64,000 bases of DNA, taken from assembly GCF_000445065.1 (NCBI RefSeq), contig NZ_ATHO01000150.1, positions 1 through 64,000 on the forward strand, written 5' to 3'. Shown piece by piece: positions 1 through 64,000 of the stretch; the first letter of the stretch is position 1, and the number at the start of each line of letters is the position of its first letter. The position numbers were made by a program, and so were the translations under genes. This stretch comes from Sphingobium quisquiliarum P25. Its GTDB lineage: Bacteria > Pseudomonadota > Alphaproteobacteria > Sphingomonadales > Sphingomonadaceae. The notes beneath the pieces are model-generated. The model searched no databases. It was not told the origin of the DNA and saw only the letters and a program-made list of their open reading frames with translations.

Positions 1-13
1 TAGGAGAGCAAGG

Positions 14-1198
14 ATGCAGGACGATCCTGTCGTTATCGCTGGCTATGCCCGCACCCCGATGGGGGGTTTCCAGGGCGCGCTTTCGGCGCTCAAGGCCACT
101 GAACTCGGCACGGTGGCGGTCAAGGCCGCTGTCGAGCGCGCGGGCGTGCAGCCGGACGCTGTGGACCGCATCTATATGGGCTGCGTGCTTCCCGCCGGGC
201 TTGGTCAGGCGCCCGCACGGCAGGCGGCGCTGGGCGCTGGCCTTCCCCGGTCGGTCGAAGCCACCACGGTCAACAAGATGTGCGGATCGGGCATGCAGGC
301 GGCGATCATGGCGGCCGAAGCGATTGCCGCGGGCGGGGCCGGGATCATCGTCGCGGGCGGCATGGAAAGCATGACGAACGCCCCCTATGCCCTGCCCAAG
401 CACCGCTCCGGCGCGCGCATCGGCCATGACCGCGTCATCGACACGATGATGATGGACGGGCTTGAGGACGCCTATGAACCGGGCAAGGCCATGGGCGTCT
501 TCGCCGAACAGGCCGTGCGCGACTATCAGTTCACGCGCGAGGAGCAGGATGATTATGCGATCCGCTCGCTCAACCGGGCCAGAGCGGCGATCGAGGCTGG
601 CGCTTTCGTGCGCGAGATCGCGCCCGTCACCGTCCCCGGCCGGAACGGCGGCACGATCGTCGATACCGACGAACAGCCGGGCAAGGCGAAGCCGGACAAG
701 ATTCCCGGCCTCAAACCAGCATTCGTCAAGGACGGCACGATCACCGCCGCGAATGCCTCGTCCATCTCCGATGGCGCAGCCGCGCTCGTGCTGACGCGCA
801 AAAGCGTCGCCGAAAGCCACGGATTGCCCATCGTCGCCACGGTTGCCGCCACAGCCGCCCACGCGCATGAGCCCGCGCTGTTCACGACCGCGCCCGTGCC
901 CGCGATCCGCAAGGTACTGGACAAGGCTGGCTGGTCGGTGGACGATGTCGATCTGTTCGAGGTGAATGAGGCCTTCGCCGTCGTCGCCATGATCGCGGCG
1001 AGAGACCTCGGAATCCCGGCGGACAAGCTCAACGTCAACGGCGGCGCGACCGCTCTTGGTCATCCGATCGGCGCGAGCGGCGCGCGCATCGTGGCGACGT
1101 TGATTGCCGCGCTTCAAAATCGCGGTCTCAAGCGGGGCGTGGCGTCGCTGTGCATCGGCGGCGGCGAAGCGACCGCCATGGCTATCGAACTCAACTGA
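14..1198 (+). CDS. Acetyl-CoA C-acyltransferase (thiolase)
   Basis: This 394-residue thiolase catalyses thiolytic cleavage or Claisen condensation of acyl-CoA with CoA/acetyl-CoA in the cytoplasm. The family signature is complete: the nucleophilic Cys90 lies in NKMCGSGMQAA, His350 in LGHPIGASGAR and the second catalytic Cys380 in CIGGGEA. The length matches the family. The start is an ATG behind a purine-rich GGAGA/AAGG stretch at the window edge. It opens a plus-strand cluster of five acyl-CoA genes with short gaps or overlaps, which suggests the last, cleaving step of a beta-oxidation-like route. Whether it is degradative or biosynthetic (acetoacetyl-CoA) cannot be told from motifs; the neighbours favour degradation. 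Confidence 0.93.
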   Translation: MQDDPVVIAGYARTPMGGFQGALSALKATELGTVAVKAAVERAGVQPDAVDRIYMGCVLPAGLGQAPARQAALGAGLPRSVEATTVNKMCGSGMQAAIMAAEAIAAGGAGIIVAGGMESMTNAPYALPKHRSGARIGHDRVIDTMMMDGLEDAYEPGKAMGVFAEQAVRDYQFTREEQDDYAIRSLNRARAAIEAGAFVREIAPVTVPGRNGGTIVDTDEQPGKAKPDKIPGLKPAFVKDGTITAANASSISDGAAALVLTRKSVAESHGLPIVATVAATAAHAHEPALFTTAPVPAIRKVLDKAGWSVDDVDLFEVNEAFAVVAMIAARDLGIPADKLNVNGGATALGHPIGASGARIVATLIAALQNRGLKRGVASLCIGGGEATAMAIELN

Positions 1199-1218
1199 TC
1201 GTCCGAAAAGGGGTTTGC

Positions 1219-1983
1219 ATGATTATCGAAGGAGTTGCCGCCATCGTGACCGGCGGCGCATCGGGCCTGGGCGGCGCGACCGCAGCGCGACTCGCGAGGG
1301 CAGGCGCGAAGGTGACGATCTTCGACCTGAACGCCGAACTGGGCGAAGCGCATGCGAAGGCGATCGGCGGCCGTTTCGCACAGGTCGACGTCACTGACGA
1401 AACCGCCGTCGAAACCGCGATCGAGGAAGCCGAGGCGCTAAACGGGAAAGCGCGCATCCTCGTCAACTGCGCTGGCATCGGCCCTCCGGCGAAAGTCATC
1501 GGCCGCGACGGCAAGGCAATCCCGCTCGCGGACTTTTCGAAGATCGTGACCATCAACCTGATCGGCAGCTTCAACGTCCTTTCAAAGTTCGCGGCGCGCA
1601 TCCACGATGCCGACACGGTGGGCGTCGAGGAACGCGGCGTCATCGTCAACACCGCCAGCGTCGCCGCCTTCGACGGCCAGATCGGCCAGGCCGCCTACTC
1701 CGCGTCCAAGGGCGGGGTCGTCGGCATGACCCTGCCGATCGCGCGCGAGTTCGCCCGCTACGGCATCCGGGTGATGACCATCGCGCCGGGCATCTTCCTC
1801 ACCCCCCTGCTCGCCAGCCTGCCGCAGGAGGCGCAGGATTCGCTGGGCAGCCAGGTCCCCTTCCCCGCCCGTCTCGGCCAGCCTGACGAATATGCGCTGA
1901 TGGTCGAGCAGATCGTCGCCAATCCGATGCTGAACGGCGAGGTCATCCGCCTGGACGGCGCGATCAGGATGGCGCCGAAATGA
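1219..1983 (+). CDS. SDR-family dehydrogenase, 3-hydroxyacyl-CoA dehydrogenase type-2-like
   Basis: This is a 254-residue classical short-chain dehydrogenase. It has the TGGASGLG nucleotide-binding glycine motif at residues 11-18, NCAG near 83-86, and the catalytic Ser147, Tyr160 and Lys164 in the YSASK box. The insert after NCAG and the overall sequence resemble HSD10/type-2 3-hydroxyacyl-CoA dehydrogenases, which oxidise 3-hydroxyacyl-CoA with NAD+. The ATG at 1219 gives the normal SDR N-terminus; an upstream in-frame start would only add thiolase-overlapping residues. The gene lies 20 bp after the thiolase, and its stop overlaps the acyl-CoA dehydrogenase start (ATGA). The HSD10-like substrate assignment is inference from sequence feel and context. 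Confidence 0.88.
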   Translation: MIIEGVAAIVTGGASGLGGATAARLARAGAKVTIFDLNAELGEAHAKAIGGRFAQVDVTDETAVETAIEEAEALNGKARILVNCAGIGPPAKVIGRDGKAIPLADFSKIVTINLIGSFNVLSKFAARIHDADTVGVEERGVIVNTASVAAFDGQIGQAAYSASKGGVVGMTLPIAREFARYGIRVMTIAPGIFLTPLLASLPQEAQDSLGSQVPFPARLGQPDEYALMVEQIVANPMLNGEVIRLDGAIRMAPK

Positions 1984-3170
1984 GCGGCGCCGGACCAGAG
2001 CGCACCGCCGCCATCGCGGCCAGGGTGGAAGCCTTCGTCCGCGATGTGGTGGCGGCCTATGAAACCGACCCCCGCCGCGACCATCATGACTGTCCGGCGG
2101 AGGAACTGGTCGCCGAACTCAAGCAGAAGGCGCGCGAAGCCGGGGTTCTGACGCCGCACATCCTGCCGGACGGCAGTCACCTCACCCAGCGCGAGACCGC
2201 GATCGTGCTTGCAAAGACGGGCCTGTCGCCCCTGGGCCCGCTCGCCTGCAACACGGCCGCGCCCGACGAGGGCAATATGTATCTGCTGGGCAAGGTGGGC
2301 AGCCCGCAGATCAGGGAGCGGTTCCTGAGGCCCCTGGTCGAAGGACGCACCCGGTCCGCCTTCTTCATGACCGAACCGGCGCTGGAGGGCGGCGCTGGCT
2401 CCGACCCGTCGATGATGATGACAGCCTGCCATCAGGACGGCAATCACTGGGTCATCAACGGGCGCAAGGCATTCATCACCGGGGCGAAGGGCGCGGGCAT
2501 CGGCATCGTCATGGCCAAGTCGGCGGACGGCGCCTGCATGTTCCTGGTCGACCTGCCCGATCCGGCGATCCGCATCGACCATATCCCCGGCACGATCGAC
2601 AGTTCGATGCCCGGCGGCCATGCCGTGCTGACCATCGACAATCTGCGGGTGCCCGCCGATCAGATGCTGGGGAATTCTGGCGAAGGCTTCCAATATGCGC
2701 AGGTGCGCCTCAGCCCGGCGCGGCTGTCGCACTGCATGCGATGGCTGGGCGCTTGCATTCGCGCGAATGAGATCGCCACCGACTACGCCAACCGGCGCAT
2801 GGCCTTCGGCAAGACGCTGATCGACCACGAAGGCGTGGGTTTCATGCTCGCGGAAAACCTGATCGACCTGAAACAGGCCGAACTGATGATCGATTGGTGC
2901 GCGGATGTGCTGGACACGGGATCGCTTGGCACGGCCGAAAGCTCCATGACCAAGGTCGCGGTGTCCGAAGCGCTGATGCGGGTCGCCGATCGCTGCGTCC
3001 AGGTAATGGGGGGCATGGGCGTCACCAAGGACACGATCGTGGAGCAGGTATTCCGTGAGATCCGGGCCTTCCGCATCTATGATGGCCCGACCGAGGTCCA
3101 TAAATGGAGCCTCGCCAAGAAGATCAAGCGCGAATGGAAAGCGGCGCAAGCCGGGACGGAACAGCCGTGA
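1980..3170 (+). CDS. Acyl-CoA dehydrogenase family protein (ACAD10/11-like)
   Basis: This 396-residue FAD-dependent acyl-CoA dehydrogenase has the family's helical N-terminal domain, the FAD/substrate segment FFMTEPALEGGAGSDPS near residues 123-139, and the C-terminal stretch VMGGMGVTKDT followed by YDGPTEVHKWSLAKK. That C-terminus (TEVHKWSLA) is typical of the long-chain/ACAD10-11 branch. Its start overlaps the SDR stop by 4 bp and its stop overlaps the GTG of an APH-type kinase gene. In animal ACAD10/ACAD11 the kinase and dehydrogenase domains are fused; here they are adjacent, translationally coupled genes. Substrate chain length is unknown. Confidence 0.9.
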   Translation: MSGAGPERTAAIAARVEAFVRDVVAAYETDPRRDHHDCPAEELVAELKQKAREAGVLTPHILPDGSHLTQRETAIVLAKTGLSPLGPLACNTAAPDEGNMYLLGKVGSPQIRERFLRPLVEGRTRSAFFMTEPALEGGAGSDPSMMMTACHQDGNHWVINGRKAFITGAKGAGIGIVMAKSADGACMFLVDLPDPAIRIDHIPGTIDSSMPGGHAVLTIDNLRVPADQMLGNSGEGFQYAQVRLSPARLSHCMRWLGACIRANEIATDYANRRMAFGKTLIDHEGVGFMLAENLIDLKQAELMIDWCADVLDTGSLGTAESSMTKVAVSEALMRVADRCVQVMGGMGVTKDTIVEQVFREIRAFRIYDGPTEVHKWSLAKKIKREWKAAQAGTEQP

Positions 3171-4234
3171 GCGCCCTGGGGCAGGAGGTCAATGCCGGGA
3201 CAAGCCCGGTGCGCGACGCCCATCGTTTTGACGAGGAGGCGCTGGAGCGCTGGATGACGGCGCATGTCGAGGGCTATCGCGGGCCGCTGACGGTCGAGCA
3301 GTTCAAGGGCGGGCAATCCAATCCGACCTACAAGCTGGTGACTCCGGGCCGCAGCTATGTGCTCAGGCGCAAGCCGCCGGGAACTACGCTGAAGGGCGCG
3401 CATGCGGTCGATCGCGAGGCGCGGGTGCTGACGGCGCTAGGCGGCACCGGCTTCCCGGTGGCGCGGGTCTATGGCCTGTGCACTGACGAAAGCGTCATCG
3501 GCAGCTGGTTCTATGTCATGGAAATGGTCCAAGGGCGCATCTTCTGGGATGCCACCTTCCCCTCCGTGGCCCGCGACGAGCGCCCCGCCTATTTCGACGC
3601 GATGAACGCCACGATCGCGCAGTTGCACGGCGTCGACTATGCGGCGATTGGCCTGGAAGATTATGGCAGGCCGGGCAACTATTTCACGCGGCAGATCGGC
3701 CGCTGGTCGCGCCAATATCTGGAAGATCAGGATGCCGGGCGCGACCCGGACATGGACGCGCTGATCGCCTGGCTGCCGGATCATATTCCCGCTGGCGAGG
3801 AAAGCAGCATCGTCCATGGGGATTTCCGCTGCGACAATATGATCTTCCACCCCACCGAGCCGCGCGTGCTGGCAGTGCTCGACTGGGAACTCTCGACGCT
3901 TGGGCATCCGCTTGCCGACTTCGCCAATCACGCGATGATGTACCAGATGCCTCCCGATATCGTCGCGGGGCTGGGCGGAACGGACCTTCAGGCGCTGAAC
4001 ATCCCGTCAGAGGCGGATTATGTCGCCGCCTATTGCGCACGCACCGGCCGCACCGGCATTCCCAATTGGGATTTCTACGTCGCCTTCAACTTTTTCCGGC
4101 TGGCGGCAATCTTCCACGGCATCAAGGGGCGCGTGATACGCGGCACCGCCGCATCAGCCCATGCACGCGAACGCGCCCAAGCCCTGCCCCGCCTGTCCGC
4201 TCTGGCACGCCAGGCGATGGAGAAATGCAAGTGA
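3167..4234 (+). CDS. APH-type phosphotransferase family protein (ACAD10/11 kinase-like)
   Basis: This protein has the aminoglycoside/choline-kinase-like fold. It shows a nucleotide-binding lobe (QSNPTYKL, YVLRRKPPG), the catalytic HGDFRCDNMIFHP box and the downstream VLDWELSTLGHPLADF metal-binding Asp. I place the start at the GTG overlapping the previous stop (GTGA), giving 355 residues; 21 upstream in-frame codons lie inside the dehydrogenase gene. The context next to an acyl-CoA dehydrogenase argues against antibiotic resistance. In Pseudomonas putida levulinate catabolism and in ACAD10/11 such kinases phosphorylate 4-hydroxyacyl-CoA so that the dehydrogenase partner can remove the 4-hydroxyl. 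That role here is inference. Confidence 0.86.
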   Translation: MSALGQEVNAGTSPVRDAHRFDEEALERWMTAHVEGYRGPLTVEQFKGGQSNPTYKLVTPGRSYVLRRKPPGTTLKGAHAVDREARVLTALGGTGFPVARVYGLCTDESVIGSWFYVMEMVQGRIFWDATFPSVARDERPAYFDAMNATIAQLHGVDYAAIGLEDYGRPGNYFTRQIGRWSRQYLEDQDAGRDPDMDALIAWLPDHIPAGEESSIVHGDFRCDNMIFHPTEPRVLAVLDWELSTLGHPLADFANHAMMYQMPPDIVAGLGGTDLQALNIPSEADYVAAYCARTGRTGIPNWDFYVAFNFFRLAAIFHGIKGRVIRGTAASAHARERAQALPRLSALARQAMEKCK

Positions 4235-5220
4235 GCGACCTGCCCGTTCTGTTTGAGATCGACGGCGCGATCGCGACGCTGACGCTGAACCGCCCTGCGG
4301 CGGGCAACACAGTGAACCAGCCAATGGCGGACGCGCTTCTGGACGCGGCCATGCGGTGCGACACCGATCCGGCAATCCGCTGCGTCGTGCTGACAGGCAT
4401 GGGGAAGCTGTTCTGCGGCGGCGGGGACATCAGCGCCTTTGCCGACGCGGGTGACCAGGTCCCGGTCTTTCTCAATAGGCTGGCGGGAACGCTGCACATG
4501 GCAGTGACGCGGCTTCTGCGCATGCCCAAGCCCTTGCTGGTGCTGGTGAATGGCCCTGCGGCCGGCGCCGGGCTCAGTCTCGCCATTTCGGGCGACGTCG
4601 TGATCGCGGCGGAATCGGCGCACTTCACCGCCGCCTATGGCAGCGTCGGCTTAACCCCCGACGGCGGCATGTCCTGGCTGCTGCCGCGTCACGTCGGGCT
4701 GCGCCGCGCGCAGGAAATCATCATTACCAATCGCCGCGTGTCGGCTGAAGATGCCGCCACCATCGGCATGGTCACGCGGACGGTGCCGGACGCCGATTTC
4801 GCGGAGGAGGGGGCACGCACTGCGCAAATGCTGGCCCACAGCGCGACCGCTTCCATCGCAGGCGCCGGCGCGCTCCTCCTCGAAAGCGCAAGCAGTCCGC
4901 TGGAGAGCCAATTGGAGCACGAGACTCGCGCCATAACCGCGGCTGGCGGTTCAGATGAATGCCAAGCCATATTGGAGATTGATGCCGGCCAGCGGCGCGG
5001 GCAGATCGCGCATGTAGTAGGGGGGCGCGCCGACCAGGCTGCACAATTGGCCGAACGACCAGTTGGTGGGCGCGACTGGCATCTCGTTTTCGGGCAGGAT
5101 CAGCGCGAAACGTTCGGGCTCGTCACGGCGGGCTTCGCCCCCTACCTCACGCCGACTCCCCTGCATTCAAGGTGCCACGGCGCAACTGATCGCGCTCCAT
5201 GCTCTCGAACAGGGCGGTGA
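4225..5220 (+). CDS. Enoyl-CoA hydratase/isomerase family protein with a replaced C-terminus
   Basis: This crotonase-fold protein starts at the ATG 4225, overlapping the kinase gene by 10 bp. Residues 1 to about 245 are normal: [10 protein letters not shown] and [16 protein letters not shown] form the oxyanion-hole regions, and [14 protein letters not shown] carries the Asp seen in PaaG-type enzymes. The native sequence runs through [16 protein letters not shown] and then changes abruptly near 4960 to about 86 residues with no crotonase character. That tail is the reverse complement of a DUF932-like remnant and then of the hppD 3' end, where the frame finally stops. The family's last 15-25 residues are missing. 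The enzyme may still fold, since the lost helix is peripheral, but it could also be inactive. Confidence 0.75.
4961..5130 (-). pseudogene. Gene remnant resembling DUF932 (phage/plasmid-like protein) N-terminal segment
   Basis: Between the broken enoyl-CoA hydratase and hppD, the minus strand reads an open stretch containing [48 protein letters not shown] and then a stop. This block of W-S-F-G-Q-L, proline-spaced L-P-A-P-L and I-N-L-Q-Y-G-L resembles the start of DUF932-domain proteins (phage/plasmid-like family) from memory. Only about 55 residues are present. There is no independent start upstream, because the reading frame enters the 3' end of hppD. I treat it as a non-functional fragment left by recombination. 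The family assignment needs a profile search. Confidence 0.45.
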
Positions 5221-6238
5221 AGTTTCCTTCGCCGAACCCTTCATCCTTCTTGCGTTGAATGAATTCGAAGAAGACCGGCCCGATCGTGGCTTGCCCGAAG
5301 ATCTGGAGCAGCAAGCGAGGATCGCCCTGCTGCGTCGAACCGTCGAGCAGGATACCGCGCTTCTGCAATTCCGCGACCGGCTCGCCATGGCCGGGCAGGC
5401 GTTCGTCAAGCATCTCATAATAGGTGGCGGGCGGTGCGGTCATCAACGGGGTGCCCAGCGCCTTGAGCTTGTCCCACGCGGCGATGAGGTCGTCGCACAG
5501 GAAGGCGATATGCTGGATGCCTTCGCCATTATAGGCGCGCAGGAATTCTTCGATCTGGCCGCCGCCAGCCTTGCCCTCTTCGTTCAAGGGGATACGGATC
5601 TTGCCGTCGGGCGCGGTCATCGCCTTGCTGGTGAGGCCGGTATATTCCCCCTTGATGTCGAAATAGCGAATCTCGCGGAAGCCGAAGACGCGCTCGTAGA
5701 AGCTCGCCCAATGGGCCATGCGGCCGCCATAGACATTGTGGGTCAGGTGATCGATTATCTTGAAACCGGCGCCTTCGGGGTGCCGGTCGACGCCCGGTTC
5801 GTACACGAAGTCGATATCATAGATGGACAGGCCGCCATCCTCATCTTCGTAGCGGTCGATGAGATAGATGATCGATCCGCCGATGCCGCGGATTGCAGGC
5901 AGGCGCAATTCCATGGGGCCGGTCTTGACATCCACCGGCTCGGCGCCTCGTTCGACCGCCAGTTCATAAGCCTTGGCCGCGTTGCGCACGCGCCAGCCCA
6001 TGCCGCAGGCCGATGGACCATGTTCGGCCGCGAAATAGGCGGCGGGGCTGCGCGGCTCGTAATTGGCGATCAGGTTGATGCCGCCCTGCCGCCACAGTTG
6101 CACGTCCTTCGACCGGTGCCGGGCGATCATGACGAAGCCCATGGCGGCGAACACCGGTTCAAGCATGCCTTTAGCGGGCGCGCTGAATTCGACAAATTCG
6201 AAACCGTCGAGGCCGAGGGGATTGTCGAACAGGGTCAT
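5147..6238 (-). CDS. hppD: 4-hydroxyphenylpyruvate dioxygenase
   Basis: This enzyme converts 4-hydroxyphenylpyruvate to homogentisate using Fe(II) and O2, the second step of tyrosine breakdown. The protein starts [18 protein letters not shown] at 6238 behind a GAGAGG ribosome-binding site and has 363 residues, the usual bacterial length. It contains two vicinal-oxygen-chelate repeats. The metal ligands are visible as His in [10 protein letters not shown], His in [11 protein letters not shown] and Glu in VFFEFIQR near the C-terminus, followed by [18 protein letters not shown]. Phenylalanine hydroxylase lies immediately upstream on the same strand, consistent with a Phe/Tyr catabolic operon. 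Homogentisate dioxygenase is not in the window. Confidence 0.96.
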
Positions 6239-6284
6239 GGACCGGTTCCTCTCAAGATTTTCCGGGAGCGAAATGATGAGTGAT

Positions 6285-7151
6285 TCATACCCTTGCTCTT
6301 GCTTCGGCACGGGCCTGGGTGCCTGCGTGAAGGACCCGGTCCGCAGGCATGAGGGCACCGGCGTCGATCGGTTGGTGGCCGCGCAGCCGCTCATAGACGG
6401 GCCCCAGGTCAGCGTCGCGGGTCTGCCGGAGGAGATCTTCGAAGCTGTCGATCACGAAGTAGTTCTGCTGATAATCGTCGATCCGGTAGCGCGTGCGCAT
6501 GACCCGCTCCAGGTCGAAGGCGATCCGGTTCGGGGACGGATCGTCAAGCGCGAACAGGCTTTCGCCATAGGATGAGACGATTCCGGCGCCATAGAGCTTC
6601 AGGCCGCCTCCACCTCCATCCCGGATGAGGCCGAATTCGACCGTATACCAGTAGAGGCGCGCCAACGCCTCGATCATGCCAAGCTTGGCGGCGCGCAGGC
6701 CGCCCTCGCCATAGGCCTGCATATAGTCGGCAAAGGCCGGGTGGACGAGCAGCGGCACATGCCCGAACACATCATGGAAGATGTCCGGCTCTTTCAGGTA
6801 ATCAAGTTGTTCAGGCGTCCGAATGAAGCGCCCGGCCACGAAGCGGCGATGAGCGAGATGGTCGAAAAACGTCTCGTCGGGGACGAGGCCCGGCACAGCG
6901 ACAACCTGCCAGCCGGTGGCCCTGAACAGGCGATCGTTCAGTTCATCGAAATCGGGAATGCCGGGCCTGGTCATGCGCAGGACGTCCAGGCCTTCGATAA
7001 ATGCCGGGACCACGCGGTCCGGCAGCATCCCGGCCTGGCGCGCAAACAGGCGGTCCCATGTCGCATGCTCCTCCGCAGAGTAGGAGGCCCAATCCTGCGG
7101 AATGGTCCAGTCGGTAGCCGCTCCGGGCGGTGGCGCGCTATGGTTCGACAT
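6285..7151 (-). CDS. phhA: Phenylalanine 4-monooxygenase
   Basis: This pterin-dependent hydroxylase converts phenylalanine to tyrosine and supplies the substrate chain that feeds hppD 46 bp downstream. The 288-residue protein (ATG at 7151, MSNHSAPP) is the short bacterial form without a regulatory ACT domain. Iron ligands are visible in [10 protein letters not shown] (two His) and in YTVEFGLI (Glu). The preceding pterin/substrate pocket includes [10 protein letters not shown] and [14 protein letters not shown]. The 178 bp upstream hold a candidate dyad (7163-7190) just in front of the start. Confidence 0.95.
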
Positions 7152-7162
7152 GATAATGAATC

Positions 7163-7190
7163 CAACCATTTCCAGCGAAAAATGGGTTCA
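7163..7190. promoter_or_regulatory. Imperfect dyad upstream of phhA, candidate operator
   Basis: CCATTT (7166-7171) and AAATGG (7180-7185) form an inverted repeat, extended imperfectly outwards (TGAATCCAA / GGGTTCA), 15-35 bp before the phhA start. The position suits an operator or promoter element of the phhA-hppD unit. No regulator gene is adjacent. Confidence 0.3.
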
Positions 7191-7329
7191 GTCTTGGCAT
7201 GCCTGCGGATGCTTGGACAGCATGTCTCAGATGGGACGCCTTGAATGAAATTTCCACATCATGGGGAAAATGCTGGCGGTGGACTGGCGGTGCGCCACGC
7301 TGGAGGCAGGCCCTGGATGAATGCAGAGG

Positions 7330-8343
7330 TTACGGCTTCGCCTCGGCGGGCGTGGCCAGCGTGGTGTCCTTTGCTGCCGCAGGGGGCATCAATTCCCTGA
7401 TCACGCCCCAATAGCCGCGCGTGATGTGCGCGTCCGCCGCATAGACCGGGTCGGTCATCAAATGCCTGTGCAACCGGAGCAGGTTGGTCCAGGGCACCGA
7501 TGGGAACAGATGATGTTCCAGATGATAGCTCACATTGAAGGGCGCGATCAGGAACCGGTCGAGAAGCGTGGGGATGACGGTGCGCGTGCCGTTAAGTTCC
7601 CGCTCATTGGCGACGCCGTTATGTTCGGCCATCGCCCGAATCCGGTTGAAGACATTGGCCCAGAGGAATTGAGGGATCAGCAAGAGGCACAATATCTGCC
7701 AGCGCCAGGGCGACCACAGCATCAGGCCGTAAAAACACAGCGCCCAGACCACATAACGAATGCGCAGGCTCAGCGGAAAGTCGTAGCCGAAACGTCCGGG
7801 ATTGTGGAAGTTAGCGAAGGGCGCCCAGACCCGGCTGTCCCGCGCCATCCGATGGAAATTGAGGCCAAGCGCACTGCGGACCAGCAGCCAGGTCATGGCG
7901 GGGCCGCTTTTGGGGAAATGCTGGTCAGGGTCCCTCCGTTGGACGCGATAGTCGCGGTCGCGCAGGGTGTTGGTGTAGCGGTGGTGATACATATGGTTCG
8001 CGCGGTACAGGTGAATGCTGAAACCGAGCGGGTAAGCGACGAATATATCGCCGATCAGGTCGTTGATGCGGCGGTTGCTGAACAGCATCCCGTGACAGGC
8101 GTCGTGCATCATCACCGCCAGGCACTGAATGCGCGACCCGATGACGAGCCCGGCAAGCAGGTAAACCGGAACCCGGTCGACATGAATCGCGATCGCCCCG
8201 GCCCCGATGGCGATCACCCATTGCAAAAGGAGCAGCAGCGCATTGCGCCGGTCGTCGATCACCGAAAGTTCCCGGATCAGCGCCAGCGTGCCACGCCGCG
8301 AGTAGCGGTATCCGGGCGGACGCTCCGTGGCGATTTCTTCCAT
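7330..8343 (-). CDS. Membrane fatty-acid desaturase family protein
   Basis: This 337-residue integral membrane di-iron enzyme has all three histidine boxes: HDACHG, HMYHHRYT and HLEHHLFPSVPW. The boxes are separated by hydrophobic segments forming about four membrane helices. The family introduces double bonds or hydroxyl groups into lipids or carotenoids; HxxHH in box three fits acyl-lipid desaturases. It is on the same strand as dnaE (103 bp upstream) and phhA (178 bp downstream), with gaps large enough for its own promoter. The exact substrate is unknown. Confidence 0.88.
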   Translation of the reverse strand: MEEIATERPPGYRYSRRGTLALIRELSVIDDRRNALLLLLQWVIAIGAGAIAIHVDRVPVYLLAGLVIGSRIQCLAVMMHDACHGMLFSNRRINDLIGDIFVAYPLGFSIHLYRANHMYHHRYTNTLRDRDYRVQRRDPDQHFPKSGPAMTWLLVRSALGLNFHRMARDSRVWAPFANFHNPGRFGYDFPLSLRIRYVVWALCFYGLMLWSPWRWQILCLLLIPQFLWANVFNRIRAMAEHNGVANERELNGTRTVIPTLLDRFLIAPFNVSYHLEHHLFPSVPWTNLLRLHRHLMTDPVYAADAHITRGYWGVIRELMPPAAAKDTTLATPAEAKP

Positions 8344-8446
8344 GGGAGTATGTCTCCGAATAGAGCGCTGACGTGGGCCGGACGCTATGACCGCCGCGAT
8401 CCGGCGTCAAGCGCTGGCCCGGACGCGCGTCACTGCCTCGCGCCGG

Positions 8447-11400
8447 TCAGCTTGCCACCAGCCTCAATCCCGACCGGCGGTTCTGGGCTCTGTAACCATC
8501 CGCCTTGGCATCCATCCTTTCGAATGAGTGGATGGTGAGGCCCGGCAGCAGGGCGATGGCGTCGACCTGATCCGCGCCGATCAGATAATCGTCGCCCAGG
8601 AACAGCTTCGCCGCACGACCACCCCGTACAGGCGCGCGCAGGAACACTTCGCTGCGTCCGCCGCGCGCGCGCGTCAGCAGTTGCGCCAGAGCATCCACCG
8701 CGCCCGGATCGCTGGCGTCGATCACCAGCTTCATCCGAGAGGCGCTGGCAAGCTGGTGGAAGGGTTCGACGCCCCTGATCGTCACGCGGGGCGTTTCCTC
8801 CCCCGGCAAGCGGTCCAGTTCCACCATCAGCAGCGCGCAGTCGCCTTCGCGCGCCATATCCTCGATGGCCTTGCACGCATCATCTTCGAAGCAGCTCGCC
8901 TGAAACTGGCCGCTGCTGTCGGAGAAGGTCGCGGCGGCATAACGCGCGCCGCGCCGGGTTTCGCGCCAGCGCACCTCTTCGACCATGGCCGCCATCACGG
9001 CGCTGGCGCGGCCGCCTTCCGCCACCGGCTCGGCACAGATCGCGCCATAGCTTTTCGCCCCCCGCGCTTCGGCAAGGTGACGATAGCGATCGACCGGGTG
9101 GGCGGAGAAATAGAAGCCGAACGCTTCCTTTTCCTGCGCCATGCGATCAGCGGTGGACCAGGTCTGATGCGGCGGAATGCGGACGTCGGCATGAGGCGTT
9201 TCGACATCGCCGAAAAGCCCGCCCTGCCCGCTTTCGCGCGCCTCGGCGGCGCTGGCCGCGACGCTCAATATCGTGTCGGCGGCGGCGTGGACGCCAGCGC
9301 GATCGGGGTGAATGCCGTCGAACGCGCCCGACGCGGCCAGGCTTTCCAGCTGCCGCCGGTTCAGAAGGCGCGGTTCGATGCGGTCGGCAAAATCGTCCAG
9401 CGACGTGAAAGGCCCGCCCATGTCCCGTTCGGCGACAAGCTGCTCCATCGCCTTTTCGCCCACGCCCTTAAGACCGCCCAGCGCGTAACGGACGGCAAAG
9501 CCAAGGCGCGGGTCGCCGCCTTCATGTTCGATCGCTTCGACCGAGAAATCGGCAAGGCTGCGGTTGATGTCGGGGGGCAGGCAGGTCAGCCCCATGCGCC
9601 GCATATCGTCAACGAAGACGGTGAGCTTGTCAGTCAGATGGATATCGAACGCCATCGACGCGGCATAGAATTCCGCCGGATAATGCGCTTTCAGCCATGC
9701 CGTCTGATAGGCGAGCAGGGCATAGGCGGCGGCGTGGGATTTGTTGAAGCCGTAGCCAGCGAACTTGTCGATCAAATCGAACAGTTCGTTGGCCTTGCCC
9801 GCCGAAATGTCGCTCCTGGCGCAGCCTTCAACGAAGCGGGCGCGCTGCGCGTCCATCTCCGCCTTGATCTTCTTGCCCATGGCGCGGCGCAAGAGGTCGG
9901 CGTCGCCAAGGCTGTAGCCCGCCAGGATCTGCGCGGCCTGCATCACCTGTTCCTGATAGACGAAGATGCCGTAGGTTTCTTCCAGGATGGGTTTCAGCAG
10001 GATGTGCGGATATTCAATCTGTTCCTGCCCGTTTTTGCGCCGCCCGAACATGGGGATGTTGTCCATCGGCCCCGGCCGGTAGAGCGAGACGAGCGCGATG
10101 ATGTCGGCGAAGTTGGTGGGGCGTACGGCGGCGAGCGTCTTGCGCATGCCTTCGGATTCCAGCTGGAACACGCCCACCGTATCGCCGCGTTGAAGCAGTT
10201 CATAGACGGCCGGATCATCCCAGCCGAGGCTGTCGAGATCTACGGTAACGCCCCGCCCGGCAAGCAACTGCACCGCCTTTTGCAGCACCGACAGCGTCTT
10301 GAGGCCAAGGAAGTCGAACTTCACCAGTCCCGCGCCCTCGACATATTTCATGTCGAACTGGGTGACCGGCATGTCCGACCGGGGGTCGCGATATAGCGGC
10401 ACAAGTTGCGAAAGCGGGCGATCGCCGATCACCACGCCAGCCGCGTGGGTGGAACTGTGACGCGGAAAGCCCTCCAGCTTCATCGCATAATCGATCAGGC
10501 GCTTGACCTGCCCGTCATTGTCATATTCCGCCCGGAATTCGGCCACGCCGTTCAGCGACCGCTCCAGCGTCCAGGGATCGGTCGGGTGGTTGGGCACCAG
10601 CTTGGCGAGGCGGTCGACCTGGCCATAGCTCATTTGCAGCACGCGGCCCGTGTCCTTGAGCACGGCGCGCGCCTTCAGCTTTCCGAAGGTGATGATCTGC
10701 GCGACGTGATCGGATCCATATTTCTGCTGCACATAGCGGATGACCTCGCCGCGCCGCGTTTCGCAAAAGTCGATGTCGAAGTCCGGCATCGAAACGCGCT
10801 CCGGATTGAGGAAGCGTTCGAACAGCAGCCCCAGTTGCAACGGATCGAGGTCAGTGATGGTAAGCGCCCAGGCGACGACCGATCCAGCGCCCGAACCGCG
10901 GCCGGGACCTACGGGAATGTCCTGCGCCTTGGCCCACTGAATGAAGTCGGCAACGATCAGGAAGTAGCCGGGAAAGCCCATCTGGACGATGATGTCGGTT
11001 TCGAACTTCAACCGCTCGAAATAGGGCTTGCGGCTTTCCTCGTCCCCTATGCCCTGCTTCTCCAGCCGCGCTTCCAGTCCCGCCATCGCCTGTTCGCGCA
11101 GCAGCCGCTCCTCCCCTTCGCGGTCGCCCGCAAGGCTGGGCAGGATCGGCTTGCGCTTGGGGGCGGCGACGGCGCAGCGCTGCGCGACCACCAGCGTGTT
11201 CGCCAGGGCTTCGGGCAGGTCCTCGAACAGGCGGCTCATTTCCGCAGCCGGTTTCATCCATGCGTGGGGGCAGCTTTTGCGCCGGTCCGCCGTTTCCACA
11301 TAAGCGCCGTCGGCGATGCACAGCATCACGTCATGCGCTTCATGGAAATGCGGTTCGGCAAAGCAGGTGGGGTTGGTCGCGACCAGCGGCAGGTCGCGAT

Positions 11401-11983
11401 CATAGGCCAGATCGATGAGGCCGGCCTCCGCCTTTTCCTCAATCGCGTCCGAGCGGCGGCAGATTTCAATATAGAGCCGGCCGGGGAAAAGCGCCTCCAG
11501 CCTTTCCGTATAGGCCAAGGCAGCGCCCGGCTGGTCTTCCGCGAACAGGCGGGCCACCGCCCCCTCGCCCCCGGCGGTCAGGGCAATCAGCCCATCCGTC
11601 CGCCCTTCCATCGCATCCAGGGTGACATGCGGCGCTTCGTCCACCGGCCGGTCGAGATGGGCCATGGACACAAGGGCGCACAGATTGTCGTAGCCCGCTT
11701 CATCCTGCGCATAGAGGGCGATCCAGTCATGCACCGCCGCCGCGTTGGCGGGCCGCCCCGGCCGCAGCACGCCCAGCATCGCGCCGATGATGGGCTGAAC
11801 CCCTTCGCTCTTGCAGGCGTCGGAAAAGGCCATCGAACCATAGAGGCCATTCCGGTCCGTTATGGCCGCAGCGGGGAAGCCCAGCGTGCGCGCCTGCTTC
11901 GCGATCTTCTTCGGCTCGATCGCGCCTTCCAGCATGGTGAAGGAGGAAAAGACGCGGAGGGGTACGAAACCGGCATGGGGCAT
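8447..11983 (-). CDS. dnaE: DNA polymerase III subunit alpha
   Basis: This is the replicative polymerase catalytic subunit. The N-terminal PHP domain begins FVPLRVFSSFTMLEGAI, and the palm carries the catalytic aspartates in MPDFDIDFCETRRGE. The fingers follow, then tandem HhH, OB-fold and C-terminal regions. The ATG at 11983 (MPHAGFVPLR) gives 1178 residues, a normal DnaE1 length; eight further in-frame residues upstream are unlikely to be translated. It lies near lolD-lolE on the same strand, a neighbourhood common in alphaproteobacteria, but a diguanylate cyclase gene on the other strand intervenes here. Confidence 0.97.
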   Translation of the reverse strand: MPHAGFVPLRVFSSFTMLEGAIEPKKIAKQARTLGFPAAAITDRNGLYGSMAFSDACKSEGVQPIIGAMLGVLRPGRPANAAAVHDWIALYAQDEAGYDNLCALVSMAHLDRPVDEAPHVTLDAMEGRTDGLIALTAGGEGAVARLFAEDQPGAALAYTERLEALFPGRLYIEICRRSDAIEEKAEAGLIDLAYDRDLPLVATNPTCFAEPHFHEAHDVMLCIADGAYVETADRRKSCPHAWMKPAAEMSRLFEDLPEALANTLVVAQRCAVAAPKRKPILPSLAGDREGEERLLREQAMAGLEARLEKQGIGDEESRKPYFERLKFETDIIVQMGFPGYFLIVADFIQWAKAQDIPVGPGRGSGAGSVVAWALTITDLDPLQLGLLFERFLNPERVSMPDFDIDFCETRRGEVIRYVQQKYGSDHVAQIITFGKLKARAVLKDTGRVLQMSYGQVDRLAKLVPNHPTDPWTLERSLNGVAEFRAEYDNDGQVKRLIDYAMKLEGFPRHSSTHAAGVVIGDRPLSQLVPLYRDPRSDMPVTQFDMKYVEGAGLVKFDFLGLKTLSVLQKAVQLLAGRGVTVDLDSLGWDDPAVYELLQRGDTVGVFQLESEGMRKTLAAVRPTNFADIIALVSLYRPGPMDNIPMFGRRKNGQEQIEYPHILLKPILEETYGIFVYQEQVMQAAQILAGYSLGDADLLRRAMGKKIKAEMDAQRARFVEGCARSDISAGKANELFDLIDKFAGYGFNKSHAAAYALLAYQTAWLKAHYPAEFYAASMAFDIHLTDKLTVFVDDMRRMGLTCLPPDINRSLADFSVEAIEHEGGDPRLGFAVRYALGGLKGVGEKAMEQLVAERDMGGPFTSLDDFADRIEPRLLNRRQLESLAASGAFDGIHPDRAGVHAAADTILSVAASAAEARESGQGGLFGDVETPHADVRIPPHQTWSTADRMAQEKEAFGFYFSAHPVDRYRHLAEARGAKSYGAICAEPVAEGGRASAVMAAMVEEVRWRETRRGARYAAATFSDSSGQFQASCFEDDACKAIEDMAREGDCALLMVELDRLPGEETPRVTIRGVEPFHQLASASRMKLVIDASDPGAVDALAQLLTRARGGRSEVFLRAPVRGGRAAKLFLGDDYLIGADQVDAIALLPGLTIHSFERMDAKADGYRAQNRRSGLRLVAS

Positions 11984-12130
11984 GGTGCCGTGATAGGCGC
12001 GGAACATGATTCGACGCCAGTCCCCGGCGACAGAAAAGCTGTGAGTAAGCGCCCGGCCAAGCCGCGCGGCGCATGAGCGTGAGGGACCGGCAGCCGCGCC
12101 CTTCCCCCTTCATGGTGCAATCGGTTAAGC

Positions 12131-12151
12131 AAGCCCAAACTTCTTGGGCTT
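12131..12151. promoter_or_regulatory. Perfect 8-bp palindrome in the leader of the diguanylate cyclase gene
   Basis: AAGCCCAA (12131-12138), a 5-nt spacer and TTGGGCTT (12144-12151) form a perfect inverted repeat that ends 11 bp before the cyclase ATG. It directly precedes the GAGGG ribosome-binding sequence. It could be a repressor operator in the 179-bp divergent dnaE/cyclase promoter region, or an mRNA hairpin affecting initiation. No U-run follows on either strand, so it is not a terminator. Confidence 0.4.
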
Positions 12152-12162
12152 AAGGCTGAGGG

Positions 12163-13971
12163 ATGCGTTTATCCACGATTACCAACTGGGCCTATGGCGC
12201 CACTGTCGCGCTGACGCTGGCGTCGGGCGCGACCATGCTGATGGCGTCCAGCGCCGAGCAGGCCGAACGCGCCGCCGTCCAGCAGCGCGCCACGCTGGAC
12301 CAGATGACCAGTGCGCTGCTGGAGGACAGCTATCGCCAGACCGAGCAGGCCCGCGCCTATGCCATTACGGGGGACCCCACCCATCTGATCGCCTACCGCC
12401 GGGACAAGGCCGCGCTCCGCTCCGTCGAGCAGCGCATCGCGAACTTCAAGGACGCCGGGGCGACGCCGGGCGAACTCAGTGCCCTGCAACAGGCGCTGCA
12501 TTGGGTAGACGGGCTGACTGAGGAGCAGGAGGCCGCCTTGTCCGCGGCGCAGGCGGGCAACGGCGATACCGCCCGCGCCATCCTGTTCGGCAATGAATAT
12601 GGGCGTGAGCTGGACAATGCGGCGGCTCAGGTCGCGAAGTTCCAATATATTCTGGACCAGCGCACCGAAGCGGCCGTTTCCCGCGCCACCGACGCCGCGC
12701 GCGAATGGCGGCGCATGTCGGAATTCATGCTGGGCGCGACGGCATTGCTGTTCCTGTGCGTGCTCTACTTCATCCTCAAGCAGCGCATCCTGCGCCCCGT
12801 CGTCCGGCTGAGCGATGTCGTGACGCGCCTTGCCGCCCATGATTTCGAGGCGATCCCGCCCGACTTCCCGCAGGTGGACGAAATCGGCGACATGGCGCAG
12901 GCCATCCGCATCTTCCGGGAAAACGGCCTGGAAAGGCAGCGGCTGGAGCAGGAACGCGACGCCGACCGGATCATGCGCGATCTGCTGTCGCGCATGACCC
13001 AGCGGCTCCAGGGCTGCGACAGCACCAGCGACCTTGTCGAAGTGGTCCGCCGTTTCGCGCCGGAGATCGCGACCGGCTTTGCGGGAAGGCTCTACATCCA
13101 TGACGCCCGGCGCAACGCCATGCGGCAGGCCTGCGAATGGCTGTCCCCCGCTGCGTCGGCCCTGGAATTTTCGCCCGGAGCCTGCTGGGCGCTGCGCCGT
13201 GGCCAGTTGCACAAGCCCAGCGGCGAGATGATCGACATTCCCTGCGAGCATCTGGGCGAAGGGATGACCCGGCCGACCATCTGCGTTCCCCTGTCCGTTC
13301 AGGGGGAAAGCATCGGGCTGCTCTATTTCGAGGAACCGGCGAGCGTCCTGCCCGCGCAACGGGAACGGGCCGAGAAATATCTGGAGATGCTGGCCGAGAA
13401 TATCGGGCTTGCGCTCGCCAACCTGCGGCTGCGCGATGCGTTGCGCGAAATGGCGATGGTCGACGCGCTCACCGGCCTGTCGAACCGGCGGCGGTTCGAT
13501 ACGGCGCTGGCCGATGAGACCATGCGGGCGGAGCGCAACAAGTCGCCCCTCGCCTGCCTGATGGTCGATATCGACCATTTCAAGCGGTTCAACGACAGCC
13601 ATGGCCATGACGCGGGCGACGCGGTGCTGCGCGCGGTGGGCGGCGTGCTGAACGATGCCCTGCGCGAGGATGGATATGCCTTCCGCCTGGGCGGGGAGGA
13701 GTTCGTGCTGCTGATGCCCGGCTTCAACCTGGAGCAGGCGATGGCGCGGGCGCGGCAGGTGCAGGAGCATATCCGCAAGCTGCGCGTCGAGCATCGGCGG
13801 CAGGAAGTCGGCCCGGTGACCGCCTCCTTCGGGCTTGCGGTCTTCCCCGACCATGGCCGCGCGGAAACATTGGTGCAGACCGCCGACGCCGCCCTGCTGC
13901 GCGCCAAGGCGCAGGGCCGCGACCAGATCGTCGTCGCGGCGGTCAGGGACGGGGCGTCAGCCCTGGCCTGA
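12163..13971 (+). CDS. Membrane sensor diguanylate cyclase (HAMP-GAF-GGDEF)
   Basis: This 602-residue c-di-GMP synthase starts at the ATG 12163. Domain order: N-terminal membrane helix (about 7-27), periplasmic helical sensor (about 30-187), second membrane helix (about 188-207), HAMP ([15 protein letters not shown] onwards), GAF-like domain (about 265-430) and a C-terminal GGDEF domain. The last shows [31 protein letters not shown] and the active-site GGEEF near 511. The canonical RxxD inhibitory site is not intact (REDG at the expected spacing), so product inhibition may be weak. Its 3' end overlaps the convergent lolD gene by 15 bp. Confidence 0.92.
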
Positions 13972-14646
13972 TCCATCCTCCAGCAGGCCCTCGTGCAGCC
14001 GCACGACGCGGTCCATCTTTTCCGCGAGCCGTTCATTATGCGTCGCGACGAGGGCCGCCGAGCCTTCTTCGCGCACGAGGCGGAGGAATTCGGCCAGCAC
14101 GATGTCGGCGGTGCGTTCGTCCAGATTGCCGGTCGGCTCGTCCGCCAGCACCAGTGCGGGGCGGTTGGCGAGCGCGCGGGCGACGGCGACGCGCTGCTGC
14201 TCGCCTCCCGACAACTGACTTGGACGGTGGTCCAGCCGGTGGCCAAGGCCGAGCGAGGTCAGGAGCGATTCCGCGCGCGCCCGCGCTTCATCCATGGTCC
14301 GGTCGCGAATGACCTGCGGCAGGATGACATTTTCGGCCGCGTTGAAGTCGGGCAGCAGGTGATGGAACTGATAGACGAAGCCCAGCGCATCCCGCCGCAA
14401 CCGGGTGCGGCCGTCATTATCCAGCCTGGCCGCTTCCTCTCCATCGATGCGGATCGACCCGTCGAAGCCGCCTTCCAGCAGCCCCACCGCCTGGAGCAAC
14501 GTGGACTTGCCCGACCCGGAAGGGCCGAGCAGCGCAACGATCTCTCCCTGCGCGATGTTAAGATCGATGCCCCGCAGCACGTCGATGGTGACGCCGCCCT
14601 GGGTGAAGCTGCGCCGCAGCCCCGCGACCTTCAAAATGTCATTCAT
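13957..14646 (-). CDS. lolD: Lipoprotein-releasing ABC transporter ATP-binding protein
   Basis: This 229-residue ATPase powers release of lipoproteins from the inner membrane to the periplasmic carrier LolA. It has Walker [10 protein letters not shown], signature [15 protein letters not shown] and Walker [14 protein letters not shown], with LolD-type sequence around the Q-loop ([16 protein letters not shown]). It overlaps the permease gene by 8 bp, so the two are co-translated. MacB/FtsE-like ATPases share these motifs; the permease partner supports Lol. Confidence 0.92.
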
Positions 14647-15889
14647 AGCGCAGCACCTGCACAGGATCGGTATTGGCGGCTTTGAAGGCCGGATAGAGCG
14701 TGGCGAGGAAGCTGAAGATCAGCGCCATCAGGCAGATGATGGCAATCTCCACCGGGTCCGGCTTGGCGGGAAGTTCCGTCAGGAATCGGATCGAGGGGTC
14801 CCAGAGATTCTGGCCGGTCAGGAACTGGATCGCGTTCACCACGCTCTGCCGGAAGAAGAGGAAGGTGAAGCCAAGCACCATGCCCGCCGCCATGCCGAGC
14901 GACCCGATGGTGACGCCCACCGTCATGAAGATCTTGACCAGCCCCGCCCGGCTCGCGCCCATCGTGCGCAAAATGGCTATGTCACGCGTCTTGGCACGGA
15001 CCAGCATGATCAGCGACGACAATATGTTGAACACCGCCACCAGAACGATGATCGAGAGCACCACGAACATCGCGACCCGCTCGACCGCGAGCGCTTCGAA
15101 CAGCGATGCGTTCATCTGCCGCCAGTCGGTGACGACCGCGCGTCCGGCGACCTTGGCGGCCAGCGGCTGGAGGATCGCGCCGACCTTGTCCGCATCGACC
15201 GTCTCCACCTCTATCATCCCCACGACATCGCCGAGCAGCAGCAGCGTCTGCGCGTCCTCCATGGGCATGACGACGAACGCCTTGTCATAGTCATAGACGC
15301 CCACTTCGAAGATCGCCGCGACCTGATAGGCGACCTGGCGCGGCACCGTACCGAAGGGGGTGGACCGTCCCGCCGGATTGATGATGGTCAGGCTGTCGCC
15401 GAGCTGGACACCCAGATTTTCGGCGAGGCGCGATCCGATGGCCACCTTCCCGCCATTGGGCGTCAGGTCATCGAGGCTGCCGGCCAGCACCTTGCCCTTG
15501 AGCGTCGCATTGCTGCGGATGTCCCTTACGGTCATGCCGCGCACCAGCACCGCTTCGACCCGGCCCTGGAAGCTGCCCAGCAGCGGCTGTTCGATCAGCG
15601 GCGTCGCGCTGGTGACGCCGGGCGTCGCCTGCGCTTCCTTCAGCACGGCCCGCCAGTCGGGCAGGCGGCCGCCATAGCCCTGGACCACGGCATGGCCGTT
15701 CAAGCCGACGATCTTGTCGAACAGTTCGGCGCGAAAGCCGTTCATGACGCTCATCACGATGATGAGCGCGGCGACGCCAAGCATCACGGCGGCCAGGCTG
15801 ATCCCAGCGACAAGGAAGATGAAGCCTTCGCCTTTGCCGGGCAGCAGATAGCGCTTGGCGATCATGCGTTCATAGCGAGATAATATCAT
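14639..15889 (-). CDS. lolE: Lipoprotein-releasing system permease, LolC/LolE family
   Basis: This 416-residue permease has a membrane helix near the N-terminus ([20 protein letters not shown]), a large periplasmic MacB-like domain and three C-terminal helices typical of the FtsX fold. The opening [18 protein letters not shown] is characteristic of LolC/E. Alphaproteobacteria commonly carry a single LolC/E-type permease, and only one occurs here, so assigning C versus E by name is arbitrary. It is the first gene of the lolE-lolD unit; its promoter must lie in the gene-free stretch beyond 15889. Confidence 0.9.
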
Positions 15890-16000
15890 GTGGCGCGAAC
15901 GGCCCCTTGAGGAAGGATGTGCCCTGCCCGTCTAGCAGGGTATCGGGTAACGGCAAGCGCCACGGATTGTTGCAAGTCAGCCACAGGGCCGTGAGGAAAA
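15890..16000. other. Leader/promoter region of lolE-lolD with a hairpin
   Basis: The 471 bp from 15890 to 16360 hold no convincing gene. This first part must contain the lolE promoter on the minus strand. A perfect hairpin CCCTGC/GCAGGG (15922-15940, 7-nt loop) lies 33 bp before the lolE start. A minus-strand open frame crossing 15886-16224 has no family features and runs over the hairpin array, so I do not call it. Confidence 0.4.
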
Positions 16001-16205
16001 TGGCTGCGGCCGGAAATAGCCCGTGACAGCGGGCTGCTGGAGCCATAGCAAGTTTGTCGAAGCACAGGTAAAAATGGCCGTGGTTCAGGGATACTGCATC
16101 CCGCTTTGAGCTTAGGGGGCTGAAAAGCGGTTGAGGCAGACCAAGGGGGAGACGAGCAATCGTCCATCAGTGCCCGGATCGTGAAAACACGGTCCGGGCA
16201 CTTTT
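16001..16205 (+). ncRNA. Candidate structured small RNA ending in a strong terminator
   Basis: This orphan region carries consecutive perfect hairpins on the plus strand. They are TGGCT/AGCCA (16001-16045) enclosing AGCCCG/CGGGCT (16018-16035), GGGAT/ATCCC (16088-16102), CCGCTTT/AAAGCGG (16101-16130, sharing bases with the previous one), and GACGA-GCAA-TCGTC (16151-16164) with a GNRA tetraloop. Then comes the terminator stem 16169-16202 followed by Ts. No plus-strand gene ends here to need that terminator. I recognise no Rfam family; RNase P, tmRNA and SRP signatures are absent. The 5' end is uncertain. Confidence 0.4.
16169..16205 (+). terminator. Strong intrinsic terminator without an upstream protein gene
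   Basis: AGTGCCCGGA (16169-16178) pairs perfectly with TCCGGGCACT (16193-16202). An inner CGTG-AAAA-CACG stem-loop sits inside, and a T-run ends at 16205. The polarity is plus strand, because the minus-strand side has no U-run. It insulates the downstream hsp20 promoter and ends the candidate RNA. Confidence 0.8.
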
Positions 16206-16235
16206 GATTCCAGTGGCATTGCATGCGTGCATCAT

Positions 16236-16264
16236 CTTGAATCCCGAAAATCGCTCAACCATAT
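16236..16264 (+). promoter_or_regulatory. RpoH (sigma-32)-type heat-shock promoter of hsp20
   Basis: CTTGAA (16236-16241), a 17-bp spacer and CCATAT (16259-16264) match the alphaproteobacterial RpoH pattern of a CTTG-type -35 and a CCATAT-type -10. Transcription would start near 16271, giving a leader of about 90 nt that contains the thermometer hairpins. Matches to consensus are seen directly; sigma specificity is inferred. Confidence 0.65.
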
Positions 16265-16270
16265 CCGCGT

Positions 16271-16360
16271 GGCACGGCCGCCGCATGGGGCCGGGCATCG
16301 TATCGCCGGATGCCTTTTCGGGTCCGGCATGTTCATTTTGCTCTGTCGGAGATGATGACA
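16271..16360 (+). promoter_or_regulatory. ROSE-like RNA thermometer in the hsp20 5' UTR
   Basis: The leader folds into successive hairpins: CGGCC/GGCCG (16275-16293), GGCATC/GATGCC (16294-16314), and a final short stem CUCU-GUC-GGAG (16341-16351). The last one sequesters the Shine-Dalgarno GGAG ten bases before the ATG. The 5' arm is preceded by UUG, giving the UUGCU that characterises ROSE elements opposite the SD. Leader length, position before an IbpA-type hsp20 and the weak SD-masking stem all fit ROSE elements, which melt on heat shock to allow translation. Confidence 0.65.
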
Positions 16361-16825
16361 ATGCGTGGATTTGACCTGACCCCCTATCGCCGCTCGACCG
16401 TTGGTTTCGATCGCCTTTTCGACCTGATCGAAAATAATACGAGGTTGCAGCAGAGCGACAATTACCCCCCGTTCAATATCGAACGCCTGTCCGAGGATCG
16501 CTATCGCGTGACGCTGGCCGTCGCTGGCTTCCGCCCGGATGAGATCGACATCACCGCCCAGCAGAACCTGTTGCAGGTGATCGGCCGCAAGGATGAGTCC
16601 GCATCCAATGACCGCAGCAAGTTCCTGCATGTCGGCATCGCCAACCGCAGTTTCGAACGCCGCTTCGAACTGGCCGACTTCGTGCGGGTGGAAAAGGCCG
16701 ACCTTGCCGATGGGCTGCTGACGATCGAACTGGTCCGCGAAGTCCCCGAAGCGATGAAGCCGAAGAAGATCGCCATCAATGGCGGCCAGATCGTCGACAT
16801 CAGCAAGGATCGCGACGCCGCCTGA
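16361..16825 (+). CDS. Small heat-shock protein, Hsp20/IbpA family
   Basis: This 154-residue ATP-independent chaperone binds unfolding proteins. It starts MRGFDLTPYRRSTVGFDRLF, the IbpA-type N-terminus, followed by an alpha-crystallin domain: YRVTLAVAGFRPDEIDI, then FERRFELADFVRVEKADLADGLLTIEL. I choose the ATG at 16361 because GGAG at 16348-16351 is correctly spaced; the in-frame ATGs at 16352 and 16355 overlap or crowd that site. Expression is probably controlled twice, by an RpoH-type promoter and a ROSE-like leader. A terminator follows 30 bp after the stop. Confidence 0.93.
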   Translation: MRGFDLTPYRRSTVGFDRLFDLIENNTRLQQSDNYPPFNIERLSEDRYRVTLAVAGFRPDEIDITAQQNLLQVIGRKDESASNDRSKFLHVGIANRSFERRFELADFVRVEKADLADGLLTIELVREVPEAMKPKKIAINGGQIVDISKDRDAA

Positions 16826-16854
16826 TCAGGCTGGCAAAGGACGGAAATGATGCG

Positions 16855-16883
16855 GGGCGCGGTCGCAAGGCCGCGCCCTTTTT
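16855..16883 (+). terminator. Intrinsic terminator of hsp20
   Basis: GGGCGCGG (16855-16862) pairs with CCGCGCCC (16871-16878) around an 8-nt loop and is followed by TTTTT. It is plus-strand oriented and lies between hsp20 and the convergent kup gene. Confidence 0.85.
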
Positions 16884-16902
16884 GCGCCGGGCAAGCTCAA
16901 GC

Positions 16903-18831
16903 TCAGATTTCGACCTGACTGCCCAGTTCCACCACCCGGTTCGTGGGCAGGCGGAAAAACTCCATCGCGCTTTCCGCGTTGCGGAGCATCCAGGCGAAAA
17001 TCTTCTCCCGCCACAGGGGCATGCCGGGCTTGGCCGATGGCAGCAGCGTCTGGCGGGCGAGGAAGAAGCTGGTGTCCATCATCTTGAACGCCTGGCCGCA
17101 GCCCGAAACGTTTTTGAGCGCGGCGGGCACGTCCGGTTCCTGCATGAAGCCATATTGCAGCACGAGACGGAAGAAGCCGCGCCCCAGATCCTCCAGCTTG
17201 CAGCGGCCGTCATCTTCCACGACCGGAACGTCCCTGATCTTGACCGTCAGCAGGATCACCCGTTCATGCAGCACCTTGTTGTGCTTCAAATTATGCAGCA
17301 GCGCATGGGGGACGCCATCGGGCGTCGATGTCATGAAGACGGCGGTGCCGGGCACCCGCACGGCGCTGTTCGCCGCCGACGCCACGAACACAGGGATCGG
17401 CATGGCCGCCTCGCGCAGCCGGTCCTGAACCAGCCTGCGCCCGCGCGACCATGTGGTCAGCAGCGTGAAGACGACGAAGCCGATCAGCAGCGGGAACCAG
17501 CCGCCATCGGGCACCTTGGTGAAATTGGCCGCCAGATAGGCGCCGTCCACCAGGAAGAAGATCGCCAGCAGCGGCGCGGAATAATACCAGCGCCATTTCC
17601 ACAGCCGGTAGAGCAGCACCGTCAGCAGCAGATTGTCGATGAACATGGCCCCCGTCACCGCGATGCCATAGGCGGCAGTGAGGTTGGACGATGTCTGGAA
17701 CACCAGCACCAGCAGGATGACCATGACCATCAACCCCCAGTTGATCAGGGGGATGTAGATCTGCCCGGCGGTGGACGCGCTGGTATGCGAAATGCGCAGG
17801 CGCGGCATGAAGCCGAGCTGGATCGCCTGCTGGGTCACGGAAAAGGCGCCCGAAATCACCGCCTGGCTGGCAATGATCGCGGCCATCGTCGCCAGGCCGA
17901 CCAGCGGAAGCTGCGCCCATTGCGGGGCGAGGTGGTAGAAGGGACTGTGCAGCGCGGACGCCCCTTCGCGGAACAGCAGCGCGCCCTGCCCCATATAGTT
18001 CATCATGAGGGCAGGCAGCACGAAGCTCAGCCACGAAACGCGTATGGGGCTGCGGCCGAAATGACCCATATCGGCATAGAGCGCCTCCGCCCCCGTCACC
18101 GCCAGCACGACCGCGCCAAGGGCGAGGAAGGCAGGCAACGGGTCCGTGACGAAGAACATGACCGCCCAATAGGGGTTGAAGGCATAGAGGATGCCCGGCG
18201 TCTGCACGATGCTGATCACGCCCAGCGTCGCGATCGTCACGAAATAGATCAGCATGATCGGCCCGAACAGCGACGCCACCCGGTTGGTGCCCAGCCCCTG
18301 TATCCAGAAAAGCCCGACCAGGATCACCACCGCCGCGGGCAGGATCACGGGCTCAAGGCTTGAATTATAGACCGCCAGCCCTTCCACCGCCGACAGCACT
18401 GAAACCGCCGGGGTGATCATCGAATCGCCGTAGAAAAGCGAGGTGGCGAACACGCCCAGCAAGATGATGCCGCGCGACCATCGCTGCGTCTTGGTCTGCC
18501 CGTTGATCAGCGCCAGCAGCGCCAGGCTGCCGCCTTCGCCCTTATTGTCGGCGCGCATGATGATGGTGACATATTTCAACGTCACGACCAGCATCATCGA
18601 CCAGAACATCAGGCTGATCACGCCCAATATATGATCGGGGTCGAGCGCCAGATGATGATGCCCGGCAAAGGTTTCGCGGAAGGCGTAGAGCGGGCTGGTG
18701 CCGATATCGCCGAAGACGATGCCGATCGCGCCCACCACCAGCTTCAGCGTGGCCTTCTGCCCCGCATGCCCATGTTCCTGCTCTTGACCGTCCGCAGGGT
18801 GCGATTCCATGCTTACTGTCGCGTCAGCCAT
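16903..18831 (-). CDS. kup: Low-affinity potassium uptake protein, Kup family
   Basis: This integral membrane K+/H+ symporter has about 12 hydrophobic helices followed by a cytoplasmic C-terminal domain. The family hallmark [19 protein letters not shown] lies near residues 35-55, and [19 protein letters not shown] and [13 protein letters not shown] follow. The ATG at 18831 (MADATVSM) gives 642 residues; a GTG three codons upstream is possible and no Shine-Dalgarno sequence decides. The gene stands alone, convergent with hsp20. Kup proteins provide constitutive potassium import, especially at low pH. Confidence 0.94.
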
Positions 18832-18964
18832 TAAGGACACGCCGAATCGTCATAAGCTTCCGACACCCAAGCAAGGGTGAGCTGGCCATATTACTGGCCT
18901 AGCCCGCAAATCCGGCGCGCCCTATCATGGGTGCAAGGCCCGCGCAACGCCGTACAGCCCTTCG

Positions 18965-19606
18965 CTATCGCCCCGCGCCATCTGCCGCGAGCAGGATGTC
19001 GATACGCGCGATGGCGAATTGAAGTTCCGCCTTGATGCCCGACCCGTCCGGCGCGCTTTCGACCAGCGGGGTCCACATATCCTTGGCCGCCTGCAGCTGG
19101 CCAGATCGCGCGAGCGCCAGACCGTAGAAATAGCGGGGGCCGGGAGCCTTCGGATCGATGGCCATGGCCCGGCGATAAGCGAAATCGGCGCTGGGCGGCA
19201 CGACGCCATCGGCATGGGCGACGAGAGCGTTGCCCAGTCCCAGCCAGAGGTTGGGATCGTTGGGCATCTGCTTGAGCCCGGACAGCAGCACATTGGCCGC
19301 TTCCTTCGTCTTGCCCTGCCTGCCAAGCCCGTCCGACAGCAGCAGCCATTGACCGGCCGGGCCGAAACGCTCCGCCAGGCCGCGCCGCCGCTCGGCCAGT
19401 TGCTCGTCAAACTTTTCGGGCGCGGCGCTGGCGGCGTGGCGCGGGGCACCGGCAAGGCCCGGATTGCCCTGCCACGCATAGCCCGCAAGGCCCAGCAGCA
19501 GGGCGGCGGCCGCAATCTCCCACGTCTTGCGCGGCATGCGGCCGATGACGATCAGCGCCAGCATCAGCAACGCGGCGAGCGTCAGGGCGATGATCCATCC
19601 CGTCAT
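18965..19606 (-). CDS. ccmI: Cytochrome c biogenesis TPR protein CcmI/CycH
   Basis: This 213-residue protein has two N-terminal membrane helices (MTGWIIALTLAALLMLALIV and WEIAAAALLLGLAGYA) and a periplasmic part with tetratricopeptide-like repeats (NLWLGLGNALVAHADGV, AYRRAMAIDPKAPGPRYFYG). CcmI holds apocytochrome c for heme ligation. The ATG at 19606 overlaps the ccmH stop by 4 bp and decides the start. It is the last gene of the ccmCDEFGHI operon. It is shorter than the largest CcmI proteins, as usual for sphingomonads. Confidence 0.85.
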   Translation of the reverse strand: MTGWIIALTLAALLMLALIVIGRMPRKTWEIAAAALLLGLAGYAWQGNPGLAGAPRHAASAAPEKFDEQLAERRRGLAERFGPAGQWLLLSDGLGRQGKTKEAANVLLSGLKQMPNDPNLWLGLGNALVAHADGVVPPSADFAYRRAMAIDPKAPGPRYFYGLALARSGQLQAAKDMWTPLVESAPDGSGIKAELQFAIARIDILLAADGAGR

Positions 19607-20010
19607 GACCGCTTCCTCCTGATACGGCCGCGCAGCACCAGCAGGCCAAGGCCGATCAGCAGGACCGGCGCGCCCCATAATGGCCACAGGATCGGATCGG
19701 CCGTCGGCTCATAGCTCACCCAATCGCCATAGCGCTCGATCAGCCAGGCGCGGATATGTTCGGGCTCCTCCCCCGCCATGATCCGCTCGCGTATCTGCGA
19801 ACGCATGTCGCCCGCCAGGCTGGCGTCGCTGTCGGCGATCGACTGGCTCTGGCAGGTGAGGCAGCGGATCGTTTCCATCAGCGCCTTGGCCTTGCGCTCC
19901 TGTGCCGGATCGCTGATCTGCCGGTTCGCATAGGGTGCGGGCGGCAGAGCGGATTGCGCCAGCACCGGCGCGCTCAGCAGCATCGCGATCAGGGCGGCGA
20001 GCATCCTCAT
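19603..20010 (-). CDS. ccmH: Cytochrome c-type biogenesis protein CcmH
   Basis: This 135-residue membrane-anchored thiol-disulfide protein reduces apocytochrome c cysteines before heme attachment. A signal peptide (MRMLAALIAMLLSAPVLA) is followed by the redox motif RCLTCQSQSIADSDA (CxxC), a helical bundle including YGDWVSYEP, and a C-terminal membrane helix with an arginine-rich end. The start at 20010 overlaps the ccmG stop by 4 bp. Confidence 0.93.
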   Translation of the reverse strand: MRMLAALIAMLLSAPVLAQSALPPAPYANRQISDPAQERKAKALMETIRCLTCQSQSIADSDASLAGDMRSQIRERIMAGEEPEHIRAWLIERYGDWVSYEPTADPILWPLWGAPVLLIGLGLLVLRGRIRRKRS

Positions 20011-20534
20011 TGCGCATCCTTCAACCGCTGGAGGATCATCGGCACATCGTCGGCGCGGATGTCGCCCACATGCTGATAGACGATGCGCCCCTTGCCATCG
20101 ATCACGAAGCTTTCGGGAACGCCGGACGAGCCGAGCGCGATCTGGACATTGCTGCGCGCGTCCAGCCCAATGCGCGCATAGGGATTGCCGTAGCGCGCAA
20201 GGAAGCGGTCGACATCGGCCCGCGCGTCGCGGATGGCGATCGCGTCGATATTCACCCCCTGCTGCGCAAGCGCCATCAACTGAGGCGCTTCGGCGGCACA
20301 AGGCAGGCACCAGCTGGCGAAGATATTCAGCAGGCGCGGCTTGCCGGTCGCCAGTTCCGTGCTGGCAAGGCCCGGCCTGTCGCTCGCGGCGGCGGGCAGG
20401 GAGAAGGCGGGGAGAGTCTTGCCCACCAGCTTCGACGTGATCACCCGGTCATCCGGTTTCAGCAGACCGCTGGCGAACAGGGCGAAGAAGCCGAGGAATA
20501 TCGCCAGCGGCAGCCAGATTAGCAGCCTTTTCAT
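20007..20534 (-). CDS. ccmG: Thiol:disulfide interchange protein CcmG/DsbE
   Basis: This 175-residue thioredoxin-fold protein passes electrons to CcmH and apocytochrome c in the periplasm. An N-terminal anchor helix (LLIWLPLAIFLGFFALFASG) precedes the thioredoxin domain with active site ASWCLPCAAEAP, then YGNPYARIGLD and the cis-proline loop GVPESFVIDGKG. Start and stop both overlap neighbouring ccm genes by 4 bp (ATGA), so translation is coupled. Confidence 0.94.
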   Translation of the reverse strand: MKRLLIWLPLAIFLGFFALFASGLLKPDDRVITSKLVGKTLPAFSLPAAASDRPGLASTELATGKPRLLNIFASWCLPCAAEAPQLMALAQQGVNIDAIAIRDARADVDRFLARYGNPYARIGLDARSNVQIALGSSGVPESFVIDGKGRIVYQHVGDIRADDVPMILQRLKDAQ

Positions 20535-22459
20535 GCCAGCGCCCTTCCCCGCCACTTGAGCAGCCAGCCGCGCCTTTCCCGCCCGACCAGCGCCAGCGCT
20601 CCGCCCAGGGCGATCATCACGCCGCCCAGCCAGATCAGCGTCACGAAGGGCTTCCACCAGATGCGCAGCTGCCAGCGGCCATCCTCCGCCTCCTGCCCCA
20701 GAACCACATAGAGTTGGCCGTTCCAGCGCGTCAGCAGCGCCGCTTCCGTCGTGGCCGTCGCAGGCGAAGCGAAGAAGCGCGATTGCGGATGCAGCGTGAC
20801 AGCCCTGCCGCCGCCCCGCACCGCTTCCATATCCGCCTGCAACGCCGTCCAGTTATCGCCCGCAATGGGCGAGATCTGGAGCAGGCGCAGCTTCCAGTCG
20901 CCCGCCTGCACCGTATCGCCCACCCGCACCGCCGCCAGCTTTTCCACGGTGAAGGCCGAATCGCACGCCATCCCCGCCAGACTGACAGCGCAGCCGAGAT
21001 GGGCGATCACCATGCCCCAGGTGAACAAGGGAGTGCGGCGAAGATTGCGCTTCCACAGGGGAGCGACACTCGCCGCCCCCACCGACAGCGCGACAGTCAG
21101 GCCAAGTAAGGGCAGGACGCCGATCCGCCCCCACGCCACAGTCGCCAGCACCACCGCCACCAGCAGGGCGATCGCGCCCGGAACCAGCAGCCGCCGCGCT
21201 ACTAAGCCCAGTTTGTCTCGCCGCCAGCGCGTCAGCGGCCCCGCCGCCATGACGAGCATCAGGATGAGCGCGACCGGCCCGGCGATCCGGTCGAAATAAG
21301 GCGCGCCCACCGACACCTTATGCCCAAAGGCTTCGGTCATCAGCGGATAGAGCGTGCCGATGAGCACCAGCCCCAGAATGACGGACAGCAGCAGGTTGTT
21401 CACGACCAGCATGGTTTCGCGGCTGACCAGTTCGAACGGCGCGCCCTCGCGCACGGCCCCCACCCGCCAGCCGAACAGCGCCAATGCGCCGCCAATGTAG
21501 AAGCCGAGCAGGACAAGGATGAAGGTCCCGCGCTCAGGATCGACGGCGAAGGCATGGACGCTGGTCAAAATGCCCGACCGTACGAGGAAGGTGCCGACCA
21601 TCGACATGGAAAAGGCGATGACCGCCAGCATCACCGTCCAGGCGCGCAGGGCGTCCCGCGTCGCCAGCACGGTGACGCTGTGCAACAGCGCCGTCGCCGC
21701 CAGCCAGGGCATCAGCGACGCATTTTCCACCGGGTCCCAGAACCACCAGCCGCCCCAGCCAAGCTCATAATAGGCCCAATAGCTGCCCGCCGTGATGCCC
21801 AGCGTCAAAAGGACCCATGCGGCGAGCACCCATGGCCGCATGGCGCGGGCGAAGGCCGCATCGACCCGCCGCGTCAGCAGCGCCCCGATCGCGAAGGAAA
21901 AGGCGACCGACAGTCCGACATAGCCAAGATAAAGCGTGGGCGGATGGAAGGCGAGACCTGGGTCCTGGAGCAGGGGATTCAACCCCTGCCCGTCCGGCGC
22001 CGGGGGATCGACACGGGCGAAGGGATTGGAAGAGAAAAGCAGGAAGGCATAAAAGCCAAGGCTGATCGCCGCCTGCCCGCCCAGCGTCGCCATATGCGTA
22101 TCGCGGCGCAAGGCCCGCTCGAACAGCGCCACGGCCGCGCCTGCAACGCCCATCACCGTGACCCAGAGCAGCATCGATCCTTCATGATTGCCCCAGGTTC
22201 CGGCGAACTTGTAGAGCCATGGCTTCATCGAATGGCTGTTGGTCACCACCAGCGCCACGGACATATCCGACCGCAGGAACAACGTGATCAGCAGGGCGAA
22301 GGCGATCCCGACCAGCACGCCCTGCGCCACGGCGACGGGCCGTACCGACCCCAGCAATTCCGGCTTCCCGCCCGCAAGGCCAAAGCCCGCGAGCGTCAAT
22401 TGCAGCAGCGCCAGCGCGAACGCCAGCCACAGCGCGATCAGGCCCGCCTCCGCGATCAT
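20531..22459 (-). CDS. ccmF: Heme lyase subunit CcmF
   Basis: CcmF is the large membrane subunit that attaches heme to apocytochrome c with CcmH/I. The 642-residue protein has more than a dozen hydrophobic helices and the tryptophan-rich WGGWWFWDPVENASLMPW heme-binding motif near 230-250. The heme-handling family also shows NNLLLSVILGLVLIGTLYP. The ATG lies 46 bp after ccmE, the only gap in the operon. Confidence 0.95.
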   Translation of the reverse strand: MIAEAGLIALWLAFALALLQLTLAGFGLAGGKPELLGSVRPVAVAQGVLVGIAFALLITLFLRSDMSVALVVTNSHSMKPWLYKFAGTWGNHEGSMLLWVTVMGVAGAAVALFERALRRDTHMATLGGQAAISLGFYAFLLFSSNPFARVDPPAPDGQGLNPLLQDPGLAFHPPTLYLGYVGLSVAFSFAIGALLTRRVDAAFARAMRPWVLAAWVLLTLGITAGSYWAYYELGWGGWWFWDPVENASLMPWLAATALLHSVTVLATRDALRAWTVMLAVIAFSMSMVGTFLVRSGILTSVHAFAVDPERGTFILVLLGFYIGGALALFGWRVGAVREGAPFELVSRETMLVVNNLLLSVILGLVLIGTLYPLMTEAFGHKVSVGAPYFDRIAGPVALILMLVMAAGPLTRWRRDKLGLVARRLLVPGAIALLVAVVLATVAWGRIGVLPLLGLTVALSVGAASVAPLWKRNLRRTPLFTWGMVIAHLGCAVSLAGMACDSAFTVEKLAAVRVGDTVQAGDWKLRLLQISPIAGDNWTALQADMEAVRGGGRAVTLHPQSRFFASPATATTEAALLTRWNGQLYVVLGQEAEDGRWQLRIWWKPFVTLIWLGGVMIALGGALALVGRERRGWLLKWRGRALA

Positions 22460-22505
22460 GGACGCGCCCCGCCCGCTCTGCGCGCGGCGATGATGAGGCC
22501 CATCC

Positions 22506-22952
22506 TCAACGCTCTGCCTTCATCTCGTGCGTCTTCTCATCATAGTTCATGCCTTCCAGTTCGCGGGGCATGTAGCGTTCGTCATGCTTGGCGAGCAGGT
22601 TGGTCGCGATGAAGGTGCCGGATGTGTCGAAGGCACCCTCCGCCACGACGCCGGACCCTTCGCGGAACAGGTCGGGCGCTATCCCCTTGAAGGATGCGGG
22701 CACCGTCGCCTTGCCATCCGTCACGTCGAACCGGATGGTGACGCCATCGGGCGCGTGCTTGAGGGTGCCCTTGACGACCATTCCTCCAAGGCGGATGGCC
22801 TTTCCGGGCTCGACCCCTTTGCTATGAACGTCCGCGGGCGCGTAGAAATAGGCCGCCTCGTCGCGTAGCGCGGAGGCCGCGAGCAGGCCCGCGCCGATCA
22901 GCGCCACGAGCGCTGCAATGGCCAATATTAGCCGTTGATGCTTCGCCTTCAT
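22506..22952 (-). CDS. ccmE: Heme chaperone CcmE
   Basis: CcmE covalently carries heme from CcmC to CcmF in the periplasm. The 148-residue protein has an N-terminal anchor (LILAIAALVALIGAGLLAASAL) and an OB-fold domain (IRLGGMVVKGTLKH, FRFDV-type strands). The heme-binding His and conserved Tyr are in LLAKHDERYMPRE. The start overlaps the ccmD stop (ATGA). Confidence 0.95.
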   Translation of the reverse strand: MKAKHQRLILAIAALVALIGAGLLAASALRDEAAYFYAPADVHSKGVEPGKAIRLGGMVVKGTLKHAPDGVTIRFDVTDGKATVPASFKGIAPDLFREGSGVVAEGAFDTSGTFIATNLLAKHDERYMPRELEGMNYDEKTHEMKAER

Positions 22953-23080
22953 GGCCGCTCCGATAGCTTCTGGGCAGCGGTTTCCGCGCTGCGCATCGCG
23001 CGCCAGCATCGCAGGCACAGCAGGAATGTCGCTGCAAAAGTCAGCGCATAGGCGCCGATGACGAAGGCCCACTGGTTCAT
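22949..23080 (-). CDS. ccmD: Heme exporter protein CcmD
   Basis: This 43-residue single-helix protein starts MNQWAFVIGAYALTFAATFL and ends in a basic, polar tail. CcmD is a small membrane factor that helps release holo-CcmE from CcmC. Identification rests on size, one membrane helix with the typical W-x-F-V-x-x-A-Y-x-L pattern, and its place between ccmC (5 bp upstream) and ccmE (4-bp overlap). It is easily missed because of its length. Confidence 0.88.
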   Translation of the reverse strand: MNQWAFVIGAYALTFAATFLLCLRCWRAMRSAETAAQKLSERP

Positions 23081-23085
23081 GCCGT

Positions 23086-23808
23086 CTATCCCCGCGCCAT
23101 CCGCTGCATGCGCGCCTCGACCTTGGCCTGCGCCAGGATGGTGCGCATCCGCATCAGCACGATCGCGGCGAACAGCAGGGTGAAGCCGGCGAGCGTGAAG
23201 CCAAGCGGCCACAGCAGCGTCATGTCGATGCTCGATCCGCGCATGGTGATGCTGGGTCCCTGATGCAGGCTGTTCCACCACACCACGGAGCGGTTGATGA
23301 TCGGGATATTGACCGCGCCGACCAGCCCGAAAATGGCCGTGACGGGACTGACGCCGCCCTGCGCCTGCCGCGCGCTGGCATTGGCGAGCGCCATATAGCC
23401 GAGATAGAGGAACAGCAGCACCAGCATCGACGTCATGCGGCCGTCCCATTCCCACCAGGTGCCCCATGTCGGCCGCCCCCAGATGGAGCCGGTGATCAGG
23501 CATATGGCAGTGAACAGCGCGCCCGGCGCCGCGATCGCCCGTCCGGCGACGGCGGCCAGCGGATGACGCCACACCAGTTGCATGACCGCCGCGATCGCGA
23601 TCCCGCTCCATCCCCCCATCCCCAGCCAGGCGGCGGGCACATGGATATAGAGGATGCGCACCGTTTCACCCTGGAGATAATCGGGCGGCGTCACGAACAG
23701 GCCGCACAGCGCCCCCGCCGTCAGCAGCAGGAGCCCCGGCCAGAACAGCCAGCCGGTGAGCGGCCGTGCTATTTTCAGGAAACGGGCGGGATTGGCGAAG
23801 CGATGCAT
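23086..23808 (-). CDS. ccmC: Heme exporter/transfer protein CcmC
   Basis: CcmC loads heme onto CcmE at the outer face of the inner membrane. The 240-residue protein has six hydrophobic helices and the tryptophan-rich WGTWWEWDGRMTSMLVL motif near 120-136, flanked by family histidines (YIHVPAAWLGMG, WNSLHQGPSI). It is the first gene of the operon, divergent from purF across 178 bp. ccmA and ccmB, the ABC parts, are not next to it and should lie elsewhere. Confidence 0.94.
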   Translation of the reverse strand: MHRFANPARFLKIARPLTGWLFWPGLLLLTAGALCGLFVTPPDYLQGETVRILYIHVPAAWLGMGGWSGIAIAAVMQLVWRHPLAAVAGRAIAAPGALFTAICLITGSIWGRPTWGTWWEWDGRMTSMLVLLFLYLGYMALANASARQAQGGVSPVTAIFGLVGAVNIPIINRSVVWWNSLHQGPSITMRGSSIDMTLLWPLGFTLAGFTLLFAAIVLMRMRTILAQAKVEARMQRMARG

Positions 23809-23986
23809 TTCGCGACGCTCTTTAGCCGCGCCAGTGCGTCAAGGCCAGTAGGGCTTTTACCTGCTCCGTCACCGGAAACGCTGGGTTTCGCCCGGACCAC
23901 CGGCTTTTTTGTGACAGGCAGGCGACAAACGGGTATCGAAGCACTATATGCGCGCCATCGCGCCCAATGAGGCGACAGGATCGGCT

Positions 23987-25465
23987 ATGGACCCGCTCGC
24001 ACCCATGTTTACGACCAACCCGTTCGACGACGACAAGCTGCGTGAGGAATGCGGCATTTTCGGCGTTTTTCAGGCCGAAACCGCTTCGGCCATCACTGCC
24101 CTTGGCCTCCATGCACTTCAGCATCGCGGACAGGAAGCGGCCGGAATCACCAGCTGGGACGGCCATGATTTCCACACCCACCGGGCGATGGGGCATGTCG
24201 CGGGCAATTTCGACCGTGACGATGTGATTCGCGGCCTGCCCGGCAACGCCGCCTGCGGCCATGTGCGCTATTCCACCACCGGCGAAACGTCGCTGCGCAA
24301 TGTCCAGCCGCTCTATGCGGAGCTTAGCTCAGGCGGATTCGCCGTCGCGCATAACGGCAATATCTCCAACGCGATGAAGCTGCGCCGCGAACTCATCCGC
24401 CGCGGATCCATCTTCCAGTCCACCTCCGATACCGAAGTCATCATCCATCTGGTCGCGACATCGACCTACCGGACGCTGCTCGACAAGTTCATCGACGCCT
24501 TGAAGCAGGTCGAGGGCGCCTATTCGCTGATCGTGATGACGCCCGAAGGCATGATCGCCTGCCGCGATCCGCTGGGCATCCGCCCGCTGGTGATGGGCAA
24601 GCTGGGCGACGCGACCATCTTCGCTTCGGAAACAGTCGCGTTCGACGTGGTCGGCGCCGACTATATCCGCTCGATCGACCCCGGCGAACTGGTCATCGTC
24701 ACCCATGACGGGGAAGTGCGCAGCCATCGCCCCTTCGGCGACAATCATCCCCGCCCCTGCATCTTCGAGCATGTCTATTTCAGCCGCCCCGATTCGATCG
24801 TCGACGGGTCCAGCGTCTATTCGGTCCGCAAGGCGATCGGCGCGCAGCTCGCGATCGAAAATCCGGTGGAGGCCGATCTCGTCATACCGGTGCCGGACAG
24901 CGGCGTGCCCGCCGCGATCGGCTATGCCCAGCAGTCGGGCATCCCCTTCGAACTCGGCATCATCCGGTCGCACTATATCGGCCGCACCTTCATCCAGCCG
25001 GGCGACAAGGTCCGCCACCTGGGCGTGAAGCTCAAGCACAACGCCAACCGGGCGCTGATCGCGGGCAAGCGCATCGTCCTGATCGACGATTCGATCGTGC
25101 GCGGCACCACCAGCCTGAAAATCGTGCAGATGATGCGGGAAGCAGGCGCGGCGGAGGTGCATATGCGCATCGCCAGCCCGCCGACCAAACATAGCTGCTT
25201 CTACGGCGTGGACACGCCCGAACGCACCAAGCTGCTGGCGCATCGGATGGACATTGGTGGCATGCAGGATTTCATCCACGCCGACAGCCTGTCCTTCATT
25301 TCGATCGATGGCCTCTACAAGGCGCTGGGCGAAGCGAAGCGCGCGGACATCCGCCCGCAATATTGCGACGCCTGCTTTACCGGCGATTATCCGACCACCC
25401 TCACCGACCAGGATGAGGTGGCGGTCAGGAACCAGTTCGAACTGCTCGCCGAACGGGTCGTCTGA
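23987..25465 (+). CDS. purF: Amidophosphoribosyltransferase
   Basis: This enzyme catalyses the first committed step of purine synthesis, PRPP plus glutamine to phosphoribosylamine. Domains: a class II glutamine amidotransferase whose nucleophilic Cys is in EECGIFGVF, preceded by a propeptide of about 21 residues, and a C-terminal phosphoribosyltransferase domain with the PRPP loop VLIDDSIVRGTTS. CDACFTGDYP near the end is also typical. I use ATG 23987, placed 8 bp after AGGA, giving 492 residues; the earlier ATG at 23948 lacks a ribosome-binding site. A terminator follows. Confidence 0.96.
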   Translation: MDPLAPMFTTNPFDDDKLREECGIFGVFQAETASAITALGLHALQHRGQEAAGITSWDGHDFHTHRAMGHVAGNFDRDDVIRGLPGNAACGHVRYSTTGETSLRNVQPLYAELSSGGFAVAHNGNISNAMKLRRELIRRGSIFQSTSDTEVIIHLVATSTYRTLLDKFIDALKQVEGAYSLIVMTPEGMIACRDPLGIRPLVMGKLGDATIFASETVAFDVVGADYIRSIDPGELVIVTHDGEVRSHRPFGDNHPRPCIFEHVYFSRPDSIVDGSSVYSVRKAIGAQLAIENPVEADLVIPVPDSGVPAAIGYAQQSGIPFELGIIRSHYIGRTFIQPGDKVRHLGVKLKHNANRALIAGKRIVLIDDSIVRGTTSLKIVQMMREAGAAEVHMRIASPPTKHSCFYGVDTPERTKLLAHRMDIGGMQDFIHADSLSFISIDGLYKALGEAKRADIRPQYCDACFTGDYPTTLTDQDEVAVRNQFELLAERVV

Positions 25466-25481
25466 CCGGCAGCGCTGCGTG

Positions 25482-25508
25482 GCGGCGGCCTTGATGAAGG
25501 GCCGCCGC
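25482..25508 (+). terminator. Intrinsic terminator of purF
   Basis: CGGCGGCC (25483-25490) pairs with GGCCGCCG (25500-25507), extended by one outer G-C pair, with a 9-nt loop and a pyrimidine/T-rich tail (CTTTCGCCTTTCT). It lies 17 bp after the purF stop. Confidence 0.65.
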
Positions 25509-25567
25509 TTTCGCCTTTCTCACCTCAAAAAAGGCCCCGCGTCACCAAGGGGCGAACGGGATGCCTC

Positions 25568-26278
25568 ATGTCGACCCTTCCTCTTTCCGGTAAGCTCGCC
25601 CTGGTCACGGGCGCCAGCAGGGGCATCGGCGCGGCGACGGCGCAGGCGCTGGGCGCGGCGGGCGCACACGTCATCCTGACCGCGCGCACTGCCGGAGGGC
25701 TTGAGGAGGTCGAGGAACGTATCCATCAGGCCGGAGGCAGCGCGACGATCGCGCCGCTGGACCTGATCGACGGCGAAAGCATCGGCCGCCTTGCCCAGGC
25801 GATTTCCGGCCGCTGGCAGGCGCTGGACATATTGGTGCTGAACGCCGCCACGCTGGGCAGCCTGGCCGCGGTTCCGGCGATCGACGCCAAGGAATTCGCC
25901 CGCCAGTTGACGCTCAACATCGCGGCGCCCCAGGCCCTGATCGCAGCCTTCGACGGCATGTTGCGGGCCAGCGCCGACGCGCGCGTCGTTGCGCTCACAT
26001 CCTCCGTTGCGGCCGCTCCACGTGCTTATTGGGGCGCTTATGGCGCGTCCAAGGCGGCGCTGGAAGTGCTGGTCAGCGCCTATGGCGAGGAAGTGAAGAA
26101 TATCTCCGCCATCCGCACCCACATCGTCGACCCCGGCGCGACCCGCACGGCGATGCGCGCCCGCGCCTTCCCCGGCGAAGACCCGGCGACGCTCAAGGAA
26201 CCCGAGGTCGTAGGCCAGGCGATCGCCAATCTGGTGCAGGCCGATCATCCCAGCGGCTATCGCTGCCGCATCGGCTGA
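25568..26278 (+). CDS. SDR-family NAD(P)-dependent oxidoreductase
   Basis: This 236-residue classical short-chain dehydrogenase has the cofactor motif VTGASRGIGAATAQALG, LNAATLG in place of NAG, and catalytic Ser/Tyr/Lys in TSSVAAAPRAYWGAYGASK. The similarity to YciK-type oxidoreductases is general only; the substrate is unknown. The gene stands between the purF terminator and the convergent cfa gene, whose 3' end is three bases away, so it is probably monocistronic. Confidence 0.85.
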   Translation: MSTLPLSGKLALVTGASRGIGAATAQALGAAGAHVILTARTAGGLEEVEERIHQAGGSATIAPLDLIDGESIGRLAQAISGRWQALDILVLNAATLGSLAAVPAIDAKEFARQLTLNIAAPQALIAAFDGMLRASADARVVALTSSVAAAPRAYWGAYGASKAALEVLVSAYGEEVKNISAIRTHIVDPGATRTAMRARAFPGEDPATLKEPEVVGQAIANLVQADHPSGYRCRIG

Positions 26279-26281
26279 TCG

Positions 26282-27547
26282 TCAGCCGGGCTTGACCAGC
26301 GTCACCTGCGCGACGTTGATCGTGCCGCCACGAAAGCCGCCCTCGCAATACATGAGGTAGTAGCGCCACAGCGCGACGAAATGCTGGTCGAAGCTGGCGG
26401 GCAGCAGGCCCTGATCAACGGCCCGGTCAAAACGTTCGCGCCATCGTTTCAACGTTTCGGCATAGTGCAGGCCGAAATAATGGACGTCGCGCCACTCCAG
26501 CCCCTTCTGCTCCGCCAGCACACGGAAACGGCTTTCCGAAATCAGCATGCCGCCGGGGAAGATATAGCTCTGGATGAAGTCCGCGCCGCGCGCATAGCTG
26601 TCGAAGATCGCGTCGTCGATCAATATATATTGGATGGCCGCCCGGCCGCCGGGTTTCAGCAGCCGCTCGATCGCCGCCAGATAAGCGGGCCAGTAACGCT
26701 GCCCCACCGCCTCCACCATCTCCACGCTGGCGATGGCGTCATATTGTCCCTGCGCATCGCGATAGTCGGTGAGCAGGATATTTGCGCCTGACCCCAGCCG
26801 GTCCCGTGCATATTCCGCCTGCTCCACCGACAGCGTAAGCCCGTCATAGCGGATGGCGCAACGCTCCATCGCCTGTTCGGCCAGCCCGCCCCAGCCGCAC
26901 CCGATTTCCAGCAGAGCGCTGCCGTCCTTCAGGTTCAGCCGGTCCAATATCGCGTCGGCCTTGCGCTGCTGCGCCCGTTCCAGGCTTTCTATCCGGTCGG
27001 CTGGATCGCGGAACAGGGCGCTGGAATAATGCATGTTCCGGTCTAGCCACAGGCTGTAGAAGTCGTTGCCCAGATCATAATGATAGGCGATGTTCCGCCG
27101 CGATCCGCGATGGCTGTTCCGCCGGGCCCAATGCACCGCCTTGCCCAGCCAGCGCCCCGGCCCGCGCGGCCGCGCCACATTGCCCAGCGCCACCGCATTG
27201 GCCATGAACAGTTCGAACAGGGGCACCGGATCGGGACTGGTCCACTCGCCAGCCGCCCAGGCCTGATACCAGCCCGCCGACCCGCCTAGGGCCAGCCGCA
27301 GCAACGCCCGCCAGCGGATCAGATGCACTTCGCACACCGGGCCGGGCATGCGCCCGCCCAATATCCGCATCGTTCCATCAGGCAGCACGGCTTCCAGCCT
27401 GCCCTTTTCCAGACCGGCGTCGATCCGGTTCAGCAGGCGATGGAATTGCGGGCCGATCAGCCGCGAGGCCCAGCGGCCGCGCTGCGGACGGGAAAGCTTC
27501 CGCACGGACAAAGCGCGCCGCCCGCGCCGGGGATCGATAGCGTTCAT
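26282..27547 (-). CDS. cfa: Cyclopropane-fatty-acyl-phospholipid synthase family protein
   Basis: This 421-residue SAM-dependent methyltransferase adds a methylene bridge to unsaturated acyl chains of membrane phospholipids. Family features: HYDLGNDFYSLWLDRNMHYS, SAM motif LLEIGCGWGGLAEQAMER, IASVEMVEAVGQRYW and SYIFPGGMLISE. The N-terminal part (about 1-115) is the Cfa-specific extension. It lies 36 bp downstream of the photolyase gene on the same strand, so they are probably co-transcribed. Several sphingomonad paralogues exist in this family, so the precise lipid product is inferred. Confidence 0.9.
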   Translation of the reverse strand: MNAIDPRRGRRALSVRKLSRPQRGRWASRLIGPQFHRLLNRIDAGLEKGRLEAVLPDGTMRILGGRMPGPVCEVHLIRWRALLRLALGGSAGWYQAWAAGEWTSPDPVPLFELFMANAVALGNVARPRGPGRWLGKAVHWARRNSHRGSRRNIAYHYDLGNDFYSLWLDRNMHYSSALFRDPADRIESLERAQQRKADAILDRLNLKDGSALLEIGCGWGGLAEQAMERCAIRYDGLTLSVEQAEYARDRLGSGANILLTDYRDAQGQYDAIASVEMVEAVGQRYWPAYLAAIERLLKPGGRAAIQYILIDDAIFDSYARGADFIQSYIFPGGMLISESRFRVLAEQKGLEWRDVHYFGLHYAETLKRWRERFDRAVDQGLLPASFDQHFVALWRYYLMYCEGGFRGGTINVAQVTLVKPG

Positions 27548-27583
27548 CCTGTCACCTCTGCCCGCTCACGGCCCGGCACGCAA

Positions 27584-28960
27584 TCACCGCTTGACGTGCC
27601 GGTAAGCCGCCAGGGCCCGCTCGCGCCCCTGCCTGTGGCCCACGCGCTTGGCTGGATAATCCCGTGGGCGGGCATCATAGGCATCGGGATCATGAATGAC
27701 CTTGTCGTCAAGCTGCGCCAATTCGGGCACCCATTGCCTGATATAGTCCGCCGCCTCGAATTTTGGAGACTGGACGAGCGGCGCCATGATCCGGGAAAAG
27801 ATATTCGCGTCGACCCCGCTGCCCGCGACCCACTGCCAGTTGACACTGTTGTTGGCGTAATCGGCATCCACCAGCGTGTCCCAGAACCAGCGCGCGCCAT
27901 GACGCCAGTCGATCAGCAGATGCTTGATCAGGAAGCTCGCCGCGATCATCCGCACCCTGTTGTGCATCCATCCGGTCGCCCATAGCTGGCGCATGCCCGC
28001 GTCCACGATCGGATAGCCGGTCCGTCCCAGTTTCCATGCGGCAAAGTCGCCCTTTGCCTCGCGCAGGTCGCGCCAGGGCATGTTGTCAAAGGTGCCGCGG
28101 GCGTTTTTCGATCCATATTCCGGCATGACCCAGATCTGGACATGGGCGTAATCGCGCCAGATCAGTTCCTTCAGGAACACCGCCGCGCCTTCGCCCTTGC
28201 CGCTGACCCGATGCCATATCTCGGCTGGAGAAATCTCGCCGAAATGCAAATGGGGCGACAGGCGCGACGTGCCTTCGCAAGAGGGCAGATTGCGCGCCGG
28301 GTCATAGCCGCTCACCTCGTCATCGAAGTCGCGCAGCCGCTTCGCCGCCCCCGCCTCACCCGGCGTCCATTCCTTCGCAAAGCCGTTTGCCCAATCCGGC
28401 TGCGCTGGCAGCAGGCCCCAGCCGGAAAGCCTCTCGCTAGGGGGCCATTTCGCAGGCCCATCGATACGCTTTGGCGCAGGCATGGGCTTTGCGGGGGGCA
28501 TATGCTCCATCACCGCGCGGGCAAAAGGCGTGAAGATGCGGTAAGGCGTGCCGCCGCCAGTCTTGAGGCATTCGGGCGGCAGCAGCAGCGCGCCGTCGTG
28601 AAGGTGGAGCGGGAGCCTGCGCGCGACCGCTCGCTCGGCATTGCGCCACCAGGGTTCCAGATGCGACAGGGCGTGAACGGCGCAGGCCCCGGTCTCCTTC
28701 GCCAGCCGCTCCAGCTCCTCCGCGCTGTTCCCGCGCCGCAGGATCAGGCGGGACCCGCGGTCCTCCAGATCCTTGGCCAGGCTCTCCAGGCTATGGTGCA
28801 GCCACCAGCGCTGCGCCGCCCCGATCTTCCACTCTCCGGGGGCGGCATCGTCCAGGATATAGACCGGAATGACCGGCCCTTCCCGCATCGCTGCCGCGAG
28901 CGCGGCTTGATCGGACAGGCGCAGGTCCTGGCGGAACCAGACAAGGACGGGATCGGGCAT
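27584..28960 (-). CDS. phrB: Deoxyribodipyrimidine photo-lyase
   Basis: This class I photolyase repairs UV-induced cyclobutane pyrimidine dimers with blue light. The protein (ATG at 28960, MPDPVLVWFRQDLRLSDQ; 458 residues) has the N-terminal alpha/beta antenna domain and the C-terminal FAD domain with TSRLSPHLHFGEISP, WATGWMHNRVRMIAASFL and DADYANNSVNWQWVAG. A TTG three codons upstream is an unlikely start. Pairing with cfa in one minus-strand unit suggests a stress or stationary-phase theme, an inference only. It is divergent from rppH across 180 bp. Confidence 0.94.
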   Translation of the reverse strand: MPDPVLVWFRQDLRLSDQAALAAAMREGPVIPVYILDDAAPGEWKIGAAQRWWLHHSLESLAKDLEDRGSRLILRRGNSAEELERLAKETGACAVHALSHLEPWWRNAERAVARRLPLHLHDGALLLPPECLKTGGGTPYRIFTPFARAVMEHMPPAKPMPAPKRIDGPAKWPPSERLSGWGLLPAQPDWANGFAKEWTPGEAGAAKRLRDFDDEVSGYDPARNLPSCEGTSRLSPHLHFGEISPAEIWHRVSGKGEGAAVFLKELIWRDYAHVQIWVMPEYGSKNARGTFDNMPWRDLREAKGDFAAWKLGRTGYPIVDAGMRQLWATGWMHNRVRMIAASFLIKHLLIDWRHGARWFWDTLVDADYANNSVNWQWVAGSGVDANIFSRIMAPLVQSPKFEAADYIRQWVPELAQLDDKVIHDPDAYDARPRDYPAKRVGHRQGRERALAAYRHVKR

Positions 28961-29140
28961 TTCCCACAAATGCCACCTGCCCCGCGTAAGTCCATCCCCC
29001 GCCCGTTTCAGCGCAAAAAGCCTTCCGCACGTGGCGGCGACTGATTTTGATTATTGGACGAAAGGCTGTTCGCCGCTTATCCTCGGCGCATAGCAAATGG
29101 CGGCGGACATCCTTCGCCGGAACAATGATCAGGGGACGTC

Positions 29141-29626
29141 ATGGCGTCGATGCCAAATGATTCGGAAATGGGATACAGGCCGTGCGTCGGGGTGATGCTG
29201 GTCAACATGGATGGCAAGGTTTTCGTTGGCCAGCGCCTCGATAACAAGGTCGAAGCCTGGCAGATGCCGCAAGGCGGCATCGATGAAGGCGAAGACGTCA
29301 AGGCCGCCGCGCTGCGCGAGCTTGGCGAGGAAACGGGCATCAGCCACGACCATGTCGAAATCATCGCCAAGGCAAGGGACGAACATTTCTACGACCTGCC
29401 GCCAGAGTTGATGGGCAAGCTTTGGGGCGGCGCCTATCGCGGCCAGCGGCAGATATGGTTCCTCGCCCGTTTTCTGGCGAGTGACGCGGACATCAACATC
29501 CAGACGGAGCATCCTGAATTCCGCGACTGGAAATGGGTCGATCCCGAAACGCTGCCCGACATCATCGTGCCGTTCAAGCGCAAGCTGTACCGGGATATTC
29601 TACAGGAATTCAGGACCTTGATCTGA
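29141..29626 (+). CDS. rppH: RNA pyrophosphohydrolase (Nudix)
   Basis: This 161-residue Nudix hydrolase removes pyrophosphate from mRNA 5' ends or hydrolyses dinucleoside polyphosphates. The Nudix box is complete from GGIDEGEDVKAAALRELGEE through TGI. GYRPCVGVMLVN at the N-terminus and WQMPQGG before the box are typical of RppH. It is probably monocistronic, with the DUF481 gene 45 bp downstream on the same strand. Assignment to RppH over other Nudix proteins rests on length and these flanking motifs. Confidence 0.92.
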   Translation: MASMPNDSEMGYRPCVGVMLVNMDGKVFVGQRLDNKVEAWQMPQGGIDEGEDVKAAALRELGEETGISHDHVEIIAKARDEHFYDLPPELMGKLWGGAYRGQRQIWFLARFLASDADINIQTEHPEFRDWKWVDPETLPDIIVPFKRKLYRDILQEFRTLI

Positions 29627-29671
29627 AAAAGGGTTAATTCGGCGGGCCTCCTGGGCTACGTCACATGCGTC

Positions 29672-30571
29672 ATGCACCGCTATCTCGCTTTTCTCTTGCT
29701 GCTCATTCCCTTCCCGGCATGGGCGGACGCTCCGCCATTGCTGCCGTCTTCCGTGCGGGAGATGCTGGAAGCAGCGATCGCCAACGGGAATGAGAGCGAG
29801 ATCGCGACCGTTGCCAAGATCGCCAAGCAGACCAACCCCGCTTCGGCCGAGGAAATCCAGCGCCTGGTCAACAGCTGGAAGGACCGGACCAAGGCGACGC
29901 ATGACACGATCATCCGCGAGGCGCGCTTTTCGGAGCTTTGGACCGGCAGGGTGGAGGCGGGAGGATTCCGGTCCACCGGCTCCACCAGCGAAATCGGGCT
30001 CAGCGGCAATCTGTCGCTCAAGCGCACCGGCATCCAGTGGTCGCACAAGCTGAGCGCCAGCGCCGATTACCGCCGGGCCAATGGCGTAACCTCCCGCGAG
30101 CGCTACACGGCGAGCTACGAACCCCGATACGAGTTCAATTCGCGCGGCTTTTCCTATGGGCTGGCGCAGTTCGAGCGGGACACGTCGATCGGCTATGACG
30201 AGCGCTATACCGCGTCGGCGGGCATCGGTTACAAACTCATCCTCAGCACCCCGCTGGACCTGTCCGTGGACATGGGCCCATCGGTCCGCCACGCCAAATA
30301 TATCAGCGGTGAGCGGGAAACCAAGCTGGGCGCTCGCGGATCGATGGACCTCGTCTGGCGGCTGGCTCCCGGCCTTACGTTGAAGCAACTGGCGTCGGGC
30401 TATGCCGAAAGCGACGTCTATACGCTCAATTCGCTGACCTCGATCGAAACAAAGGTGGCCACGCGCTGGTCCGCCGCCCTGTCCTATAATGTGCAATATG
30501 AATCGGAAACGCTGTTGTCGGCGCGGGACTTCGATACGCTGAGCCGCCTGACGCTGACCTACGACTTCTAG
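29672..30571 (+). CDS. DUF481-family outer-membrane beta-barrel protein
   Basis: This 299-residue exported protein has a clear signal peptide (MHRYLAFLLLLIPFPAWADA), a charged helical stretch (about 30-85) and a C-terminal part of alternating amphipathic strands ending in LTYDF, the aromatic C-terminus of outer-membrane proteins. Repeated strands such as YTASYEPRYEFNSRGFSYG and YNVQYESETLLSARDFD fit the DUF481/YdiY family. Function is unknown. No operon partner is evident, though rppH is close upstream. Confidence 0.75.
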   Translation: MHRYLAFLLLLIPFPAWADAPPLLPSSVREMLEAAIANGNESEIATVAKIAKQTNPASAEEIQRLVNSWKDRTKATHDTIIREARFSELWTGRVEAGGFRSTGSTSEIGLSGNLSLKRTGIQWSHKLSASADYRRANGVTSRERYTASYEPRYEFNSRGFSYGLAQFERDTSIGYDERYTASAGIGYKLILSTPLDLSVDMGPSVRHAKYISGERETKLGARGSMDLVWRLAPGLTLKQLASGYAESDVYTLNSLTSIETKVATRWSAALSYNVQYESETLLSARDFDTLSRLTLTYDF

Positions 30572-30630
30572 GGCAGAGCAACGTCCGGGGAGGGGTGGAG
30601 GCGCGGCCCGGCCTCTGATAGGCTTCTGGG

Positions 30631-31857
30631 ATGAAGGGCCTTTCGTCCTCCGATCGTGATCTTCTGGACCGCGCCGCAGCCTTCCCCATGCTGGCGCTGG
30701 TGCAGCGCTGGGCGACCGTGAACAGCGGGTCGCGCAATCTGGATGGCCTTGCCGCCACGGCGGCCATGCTGGCGGACAGCTTCGCCGCGCTGCCGGGCGA
30801 GATCAGGCTGGTGGATGCCGATCCGGTCGACGCCATTGCTGCCGATGGGCGGACCGAGCAGGTCCCGCATGGCAGGCACCTCCATCTGTCGGTACGGCCG
30901 GATGCGCCTGTCCGCTTGCTGCTGACCGGGCATATGGACACGGTTTTTCCCGCTGGTCACAGCTTCCAGTCGATCCGCTGGATCGATGAGGAGCGGCTGA
31001 ACGGTCCCGGCGTGGCGGACATGAAGGGCGGGCTGGCCGTGATGCTCGCCGCGCTCCAGGCATTCGAAACGTCCGGTGAAGCATCGCGGGTCGGCTATGA
31101 GGTGGTGATCAACAGCGATGAGGAGGTGGGAAGCCCCTCCTCCGCCGCCCTTATCCGTGACAGCGCACGGGGAAAGCTGGCGGCGCTGACCTATGAGCCC
31201 TGCCTTCCCGACGGCACGCTGGCGGGAGCGCGGGCCGGCAGCGGCAATTTCTCCTTCATCGTGACGGGGCGAAGCGCGCATGCGGGCCGTAACCCGGAGG
31301 AAGGACGCAACGCCCTGCTGGCGGCCGCCGATCTGGCGCTGCGGCTGAAGGCGGCCAGCGGCCCCGGCTTCACCTGCAATCCAGCGCGGATCGATGGAGG
31401 GTCGCCCAACAATGTGGTTCCCGATCACGCGGTCCTGCGGGTCAATTTCCGCCCTCGCAGCCTGGAAGGGGAGCAGCAGGCCCGCGCCGCCATAGCAAGC
31501 CTTGCCGAAGCCGTGGCGCGCGATCACGACCTGTCGATCCACATCCATGGCGGCTTTGGCCGTCCGCCCAGGCCGATGGATGCGCGCGCGGCCAGCCTGT
31601 TCGCCTTCGTGCGCGACTGCGGCGCCGAACTGGGCCTGCCAGTCGGCTGGCGCGACACGGGCGGCGTGTGCGACGGCAACAATATCGCCGCCTGCGGGGT
31701 GCCGGTGGTGGATACGATGGGCGTGCGTGGCGGCGATATCCACAGTGACGCCGAATATCTGATCGTCCCCAGCCTTGCCGAACGGGCGCAGCTTTCCGCG
31801 CTCGCCCTCCTCCGCATGGCGCAGGGACGCTTTTCCCCAGCAGGAGGCATGGTTTGA
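30631..31857 (+). CDS. M20-family metallopeptidase/hydrolase (carboxypeptidase G2-like)
   Basis: This 408-residue dinuclear zinc hydrolase shows the family ligands: HMDTVFP (His and Asp), DMKGGLAVML (bridging Asp), SDEEVGSPSS (catalytic and ligand Glu pair), and a late His in RGGDIHSDAEYL. A dimerisation domain is inserted around residues 200-310 (SAHAGRNPEEGRNAL). The nearest named type is glutamate carboxypeptidase (CPG2), which releases glutamate from N-acyl substrates. Its stop overlaps astA by 4 bp, so it may act on a succinylated intermediate of arginine breakdown; that is inference. Confidence 0.82.
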   Translation: MKGLSSSDRDLLDRAAAFPMLALVQRWATVNSGSRNLDGLAATAAMLADSFAALPGEIRLVDADPVDAIAADGRTEQVPHGRHLHLSVRPDAPVRLLLTGHMDTVFPAGHSFQSIRWIDEERLNGPGVADMKGGLAVMLAALQAFETSGEASRVGYEVVINSDEEVGSPSSAALIRDSARGKLAALTYEPCLPDGTLAGARAGSGNFSFIVTGRSAHAGRNPEEGRNALLAAADLALRLKAASGPGFTCNPARIDGGSPNNVVPDHAVLRVNFRPRSLEGEQQARAAIASLAEAVARDHDLSIHIHGGFGRPPRPMDARAASLFAFVRDCGAELGLPVGWRDTGGVCDGNNIAACGVPVVDTMGVRGGDIHSDAEYLIVPSLAERAQLSALALLRMAQGRFSPAGGMV

Positions 31858-32873
31858 GCTTTTTCATGCGCCCGGCGCGCGCGGACGATTTGCAGACTTT
31901 GTACGAAATGGCGAAGCTGACCGGCGGCGGCTTCACCAACCTGCCCGCGGACCGGGGGGCGCTGGCGGCCAAGCTGGAGCGGACCGGCCAGGCGCTCGCC
32001 CGCCAAAGCGAGGGGCTGGAGGATGAACTGATCGTCATGGTGCTGGAAAATGGCGCGACGGGTCAGGTTCGCGGGACCTGCCAGATTCATGCGGTGGTCG
32101 GACGGAACTGGCCCTTCTACTCCTATCGGCTGGGGGTGCTGACCCAGCACAGCCGCGAACTGTCGCGCACCTTCCGCGCCGAAATGCTGTCGCTGGTCAC
32201 TGACCTGGAGGGCGCGACGGAGGTGGGCGGCCTGTTCCTGCATCCGCGCGAGCGTGCCGAGGGGCTGGGCCTGCTGCTGGCGCGCAGCCGCTATCTCTAC
32301 ATTCGCAACCATCGATCCCGCTTCGGCGACCGTGTCATCGCCGAACTGCGCGGCGTCATTGACGAAGCGGGCGGATCGCCTTTCTGGGACGGGCTGGCCG
32401 GGCGCTTCTTCGGCATGAGCTTTCAGGAAGCAGACGAATTCAATGCCGTCCATGGCAACCAGTTCATCGCCGACCTGATGCCCAAGACGCCCATCTATAC
32501 CGCCATGCTGAGCGACACCGCGCGCGCCGTCATCGGCCTGCCCCATCCCAACGGCCGCGCGGCGATGCGCATGCTGGAAACCGAAGGCTTCACCTCCCCC
32601 GGCTATATCGACATTTTCGATGGAGGGCCGACCATGGTCGGGCAGACCAATTCGCTCCGCACCGTGGCCGATGCGCAAGACGTCGCTCTATCCGCCATCC
32701 ATTCCGAAGGGGGGAAGAAGATGCTGGTCGCGGCCGGGCGGCTGGGCAGCTATCGCTGCGCCTATGGCTTCATCGATCAGGACGAGGATGGATCGGTATC
32801 GCTGGACCGGGCCAGCGCCGCGATATTGGGGATCGAACCGGGCGATACCTTCACCATGGCGGCGCGGACATGA
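31854..32873 (+). CDS. astA: Arginine N-succinyltransferase
   Basis: This first enzyme of the AST pathway transfers succinyl from succinyl-CoA to the alpha-amino group of arginine. The 339-residue protein matches AstA in length and has GCN5-like acyltransferase features and family segments such as SYRLGVLTQHSRELSRTF, VGGLFLHPRERAEGLGLLL and FWDGLAGRFFGMSFQEAD. It overlaps both neighbours by 4 bp (ATGA), indicating tight co-translation of the M20 hydrolase, astA and astB. Confidence 0.94.
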   Translation: MSFFMRPARADDLQTLYEMAKLTGGGFTNLPADRGALAAKLERTGQALARQSEGLEDELIVMVLENGATGQVRGTCQIHAVVGRNWPFYSYRLGVLTQHSRELSRTFRAEMLSLVTDLEGATEVGGLFLHPRERAEGLGLLLARSRYLYIRNHRSRFGDRVIAELRGVIDEAGGSPFWDGLAGRFFGMSFQEADEFNAVHGNQFIADLMPKTPIYTAMLSDTARAVIGLPHPNGRAAMRMLETEGFTSPGYIDIFDGGPTMVGQTNSLRTVADAQDVALSAIHSEGGKKMLVAAGRLGSYRCAYGFIDQDEDGSVSLDRASAAILGIEPGDTFTMAART

Positions 32874-34129
32874 GCGTCAGGGAGATCAACTTTGACGGGC
32901 TGATCGGCCCCAGCCACAATTATGCGGGGCTGAGCGTCGGCAATCTCGCCTCCACCAGCAATGCCGGGCAGGTGTCGCAACCGCGCGCCGCCGCGCTGCA
33001 AGGCATTGAGAAGATGCGGACGAATAACCGCCTGGGCCTGAGCCAGGGCATATTCCTGCCACAGTGGCGGCCTGATGGGCGATGGCTGGCGGCGCTGGGC
33101 ACCGGCATTGGCGATGCCGAACCGCACATTCGCGCCGCCGCCATGTCGGCTTCATCCATGTGGGCGGCCAATGCGGCGACCGTCTCGCCAGCGGCGGATA
33201 CGGCGGATGGACGAACCCACCTGACCGTCGCCAATCTGGTCACCATGCCGCATCGCAGCCATGAATGGCCGCAGACGCTGACGCAGTTGCGCATCGCCTT
33301 TTCCGATCAGAACGCCTTTGCCGTGCACATGCCCATCCCGGCACCGTTCGGCGATGAAGGCGCGGCCAACCATATGCGCCTTTGCGACAGCCATGATGCG
33401 CCCGGCGTGGAAATATTCGTCCACGGCGAGTCCGGCGCGCCCTTCCCTGCCCGCCAGCATCTGGAAGCCAGCAAGGCCGTCGCCCGCCTCCACCGCCTCG
33501 ATCCCGCAAAGACCCTGTTCGTCCAGCAATCGGATCAGGCGATCGCGGCGGGGGCTTTCCACAATGACGTCGTCGCCGTCGCCAATGAAAATCTGCTGTT
33601 CGCGCATGAGCTTGCCTTTGCGGACAAGGATCGCTTCTATGCGCAGCTTCGCGACCTCCTTCCTTCAGTGCAGATCATCGAGGTGCCCAGCAGTGCGATC
33701 AGCCTTAACGACGCCATTCGCAGCTACCTCTTCAACGCTCAGCTTGTGACGCTGCCCGAAGGGGGCATGGCGCTGATCCTGCCGACAGAGGCGCAGGCGA
33801 TCCCCGCCGTGTGGAACTGGCTGCAACATCTCTTGGCGGGCAACGGCCCCATCCGCCGCCTCATCCCCGTGGATGTGCGCCAGTCCATGGCCAATGGCGG
33901 CGGCCCGGCCTGCCTGCGCCTGCGCGTCGTGGCCGACCCGGCGAATATCGACCCGCGCTTTCTGGTGAACGAGGCAAAGCTGGATCAGATCGCGGCCATT
34001 GTCGATCAATATTGGCCGGAGGAAATCGCGCCAGGGGACCTGGCCGACACCCGCCTTATCGCGCGGATTGAACAATCGTGGTTAACGCTGGTTGACCATT
34101 TGCAACTTTCGGGCGACCTCATGCCTTGA
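32870..34129 (+). CDS. astB: N-succinylarginine dihydrolase
   Basis: AstB hydrolyses N2-succinylarginine to N2-succinylornithine, two ammonia and CO2. The 419-residue protein has the opening NFDGLIGPSHNYAGLSVGN, the histidine segment GAFHNDVVAVANENLLF, and the catalytic cysteine in MANGGGPACLRLRVV of the amidinotransferase-like fold. Start overlaps astA by 4 bp. The later enzymes AstC, AstD and AstE are not in the window. Confidence 0.95.
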   Translation: MSVREINFDGLIGPSHNYAGLSVGNLASTSNAGQVSQPRAAALQGIEKMRTNNRLGLSQGIFLPQWRPDGRWLAALGTGIGDAEPHIRAAAMSASSMWAANAATVSPAADTADGRTHLTVANLVTMPHRSHEWPQTLTQLRIAFSDQNAFAVHMPIPAPFGDEGAANHMRLCDSHDAPGVEIFVHGESGAPFPARQHLEASKAVARLHRLDPAKTLFVQQSDQAIAAGAFHNDVVAVANENLLFAHELAFADKDRFYAQLRDLLPSVQIIEVPSSAISLNDAIRSYLFNAQLVTLPEGGMALILPTEAQAIPAVWNWLQHLLAGNGPIRRLIPVDVRQSMANGGGPACLRLRVVADPANIDPRFLVNEAKLDQIAAIVDQYWPEEIAPGDLADTRLIARIEQSWLTLVDHLQLSGDLMP

Positions 34130-34154
34130 TACGATATTCCCAGAGCATGGCGGT

Positions 34155-34376
34155 ATGGACCGGATCAAACGCCTCTTCACGATCAAGACCAAGTTCGAGG
34201 CGTTTCTCGTCATCTATGCCCTTGCGCTCGGCGCCACCGAGCGGGGCGCCGTCTATATGCAGCAATATCCCGGCACCGGCGGCCATCTGCTGGCGCTTGC
34301 CTGCACCGGCGCGGTCTTCATGGCTGGCGGCAAGATATTGGACGCAGTGGAATATCAGCGGCGCTATTCCGCCTGA
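34155..34376 (+). CDS. Small conserved membrane-associated hypothetical protein
   Basis: This 73-residue protein (ATG 34155, MDRIKRLFTIKTKFEAFLVI) has two hydrophobic segments, FEAFLVIYALALGATERG and LLALACTGAVFMAGGKIL, separated by a short polar loop. I recall similar short proteins in sphingomonads but no function. It lies 25 bp after astB and about 50 bp before cobQ on the same strand. Start choice follows the sphingomonad-like N-terminus; earlier codons overlap astB. Confidence 0.6.
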   Translation: MDRIKRLFTIKTKFEAFLVIYALALGATERGAVYMQQYPGTGGHLLALACTGAVFMAGGKILDAVEYQRRYSA

Positions 34377-34429
34377 TCCTGTCCGCCTGACCTGTTGACC
34401 CCGGCCTGCCCCGCATGCAGGAGCGGCGC

Positions 34430-35890
34430 ATGAGCGCGATCATGCTTCAGGGAACAGGGTCCGATGTCGGCAAGTCCGTGCTGGTCGCAGGGCTTTGCCG
34501 CGCCCTCACCCGGCGCGGTTACAGCGTCCGCCCGTTCAAGCCGCAGAATATGTCGAACAACGCCGCCGTCACCATGGATGGCGGAGAGATCGGCCGGGCA
34601 CAGGCGCTACAGGCCATTGCCGCAGGCGTGCCACCGCATACAGACATGAATCCTGTCCTCCTGAAACCCCAGGCCGACCGCACGTCGCAGCTGGTGGTCC
34701 ATGGAAAGGTGCGCGGCGCCTTGGGCGCTGGCAATTTCAGGACCGCGCGGGGACAACTGCTCGACGCCGTTCTGGAAAGCTATCGGCGGCTGAAGGCTCA
34801 ATGCGACATGGTGGTCGTGGAGGGCGCGGGATCGCCTGCGGAAATCAATCTGCGCGCAGGCGACATCGCCAATATGGGCTTTGCGCGCGCCGCCAATGTG
34901 CCGGTGATCCTTGTGGGGGACATAGACCGGGGCGGCGTGATCGCGGCGCTCGCCGGAACGCGGGCGGTGATCGACCCGCAGGACGCGGCCATGATCCGCG
35001 GCTTCCTGATCAACAAGTTTCGCGGCGATCCCGCCCTGTTCGAAGACGGCTACCGCCAGATCGAGCGGCTGACGGGCTGGCGCGGCTTTGGCGTCGTCCC
35101 CTGGCTCAGCGCCACGGCGCGCCTGCCCAGCGAGGATGCGGTGGTGCTGGAACGCTCCAGGGCGCGCAAGGGCGATCAGGTGATGATCGCCTGCCCCATC
35201 CTTCCGCGCATCGCCAATTTCGATGATCTGGACCCTTTCAAGCTGGAACCGGCCGTGGACCTCGTCATGGTGCCGCCCGGTCGGCCTATCCCGGCGGAAG
35301 CTGCGCTGATCGTGCTGCCCGGATCAAAGGCGACCATCGCCGACATGCATGCGCTGCGCTCGCAGGGCTGGGATGTGGATATCCGTGCGCATCACAGGCA
35401 GGGAAAGCCGGTGCTGGGCATTTGCGGCGGCTACCAGATGCTGGGCCGCCGCATCGCCGACCCGGACGGCATGGAAGGGCCGCCGGGTTCAGTCGAAGGC
35501 CTGGGGCTGCTCGACATGGAGACGCGGCTGACCGGCAGCAAGGCGCTGGAACGGGTGGAAGGCATAGCGTTCGGCCAATCCTTCTCCGGCTATGAAATGC
35601 ATGTCGGGACAAGTGCCGGCCCCGGCTGTGCCCGGCCCTTCGCGATGCTCGACGAAATGCGCTCGGACGGGGCGATCAGCGCTGATGGCCTGATATGGGG
35701 CACCTATGTCCACGGCCTGTTCACCAGCACCGGGCTGCGCGCGGCAGTCATGGACAGGCTGGGATCAGGTTCGTCCTTCTTGGACTATGCTGTTTCGATC
35801 GAAGATGCGCTCGACGAGATCGCCAGAGAACTGGAGAAGCATGTCGACATCGACGCGATGGTTACACTGGCGCGGGATGGAATGAGTTGA
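34430..35890 (+). CDS. cobQ: Cobyric acid synthase
   Basis: CobQ amidates four carboxylates of adenosyl-cobyrinic acid diamide with glutamine and ATP in vitamin B12 synthesis. N-terminal ATPase domain: QGTGSDVGKSVLVAGLCRAL and PFKPQNMSNNAAVT. C-terminal triad-type amidotransferase: catalytic Cys in LGICGGYQMLGRR and His in GTYVHGLFT. The ATG at 34430 sits 6 bp after AGGAG, giving 486 residues; the ATG at 34415 overlaps that site. No other cobalamin genes and no cobalamin riboswitch are seen nearby. Confidence 0.95.
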   Translation: MSAIMLQGTGSDVGKSVLVAGLCRALTRRGYSVRPFKPQNMSNNAAVTMDGGEIGRAQALQAIAAGVPPHTDMNPVLLKPQADRTSQLVVHGKVRGALGAGNFRTARGQLLDAVLESYRRLKAQCDMVVVEGAGSPAEINLRAGDIANMGFARAANVPVILVGDIDRGGVIAALAGTRAVIDPQDAAMIRGFLINKFRGDPALFEDGYRQIERLTGWRGFGVVPWLSATARLPSEDAVVLERSRARKGDQVMIACPILPRIANFDDLDPFKLEPAVDLVMVPPGRPIPAEAALIVLPGSKATIADMHALRSQGWDVDIRAHHRQGKPVLGICGGYQMLGRRIADPDGMEGPPGSVEGLGLLDMETRLTGSKALERVEGIAFGQSFSGYEMHVGTSAGPGCARPFAMLDEMRSDGAISADGLIWGTYVHGLFTSTGLRAAVMDRLGSGSSFLDYAVSIEDALDEIARELEKHVDIDAMVTLARDGMS

Positions 35891-35956
35891 GGCTGGTTCT
35901 CGTCAACGCAGCGCGCTGTAGCCTGTCAGCCAAGGCCAGGCCGAGAACCTCGCCTC
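35889..35956 (+). terminator. Long hairpin after cobQ, possible terminator
   Basis: GGTTCTCG (35895-35902) pairs with CGAGAACC (35942-35949); outside it GAGGC pairs with GCCTC. An inner GCCTG/CAGGC stem lies at 35921-35941. The sequence ATTTCCCTT follows. The stem starts at the cobQ stop codon. The T-run is weak, so termination is plausible rather than certain. Confidence 0.4.
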
Positions 35957-36077
35957 ATTTCCCTTAATGAAGCGAGCACGCGGAAAGCCATAAGCCCCCG
36001 CCCAAGGCACAACGCATCAGCTTGGAAGCCTCATCAACATCCAAGATCAAGCTGCTGATTTTCTTGAGAAAAGAAAA

Positions 36078-36154
36078 TGGCGCGCCCGGAACGATTCGAA
36101 CGTCCGACCCTCAGATTCGTAGTCTGATGCTCTATCCAGCTGAGCTACGGGCGC
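36078..36154 (-). tRNA. tRNA-Arg (anticodon ACG)
   Basis: The minus strand folds as a canonical 77-nt tRNA: acceptor GCGCCCG/CGGGCGC, D-arm GCTC...GAGC, anticodon stem TCAGA/TCTGA with loop CTACGAA (anticodon ACG), T-loop TTCGAAT, discriminator G and an encoded CCA. ACG is deaminated to ICG by TadA and reads CGU, CGC and CGA. It lies alone between cobQ and the next gene. Confidence 0.96.
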
Positions 36155-36291
36155 GTTGTGGAGCGGCAGATAGAGGGGGGCGGATGATTGGGCAACCCCC
36201 TTTTTCACTTTTTTTACGGCAGTGCCGCAGCGGGCCGGACAGGGCAACTTTACGCCGTGCCGCTCGTTTCGCGGAGGAAAGGAGGCCCGGA

Positions 36292-36738
36292 ATGGCTTTC
36301 ACCTTGAACGAGATTGCACTGCTCCTCATCGCGCTGCTTATCGGGCTTGTCCTGGGCCTGATGATGAGCGGCCGGGGCAAATATAAGCGGCTCTGGCGCG
36401 ATGAGCAGTTGGCCCACCGGCAGACGATCAAGGACCGTGACGCCCATGTCGCAGCCACCGCTGCGCCCTCGGCTGTCCGGGCTGACGGTGCACGGACGCA
36501 GGACGACCTGACCCGGATCAGGGGAATTTCGGCCGGGGACGCGGCGGCGCTGAACGAGGCAGGCTATCACAGCTACGCGCAGATCGGCGCGATGACGGAT
36601 GAGCAGCAGGCGACGCTGGAAGCGCGGCTGGGCCGCGAACCTGGCGTCATCGCGCGCGAGGAATGGCGCACACAGGCGCGGCTGCTCGAAACCGGCAAGG
36701 TCCGCGAGCATGAGCGGCGGTATATAGAAACGCGGTGA
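36292..36738 (+). CDS. Membrane-anchored protein with helix-hairpin-helix-like C-terminus
   Basis: This 148-residue protein starts at ATG 36292 behind GGAGG. Residues 5-27 form one membrane helix (IALLLIALLIGLVLGLMMSG), followed by a basic, charged linker. The C-terminal domain (about 68-130) contains DLTRIRGISAGDAAALNEAGYHSYAQIGAMT, which looks like the helix-hairpin-helix module of predicted 5' DNA nuclease/flap-endonuclease-like small proteins. No catalytic residues can be assigned. Function unknown; it stands alone after tRNA-Arg (opposite strand) and is convergent with ppdK. Confidence 0.7.
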   Translation: MAFTLNEIALLLIALLIGLVLGLMMSGRGKYKRLWRDEQLAHRQTIKDRDAHVAATAAPSAVRADGARTQDDLTRIRGISAGDAAALNEAGYHSYAQIGAMTDEQQATLEARLGREPGVIAREEWRTQARLLETGKVREHERRYIETR

Positions 36739-36746
36739 CAGGGCCT

Positions 36747-36781
36747 CCCCTGACCCCACCCGCAGCGGGAGAGGTCAGGGG
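36747..36781. repeat. Palindromic hairpin between convergent genes
   Basis: CCCCTGACC (36747-36755) and GGTCAGGGG (36773-36781) pair perfectly around an inner CCCG/CGGG stem. It lies between the HhH-like gene and ppdK, whose 3' ends face each other. There is no T-run on either strand. It may be a bidirectional transcript-end hairpin or a REP-like element. Confidence 0.5.
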
Positions 36782-36788
36782 ATGAGCG

Positions 36789-39464
36789 CTATTTCTTGGC
36801 CAGCGCAGCCTGGGCGGCAGCGAGGCGGGCGATGGGAACGCGGTATGGCGAGGCCGAGACATAATCCAGGCCCGTAGCCTCGCAAAAGGCGATCGAGGCG
36901 GGATCGCCGCCATGTTCGCCGCAGATGCCGAGCTTGATCCCCGGACGGGTCGTGCGGCCACGTTCGGCGGCCAGTTCGATGAGCTGTCCCACGCCCTCCA
37001 CATCGATACTGACGAACGGATCGCGGGCGAAGATACCCTTGTCCACATATTGCGTCAGGAAGCGCCCGGCGTCGTCACGGCTGATGCCGATGGTGGTCTG
37101 CGTCAGGTCGTTGGTGCCGAAGGAAAAGAATTCGCCCACTTCGGCGATCTCGCCCGCCTTGAGCGCAGCGCGCGGCAGTTCGATCATGGTGCCGACCAGA
37201 TAATCGACGGTCGCGCCCTGTTCCGCAAAGACTTCGCTGGCGACGCGATCGACGATCGCCTTCATCAGCTCCAGTTCCTTTTTGGTGGCGACGAGCGGGA
37301 TCATGATTTCCGGGATCGGCGCCTCGCCCGAACGCTGCTTGATGAGGAGCGCGGCTTCGAAGATCGCGCGCGCCTGCATCTCGTAGATTTCGGGGTAGGT
37401 GACGCCGAGGCGGCAACCGCGATGGCCGAGCATCGGGTTGAATTCATGCAGTTCGGCAGCGCGGCGCTTGAGCGCGTCCACGCCGACGCCCGCGGCCTTG
37501 GCCACTTCCTCGAACTCCGCCTCTCCATGGGGAAGGAACTCGTGCAGCGGCGGATCGAGCAGGCGAATGGTGACGGGCAGGCCCGCCATCACCATGAAGA
37601 TCTGCGCAAAGTCGTCGCGCTGCTCGGGCAGCAGCTTCTCAAGCGCGGCGCGGCGGCCCTTTTCCGAATCCGCGAGGATCATTTCGCGGACAGCGGTGAT
37701 GCGGGCCGCGTCGAAGAACATATGTTCGGTGCGGCACAGACCCACGCCCTCCGCGCCGAAATCGCGCGCTGTCTGGCAGTCGAGCGGGGTTTCGGCGTTT
37801 GCGCGAACCTTGAGGCGGCGGACCTTGTCAGCCCAGCCCATCAGCGTGCCGAAGTCGCCCGCCAGTTCAGGCTGCACGGTCGGCACTTCGCCCGCCATCA
37901 CTTCGCCGGTCGAACCGTCGATGGTGAGGATGTCGCCTTCCTTGAGCGTGCGGCCTTCGATGCGCAGCGTCTTCGCGGCATTATCGATCGACAGGCTGCC
38001 CGCGCCGGAAACGCAGGGGCGGCCCATGCCGCGCGCCACAACGGCGGCGTGTGACGTCATGCCGCCGCGCGCGGTCAGGATGCCCTTGGCCGCGTGCATG
38101 CCGTGAATATCTTCCGGGCTGGTTTCGACACGGACGAGAATCACGGACTCGCCCAGCTCATTGCGGCGTTCGGCAGTATCGGCGTCGAACACGATCGCGC
38201 CCGAAGCCGCGCCCGGCGAGGCGGGAAGCCCCTTGGTCAGCACATCGCGCGGCGCCTTGGGATCGAGCGTGGGATGCAGGAGCTGGTCGAGCGCGGCGGG
38301 ATCGACACGGGCGACGGCTTCCTCCTCGCTGATCAGGCCCTCGTTCGCCATATCGACGGCGATCTTGAGCGCGGCCTTCGCGGTGCGCTTGCCGGAACGG
38401 GTCTGGAGCATCCAGAGCTTGCCCTGCTGCACCGTGAACTCGATGTCCTGCATGTCGCGATAATGGGTTTCGAGGATCTGGAAGACCCGCGCCAGTTCGG
38501 CGTAGGTTTCCGGCATCGCTTCTTCCATCGACAGCGGCTTGGCCCCTGCCCGTTCGCGCGCCTGCTTGGTCAGGTACTGCGGCGTGCGGATGCCCGCGAC
38601 GACATCCTCGCCCTGGGCGTTGATCAGATATTCGCCATAATAGGCGTTCTCGCCGGTGGCTGGATCACGAGTGAACGCCACGCCCGTGGCCGAGGTATCG
38701 CCCATATTGCCGAAGACCATCGCCTGCACATTGACGGCGGTGCCCCAATCATGCGGGATGGAGTTCAGACGGCGATAGACCTTGGCGCGATCGGCCTGCC
38801 AGCTACCGAATACGGCGCTGATCGCCCCCCAGAGCTGATCGTTCACATCTTGCGGGAAAGGCTTGTTCCAAAGCTTTGAAACAAGGGACTTATATTCAGA
38901 TACGAGCGCCTTCCAATCGTCGGCGGTCATTTCCGTGTCGAGCGTATAGCCCTGATCTTCCTTGGCGATTTCAAGGGCTTCCTCGAACGCGCCATGGTCG
39001 AGTTCCAGCACCACGTCCGAATACATCTGGATGAAGCGGCGATAGCTGTCCCAGGCGAAACGCTCGTCACCGCTCGCGACGGCGAGGCCGAGGACGGTTT
39101 CGTCATTGAGGCCGAGGTTGAGGACCGTGTCCATCATGCCGGGCATGGAGATACGCGCGCCGGAGCGGACCGAAACCAGCAGCGGGTCGGCCGCATCGCC
39201 GAACTTCTTGCCCGTCACGCCTTCGATATGGGCAATGCCGCTGGCGACTTCCGCCTTCAGGCTTTCGGGGAAGACGCCGCCATCCTCATAATAGCGGGTG
39301 CACATTTCGGTCGTGATGGTGAAGCCCGGAGGAACGGGCAGGCCGATGGCGGCCATGCCGTCCAGATTGGCGCCCTTGCCGCCCAGCAGATTCTTGTCAC
39401 CCTTGCCGCCGTCATCGACCCCGCCGCCGAAGCGATAGACATAGCGTGTCTGCGTGGTGCTCAT
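36789..39464 (-). CDS. ppdK: Pyruvate, phosphate dikinase
   Basis: This enzyme interconverts pyruvate, ATP and phosphate with PEP, AMP and pyrophosphate, linking glycolysis and gluconeogenesis. Domains: N-terminal ATP-grasp (KNLLGGKGANLDGMAAIGLPVPPGF is split by the family's glycine loop), central phosphohistidine domain with the catalytic His in GGMTSHAAVVARGMG, and a C-terminal PEP/pyruvate TIM barrel ending in GICGEHGGDPASI. ATG 39464 (MSTTQTRYVYRFGGG) gives 891 residues; upstream in-frame codons are leader. It is monocistronic, downstream of the glyS region. Confidence 0.96.
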   Translation of the reverse strand: MSTTQTRYVYRFGGGVDDGGKGDKNLLGGKGANLDGMAAIGLPVPPGFTITTEMCTRYYEDGGVFPESLKAEVASGIAHIEGVTGKKFGDAADPLLVSVRSGARISMPGMMDTVLNLGLNDETVLGLAVASGDERFAWDSYRRFIQMYSDVVLELDHGAFEEALEIAKEDQGYTLDTEMTADDWKALVSEYKSLVSKLWNKPFPQDVNDQLWGAISAVFGSWQADRAKVYRRLNSIPHDWGTAVNVQAMVFGNMGDTSATGVAFTRDPATGENAYYGEYLINAQGEDVVAGIRTPQYLTKQARERAGAKPLSMEEAMPETYAELARVFQILETHYRDMQDIEFTVQQGKLWMLQTRSGKRTAKAALKIAVDMANEGLISEEEAVARVDPAALDQLLHPTLDPKAPRDVLTKGLPASPGAASGAIVFDADTAERRNELGESVILVRVETSPEDIHGMHAAKGILTARGGMTSHAAVVARGMGRPCVSGAGSLSIDNAAKTLRIEGRTLKEGDILTIDGSTGEVMAGEVPTVQPELAGDFGTLMGWADKVRRLKVRANAETPLDCQTARDFGAEGVGLCRTEHMFFDAARITAVREMILADSEKGRRAALEKLLPEQRDDFAQIFMVMAGLPVTIRLLDPPLHEFLPHGEAEFEEVAKAAGVGVDALKRRAAELHEFNPMLGHRGCRLGVTYPEIYEMQARAIFEAALLIKQRSGEAPIPEIMIPLVATKKELELMKAIVDRVASEVFAEQGATVDYLVGTMIELPRAALKAGEIAEVGEFFSFGTNDLTQTTIGISRDDAGRFLTQYVDKGIFARDPFVSIDVEGVGQLIELAAERGRTTRPGIKLGICGEHGGDPASIAFCEATGLDYVSASPYRVPIARLAAAQAALAKK

Positions 39465-39518
39465 GCTGGCCTCTTCCCTTGTCAACATAGTCGCGGCTCT
39501 CCTGCACTGATTGCCGTG

Positions 39519-39535
39519 TGTTTGTGCGATGCAAC
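39519..39535. promoter_or_regulatory. Imperfect inverted repeat upstream of ppdK
   Basis: About 60 bp before the ppdK start the plus strand reads TTTGTGC-GAT-GCAACAA, a near-palindrome (TTGT(T)GC arms with one indel). Its position suits an operator in the ppdK promoter region. I cannot name the regulator from this alone. Confidence 0.25.
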
Positions 39536-39633
39536 AATATACTAACAACTGGCGGGCGGCGAAAGCACCCGCTTTTACGATGATTGCGTTTCTAGTTCAC
39601 CGGTTTTTCCCGGCCGGCGGATATATTCCGGCG

Positions 39634-41814
39634 CTAACCCGCAATTTTCGAGAAATCGGCCACGGCGTGAACGGCATCCCGCACCCGCGCAAGTAGCGCC
39701 AGACGAGCGGCGCGCTTGGCCGGGTCCGCGTCATTGACCGTGACCTTGTCGAAGAAAGCGTCGATCGGGGCGCGGAGAGTCGCAAGCGCCGCCATCGCGC
39801 CTTCGAAATCCTCCGCCAGCACGGCTGCGGTGGCGCGGGGTTCGGCGGTGTCGAGCGCGGCGATGAGGTCCGCTTCGGCGGGTTCGGGGGTGTAGGGGAG
39901 GCTGGAGCCTTCGTTCGTTCCCAGCGCAGTCGAAGAACCATCGGCTGCGCTATCCGTGTCTCGACTACGCTCGACACGAACGGACGCAGGTTCTTCCTTC
40001 TTCAAGATGTTAGCCGCGCGCTTGTACCCGGCGAGCAGGTTCGTGCCATCATCGGTCGCGATGAAGGATTGGAGCGCTTTCACGCGGGCGAGCAGGCGGA
40101 CGAGGTCGTCCTCGCCCCCCAGCGCGAACACGGCGTCGATGAGATCGTGACGGACGCCAGCCTCCTTCTGCTGGACCTTAAGGCGGTCGGCGAAGAAGTC
40201 GAGGAGATCGCCCTCAGCGACAGCCATCCGCAGATTATTGGCGGTCACGATCTGGATGACGCCAAGCGCAGCCCGGCGCAGCGCGAAAGGATCACGCGAG
40301 CCAGTGGGCTTTTCATCGATGCCGAAAAAGGAGCGCAGCGTGTCCAGCTTGTCAGCAAGCGCCACCGCAACCGTCACCGGCGCGGCCGGAACGTCATCGC
40401 CCTGCCCTACCGGTTTGTAATGATCGCGGATCGCATCGGCCACTGCGTCGGGCAGACCTTCGGCACGGGCGTAATATCCGCCCATAACGCCTTGAAGTTC
40501 GGGGAACTCTCCGACCATCTCGGTGACGAGATCGGCCTTGGCGAGGCGGGCGGCCTGTTCGGCCAGGTCGGCAAGAGAGCCGTTCGTTTCGAGCGAAGCC
40601 TGTCCTGAGCCTTGTCGAAGGGTCGAGAGACCATCGGATGCGCTAACCGTGTCCGGACTATGCTCGACACGGACGGAGGGGAGCGCGTCGCCAGTGACGA
40701 TGCCTTCTTCCACCAGCCAGCGGGCGAGCTTGGCCACACGCTCCACCTTGTCGGCGACGGTGCCGAGCTTTTCGTGGAAGGTGATGCGTTCCAGTTTCCT
40801 GGCATGGTCCGCGAGCTTGGTCCTGCGATCCTGCTCCCAGAAGAATCGTGCGTCGGAGAGGCGCGCGGCGAGGACCTTGCGATTGCCTGCTATGATCGCT
40901 TCGCCGCCATCCTTCGCCTCGATATTGGCGGTGCAGATGAAGGCGGGCGCGAGCTTGCCCGACGCATCGCGCAGGACGAAATATTTCTGGTTTATCCGAA
41001 GGGTTAGCTGGATGACCTCAGGCGGAACCTCAAGGAAAGCTGGATCGAAATCGCCGAGCAGCGGAACGGGCCATTCGGTGAGCCCGGCATTCTCCGCGAC
41101 GAGGCCCTTGTCCTCGATGACGGCGTAACCCTTCGCGGCGGCGGCTTCGGCGGCCTTCGCCTCGACGATCGCCTGGCGTTCCTGATGGCTGACGATCACA
41201 TGGCAGGCGCGCAGCTTTTCGGCATAGTCATGCGCGCCGCCGATCGTGATCTCGCCGGGATGGTGGAAACGGTGGCCGAGCGTCGCATAACCGCTGCGGA
41301 TGCCTTCTATCTCGATGTCCACCAGTTCCTCGCCAAGGATGGCGACGATGCCCTGGAGCGGGCGGACCCAGCGAAGGCTCTCGGTGGTCTGCGAGGCGGC
41401 GCCCCAGCGCATGGACTTGGGCCAGGGGAAGGCGCGGACAACGGCAGGGACAGCTTCGGCAAGGACTTCCGCAGTAGCCCGGCCGGGCTTGTTAACGGTG
41501 GCGAACCATATTCCATCGCGGTCTTCAAGCTGGTTCTGAGTAAGGCCGGTCTTGCGCAGGAAGCCTTCGAGCGCCTGCGCGGGCGCGGAGGTGCGCGGGC
41601 CTTTGAACTCCTCGCTGACGGCAGCGGTTTCCAGCGGAAGGTTGCGCGCGATCAGGGCAAGGCGGCGCGGCGTGACGAAGCTGTCGATGCTCTCCGGCTT
41701 GAGGCCAGCCTTCGCCAGTTCCTCGGTGAAGAGGCGGTCGAGGTCTTCCGACGCTTTGACCTGCATGCGCGCGGGGATTTCTTCGCAGCGCAGTTCGAGG
41801 AGGAAGTCGGTCAT
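39634..41814 (-). CDS. glyS: Glycyl-tRNA synthetase beta subunit, with two in-frame repeat insertions
   Basis: This is the beta subunit of the bacterial alpha2beta2 glycyl-tRNA synthetase, needed for tRNA binding and activity. It begins TDFLLELRCEEIPARMQ and carries family blocks GYATLGHRFHHPGEI, EWPVPLLGDFDPAFLEVP and MGGYYARAEGLPDAVADAI. Two stretches are foreign to the family: about residues 380-412 (SVRVEHSPDTVSASDGLS onwards) and about 611-636 (SVRVERSRDTDSAADGSS onwards). Each is encoded by a palindromic repeat inserted in frame. Length 726 is longer than usual by about their sum. The reading frame is otherwise intact, so the protein is presumably functional. Confidence 0.94.
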   Translation of the reverse strand: MTDFLLELRCEEIPARMQVKASEDLDRLFTEELAKAGLKPESIDSFVTPRRLALIARNLPLETAAVSEEFKGPRTSAPAQALEGFLRKTGLTQNQLEDRDGIWFATVNKPGRATAEVLAEAVPAVVRAFPWPKSMRWGAASQTTESLRWVRPLQGIVAILGEELVDIEIEGIRSGYATLGHRFHHPGEITIGGAHDYAEKLRACHVIVSHQERQAIVEAKAAEAAAAKGYAVIEDKGLVAENAGLTEWPVPLLGDFDPAFLEVPPEVIQLTLRINQKYFVLRDASGKLAPAFICTANIEAKDGGEAIIAGNRKVLAARLSDARFFWEQDRRTKLADHARKLERITFHEKLGTVADKVERVAKLARWLVEEGIVTGDALPSVRVEHSPDTVSASDGLSTLRQGSGQASLETNGSLADLAEQAARLAKADLVTEMVGEFPELQGVMGGYYARAEGLPDAVADAIRDHYKPVGQGDDVPAAPVTVAVALADKLDTLRSFFGIDEKPTGSRDPFALRRAALGVIQIVTANNLRMAVAEGDLLDFFADRLKVQQKEAGVRHDLIDAVFALGGEDDLVRLLARVKALQSFIATDDGTNLLAGYKRAANILKKEEPASVRVERSRDTDSAADGSSTALGTNEGSSLPYTPEPAEADLIAALDTAEPRATAAVLAEDFEGAMAALATLRAPIDAFFDKVTVNDADPAKRAARLALLARVRDAVHAVADFSKIAG
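39912..39982. repeat. Palindromic repeat inside glyS (copy 1)
   Basis: CGTTCGT (39912-39918) and ACGAACG (39976-39982) form the ends of a 71-bp element with internal CAGCGCAGTCGAAG and TCTCGACTACGCTCGACA segments. It encodes about 24 residues of the GlyS protein in frame. The core (TCGAAG...CTCGACACGAACGG) is shared with three other copies in the window. Confidence 0.75.
40580..40676. repeat. Palindromic repeat inside glyS (copy 2)
   Basis: The 97-bp element runs from CCGTTCGT (40580-40587) to ACGGACGG (40669-40676), with one mismatch in the terminal stem. It contains TTTCGAGCGAAGCC, CTGAGCCTTGTCGAAG and GCTCGACACGGACGG, the typical sphingomonad repeat words. It is open in the glyS frame and adds about 33 residues. 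Confidence 0.78.
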
Positions 41815-41826
41815 GCTTCAAATCTT

Positions 41827-41904
41827 CCGTTCGTCTCGAGCGAAGTCGAGAGACGTGATGGGCAGGTCGTGCGAGCGTGTCTCGACTTCGCTCGACACGA
41901 ACGG
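41827..41904. repeat. Palindromic repeat between glyS and glyQ (copy 3)
   Basis: The arms CCGTTCGT (41827-41834) and ACGAACGG (41897-41904) continue, after one mismatch, into a perfect 16-bp pair, TCGAGCGAAGTCGAGA with TCTCGACTTCGCTCGA. The whole 78-bp element can form a very stable hairpin. It fills most of the 106-bp glyS-glyQ gap and would be transcribed with glyQ-glyS. Confidence 0.85.
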
Positions 41905-41920
41905 CTGTTGAGACGCCCCA

Positions 41921-42793
41921 TCACGCCGCCCACCCGTTCACTTCCATCCATTTCTCACACGCGCCCTTGGCGAGGTCGCGCACCCGGCCGATATAGCTGG
42001 CGCGTTCCTGTACCGAGATGACGCCGCGCGCCTGGAGCAGGTTGAAGACATGGCTCGCCTTGATCGCCTGGTCATAGGCGGCGAGCGGGACGCCCGCCTC
42101 CAGCGACGCCTTGCATTCGGCTTCCGCGTCCCTGAACCAGCGGAACAGCTTTTCCGTGTCGGCGATCTCGAAATTCCATTTCGACATCTGCTGCTCATTG
42201 GCCAGGAAGACGTCGCCATAGGTGACACCGGCGTCGTTGAATTTCAGGTCATAGACGCTGTCCACGCCCTGAATATACATGGCGAGGCGTTCGAGGCCGT
42301 AGGTGAGTTCGCCCGCGACGGGCTTGCAGTCGAACCCGCCCATCTGCTGGAAATAGGTGAACTGCGTGACTTCCATGCCGTCGCACCACACTTCCCAGCC
42401 GAGGCCCCACGCGCCCAGCGTCGGGCTTTCCCAGTCATCCTCCACAAAGCGGATGTCATGGACCAGCGGGTCGATGCCGATTTCCGCCAGCGACCCCAGA
42501 TAAAGTTCCTGGAGGTTCGCCGGGGACGGCTTCATGATCACCTGATATTGGTAATAATGCTGGAGCCTATTGGGATTTTCGCCGTAGCGGCCATCGGTGG
42601 GGCGGCGGCTGGGCTGCACATAGGCGGCGTTCCAGGCGTCGGGGCCAAGGCTGCGCAAGGTGGTGGCGGGGTGAAAGGTGCCCGCGCCGACTTCCATGTC
42701 ATAGGGTTGCAGGATGACGCAGCCTTGGCGGCCCCAATAGGCGTGCAGGGTCAGGATCAGGTCCTGAAAGGAGAGCGGCTTGCCTGTCGCCAC
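41921..42793 (-). CDS. glyQ: Glycyl-tRNA synthetase alpha subunit
   Basis: The alpha subunit carries the class II catalytic core that activates glycine. Sequence from [19 protein letters not shown] through [16 protein letters not shown] is diagnostic, as are [19 protein letters not shown] and [20 protein letters not shown] choose the GTG at 42793 ([11 protein letters not shown]), 8 bp after AAGGGA; an open frame continues 46 codons upstream but lacks family sequence. Length 290 is normal. glyS follows 106 bp downstream, separated by a palindromic repeat. Confidence 0.95.
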
Positions 42794-42957
42794 GGACGGT
42801 CCCTTGCGAAAATGACTATATTGATCGCGCGCGCATTGGCGCAGCAGGGCGAAACGGTCAAGGAAAAGCGGGCGATGAAGGCGGTTAATCCGCTTGCCCT
42901 GAACGCCCCTGCCCCGCATGGATGCTGGCAAACACTTTGGATGGAACCGGCATCACG

Positions 42958-43872
42958 ATGAAATGGCCCCTCCCGCGCTTCCTGACTGCTGGCCTGTTGC
43001 TGCTGAGCGGCTGCGCCCAGGAGCAATCCGTCACCGCCCGCCCCGCCGTGGCGCAGAGCAGCCTCGTGCGCCCTGCGCTGTGGCGCGTCAGTGACGAAGA
43101 CACGACCATCTATCTGTTCGGCACCGTCCATGTGCTGAAACCCGGCGTCAACTGGTTCGATGGCGGGGTCAAGCGCGCTTTCGACGGGTCGGACGAACTG
43201 GTGCTGGAGATTGAGGAGCCCAGCGACCCGCAAGCGATGGCGGCGGCGATGGCCCATGCGGCGATGGCCAGGGATGGCGTCACCCTGTCGAGCCGCCTCA
43301 GCCCCGAAGCGAGGCAGCGTTATCAGGAGGCGATGACCGCGAACGGGCTGCCCTGGCAGATGTTCGAAGCCTTCAATCCTTGGATGGCGGGCATGGCCCT
43401 GTCGGTGCAGCCGCTGGAGAAGCTGGGCTATCGCGCCGACCTTGGCGCGGAAAAGACGCTGACCGCCGCCGCCAGGGCCGCTGGCAAGAAAGTCGGCGCC
43501 CTGGAAACGGTGGAACGGCAGCTTGGCTATTTTGCTGGCCTGCCGATGGAGCAGCAGTTGAAATTCCTGGAGGCCACCATCGACGGCTTGCCCGGCATGG
43601 ACAGCGAATTCGCGCGGCTGATCGGCCATTGGCAGCAGGGCGATCCCGAACGGCTGGCAGAGGAAATGAACGAGTCGCTGGAAGCGACGCCGGAACTGGC
43701 GCAAGTGCTGCTGATACAGCGCAACGCCAATTGGGCGCGCTGGGTGCGGGACCGGCTGGCGAGGCCGGGGACGGTGTTCATGGCCGTGGGCGCAGGCCAT
43801 CTGGCGGGCAAGGGCAGCGTGCAGGATCAACTGAAAGTGCTTGGCATAGCATCGGCCAGGGTCGCCCAGTGA
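42958..43872 (+). CDS. TraB/GumN family lipoprotein (paralogue 1)
   Basis: This 304-residue protein has a lipoprotein signal peptide ending LLLLSGCAQ (Cys at about 18). The TraB/GumN domain shows PALWRVSDEDTTIYLFGTVHVLKPG near the N-terminus, LETVERQLGYFAGLP in the middle and VFMAVGAGHLAGKGSVQDQL at the end. The GTxHxL and GAGHL motifs are the conserved metal-binding signature of the Tiki/TraB fold. The function of GumN-type proteins is not established. Its stop overlaps the GTG start of a paralogue. Confidence 0.85.
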   Translation: MKWPLPRFLTAGLLLLSGCAQEQSVTARPAVAQSSLVRPALWRVSDEDTTIYLFGTVHVLKPGVNWFDGGVKRAFDGSDELVLEIEEPSDPQAMAAAMAHAAMARDGVTLSSRLSPEARQRYQEAMTANGLPWQMFEAFNPWMAGMALSVQPLEKLGYRADLGAEKTLTAAARAAGKKVGALETVERQLGYFAGLPMEQQLKFLEATIDGLPGMDSEFARLIGHWQQGDPERLAEEMNESLEATPELAQVLLIQRNANWARWVRDRLARPGTVFMAVGAGHLAGKGSVQDQLKVLGIASARVAQ

Positions 43873-44759
43873 ATCTGCTGTCCATTCTGGCGCGATGGCT
43901 GGGCCTTTGCGCGCTGCTGCTGGTTGCGGCCTGCGGGAAGGAGCCGCCTGCCCCCCCGGCGCAGGGCGGCCCTGCCCTTTGGCGTATCGAGGGCAAGGCG
44001 CTGGACGGATGGCTGTTCGGCACGATCCATGTGCTGCCCCGCAACGTCGCCTGGCGCACGGCCACGATCGATCGCGCCTTGGAGCAAGCGGACCGGCTGG
44101 TGCTGGAAACCGCCGAGATTCAGGATCAGGCGCTGACCACCGCCGCCTTCGAGAAACTGGGCCGCAGCCCCAATCTGCCGCCGCTGGAAACGCGCCTGCC
44201 CGCCGGGGAGCGGGACGAATTGCAGAGCCTCGTCCAGCAGAGCGGGACCAGCCTGCAAATGCTGTCCGGCTATGAAAGCTGGGCCGCGGCCATGCTGCTG
44301 TCCGCCGCCGCGCAGCAGCCGCTGCACGTCAGCGGGGCCGATGGCGTCGAACCGGCGCTGATCGCGCTGTTCAGGGATGCGGGCAAGCCGATCGGCGGAC
44401 TGGAAACGGTGGCGCGGCAGTTCGGCGCGTTCGACGGCCTCCCCGAAACGGCGCAGCGGCACCTGCTGCTCCAGACGGTCCGCGAGGCTGACGGCATGCA
44501 GGCGCTTTACGGCCGCATCCTCAAGGCGTGGCTGGCAGGCGACATGGCGGCTCTCGCGCGCGAGGATCACGCAGGCGAGCAGCCTGACCCGGCGGTGGAG
44601 CAAGCCGTGCTGATCGACCGCAATCGCGACTGGGTCAAGGTGGTGGGCGGGCTCAAGGGGCGGCCTTTCATAGCCGTAGGCGCTGGGCATTTGACCGGCC
44701 GGGACAATCTGATCACCTTGCTCCAGAAGGCGGGCTACCGGGTCACGCGCGTGCAATAA
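43869..44759 (+). CDS. TraB/GumN family lipoprotein (paralogue 2)
   Basis: This 296-residue protein starts at a GTG overlapping the previous stop (GTGA) and carries a lipoprotein signal (LLLVAACGKEPP). It repeats the layout of paralogue 1: PALWRIEGKALDGWLFGTIHVLP, LETVARQFGAFDGLPE and FIAVGAGHLTGRDNL. The pair is a tandem duplication with considerable divergence. Both proteins are probably anchored at a periplasmic membrane face. The substrate or partner is unknown. Confidence 0.82.
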   Translation: MNLLSILARWLGLCALLLVAACGKEPPAPPAQGGPALWRIEGKALDGWLFGTIHVLPRNVAWRTATIDRALEQADRLVLETAEIQDQALTTAAFEKLGRSPNLPPLETRLPAGERDELQSLVQQSGTSLQMLSGYESWAAAMLLSAAAQQPLHVSGADGVEPALIALFRDAGKPIGGLETVARQFGAFDGLPETAQRHLLLQTVREADGMQALYGRILKAWLAGDMAALAREDHAGEQPDPAVEQAVLIDRNRDWVKVVGGLKGRPFIAVGAGHLTGRDNLITLLQKAGYRVTRVQ

Positions 44760-44771
44760 ATCGTTCCTACC

Positions 44772-44799
44772 CTTGCCTTCCGCCGCCTTTCTGCTACAG
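44772..44799 (+). promoter_or_regulatory. Candidate promoter of rplY
   Basis: CTTGCC (44772-44777), a 16-bp spacer and CTACAG (44794-44799) resemble the CTTG-type -35 and CTA-type -10 elements of sphingomonad housekeeping promoters. A leader of about 70 nt with a TTGGAGAC ribosome-binding site precedes the rplY ATG. Confidence 0.4.
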
Positions 44800-44873
44800 G
44801 GCCGCCTTCCCGTGATGGTCATCCCTGGAGGCGTTGCGGGAAGTTTGAGATAATCTGCTTTTGGAGACACGCA

Positions 44874-45488
44874 ATGAGCGAGCAGCTTACGCTGTCGGCC
44901 GAGGCACGCGATCGGGCAGGCAAGGGAGCCTCCCGCGCTCTCCGCCGTGAGGGCCGCGTTCCCGCCGTCATCTATGGTAACAATGAAGAACCGCAGTCGA
45001 TCCATGTCGAGGAAAAGCTCCTCAACAAGCTGCTCGGCACCGGCCACTTCTTCAACTCGGTCGTCATGGTCGAAGTCGGCGGCAAGCAGGTCCGCACCCT
45101 GCCCAAGGATGTTGCCTTCCATCCCGTGACCGATCGTCCGCTGCACGCCGATTTCCTGCGCGTTTCGGAACATGCCACCGTCAGCGTCAACGTGCCGGTG
45201 CGCTTCGAAAATGAAGACGCTTCGCCCGGCCTCAAGAAGGGCGGCGTGCTGAACATCGTCCGTCACGAGATCGAACTGGTCGTCGACGCGGCCGAGATCC
45301 CCGATGATGTCGTTGTCGACCTCAAGGGCTTCGAGGTTGGCGAATCGATCCACATCAGCTCCGTCACCCTGCCCAAGGGCGCGAAGACGGCGATCGAGGA
45401 TCGCGACTTCACCATCGCCACCATCGTTGCCCCGTCCGCGCTCAAGAGCGCCGAAGGCGACAACGAAACTCCGGCGGAAGGCGAATAA
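44874..45488 (+). CDS. rplY: 50S ribosomal protein L25/general stress protein Ctc
   Basis: This 204-residue two-domain L25 (Ctc type) binds 5S rRNA through its N-terminal domain. It opens [20 protein letters not shown], then [19 protein letters not shown]; the C-terminal beta domain has [20 protein letters not shown] and [18 protein letters not shown] strong GGAG lies before the ATG. It precedes pth, a common pairing, but here a palindromic repeat lies between them. Confidence 0.96.
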
Positions 45489-45521
45489 GCTTAACGCCAG
45501 CCGTTATCGCGGTTCGCTCAC

Positions 45522-45606
45522 CCCCGTTCGGGCTGAGCTTGTCGAGGCCTTCCCTCTTCCTCACGTGAAGGGGAAGGCGCTTCCGGCAGGCTCAGAGCGG
45601 ACGGGG
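45522..45606. repeat. Palindromic repeat between rplY and pth (copy 4)
   Basis: The element runs from CCCCGTTCGGGCTGAGC (45522-45538) to GCTCAGAGCGGACGGGG (ending 45606), arms pairing with a few mismatches, with an inner GCCTTCCC/GGGAAGGC stem. It includes CTGAGCTTGTCGAGG, related to the other copies. It ends 23 bp before the pth start and may affect rplY-pth transcripts. Confidence 0.72.
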
Positions 45607-45629
45607 ATTTGCTTGTTTGGAGATGTTGG

Positions 45630-46202
45630 ATGCAAATCTGGGCGGGCCTGGGCAACCCCGGCACCCAATATGCGATGCACCGGCACAATGTCGGCTTCAT
45701 GGCGGCCGACCTGATCGCGGACATGCATCGCTTTTCCGCGCCCAGGAAGCAATTCCAGGGATGGGTTCAGGAAGGCCGCATCGGGCCGGAAAAGATCATC
45801 CTTCTGAAACCCGCCACCTTCATGAACGAAAGCGGCCGGTCGATCGGCGAAGCCATGCGCTTCTACAAGCTGACGCCGCAGGACGTCACCGTTTTCCATG
45901 ACGAACTGGACCTCGCGCCCATGAAGGTGAAGGTGAAGCGCGGCGGCGGCAATGCGGGGCATAATGGCCTGAGGTCTACCGACGCGCATATCGGCCCCGA
46001 TTTCCGGCGGGTGCGCATCGGCATCGGCCATCCCGGCCACAAGGACCGGGTGCATGGTTATGTGCTGGGCAATTATCACAAGAGCGAGATGGATGCGCTC
46101 GCCGATATGCTGGGCGCGATCGGCGCGGAAGCCGAATGGCTCGCCAAGGGAGATGATGCCCGTTTCATGAACGAGGTCGCGTTGCGGCTGGCGGACTCCT
46201 GA
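45630..46202 (+). CDS. pth: Peptidyl-tRNA hydrolase
   Basis: Pth recycles peptidyl-tRNA released from stalled ribosomes. The 190-residue protein shows the full active-site set: GLGNPGTQYAMHRHNVGF with the catalytic His, KPATFMNESG, FHDELDL with the catalytic Asp, and GGGNAGHNGLRS. The ATG at 45630 follows GGAG by 7 bp; an in-frame codon seven residues upstream is unlikely. It follows rplY after a palindromic repeat. Confidence 0.96.
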   Translation: MQIWAGLGNPGTQYAMHRHNVGFMAADLIADMHRFSAPRKQFQGWVQEGRIGPEKIILLKPATFMNESGRSIGEAMRFYKLTPQDVTVFHDELDLAPMKVKVKRGGGNAGHNGLRSTDAHIGPDFRRVRIGIGHPGHKDRVHGYVLGNYHKSEMDALADMLGAIGAEAEWLAKGDDARFMNEVALRLADS

Positions 46203-46218
46203 TCATCGCTGTCCACAT

Positions 46219-46277
46219 GGGCAGCCCTCCCAATAAGCGGCTGCCCGGCGCGCCATTGCGGTGAAGCGCAAATGGCG
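46219..46277 (+). repeat. Two consecutive hairpins between pth and pgm
   Basis: GGGCAGCC/GGCTGCCC (46219-46246) and CGCCATTGCG with CGCAAATGGCG (46251-46277, one bulge) are adjacent stems in the 142-bp gap. Neither has a T-run. They may mark the pth transcript end or lie in the pgm leader. Confidence 0.4.
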
Positions 46278-46308
46278 GATTGCCCAGTGTCGCATTGACG
46301 GGCCATAG

Positions 46309-47973
<1,665 letters not shown>

Positions 47974-48036
47974 TCCGTCACGAAAAGTTACTTTCGGGAC
48001 ATGGCGGGGCAAGGCCGGATATCTAAGCCCTCCGCC

Positions 48037-48735
48037 ATGCCCAGCTTTCGACTTGTCCGCGCCCTGACGTCAGCCTTTGGCCTCATCTCGCTGGCTTGGC
48101 CGCCTGCCCATGCCGCCACGACGCAGGATGAGCAGGTCTGGCTGAACCTGACGGCGATGGGGCCTGTATCGGGGGACCTGCTCTATTTCACGGAGATCCA
48201 GCCGCGCATCGGCAACGGCGTGTCGCGCATCGATCAGACGATCCTCAGGGGCGCGATCGGATGGAAATTGTCGCCCAGCCTGTCAGTCTATCAGGGCTAT
48301 GCCCATGTGATGCTGCCGGTGCGGGACGGCCGCGACGTCAATGAGGAACGCAGCTTCCAGCAGGTGAGCTGGACCATCGGCAAGCCATGGCAGGGCGAGC
48401 TGTCCACGCGCACGCGGCTGGAGCAGCGCTGGCGATCCGACGGCGGCGGCACGGGATGGCGGCTGCGGGAAATGCTGCGATATGAAAAGCCGCTGAAGCC
48501 GGGGAGCGATGCAGTCAACGCGCTGGTCTATGCCGAAGGCTTCGCCGCGCTCAACAGCACGGATTGGGGACAAAGGGCGGGCTTTGAACAACTGCGCAGC
48601 TTCGCGGGCGCGGAAATCGGGCTGATGGGCAAGTCCACCGCCGAAATCGGCTACCTCAACCAATATGTGCATCAGGGCGGCGGCGCCAGCCGCATGAACC
48701 ACGTCGCGGCGGTCACCTTCTTCTTCCGCCGCTGA
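48037..48735 (+). CDS. DUF2490-family exported beta-barrel-like protein
   Basis: This 232-residue protein has a signal peptide (LTSAFGLISLAWPPAHAA) and a series of amphipathic strands: EVWLNLTAMG-like start (QVWLNLTAMG), LYFTEIQPRIGNG, KLSPSLSVYQGYAHV, RTRLEQRWRSDGG and the aromatic/basic end VAAVTFFFRR. This matches the DUF2490 group of putative outer-membrane barrels. Function is unknown. I prefer the start at 48037; an earlier in-frame ATG at 48001 gives a poor signal peptide. Confidence 0.72.
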   Translation: MPSFRLVRALTSAFGLISLAWPPAHAATTQDEQVWLNLTAMGPVSGDLLYFTEIQPRIGNGVSRIDQTILRGAIGWKLSPSLSVYQGYAHVMLPVRDGRDVNEERSFQQVSWTIGKPWQGELSTRTRLEQRWRSDGGGTGWRLREMLRYEKPLKPGSDAVNALVYAEGFAALNSTDWGQRAGFEQLRSFAGAEIGLMGKSTAEIGYLNQYVHQGGGASRMNHVAAVTFFFRR

Positions 48736-48804
48736 CCACAGGCTGGCCTTCGCGCGCGGAACAGGCTATCGGCGCGCCCATCATTCTGACGTGAAGGCAG
48801 TTCC

Positions 48805-49905
48805 ATGGGTTTTCGTTGCGGTATCGTCGGGCTTCCCAATGTGGGCAAGTCCACCCTGTTCAATGCACTGACGGAGACGCAGGCGGCGCAGGCGGCGAAC
48901 TATCCCTTCTGCACGATCGAGCCCAATGTCGGCCAGGTCGCCGTGCCCGACGAGCGGCTGCAAACGATCGCGAAGATCGGCGGATCGGCCAAGATCATCG
49001 AAACGCAACTGGCCTTCGTCGACATTGCCGGGCTGGTGCGCGGCGCGTCGAAGGGCGAAGGGCTGGGCAACCAGTTCCTGGCGAATATCCGCGAAGTGGA
49101 CGCCATCGTCCATGTTCTGCGCTGTTTCGAGGATGACGACATCACCCATGTCGAGGGGAAGGTCGATCCCATCGCCGATGCGGAGACGGTCGAGACCGAA
49201 TTGATGCTCGCCGACCTTGAAAGCCTGGAAAAGCGCGTTCCCGCCTTCGCCAAGAAGGCTGCGCAGGGCGACAAGGAAGCGAAGGCCGCCGCCGCCGTGC
49301 TGGGCCAGGCGCTGGACCTGCTGCGCGAAGGCAAGCCCGCGCGCCTCACCCAGCCCCGCGATGACGAGGAAGACCGCATCTTCCGCCAGGCCCAGTTGCT
49401 GACCGCCAAGCCCGTCCTCTATGTCTGCAACGTCGAAGAGGACAGCGCGGCGCAGGGCAATGCCCATTCCGCGCGCGTGTTCGAGAAAGCGGCGGCCGAA
49501 GGGGCCAAGGCCGTGATCGTCTCCGCCGCGATCGAAGCCGAGCTTATCACCATGCCGGTCGAGGAACGCGCGGAATATCTGGAAGCGCTGGGCCTTGAGG
49601 AAGCAGGTCTCGCCCGCATCATCCGCGCGGGCTATGAACTGCTTGGCCTCATCACCTTCTTCACCGTAGGCCCCAAGGAAGCGCGCGCCTGGACAGTGAC
49701 CAAGGGGTCGAAGGCCCCGCAGGCGGCGGGCGCGATCCATTCCGATTTCGAAAAGGGCTTCATCCGCGCCGAAACCATGGCCTATGCCGACTATGTCCAG
49801 TTCAACGGCGAAGCTGGCGCCAAGGAAGCGGGCAAGTGGCGGTCGGAAGGCAAGGATTATGTGACGCAGGATGGCGACATCATGCTGTTCCGCTTCAACG
49901 TCTGA
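48805..49905 (+). CDS. ychF: Redox-regulated ATPase/GTPase YchF
   Basis: This 366-residue OBG-family protein preferentially binds ATP. It has the P-loop GLPNVGKSTLFNAL, switch DIAGLVRGASKGEGLGNQFL, and NVEE in place of NKxD, the change that gives ATP specificity. A coiled-coil insertion and C-terminal TGS domain (FFTVGPKEARAWTVTKGS) follow. YchF associates with ribosomes and oxidative-stress responses. The next gene begins 3 bp after its stop. Confidence 0.96.
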   Translation: MGFRCGIVGLPNVGKSTLFNALTETQAAQAANYPFCTIEPNVGQVAVPDERLQTIAKIGGSAKIIETQLAFVDIAGLVRGASKGEGLGNQFLANIREVDAIVHVLRCFEDDDITHVEGKVDPIADAETVETELMLADLESLEKRVPAFAKKAAQGDKEAKAAAAVLGQALDLLREGKPARLTQPRDDEEDRIFRQAQLLTAKPVLYVCNVEEDSAAQGNAHSARVFEKAAAEGAKAVIVSAAIEAELITMPVEERAEYLEALGLEEAGLARIIRAGYELLGLITFFTVGPKEARAWTVTKGSKAPQAAGAIHSDFEKGFIRAETMAYADYVQFNGEAGAKEAGKWRSEGKDYVTQDGDIMLFRFNV

Positions 49906-49908
49906 CCC

Positions 49909-50445
49909 ATGGCGCTGCGTCCCGGCCAGATGCCCGCGCAGCGCAAGGCCGCCTTTCCGCCCAGCGTCGACGCGGGCACGACGCTGCTGGTGCTGGGGAG
50001 CCTGCCGGGCGACGCGTCGATCAGGCAGGGCGAATATTATGCGCATCGCGGCAACGCCTTCTGGGCGTTGATGGGCGGCGTGCTGGACGAGGATCTGCGC
50101 GCCCTCCCCTATGCGCTGCGGCTCAAACGCCTGCGTGCGCGCGGCGTCGGGCTGTGGGATGTCATCGAAAGCGCCGACCGGCCCGGCAGCCTGGACAGCG
50201 CGATCCGGGACGCGGAGCTTCGCGACCTAAACGCCTTCATCGCCCGGCTCCCCGCGCTGCGCGCCGTGGCCTTCAACGGCAAGGCGGCGTCACTGCACGG
50301 ACGGCGGCAGATCGGCGCGGCCGGTCAGGCCCTTACCCTGATCGACCTCCCCTCCAGCAGCGGCGCCAACGCCATGCTGTCGCGGGAGAAGAAGGCGGAA
50401 GCATGGCGGGTGCTGCGCCAGTGGATTGTCCCAGCTTCACATTGA
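49909..50445 (+). CDS. DNA-deoxyinosine glycosylase-like (UDG family 6)
   Basis: This 178-residue member of the uracil-DNA glycosylase superfamily shows motif 1 VLGSLPGDASIRQGEYYAHR, followed by NAFWALMGG, then RGVGLWDVIESADRPGSLD, FNGKAAS and the C-terminal LPSSSGANA. This combination is that of the hypoxanthine-DNA glycosylase family (HDG, family 6), which removes deaminated adenine. It begins 3 bp after ychF, so the two are probably co-transcribed. Activity on hypoxanthine is assigned by family only. Confidence 0.8.
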   Translation: MALRPGQMPAQRKAAFPPSVDAGTTLLVLGSLPGDASIRQGEYYAHRGNAFWALMGGVLDEDLRALPYALRLKRLRARGVGLWDVIESADRPGSLDSAIRDAELRDLNAFIARLPALRAVAFNGKAASLHGRRQIGAAGQALTLIDLPSSSGANAMLSREKKAEAWRVLRQWIVPASH

Positions 50446-50499
50446 CGTAAACGTAAGCCGTGCCTAGACCGTTTTCAGACGAAACGGAGTTACCAGCCT

Positions 50500-50961
50500 A
50501 TGGGCGACACCATCTATTTCGAAGACGTCCTTATCGGCGACCGGGTCGAATTCGGCCCGCTGACCATCAGCCGGGAAGAAATCATCGCCTTCGCCCGCGA
50601 ATATGACGCCCAGCCTTTCCACCTGTCGGACGAGGCCGCGGCGCAAACCCATTTCGGCAGCCTGTCCGCCAGCGGCTGGCACAGCACGGCCTTCTTCATG
50701 AAGATGTTCGTCACCCATATGCAGGCGTCCGGCCATCAGGAAGCGAGTCTGGGCGCGATCGGGGTCGACGAATTGCGTTGGCTAAAGCCGGTGCGGCCGG
50801 GCGACACGCTGCGCGGCACATCGGAAGCAGTGGAAAAGAAGCTGTCCCGCAGCCGCCCGGAAATGGGCATCGTCAAAAGCAGGGCAGCGCTGATCAACCA
50901 GAATGACGAGACGGTGATGACGATGATGCCGATCGCCATGTTCCGCACTCGCCCCGCCTGA
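50500..50961 (+). CDS. MaoC-family dehydratase
   Basis: This 153-residue hot-dog-fold protein resembles R-specific enoyl-CoA hydratases. Key segment: REEIIAFAREYDAQPFHLSDEAA, with the D-x-x-P-x-H hydratase motif (DAQPFH), and FGSLSASGWHSTAFFMKM. It is preceded by GGAG before the ATG. These enzymes hydrate enoyl-CoA to (R)-3-hydroxyacyl-CoA. It is 54 bp from the glycosylase gene; no other lipid genes adjoin. Confidence 0.88.
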   Translation: MGDTIYFEDVLIGDRVEFGPLTISREEIIAFAREYDAQPFHLSDEAAAQTHFGSLSASGWHSTAFFMKMFVTHMQASGHQEASLGAIGVDELRWLKPVRPGDTLRGTSEAVEKKLSRSRPEMGIVKSRAALINQNDETVMTMMPIAMFRTRPA

Positions 50962-50981
50962 CCGAAGCGGCTGCTCCGCCG

Positions 50982-51530
50982 TCAAAAATCCCGGCCGGAT
51001 GGCGGCGGCGGCAGCGGCTGGTTGGCGATCGCATCGGCCGCCATCACCCGCACTTCCCGCGCCGGCGAGTCCGCGATCTGCAAAAGGTGGACGCCAGCGG
51101 GCAGGTCGAACCAGACGATCTTGCGGATGCCGGAACATTCCGGCCCATGGCCATGGGCTATGGAAGGAACGGCCTGATCGCCGGTGACGATGTCCACCCA
51201 GGCGGACCCCGAAAGCCCGACTCCCACCCGCGCAGCCGTCTTGACCGACAGGGTGAAGAGGCCGCCATAGCTTTTGGGCCGCAGCTTTTCCGGCTTCACC
51301 GCATATTGAACCTGCACCGCAGGCCGCAGCGCCGCGACGACCGGCTTGCCCAGGATCAGCCGGGGCGCCGAATGCGCCTCTCCCGCCGCCCTTTCCGCAC
51401 CGCTCTGCATCCAGCTTGTCCACGGCTCTGGCGGAAACGGCGCGTCCTTGCACGGATCGGCGGCTGGCGCTGCGGCCGAAACGGGAAACGGAAGCGCGCA
51501 AAGGGCAAGCAGGAACAGGATGCGTTTCAT
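50982..51530 (-). CDS. Secreted hypothetical protein
   Basis: This 182-residue protein has a signal peptide (MKRILFLLALCALPFPVSAA) and a mature region with PWTSWMQSG, VQYAVKPEKLRPKSYGG and GSAWVDIVTGDQAVPSIAHG, ending in a proline-rich tail. Similar sphingomonad proteins exist from memory, but I recognise no functional domain. The predicted site is the periplasm. It lies downstream of mutL on the same strand, separated by a probable terminator. Start chosen at 51530 for the signal peptide. Confidence 0.62.
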   Translation of the reverse strand: MKRILFLLALCALPFPVSAAAPAADPCKDAPFPPEPWTSWMQSGAERAAGEAHSAPRLILGKPVVAALRPAVQVQYAVKPEKLRPKSYGGLFTLSVKTAARVGVGLSGSAWVDIVTGDQAVPSIAHGHGPECSGIRKIVWFDLPAGVHLLQIADSPAREVRVMAADAIANQPLPPPPSGRDF

Positions 51531-51574
51531 GCCACTGCTATGCCCCAAAATCCTGCCCATCGATAGACGGAGAT

Positions 51575-51615
51575 AAAATCCTCCCCCTTCCGACGCCTGC
51601 GGCGCAGCGAGGATT
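51575..51615 (-). terminator. Probable intrinsic terminator of mutL
   Basis: On the minus strand AATCCTC (from 51615) pairs with GAGGATT (ending 51577), with an inner CGCC/GGCG stem, followed by TTTTAT. It lies just after the mutL stop and before the secreted hypothetical gene. Confidence 0.5.
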
Positions 51616-51624
51616 ACGAGGCCC

Positions 51625-53412
51625 CTACTTCCTCCCGAACAGCTTCTCGATATCCCCATGCCCCAGCTTCACCCAGGTCGGCCGCCCATGATTGCACTGG
51701 CCGCTGCGGGGCGTGACTTCCATCTCGCGCAGCAATGCGTTCATTTCCGCGACGCTCAGCACCCGCCCGGCCCGGACGGATCCGTGGCACGCCATCGTCG
51801 CCGCGACCAGATCGATGCGCTCCTTGAGCGACAGCGCGCTGTCATAGGCGGCAAGGTCATCGGCCAGGTCCGACACCAGCCCCTGCACATCGCCTTGCCC
51901 CAGCATGGCGGGCGTGGCGCGCACCAGCATGGCGGAAGGGCCAAAGCGCTCCAGCTCCAGACCAAAAGCCTTCAACTCCTCGATCCGCGCCTCCAGCCGG
52001 TCGCAGGCCGGTTCGTCCAGCTCCACCACTTCGGGCAGCAGCAGCGCCTGGGCGGCGACGCCCTGCCCGTCCATCGCACGGCGCATCCGCTCCAGCATCA
52101 GCCGTTCATGCGCGGCATGCTGGTCGACGATGACGAGCCCATCCTCCGCCTCCGCCACGATATAGGTGCGGGCGACCTGGCCGCGCGCCACGCCCAGCGG
52201 AAAGCTCTGTCCTTCCGGCGGGGGCGCGGCCGCAGGTTCCGCGCGCGCCTGGGGCGGCGGCGTCAGAAAGGACGCGCGGCGATCGGCAACCCCCGGCGAT
52301 GGCGGCGCGGAAACGGGCGCATAAGCCTCCGCCGCCGCGAAGATCGGCATGGCGCTGATCGGCGTTGGCGACACGGGTTCAGCCTTCCAGGCCGCGAGCC
52401 CGGCGGCATCGGCCTGCTGCACGGAACGAAATCCTTCCGCATCCAGCGCCCGGCGCAGGCCGGACACGATCATGCCACGGATCAGCGCCGGGTCGCGAAA
52501 GCGCACCTCCGTCTTGGCGGGGTGGACGTTGACGTCCACCTCCAGCGGCGGAACGTCCAGGAACAGCGCGACGACCGGATGCCGGTCCCGCGCCAGCATG
52601 TCGGCATAGGCTCCGCGCACCGCCCCCACCAGCAGGCGGTCGCGCACCGGGCGGCCATTGACGAACAGGAACTGATGGTCCCCGACGCCGCGATTATAGG
52701 TGGGGAGCGAGGCGACGCCCGACAGGCGGATACCCTCCCGCTCCAGGCTGACGACGACATGATTGTCCGCCAGCGCCCGGTCGGTCAGCGCCGCGACCCG
52801 GTCCTCCCTGCCCTCGCCGCCCTGCACGCCCAGAGCGCGGCGGCCGTCATGCTCCACGCTGAAGGCGACCGCCGGATGCGCCATGGCAAGGCGGCGGACG
52901 CAATCGATGCAGGCGGCATATTCCGCCTTGGCCGATCGCAGGAACTTGCGGCGCGCCGGCACGCGGGCGAACAGTCGCTCCACCGTCACGCGGGTGCCGG
53001 GCGGCAGGGCCGCAGGCCCTTCGGACACCAGCACGCCATTGTCCAGCGTCCGGTTCCATCCGTCGCTGCCCGCCGGGCGGCTGTCGATCGACAGGCGGGC
53101 GACGCTGGCGATGGAAGGCAGCGCTTCGCCGCGAAAGCCCAGGGTGGACACATTCTCTATCGCGTCATCGGGCAGCTTGGATGTCGCATGGCGCTCCACC
53201 GCCAGCGCGATCTCCTCCGGCGTCATGCCGCAGCCGTCGTCGCTCACCTCTATCCGGTCCAGCCCGCCATTGCTCAGGCGGATGGCGATGCGGCGCGCAC
53301 CGGCATCCAGCGCATTTTCTACGATTTCCTTGAGCGCGCTGGCGGGCCTTTCGACCACTTCGCCCGCTGCGATGCGGTTGACCAGATGTTCGGGCAGACG
53401 GCGTATTGACAT
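51625..53412 (-). CDS. mutL: DNA mismatch repair protein MutL
   Basis: MutL couples mismatch recognition by MutS to strand removal. The N-terminal GHKL ATPase shows KEIVENALDAGA, DDGCGM and GFRGEALPSIASVA; a variable linker follows (about 335-405). The C-terminal domain carries DQHAAHERLMLE, the endonuclease DQHA(x)2E(x)4E motif, and CNHGRPTW, its metal site. So this MutL should nick DNA itself, as expected where MutH is absent. Length 595. It is divergent from mreB across 160 bp. Confidence 0.96.
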   Translation of the reverse strand: MSIRRLPEHLVNRIAAGEVVERPASALKEIVENALDAGARRIAIRLSNGGLDRIEVSDDGCGMTPEEIALAVERHATSKLPDDAIENVSTLGFRGEALPSIASVARLSIDSRPAGSDGWNRTLDNGVLVSEGPAALPPGTRVTVERLFARVPARRKFLRSAKAEYAACIDCVRRLAMAHPAVAFSVEHDGRRALGVQGGEGREDRVAALTDRALADNHVVVSLEREGIRLSGVASLPTYNRGVGDHQFLFVNGRPVRDRLLVGAVRGAYADMLARDRHPVVALFLDVPPLEVDVNVHPAKTEVRFRDPALIRGMIVSGLRRALDAEGFRSVQQADAAGLAAWKAEPVSPTPISAMPIFAAAEAYAPVSAPPSPGVADRRASFLTPPPQARAEPAAAPPPEGQSFPLGVARGQVARTYIVAEAEDGLVIVDQHAAHERLMLERMRRAMDGQGVAAQALLLPEVVELDEPACDRLEARIEELKAFGLELERFGPSAMLVRATPAMLGQGDVQGLVSDLADDLAAYDSALSLKERIDLVAATMACHGSVRAGRVLSVAEMNALLREMEVTPRSGQCNHGRPTWVKLGHGDIEKLFGRK

Positions 53413-53560
53413 TGATTAGTGACTAGCCCAAGCGAGCGCATTCCGCGAGCCGTTACCCCCCGAAAATTTTACCTCGCCGCAGGGAATGATGACAGGGGCG
53501 GCGGAACGTGGCAGGCACCTCCGAACGCCCCGGTTCGCGTCGCCGGGATGACCGGGCTGA

Positions 53561-54619
<1,059 letters not shown>

Positions 54620-54636
54620 GGTCAGGGGGAAACAGG

Positions 54637-55554
54637 ATGGCGCGGCCACCCAGCCGACGCCCCGGGCACAACCGGAAGGCGCAATACAGCCTCTTCGCCA
54701 GCTATGTGGTGGCGATGACGGGCGCCGCCGTCGGCCTGCTCCTGGTGGTTGTCGCCATATTCGATCCGACGGGTTTCGCGGTGATCCGCACCGCGACGGC
54801 GGAAATCACGCGTCCGGCGTCGATCGCGATGCGCAACATGGTGAGCGGCGCAAGCTCGCTGGACGAAGTGCTGGCCGCCTATTGGCGCGCCGGGTCCCAG
54901 AATATCGCGCTGCGCCGTCAGGTGGAGGCGGATCGCAACCGCATCATCGAAGCCAAGGCGGTGGCACAGGAAAATATCCGCCTCAAAAAGCTGCTGAAAC
55001 TGGTGGAGACCGACGACAGCGAACTGCTGACCGCCCGGCTGATCGCCTCCTCGTCCAGCAGCACGCGCCGCTTCGCCCGCCTCAATGCCGGGCGCTGGCA
55101 GGGCGTGCGGATGGGCATGCCTGTGCGCGCGCCCGAAGGGCTGATCGGCCGCATCCACAACACAACGCCCAACACGGCGGAAGTCCTGCTGCTGACCGAC
55201 ACCAGCAATATCGTGCCGGTGCGCCGCGCCAATGACAGCGTTCCCGCCATTTCCACGGGGCTGGGCGACGGCACGCTGGAAATCAGGGCGCTGGCAGCGG
55301 GGCGCAATCCCTTCCATCCGGGCGACCTGCTGGTGACGTCAGGCGTCGGCGGCGTCTACCAACCCAACATACCCGTCGCCGTCGTCGTGCGGACGCAGGG
55401 CGAGATCGCCTATGGCGTTCCCCTCGCCAACCCGTCGAAGGTCGATGCGGTGGTGGTCGAACGTTCCTTTGAAGAGGCCGTGACGCGGACCGATCCGGCG
55501 GCAGACGCGGTGCCCGTGGACGCCGGGGCAGCGGCCAACGCCATCACGCCATGA
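54637..55554 (+). CDS. mreC: Rod shape-determining protein MreC
   Basis: MreC is the periplasmic scaffold of the elongasome that activates PBP2-RodA. The 305-residue protein has a membrane helix (about 20-45), a coiled coil (about 85-120, rich in heptads such as IRLKKLLKLVETDD), and two beta domains with GVRMGMPVRAPEGLIGRI and GDLLVTSGVGGVYQP. The C-terminal tail is Ala-rich. Starts 17 bp after mreB and overlaps mreD by 4 bp. Confidence 0.93.
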   Translation: MARPPSRRPGHNRKAQYSLFASYVVAMTGAAVGLLLVVVAIFDPTGFAVIRTATAEITRPASIAMRNMVSGASSLDEVLAAYWRAGSQNIALRRQVEADRNRIIEAKAVAQENIRLKKLLKLVETDDSELLTARLIASSSSSTRRFARLNAGRWQGVRMGMPVRAPEGLIGRIHNTTPNTAEVLLLTDTSNIVPVRRANDSVPAISTGLGDGTLEIRALAAGRNPFHPGDLLVTSGVGGVYQPNIPVAVVVRTQGEIAYGVPLANPSKVDAVVVERSFEEAVTRTDPAADAVPVDAGAAANAITP

Positions 55555-56078
55555 TCGACCCGCACCTACGCCATGTTCCGCGCCTGGGCCGCCAGCCATC
55601 GGCTTTCCGCCTGAACGGGACGCCGGTGATCACGGTGATGCTGGGTTCGGCCGTCACAATATTGCCAGTGATCGCGCAGGCGCCGGTGATGCCCCCCTTC
55701 GGGCTGCTGCTGCTGCTGTCCTGGCGGCTGCTGCGGCCCGAATTGTGGCGCACCTGGATCGGCCTGCCCCTCGGCCTGTTCGATGACATGATGAGCGGCC
55801 AGCCGATCGGATCGGCCATGTTCCTGTGGACGGTGACGCTGATCGGGATCGACGCCATCGAACATCGCATGGTCTGGCGAAGCTACCGGCAGGACTGGCT
55901 AATCGCGGCGCTGGCGATTATCTTCTGCATCGCGGGCGGGGTGCTGTTCGCGCGCATGGCTGGCGGAGGAGACATCAACCTGTATCTTGTCGCGCCACAG
56001 ATGCTCTGGACCATCCTGCTTTTCCCCTTCGTGGTGCGGCAATGCGCCCGGATCGACCGCTGGCGTGTAATGGCATGA
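55551..56078 (+). CDS. mreD: Rod shape-determining protein MreD
   Basis: This 175-residue hydrophobic protein has five to six membrane helices, e.g. PVITVMLGSAVTILPVIAQA and LIAALAIIFCIAGGVLFAR, and the family segment GLPLGLFDDMMSGQPIGSA. MreD completes the MreBCD membrane complex. Start overlaps mreC and stop overlaps mrdA, both with 4-bp overlaps (ATGA). Confidence 0.88.
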   Translation: MIDPHLRHVPRLGRQPSAFRLNGTPVITVMLGSAVTILPVIAQAPVMPPFGLLLLLSWRLLRPELWRTWIGLPLGLFDDMMSGQPIGSAMFLWTVTLIGIDAIEHRMVWRSYRQDWLIAALAIIFCIAGGVLFARMAGGGDINLYLVAPQMLWTILLFPFVVRQCARIDRWRVMA

Positions 56079-58165
56079 AGCTGCCCAGGCTCAAGAAGAA
56101 GACCGTCAACGAAGCCGCCCTGTCCTTCACATTCACGCGCCGGGCGATGGTGATCGGCGGCATTCAGGCCGGTTTCGGGGCGATGCTGATCGGGCGGATG
56201 GCCTGGATCAGCATTGCGGAAAATGAGAAATACAATCTTCTGTCGGAAAGCAATCGCGTCAACCTGACGCTCATCCCGCCCCGGCGCGGATGGATCATCG
56301 ACCGCAACGGGCGGCCTCTGGCCAACAACCGCACCGACTTTCGCGTCGACCTGATCCCGGAGCGCGTCACTGACCCCGAAGGCACGATCCGCAGCCTGGC
56401 GCAGTTGCTCTCGCTCTCGCCCGAAGATGTGGAGCGCATCAAGACAGAGTTGGACAAGTCGGCGGGATTCCGCCCGGTGCAGGTCGCCGAAAAGCTGACC
56501 TATGACCAGTTCGCGGCCGTCAGCGTCCGCCTGCCCGACCTGCCTGGAGTGTCGCCCAGCCAGGGCTTTTCCCGCTACTATCCCGCAGGGGCAACGGTCG
56601 GCCATCTGCTGGGATATGTGGGCGCGGCATCGGCCAAGGATTATGAGGAGCGCAAGGACCCGCTGCTGATCACGCCGGGGTTCAAGGTCGGCAAGGACGG
56701 GCTGGAAAAATCCTTCGACCGTGAACTGACGGGCAAGCCCGGCGCGAAACGGGTGGAGGTGACCGCGCGCGGAAAGATCGTGCGCGAACTGACCACCCGG
56801 CCCGACACGCCGGGCAACCCCATCAAGCTCACCATCGACGCCGGGTTGCAGGAATATGCCGGGCGGCGGCTCGCCACGCAGAGCGGCTCCGTCGTCATCA
56901 TCGACTGCCACAATGGCGACGTCCTCGCCATGGCGTCGATGCCCAGTTTCGATCCCAACAGCTTTTCCGACGGCATCGGCCGCCTGGAATGGGAAATGCT
57001 GTCGAAGGACGATCACGTCCCCCTGCGCAACAAGACGCTCCAGGGCCTCTATCCCCCCGGATCGACGGTCAAGCCCATGGTGGCGCTGGCGCTGCTGGAA
57101 GCGGGCGTCAAACCGTCCGAAACCATCGGCTGCTCTGGCGCGATCCGCGTCGGCAACACATTGTTCCACTGCCACAAGCGGCGCGGCCATGGCGCGGTGA
57201 ACATGCGCACCGCCATCGCGCAGAGCTGCGACATCTATTTCTACCAGATGGCGCAGCGCATCGGCATGGACCGCATCGCCAGCATGGCCCGGCGTGTCGG
57301 CATGGGGCAGAAATTCCCGCTGCCCTTCCCCAGCCAAAGTTACGGCACGGTTCCCGACCCCGCGTGGAAGCTCAAGAAATATGGGCAGAAATGGCAGGTC
57401 TACGACACTGTCAATGCGACCATCGGCCAAGGCTATATGCTCATCAATCCGTTGCAAATGGCGGTTATGGCGGCCCGGCTTGCGACCGGGCGGCAGTTGA
57501 TGCCCAATTTCCTCCATGGCGCGTCCCGCTCGGCTCCCGCGCCTGTCGGCGTGAACGAGGAGCATCTGGTGACCATCCGCGACGCCATGAGCGCGGTCGT
57601 CAACGGAGGCGGCACCGGCGGCGCGGCGCGGATGAGCATCCCCGGCGTCATGATGGCTGGCAAGACCGGCACAGCGCAGGTACGCCGCATCACCATGAGC
57701 GAACGCGCGGGCGGCGTCAGGGGCAATGCCTCCCTGCCCTTCAAGCTGCGCGACCATGCCCTGTTCCAGGGCTTTGCTCCGTTCGACAATCCCCGCTACG
57801 CCATTGCCTGCATCATCGAGCATGGCGGCCACGTCAACCGGATCGAGGACGCGCCGATGATCGCGAGCGACACCATGTCCTTCCTGTTCGATCAGGCCAA
57901 GGCGATGGAGAAGCTGGAGACTCTGGAAAAGGGCTGGGGCGGCACCCCTGCCGAGCGCATGGCGCGGCAAATGGCGGCATTCCGCCTCGCCAAGGCCATT
58001 GAGAAGGGAGAGGCCCCGCCGCAAGCAGCCGCGAATGCGACAGAGGCCGCCAACGCCACTGCCAGCAACGCCTCTTCCCCCGCCCCGGCGCAAAATGCCG
58101 ACGCGCAGCCTGCGGAAGATGATGCGCCGCCCCCTCCTGATTCCAATCCGGGCGGCGCGCGATGA
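56075..58165 (+). CDS. mrdA: Penicillin-binding protein 2 (transpeptidase)
   Basis: PBP2 crosslinks peptidoglycan in the elongasome. The 696-residue protein has a short cytoplasmic N-terminus, one membrane helix (about 28-48), a pedestal domain, and a transpeptidase domain with SxxK in PPGSTVKPMV (Ser about 329), SxN-type AQSCDIYFYQ and KTG in MAGKTGTAQV (Lys about 529). The C-terminal 60 residues are Ala/Pro/Asn-rich (EAPPQAAANATEAANATAS) and lie outside the enzyme; such tails vary among species. Start overlaps mreD and stop overlaps mrdB. Confidence 0.95.
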   Translation: MKLPRLKKKTVNEAALSFTFTRRAMVIGGIQAGFGAMLIGRMAWISIAENEKYNLLSESNRVNLTLIPPRRGWIIDRNGRPLANNRTDFRVDLIPERVTDPEGTIRSLAQLLSLSPEDVERIKTELDKSAGFRPVQVAEKLTYDQFAAVSVRLPDLPGVSPSQGFSRYYPAGATVGHLLGYVGAASAKDYEERKDPLLITPGFKVGKDGLEKSFDRELTGKPGAKRVEVTARGKIVRELTTRPDTPGNPIKLTIDAGLQEYAGRRLATQSGSVVIIDCHNGDVLAMASMPSFDPNSFSDGIGRLEWEMLSKDDHVPLRNKTLQGLYPPGSTVKPMVALALLEAGVKPSETIGCSGAIRVGNTLFHCHKRRGHGAVNMRTAIAQSCDIYFYQMAQRIGMDRIASMARRVGMGQKFPLPFPSQSYGTVPDPAWKLKKYGQKWQVYDTVNATIGQGYMLINPLQMAVMAARLATGRQLMPNFLHGASRSAPAPVGVNEEHLVTIRDAMSAVVNGGGTGGAARMSIPGVMMAGKTGTAQVRRITMSERAGGVRGNASLPFKLRDHALFQGFAPFDNPRYAIACIIEHGGHVNRIEDAPMIASDTMSFLFDQAKAMEKLETLEKGWGGTPAERMARQMAAFRLAKAIEKGEAPPQAAANATEAANATASNASSPAPAQNADAQPAEDDAPPPPDSNPGGAR

Positions 58166-59277
58166 ACATCGTCCCTGAACCCGTGGCCCAATTTCCCTGG
58201 AAGGTTCTGGGGATTCTCTTCGCGATCGCCTGCTTCGGCACGCTGGTACTGTACAGTTCTGCGGGCGGCAGCATCACGCCCTGGGCCATCAACCAAGCGG
58301 TGCGCTTCGTCATCTTCACCGGCATGGCGCTGGTGCTGAGCCGCATCCCGCTTGAAATCTTCGCCCGCTTCGCCTTCCCGGCCTATGGCGTGGTGCTTGT
58401 GTCGCTGGTCGTGGTCGAACTGATCGGCGGCGTCGCGGGGGGCAGTCAGCGGTGGATCAATCTTGGCTTCATGCAGTTGCAGCCGTCGGAGTTCATGAAA
58501 CCGGCGATCGTCCTGGCGGTTGCCCGCTTCTATGCGCTGCTTCCGGTGGGAGAAATCCGGCGATGGACCGCCATCTGGCCCGCTTTGGTGCTGATCGGGG
58601 TGCCGTGGGCGCTGGTCCTGGTGCAGCCTGACCTTGGCACCGCGACCATGATTGCTGCGGGGGGAGTGACGGTCATGTTCCTGGCAGGGCTGCCGTTGCG
58701 CCTGTTTGTCGGGTCGGGACTGGCCCTGGCGGCGATCATCCCGATCGCGTTCAGCTTCCTGCATGATTATCAGAAGAACCGCGTTCTCATCTTCCTCGAC
58801 CCGGAAAGCGATCCCCTGGGCGCGGGCTACCATATCAGCCAGTCGAAAATTGCCATCGGTTCGGGCGGCCTGTGGGGCAAGGGTTTCCTTAAGGGCACGC
58901 AAAGCCATCTGGACTATCTGCCCGAAGGCCATACCGACTTCGTCTTTGCGACCATGGCGGAGGAATGGGGGCTGGCTGGCGGCATATTCCTGATCGGCGC
59001 GTTCCTGCTGCTGTTCCGCTGGGGCATCGGCGTATCACTCCGCACGCAGGACAAATATGCAAGGCTGGTGGCGGCGGGGCTCACCACGACCATCTTCTTC
59101 TATGTCGCCATCAACCTGATGATGGTGATGGGCCTCGCCCCCGTGGTCGGCATCCCCCTGCCCTTCATGTCCTATGGCGGGTCGTCAATGCTGACGGTCA
59201 TGCTGTGCATCGGCATCATCATGGCGATCGAAAGGTCCACGCGCAAAGGCCGCCGGTCCAGCGGCAACTGGGCCTGA
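58162..59277 (+). CDS. mrdB: Rod shape-determining protein RodA (SEDS glycosyltransferase)
   Basis: RodA polymerises lipid II with PBP2 in lateral wall growth. The 371-residue protein has about ten membrane helices and SEDS motifs: GGSQRWINLGFMQLQPSEF, QPDLGTATM, DYLPEGHTDFVFATMAEEWG and GIPLPFMSYGGSSML. Last gene of the elongasome operon, overlapping mrdA by 4 bp; tRNA-Lys follows 122 bp later. Confidence 0.96.
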   Translation: MNIVPEPVAQFPWKVLGILFAIACFGTLVLYSSAGGSITPWAINQAVRFVIFTGMALVLSRIPLEIFARFAFPAYGVVLVSLVVVELIGGVAGGSQRWINLGFMQLQPSEFMKPAIVLAVARFYALLPVGEIRRWTAIWPALVLIGVPWALVLVQPDLGTATMIAAGGVTVMFLAGLPLRLFVGSGLALAAIIPIAFSFLHDYQKNRVLIFLDPESDPLGAGYHISQSKIAIGSGGLWGKGFLKGTQSHLDYLPEGHTDFVFATMAEEWGLAGGIFLIGAFLLLFRWGIGVSLRTQDKYARLVAAGLTTTIFFYVAINLMMVMGLAPVVGIPLPFMSYGGSSMLTVMLCIGIIMAIERSTRKGRRSSGNWA

Positions 59278-59399
59278 GCAACCGCCATCCGCGAAAAATC
59301 CCGCCGCAAAGCAAATTACTGTTTGCAAAGCCGAAGGATAATGCTAACCGCCCGGCCACGCCAAGGCGACACCCCAAGGGGTCAGCCGAAAGCGAGTGT

Positions 59400-59475
<76 letters not shown>

Positions 59476-60026
59476 TCCATTCCAAATAATACAGCAACTT
59501 ACCCCAAATAGGGGATGACTCCAAAAGTTGCCTGTGAAATCCCCATAAGCAAATCATGAGCAGTACCGCAGCGTAAGCGCGGGTCGCTGATATGCGTGGC
59601 GACGCCTGCCAACAGGGATATGCGTCAATCTTCGGCTCGCCGGTAATAAGCGGTGTTGAACGCGAGCGCGAATTTGCCCGGTTCGCGAATGCAGCAATGG
59701 GTCCAGTCCGGCCGGATCTACTTACACAACTGTCCACAAACGCCCCCCGCCAGTGCGGATCTCCTGTCAGCATGGCTCGCCAATTACCCTCGGCGCAGCC
59801 CCGTTGCCCATTCAAGCCTTGCCCCCCGGCGTGCAAACCATGTTCTATCGCGACAATCCTTCACTTCCGGCCGCGAGCAATATCACTCACCCGCCGCACC
59901 CCTGTTGCAAGGCACTTGACCAACGGTAGAATGAACCAAAGGAGAGGCGCCAGCGGAGCAGATGCATGCAGATGACGACCGCCTTTGCTGCCACCGATTG
60001 AAGATCGCTAGAAAGGACGAACCACA
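59476..60026. other. 551-bp gene-free gap after tRNA-Lys
   Basis: This gap is visibly richer in A and T at its start than the surrounding genome. It holds an inverted repeat GCAACTT/AAGTTGC (59494-59531) enclosing CCCC/GGGG, and a promoter-like TTGCAA/TAGAAT pair near its end. A minus-strand open frame from about 59836 into the tRNA shows no recognisable domain and reads through the tRNA gene, so I reject it. It may be a decayed insertion region, but nothing proves that. Confidence 0.4.
59905..59932 (+). promoter_or_regulatory. Sigma-70-like promoter of the alcohol dehydrogenase gene
   Basis: TTGCAA (59905-59910), a 16-bp spacer and TAGAAT (59927-59932) are close to the TTGACA/TATAAT consensus. 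A leader of about 88 nt would precede the ATG at 60027, which has GAAAGGA in front of it. Confidence 0.45.
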
Positions 60027-61046
60027 ATGCGTGCTGCAATTTTCGAAGGCGTGGGAAAGCCACTGTCCATCCAGACCGTGGCCGATCCCACCCCTGCGCC
60101 GGACCAGGTTATCCTGACGGTCGAAAATGCGGGCATCTGCGGTTCTGACCTTCACATGAGCGAAGGAGAGCACACCCCCGCGGGCCTCATCCTGGGCCAT
60201 GAATTTGCGGGCACGATCGCCGCGGTAGGATCGGCAGTGACGGGATGGAAAGCCGGTGACCGTGTGACCGCGCTGCCGCTCAACGCTTGCAATAGCTGCG
60301 ACGCCTGCGACCAGGGGCTGCCCGCCTTGTGCAGCGAAACTCTGTTCACCGGATGCTATCTGAACGCCCAGGGCGCCTATGCCCAATATGTCGCGGCGCG
60401 CGGCTCCATGCTCCAGCGCCTGCCCGATGGCGTCAGCTTTGAGGAAGGCGCGATGGTCGAGCCGCTGGCGGTGGGCCATCATATCGTCGGCATGGCCGAA
60501 ATGCCGCGTGGAGCGTCGGTTCTGGTCCTGGGCGGCGGTCCGATCGGCGCTGCCGTGGCGTTGTTCGCGCGCCATGCGGGCGCGCGTGACGTGATCGTCA
60601 GCGAGATGTCCGAAAGCCGCCGCGCCCGTGCAATGGACGTCGGGGCGACGGCCGTGATCGATCCCCGCAAGGAGGATGTGCTGGAGGCATTCCGCAAGGC
60701 CACCGGCAAAGCGCGCCCCTCCGTCGTGTTCGAATGCGTCGGCCTGCCCGGCATGATGCGGCAGGCGGTGGATTTCGCAGCCGTGCGCGGCCGCGTGGTC
60801 ATCGCGGGTGTCGTGTTCCAGGAGGATACGCTTGCGCCCATCGCCGCCCTGGGCAAGGAAGTGACGATCCGCTTTAGCCAGGCCTATACCGAAAGCGATT
60901 TTGCCGCTGTCATCGACGCGCTGGCGCGGCGCGAGGTCGATACGCAACCGCTGCATACGGCAACGGTCAGCCTGGATGAACTGCCCGAAGCGTTTGAGGC
61001 GCTCCGCAAGCCGACGACCCAGTGCAAGGTTCTGATCAAACCCTGA
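60027..61046 (+). CDS. Zinc-dependent medium-chain alcohol dehydrogenase
   Basis: This 339-residue MDR protein has catalytic-zinc residues in NAGICGSDLHMSEGEH and GHEFAGTIAAVG. The structural-zinc lobe CNSCDACDQGLPALC has four cysteines, and the Rossmann motif is VLVLGGGPIGAAVALFARHAG. It resembles 2,3-butanediol/sorbitol-type dehydrogenases and should oxidise an alcohol or polyol with NAD(P)+. It stands alone between the tRNA-Lys gap and the MarR gene; the substrate is unknown. Confidence 0.88.
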   Translation: MRAAIFEGVGKPLSIQTVADPTPAPDQVILTVENAGICGSDLHMSEGEHTPAGLILGHEFAGTIAAVGSAVTGWKAGDRVTALPLNACNSCDACDQGLPALCSETLFTGCYLNAQGAYAQYVAARGSMLQRLPDGVSFEEGAMVEPLAVGHHIVGMAEMPRGASVLVLGGGPIGAAVALFARHAGARDVIVSEMSESRRARAMDVGATAVIDPRKEDVLEAFRKATGKARPSVVFECVGLPGMMRQAVDFAAVRGRVVIAGVVFQEDTLAPIAALGKEVTIRFSQAYTESDFAAVIDALARREVDTQPLHTATVSLDELPEAFEALRKPTTQCKVLIKP

Positions 61047-61201
61047 TCGTGGCGGACGCCCTTGATTCATCAAGGGCGGAAATTCACTTCTCCAACTAAC
61101 AGAGAAGGGGCGGGAGGATGTGATCCTCCTTCCCGGAGAAATGCACTTCGCTCTATTGACCGCGGCTTGGGTGGACTGGCGCCTCGCCGCGCGCGGCCGC
61201 T

Positions 61202-61612
61202 TCAGGATTGCGCCAGCGTTTCAAGCAATTCCATCAGCATAGGACGCAGGCGCAATATCTCCTCGCGGTGGACCGCGCTTAATCGCGCCAGAATGCCATG
61301 CGCCTGTTCGGTCAAAAGCAGCAGCGCCTGCCGCCTGTCCCGCGCCGATGGCTGGCGCTGGACCAGATTCAGCGCCACCAGCCGGTCGATCAGGCCGCTC
61401 GCACTGTGCGGTTTCAGGATCAGCCGGTCCGCGACATAACCTACCGTCGCCTCCCCTGACGGGGCCGCGCGGATCGCGAGCAGCGCCTGATGCTGCTGCG
61501 GCGTCAGCCCGCAAGCCGCAGCGCGATTCTCGCTGAACGCCAGGAATTGGCGCAGGGAATATCGGAATTCCGCGAGGGTCGCATAATCGGCATCGGAAAG
61601 GTCGGCAGGCAT
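61202..61612 (-). CDS. MarR-family transcriptional regulator
   Basis: This 136-residue winged-helix regulator has the MarR pattern: LTPQQHQALLAIRAAP, VGYVADRLILKPHSASGLIDRLVALNLVQRQPSARDRRQALL with the DxRxxxL wing. It is divergent from the ClC channel gene across 89 bp, and a perfect palindrome (61647-61663) lies between them. It probably represses itself and the channel gene; the inducer is unknown. Confidence 0.88.
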   Translation of the reverse strand: MPADLSDADYATLAEFRYSLRQFLAFSENRAAACGLTPQQHQALLAIRAAPSGEATVGYVADRLILKPHSASGLIDRLVALNLVQRQPSARDRRQALLLLTEQAHGILARLSAVHREEILRLRPMLMELLETLAQS

Positions 61613-61646
61613 AAGACACCTCTACGCCGTCATGCGGCATTGATAA

Positions 61647-61663
61647 ATATCGTACTACGATAT
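61647..61663. promoter_or_regulatory. Perfect palindrome, probable MarR operator
   Basis: ATATCGTA (61647-61654), a single C, and TACGATAT (61656-61663) form a perfect 8-bp inverted repeat with a 1-bp centre. It lies about 35 bp before the marR start and 38 bp before the clc start. MarR proteins typically bind such 16-20-bp palindromes over divergent promoters. Confidence 0.7.
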
Positions 61664-61701
61664 ATTGGCGCGCCTTCCTTGTTCCTTTGGATGGACCCGC
61701 G

Positions 61702-63444
61702 ATGCGTTCCTTCAACCTTTCCTCCTCTCCCCCGCGCCTGGCCGACCACAGCGCCGACCGGCGCATGCTGATGCTGGCGGCGGCGGCCATCGTGGTGGGG
61801 ACAGGCGGCGCCATGGGGGCATGGCTGCTGTTGAAGGCGATAGCGGCCGCCACCAACATCTTCTGGTTCGGCCGCCTCTCCGCTGCGCCGTCCGAGATCA
61901 CCGGCAACAGCCTTGGCCCGGCGGTCGCCGTCATTCCGGTCGTCGGCAGCCTCATCGTCGGCCTGATGGCCCGTTTCGGTTCGGACAAGATTCGCGGCCA
62001 CGGCATACCGGAGGCGATAGAGGCGATCCTCTATGGCGAAAGCCGCCTGTCGCCCAAGGTCGCCATCCTCAAGCCCCTGTCCTCTGCCATCTCCATCGGC
62101 AGCGGCGGGCCGTTCGGCGCGGAAGGGCCGATCATCATGACGGGCGGGGCGATCGGGTCTCTGTTCGCCCAGCGGTTCCACCTGAGCGCGGCGGAGCGCA
62201 AGACATTGCTCGTCGCGGGCGCTGCGTCCGGGATGACCGCGATCTTCGGCACGCCCGTCGCGGCCATCCTCCTCGCGATCGAGGTGTTGCTGTTCGAATG
62301 GAAGCCGCGCAGCTTCGTGCCGGTCGTCATCGCCGCCCTCACCGCGCTGCTGTGGCGTCCTCATCTGATCGGCGGCGGGGCGCTGTTTCCCGTCATCCAC
62401 CATATCGCTCTGGAGCCGGTCATCATCGGCATCGCTCTCGCCATGGGAGCGCTCGCGGGATGTCAGGCCTCGCTGCTGTCTATCCTCCTCTACCGGGTGG
62501 AGGATCTGTTCGCCCGGCTGCCCCTGCATTGGATGTGGTGGCCCGCCATCGGCGCGGTCGCGGTGGGGATTGGCGGCCTGATCGACGCCCATGTGCTGGG
62601 CGCGGGTTATGACAGCATCCGGGCCCTGCTCGACGGATCGATGGCGCTGCGGGTCGCGCTCGCGCTCCTCTTCGTCAAGGCGGCGGTGTGGCTGATCGCC
62701 CTTGGTTCAGGCACTTCGGGCGGGGTGCTCGCGCCGCTGCTGATGCTCGGCGGCGCGCTCGGTTTCGTGATCGGCCATTATCTGCCGGGCGGCAGCGCGC
62801 TATGGGCGCTGGCGGGCATGGCCGGGACGATGAGCGGCGCGATGCGCGCGCCTCTGACGGCGGCGCTGTTCGCGGCCGAACTGACCGGCGATTTCGCGAT
62901 GCTTCCGCTTACCATGGCGGCGTCGGCCAGCGCCTATGCCGTCAGCGTCCTCCTCATCCGCCGGTCGATCCTGACGGAGAAGATCGCGCGCCGGGGACGC
63001 CACGTCTTGCAGGAATATAGCGTCGATCCGCTCGACTTCCTGCAAGCGGGACAGGTGATGACGCCCAACCCGGAAACGCTGCCGGGAATGATGACGGTCG
63101 CCCAAACGGTGCGCTTCTTCGCGGATGCGAAGCATCGCAGCTATCCCGTGGTGGACGAGGCCGGGCATCTGGTCGCGCTCGTATCCCGCTCCGACGCGCT
63201 GCGATGGCAGACGGACGCCGCGCCGCTGGACGCCACATTGGCGGAAGTGCTTTCGGACATATCCCTTCCCGTCGCCAGGCCGGAGGAGCCGATCGGCCGG
63301 ATCGCGGACCTGATGGTCGATAACGGCATCGGGCGTATCCCGGTCGTCGATCCGCACACCTCCCGCCTAGTCGGCATATTGAGCAGGCAGGACATGCTCA
63401 AGATACGGCATGTTCACCGTGCCGCCGAACAGGCGCGCGGCTGA
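61702..63444 (+). CDS. ClC-family chloride channel/antiporter with CBS domains
   Basis: This 580-residue protein has ClC membrane helices with RGHGIPEAIEAI, GSGGPFGAEGPIIMTGGAIGS (gating Glu in GAEGP) and GSGTSGGVLAPLLMLGGALG. The C-terminus has two CBS modules (about 455-575: VMTPNPETLPGMM, HRSYPVVDEAGHLVALVSR and GIGRIPVVDPHTSRLVGIL). It transports Cl- or other anions; the CBS pair may sense nucleotides. The ATG at 61702 is preferred; a TTG five codons upstream is possible. It is divergent from marR. Confidence 0.9.
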   Translation: MRSFNLSSSPPRLADHSADRRMLMLAAAAIVVGTGGAMGAWLLLKAIAAATNIFWFGRLSAAPSEITGNSLGPAVAVIPVVGSLIVGLMARFGSDKIRGHGIPEAIEAILYGESRLSPKVAILKPLSSAISIGSGGPFGAEGPIIMTGGAIGSLFAQRFHLSAAERKTLLVAGAASGMTAIFGTPVAAILLAIEVLLFEWKPRSFVPVVIAALTALLWRPHLIGGGALFPVIHHIALEPVIIGIALAMGALAGCQASLLSILLYRVEDLFARLPLHWMWWPAIGAVAVGIGGLIDAHVLGAGYDSIRALLDGSMALRVALALLFVKAAVWLIALGSGTSGGVLAPLLMLGGALGFVIGHYLPGGSALWALAGMAGTMSGAMRAPLTAALFAAELTGDFAMLPLTMAASASAYAVSVLLIRRSILTEKIARRGRHVLQEYSVDPLDFLQAGQVMTPNPETLPGMMTVAQTVRFFADAKHRSYPVVDEAGHLVALVSRSDALRWQTDAAPLDATLAEVLSDISLPVARPEEPIGRIADLMVDNGIGRIPVVDPHTSRLVGILSRQDMLKIRHVHRAAEQARG

Positions 63445-63494
63445 CGGCCCAGCCTCCGGCGGGGTGAGGACCAGACGCTTGCGCAAAGGCCAGA

Positions 63495-63521
63495 ACCCTG
63501 CTCCCGCCATGGGAACAGGGT
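63495..63521. terminator. Hairpin between convergent clc and TonB-receptor genes
   Basis: ACCCTG (63495-63500) pairs with CAGGGT (63516-63521), and inside TCCC pairs with GGGA. It lies in the 131-bp gap between two converging genes. No T-run follows, so termination is possible but weak. Confidence 0.35.
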
Positions 63522-63575
63522 CTAGTCTCAGCGCTTCACATTGCCGTTCTTCGACACTTCAAGCCGCAGGCGGCA

Positions 63576-64000
63576 TCACCATTTGAAGCTCAGCGTCGCG
63601 CCGAATTCACGCGGGTTCGTGACGTTGACGGTGCTGTAGCCGGACTCGAACGCGCCAGCGACAGCAGCGCCGGTCTGCACTTCGCCCAGCGAGATGTTCG
63701 TGATCCGCTTCTGATTGAACAGATTCTTCGCGAACACATCCAGTTCCCATTTGTCATCGTTGGAACGCACGCCCACGAACAGGTTGACGATTTCGCGATG
63801 CTTGAACCGATATTGCGACTGCCACCAATAATAGCTGGGCGTGTAGGTCAACAGCGCCCGGACAAAGGGTGTGACATTGTCCATCGGGAAGCGCACTTCC
63901 GTATTGGCGTTCAGGCTGAAGTCCGGCGTATTCGCCAGCTTATCGTCGATATTGCAGTAGCTGACATTGCCGGGACCGGTAACGTCGGGATCGCCAATGG
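63576..64000 (-). CDS. TonB-dependent receptor, C-terminal part (runs off the window)
   Basis: The minus strand stays open to the window end and encodes the last 140 or so residues of an outer-membrane beta-barrel receptor. Strands include TPDFSLNANTEVRFPM, VTPFVRALLTYTPSYYWW, WELDVFAKNLFNQKRITN and the final FGATLSFKW with C-terminal aromatic residue. Such receptors import siderophores or other large nutrients using TonB energy. The N-terminal plug lies outside, so the ligand cannot be guessed. Confidence 0.85.
   Translation of the reverse strand, partial: IGDPDVTGPGNVSYCNIDDKLANTPDFSLNANTEVRFPMDNVTPFVRALLTYTPSYYWWQSQYRFKHREIVNLFVGVRSNDDKWELDVFAKNLFNQKRITNISLGEVQTGAAVAGAFESGYSTVNVTNPREFGATLSFKW

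Follow-up and report, generated by a model that had tools for sequence, protein, structure and literature searches.

A predicted small RNA gene between lolC/E and hsp20 in Sphingobium quisquiliarum P25, representing a putative undescribed RNA family of the Sphingomonadaceae

The 64,000-nucleotide stretch of Sphingobium quisquiliarum P25 DNA analyzed here (the window) almost certainly contains an independent, conserved small RNA of about 147 nt, located at 16059..16205 on the plus strand. Judged from sequence comparison, this is the window's copy of an undescribed RNA family of the Sphingomonadaceae, and it is apparently non-coding. It was delimited by a conserved block, a covariance model, compensatory base changes and a terminator, and both ends were estimated to within a few nucleotides. 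The RNA would be transcribed from about position 16058 and released as a non-coding molecule of this length. A first-pass annotation of the region had proposed the layout of an independent small RNA, and this appears to be borne out by a conserved promoter, the terminator, compensatory changes, a mostly single-copy occurrence and synteny across much of the family. The chances are about even that the complete proposal holds, that is, a stand-alone small-RNA gene of an undescribed Sphingomonadaceae family whose product works in trans through G-rich segments.

First, the 5' boundary was examined in an alignment of relatives. Two regimes were seen: sequence and structure were kept from about 16059 onward, and upstream of this point only short blocks were kept, namely RTGACA and TAGC, separated by a non-conserved spacer of 17 nt (18 nt in a few loci), together with TGTTGC-N8-CACAG and AAAAT still farther upstream. 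In the window, the plus strand carries a -35 element, GTGACA (16023..16028), in which the RTGAC-type hexamer is conserved, and a -10 element, TAGCAA (16046..16051), in which the TANN-type tetramer is conserved and the last position is not T. A regular expression for this promoter (RTGAC-type, 17-18 nt, TANN-type) matched 72 of the 79 aligned loci, with a spacer of 17 nt in 63 and 18 nt in 9; among the seven loci that it missed, one is truncated at a contig end. Applied to shuffled upstream DNA, the same rule matched 0.47 of the 79 loci on average and never more than 3. The layout agrees with the sigma-A consensus of Zymomonas mobilis (TTGNNN, 17 bp, TANNNN, no T at -7 and a 6-bp discriminator; PMC7566282). 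The RNA gene is predicted to have its own promoter of the sigma-A type.

The first-pass annotation had let the RNA run from 16001 to 16205 and had described several hairpins in a row. All of these features are present in the sequence, and the 3' end at the terminator stands. However, the first hairpin (16001-16045) was paired in 378 of 798 cells in relatives (47.4%), compared with 46.7% in shuffled columns. This hairpin overlies the promoter and is not conserved, so the 5' boundary lies at about 16058 rather than at 16001, and the RNA itself starts at about 16059. The 16001-16045 hairpin was rejected as part of the RNA, as a chance fold of promoter DNA whose pairing in relatives equals that of shuffled columns.

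Upstream of the promoter, an element with partial dyad symmetry (CTGTKGC..GNCACAG) was found at 15968..16001 on the plus strand (TGTTGC-N8-CACAG-N-AAAAT), and relatives showed the same arrangement, also where the genes neighbouring the RNA differ. Of 396 genomes of the order, 127 contained the exact form TGTTGC-N8-CACA-N9..13-AAAAT, two of these having a second site and the others a single one. Inside the family it was found in 121 of 313 genomes; the matches in 6 of 83 genomes outside the family are presumably due to chance. A reversed control of the pattern gave none among the matches listed. Among the 44 genomes for which a covariance-model match and an element site were both listed, the element immediately preceded the RNA and shared its strand in 35, and in nine it lay elsewhere. 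The element also accompanies copies of the RNA that do not adjoin lolC/E, and therefore belongs to the RNA gene and not to lolC/E. The shorter form TGTKGC-N8-CACAG had three sites in the window's genome, a number equal to that of the reversed control, which makes the short half unremarkable by itself. The full-form element is nearly unique per genome.

Next, the genes on both sides were identified. The divergent neighbour is lolC/E on the minus strand (14639..15889; TIGR02212, 400 bits against a cut-off of 362), and the downstream neighbour, outside the RNA unit, is hsp20 on the plus strand (16361..16825; PF00011, 63.9 bits). The first-pass annotation had described about 200 gene-free bases here, and the plus strand between these two genes is without a convincing gene. 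The RNA ends at a terminator hairpin followed by a U tract (P4, 16169..16205, plus strand), whose stem (16169-16202) has 15 pairs, 10 of them G-C. No plus-strand gene precedes this terminator, the upstream gene lolC/E being on the minus strand, which agrees with the earlier description of a strong plus-strand terminator without an upstream gene. As a class, terminator-like sites in 15000-17500 were no commoner than chance (2 found, 2.0 expected). The U tract is short: its longest T run was 3 in 43 of the 79 loci, at most 3 in 45, and 7 in one.

The RNA could also be read as a leader or cis-regulatory element of hsp20, which in the window is encoded on the same strand and follows the terminator at a distance of about 155 bp. 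We consider this reading extremely improbable. A strong terminator separates the RNA from hsp20, and in relatives hsp20 was found within 500 bp downstream in 26 of the 79 loci, and in another 16 the distance was 2.7-3.1 kb (at least 1000 nt of downstream sequence was present in 72 of the 79 stretches). The gene lolC/E was divergent from the RNA in 75 of the 79 aligned loci, at a distance of 130-350 bp in most and of about 1.5-1.8 kb in nine. Moreover, a ROSE-like thermometer belonging to hsp20 itself lies at 16274-16367. The hsp20-leader candidate was rejected on the terminator and the locus context. The RNA is common in relatives without hsp20 close behind it, so the placement "upstream of hsp20" given at first pass is true in the window but incidental, and the RNA is not tied to hsp20.

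The thermometer is a separate element of the same intergenic region. It lies on the plus strand beyond the terminator, in the hsp20 leader, and overlaps the hsp20 start, an overlap by which ROSE elements are recognized and which the small RNA does not have. The scores were 26.8 bits with ROSE (RF00435, gathering 45) and 19.7 bits with ROSE_3 (RF02523, gathering 43). None of 20 loci of relatives reached the gathering threshold for a ROSE thermometer, and the element at 16274-16367 is possibly a diverged sphingomonad form of ROSE below the Rfam threshold.

The structure of the RNA was then examined. The predicted fold of 15991-16210 had a free energy of -97.7 kcal/mol, compared with -72.7 +/- 4.7 kcal/mol for 200 dinucleotide shuffles (z -5.3), and none of the shuffles was as good. 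A first covariance model was built from 27 close sequences, and it matched and aligned 79 loci. On the plus strand, the RNA begins with hairpin P1 (16059..16086; GAAgCACaGGU ... GGCCGUGgUUC), with 96.3% of cells paired in the 79-locus alignment. This is followed by a first G-rich linker, (A/G)GGGA (16087..16091; mean unpaired probability 0.60), and by the sequence-variable hairpin P2 (16094..16139), which has a G-rich loop at 16114-16119 and 82-92% of cells paired per helix. A second G-rich linker, AAGGGGG (16143..16149; mean unpaired probability 0.66), leads to hairpin P3 (16151..16164), which has five pairs with 100% of cells paired and carries the GCAA tetraloop reported at first pass. In P4, 98.9% of cells were paired, and 10 of the 15 pairs showed two-sided changes.

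Conserved pairing in relatives, on which the first-pass annotation had staked its proposal, was found: two-sided changes were seen in 36 of 46 pairs of the 79-locus alignment, and 94.8% of cells were paired, compared with 82.2% in shuffled columns. The covariation score was 0.348, against 0.158 +/- 0.004 for shuffled columns and at most 0.061 for slid partners. Because this alignment was fitted to the structure, the count was repeated with 24 sequences aligned by plain MAFFT; two-sided changes were then seen in 19 of 47 pairs (11.4 +/- 1.7 shuffled), and the score was 0.226 (0.146 +/- 0.007 shuffled; slides at most 0.097). The count of further standard pair types in the MAFFT alignment was less decisive, with 8 of 500 shuffles as high. 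In that alignment the two-sided changes fell in P2 and P4, and P1 and P3 varied too little for the test.

The hairpins differed in how far their sequence was free to change. P2 showed two-sided changes at all 16 pairs, and its sequence drifts freely. P3 had at least one two-sided change at each of its five pairs. In P1, CAC/GUG was replaced by CAU/AUG (C-G to U-A at the third pair) in 9 of the 79 loci. In the alignment used for the 16001-16045 hairpin, the proportions of paired cells were 98.7% for P1, 90.8% for P3 and 96.0% for P4, compared with 97.7%, 87.3% and 89.8%, respectively, in shuffled columns; P1 hardly varies in this comparison, so that the measure says little about it. The P3 hairpin had five pairs and a four-base loop in 58 of the 79 sequences, and 36 of these 58 had a GNRA loop, which is thus common but not required.

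We also analyzed the G-rich linkers. GGUUC(A/G)GGG, which contains linker 1, was found in 78 of the 79 loci, and in 28 of the 29 outside the pattern-selected set. AAGGGGG was found before P3 in 73 of the 79 loci (50 of 50 pattern-selected loci and 23 of 29 others), and the six loci without it read GAGGGGG, AAGGGGA or AAAGGGA. The conservation of the linkers is partly selected, since the pattern that supplied 50 of the 79 loci itself contained GGTTCRGGG and AAGGGG. In the predicted ensembles, the G-rich linkers were 60-66% unpaired, compared with 47% for all GGG-runs and 5% for C-runs. The GGG-runs were no more frequent than expected from composition (3.49 against 3.38). A switch hairpin between linker 1 and the 5' strand of P2 was considered and found unsupported: its score averaged 10.4, compared with 9.4 in shuffles, and 0 of 78 sequences beat the shuffles at 0.05.

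Such a conserved block could also arise from a short protein-coding gene, or from a DNA-level element that mimics an RNA. By eye, the sequence ATGGCCGTGGTT... of the window opens an 11-codon frame. However, neither the start codon nor the frame was kept in relatives (also by eye), the changes follow base pairing, and a promoter and a terminator flank the structured part. We regard the coding or DNA-element reading as very improbable.

The identity of the small RNA was investigated with Rfam 15. At gathering threshold, the only matches in the whole window were two tRNAs, and 20 loci of relatives gave tRNA only; the RNA had no family match at threshold, in line with the first-pass statement that no known family was recognized. 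A permissive scan of 15880-16380 found only the ROSE-like thermometer described above and two chance-level matches. Permissive scans of the Zymomonas copy and of one Sphingomonas copy gave sub-threshold matches only; those of the Zymomonas copy lay mostly in the 3' part and included weak matches to SorY, SorX and suhB covering this part.

The Rfam search suggested at first pass was to include 6S RNA, and the length and stand-alone layout of the RNA would fit 6S RNA (RF00013), which is likewise small and independent. A 6S RNA folds into one long rod with a central bubble, whereas the conserved fold here is a row of hairpins. No 6S match was obtained in 15880-16380 up to an E value of 10, and a near-threshold 6S candidate lies elsewhere in the genome. 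That the RNA is a diverged 6S RNA is scarcely credible in view of these differences in sequence and fold, and the identity was rejected on the missing regional match and the candidate elsewhere. That candidate (G000:C5:10153-10309, L039) is the likely 6S RNA of the genome; it scored 44.1 bits, just below the gathering score of 46.4, so that annotation at that score would miss it.

In the literature covered, with subscription papers and supplements outside the scope, we recognized no description of this RNA, and the verified small RNAs noticed for the Sphingomonadaceae, within the same scope, were those of Zymomonas only. According to PMC6970203, 15 Zms small RNAs of Z. mobilis were seen by Northern blot, and ZM4 coordinates are printed for ten of the verified ones. 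The family described here occurs in the same species, in ATCC 10988, whereas the Zms coordinates refer to strain ZM4. The RNA may already have been detected in Z. mobilis without the family being recognized.

The distribution of the RNA was determined by several searches. Of 94 genomes of the genus, 89 (the window's own included) had a DNA match to 15985-16210 at E<=0.01, with one match per genome except in G251 and G285, where the second match was the terminator on the other strand. In two of the five genus genomes without a DNA match, the covariance model found a copy (G076, 1.6e-19; G255, 1.3e-20); the remaining three were not encountered in the covariance-model sample. A DNA search with 471 bases matched 7 of 199 family genomes, which shows that DNA similarity fades quickly outside the genus. 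The locus L007, found by DNA, did not reach 1e-6 when searched with the first model and was left out of the 79-sequence alignment, but its place scored 1.6e-13 with the second model (G197). L005 (90% identity over 31 bases) had no first-model match and was taken as chance.

A pattern search gave at least 120 stretches; among the 80 listed, most came from Sphingomonas and Sphingobium, and nine were plainly unrelated. The first model was run on 66 of the 80 listed loci and matched 57 at E<=0.01, and the nine unrelated loci (L066, L077, L084, L092, L107, L111 and L119-L121) gave no match. With a second covariance model, matches at E<=0.01 were obtained in 229 of the 396 genomes from the order, Zymomonas mobilis included. 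At E<=1e-6, 125 of 396 genomes were matched among the matches listed, all of them in the window's family. A class-wide search with the model matched 20 of 289 genomes at E<=0.01, 16 of which were outside the family, with a best value of 2.4e-6. Members outside the family were rejected, the best of these matches falling in unrelated sequence. In view of this background, E<=1e-6 was taken as safe, and weaker matches were taken as real only beside lolC/E or the upstream element. One example of a weak match is that in G041 (0.003), which was not on the contig holding the element of that genome. Twenty mostly weak family matches were fetched for context: 13 of the 20 loci had lolC/E in the stretch, and 18 had the upstream element according to a looser expression.

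The family was also found in Zymomonas mobilis ATCC 10988 (G024), whose copy shares the promoter layout and the 3' domain. This genome was identified by its contig C1, which matched plasmid NC_017180 with 100% identity over 6000 bases; for a second Zymomonas genome (G109), all 16 plasmid matches of one contig were Zymomonas. The copy in ATCC 10988 lies between proS and pyrG, both identified by eye. The Zymomonas copies, detected with the second model, carry AAGGGGG before P3. The exact upstream element pattern had no site in either Zymomonas genome; both copies have TGTTGC-N8-CACA upstream, and ATGACA with TA 17 nt further on.

In the seven fetched loci without lolC/E (L215, L216, L217, L219, L221, L222 and L224), a second and mostly longer version of the RNA occupies another genomic position. 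These keep the upstream element, similar G-rich motifs, UCGUCACG and an (A/G)CGCCCGG terminator, and most carry GGUUCAGGG, GAGGGAU and GGGGG. They apparently lie between hisI (divergent) and comF, with a MerR-like frame in L215; the frames were named by eye. The lolC/E region of these genomes had no convincing copy of the RNA, the best match with filters off scoring 18.7 bits (E 0.0014).

As to function, we tentatively propose that the RNA acts in trans, an explanation to which we give somewhat less than an even chance. The G-rich segments RGGGA and AAGGGGG would be offered to C-rich or CU-rich RNA partners, and P1, P2 and P3 would hold these segments open. The complements of the G-rich segments were not enriched near 308 and 327 crude gene starts (400 kb each) in two relatives. 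A UCGUCAC target signal in a relative of the Sphingomonas group (z 7.5) was rejected, as it came largely from an intergenic repeat ending in GTGACGA. This repeat, GTGGACCCCGG..TCCGGGGTGACGA, was observed in several copies just before genes in the relative G413 (L258-L277), where it mimicked a target signal.

The main rival to RNA pairing is protein titration, in which the G-rich segments would be a protein site and the RNA would titrate the protein in the manner of CsrB and CsrA; we hold this to be possible, though doubtful. Two, sometimes three, similar G-rich segments stay while the sequence of P2 drifts, and the missing enrichment of complementary sites near gene starts also favours titration. 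The RNA resembles CsrB/RsmZ-type RNAs in being stand-alone and terminator-ended and in having repeated G-rich segments between hairpins. It differs from them in that there are only two or three segments, the GGA core is not present in all clades, and no CsrA was found. CsrA sites have an ANGGA core, but the segments in Sphingomonas are mostly CGGGGA and AAGGGGGCU, in which this core is not kept. The window's genome had no match to CsrA (PF02599, 0 of 1; the model finds 3 of 14 control genomes). A CsrA sponge was rejected on this ground, and no other candidate protein is known.

A Shine-Dalgarno-like role was also weighed, in which AAGGGGG would pair with the 3' end of 16S rRNA and the RNA would bind the ribosome and modulate translation. 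The 16S rRNA tail reads CCUCCUU, to which AAGGGGG is complementary with one G-U pair (by eye); the segment is predicted to be 66% unpaired, and no conserved start codon follows it (by eye). However, linker 1 (RGGGA) fits less well and AAGGGGG is absent in 6 of the 79 loci, and we consider ribosome binding improbable.

With regard to the RNA-pairing proposal, the RNA was compared with Hfq-dependent RNAs of the SorY and suhB/MmgR types. It is likewise an intergenic single gene with its own predicted promoter and an intrinsic terminator, and Hfq is encoded in the genome. It differs in its G-rich exposed segments, its short U tract and the lack of a family match at threshold. Hfq-dependent small RNAs of alphaproteobacteria expose CU-rich segments, and typical Hfq-dependent RNAs have longer U tracts than this RNA, which lacks the long 3' U tract by which they are recognized.

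Sphingomonads degrade pollutants and live on plants, and their small RNAs seem little described. Almost every close relative carries the RNA, as do many family members that are less closely related. Its retention across much of the Sphingomonadaceae together with its promoter and element makes a broadly important regulatory role likely. With the covariance model, the RNA can be annotated in family genomes, and laboratory strains allow it to be tested at once. On a more speculative and rather unlikely view, it would be a core regulatory RNA of the whole family, ancient, mostly single-copy, served by a dedicated near-unique element and able to survive relocation (lolC/E versus, apparently, hisI-comF), and it would exemplify a new principle in which bacteria without CsrA use G-rich segments to engage either an RNA-binding protein or the translation machinery.

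Hfq was recognized from two matches to PF17209, which scored 108.4 and 91 bits and were each reported within an open frame of 165 aa. The two matches are adjacent, at G000:C9:85726-86151 (L294, L295), and therefore probably represent one double-domain Hfq protein.
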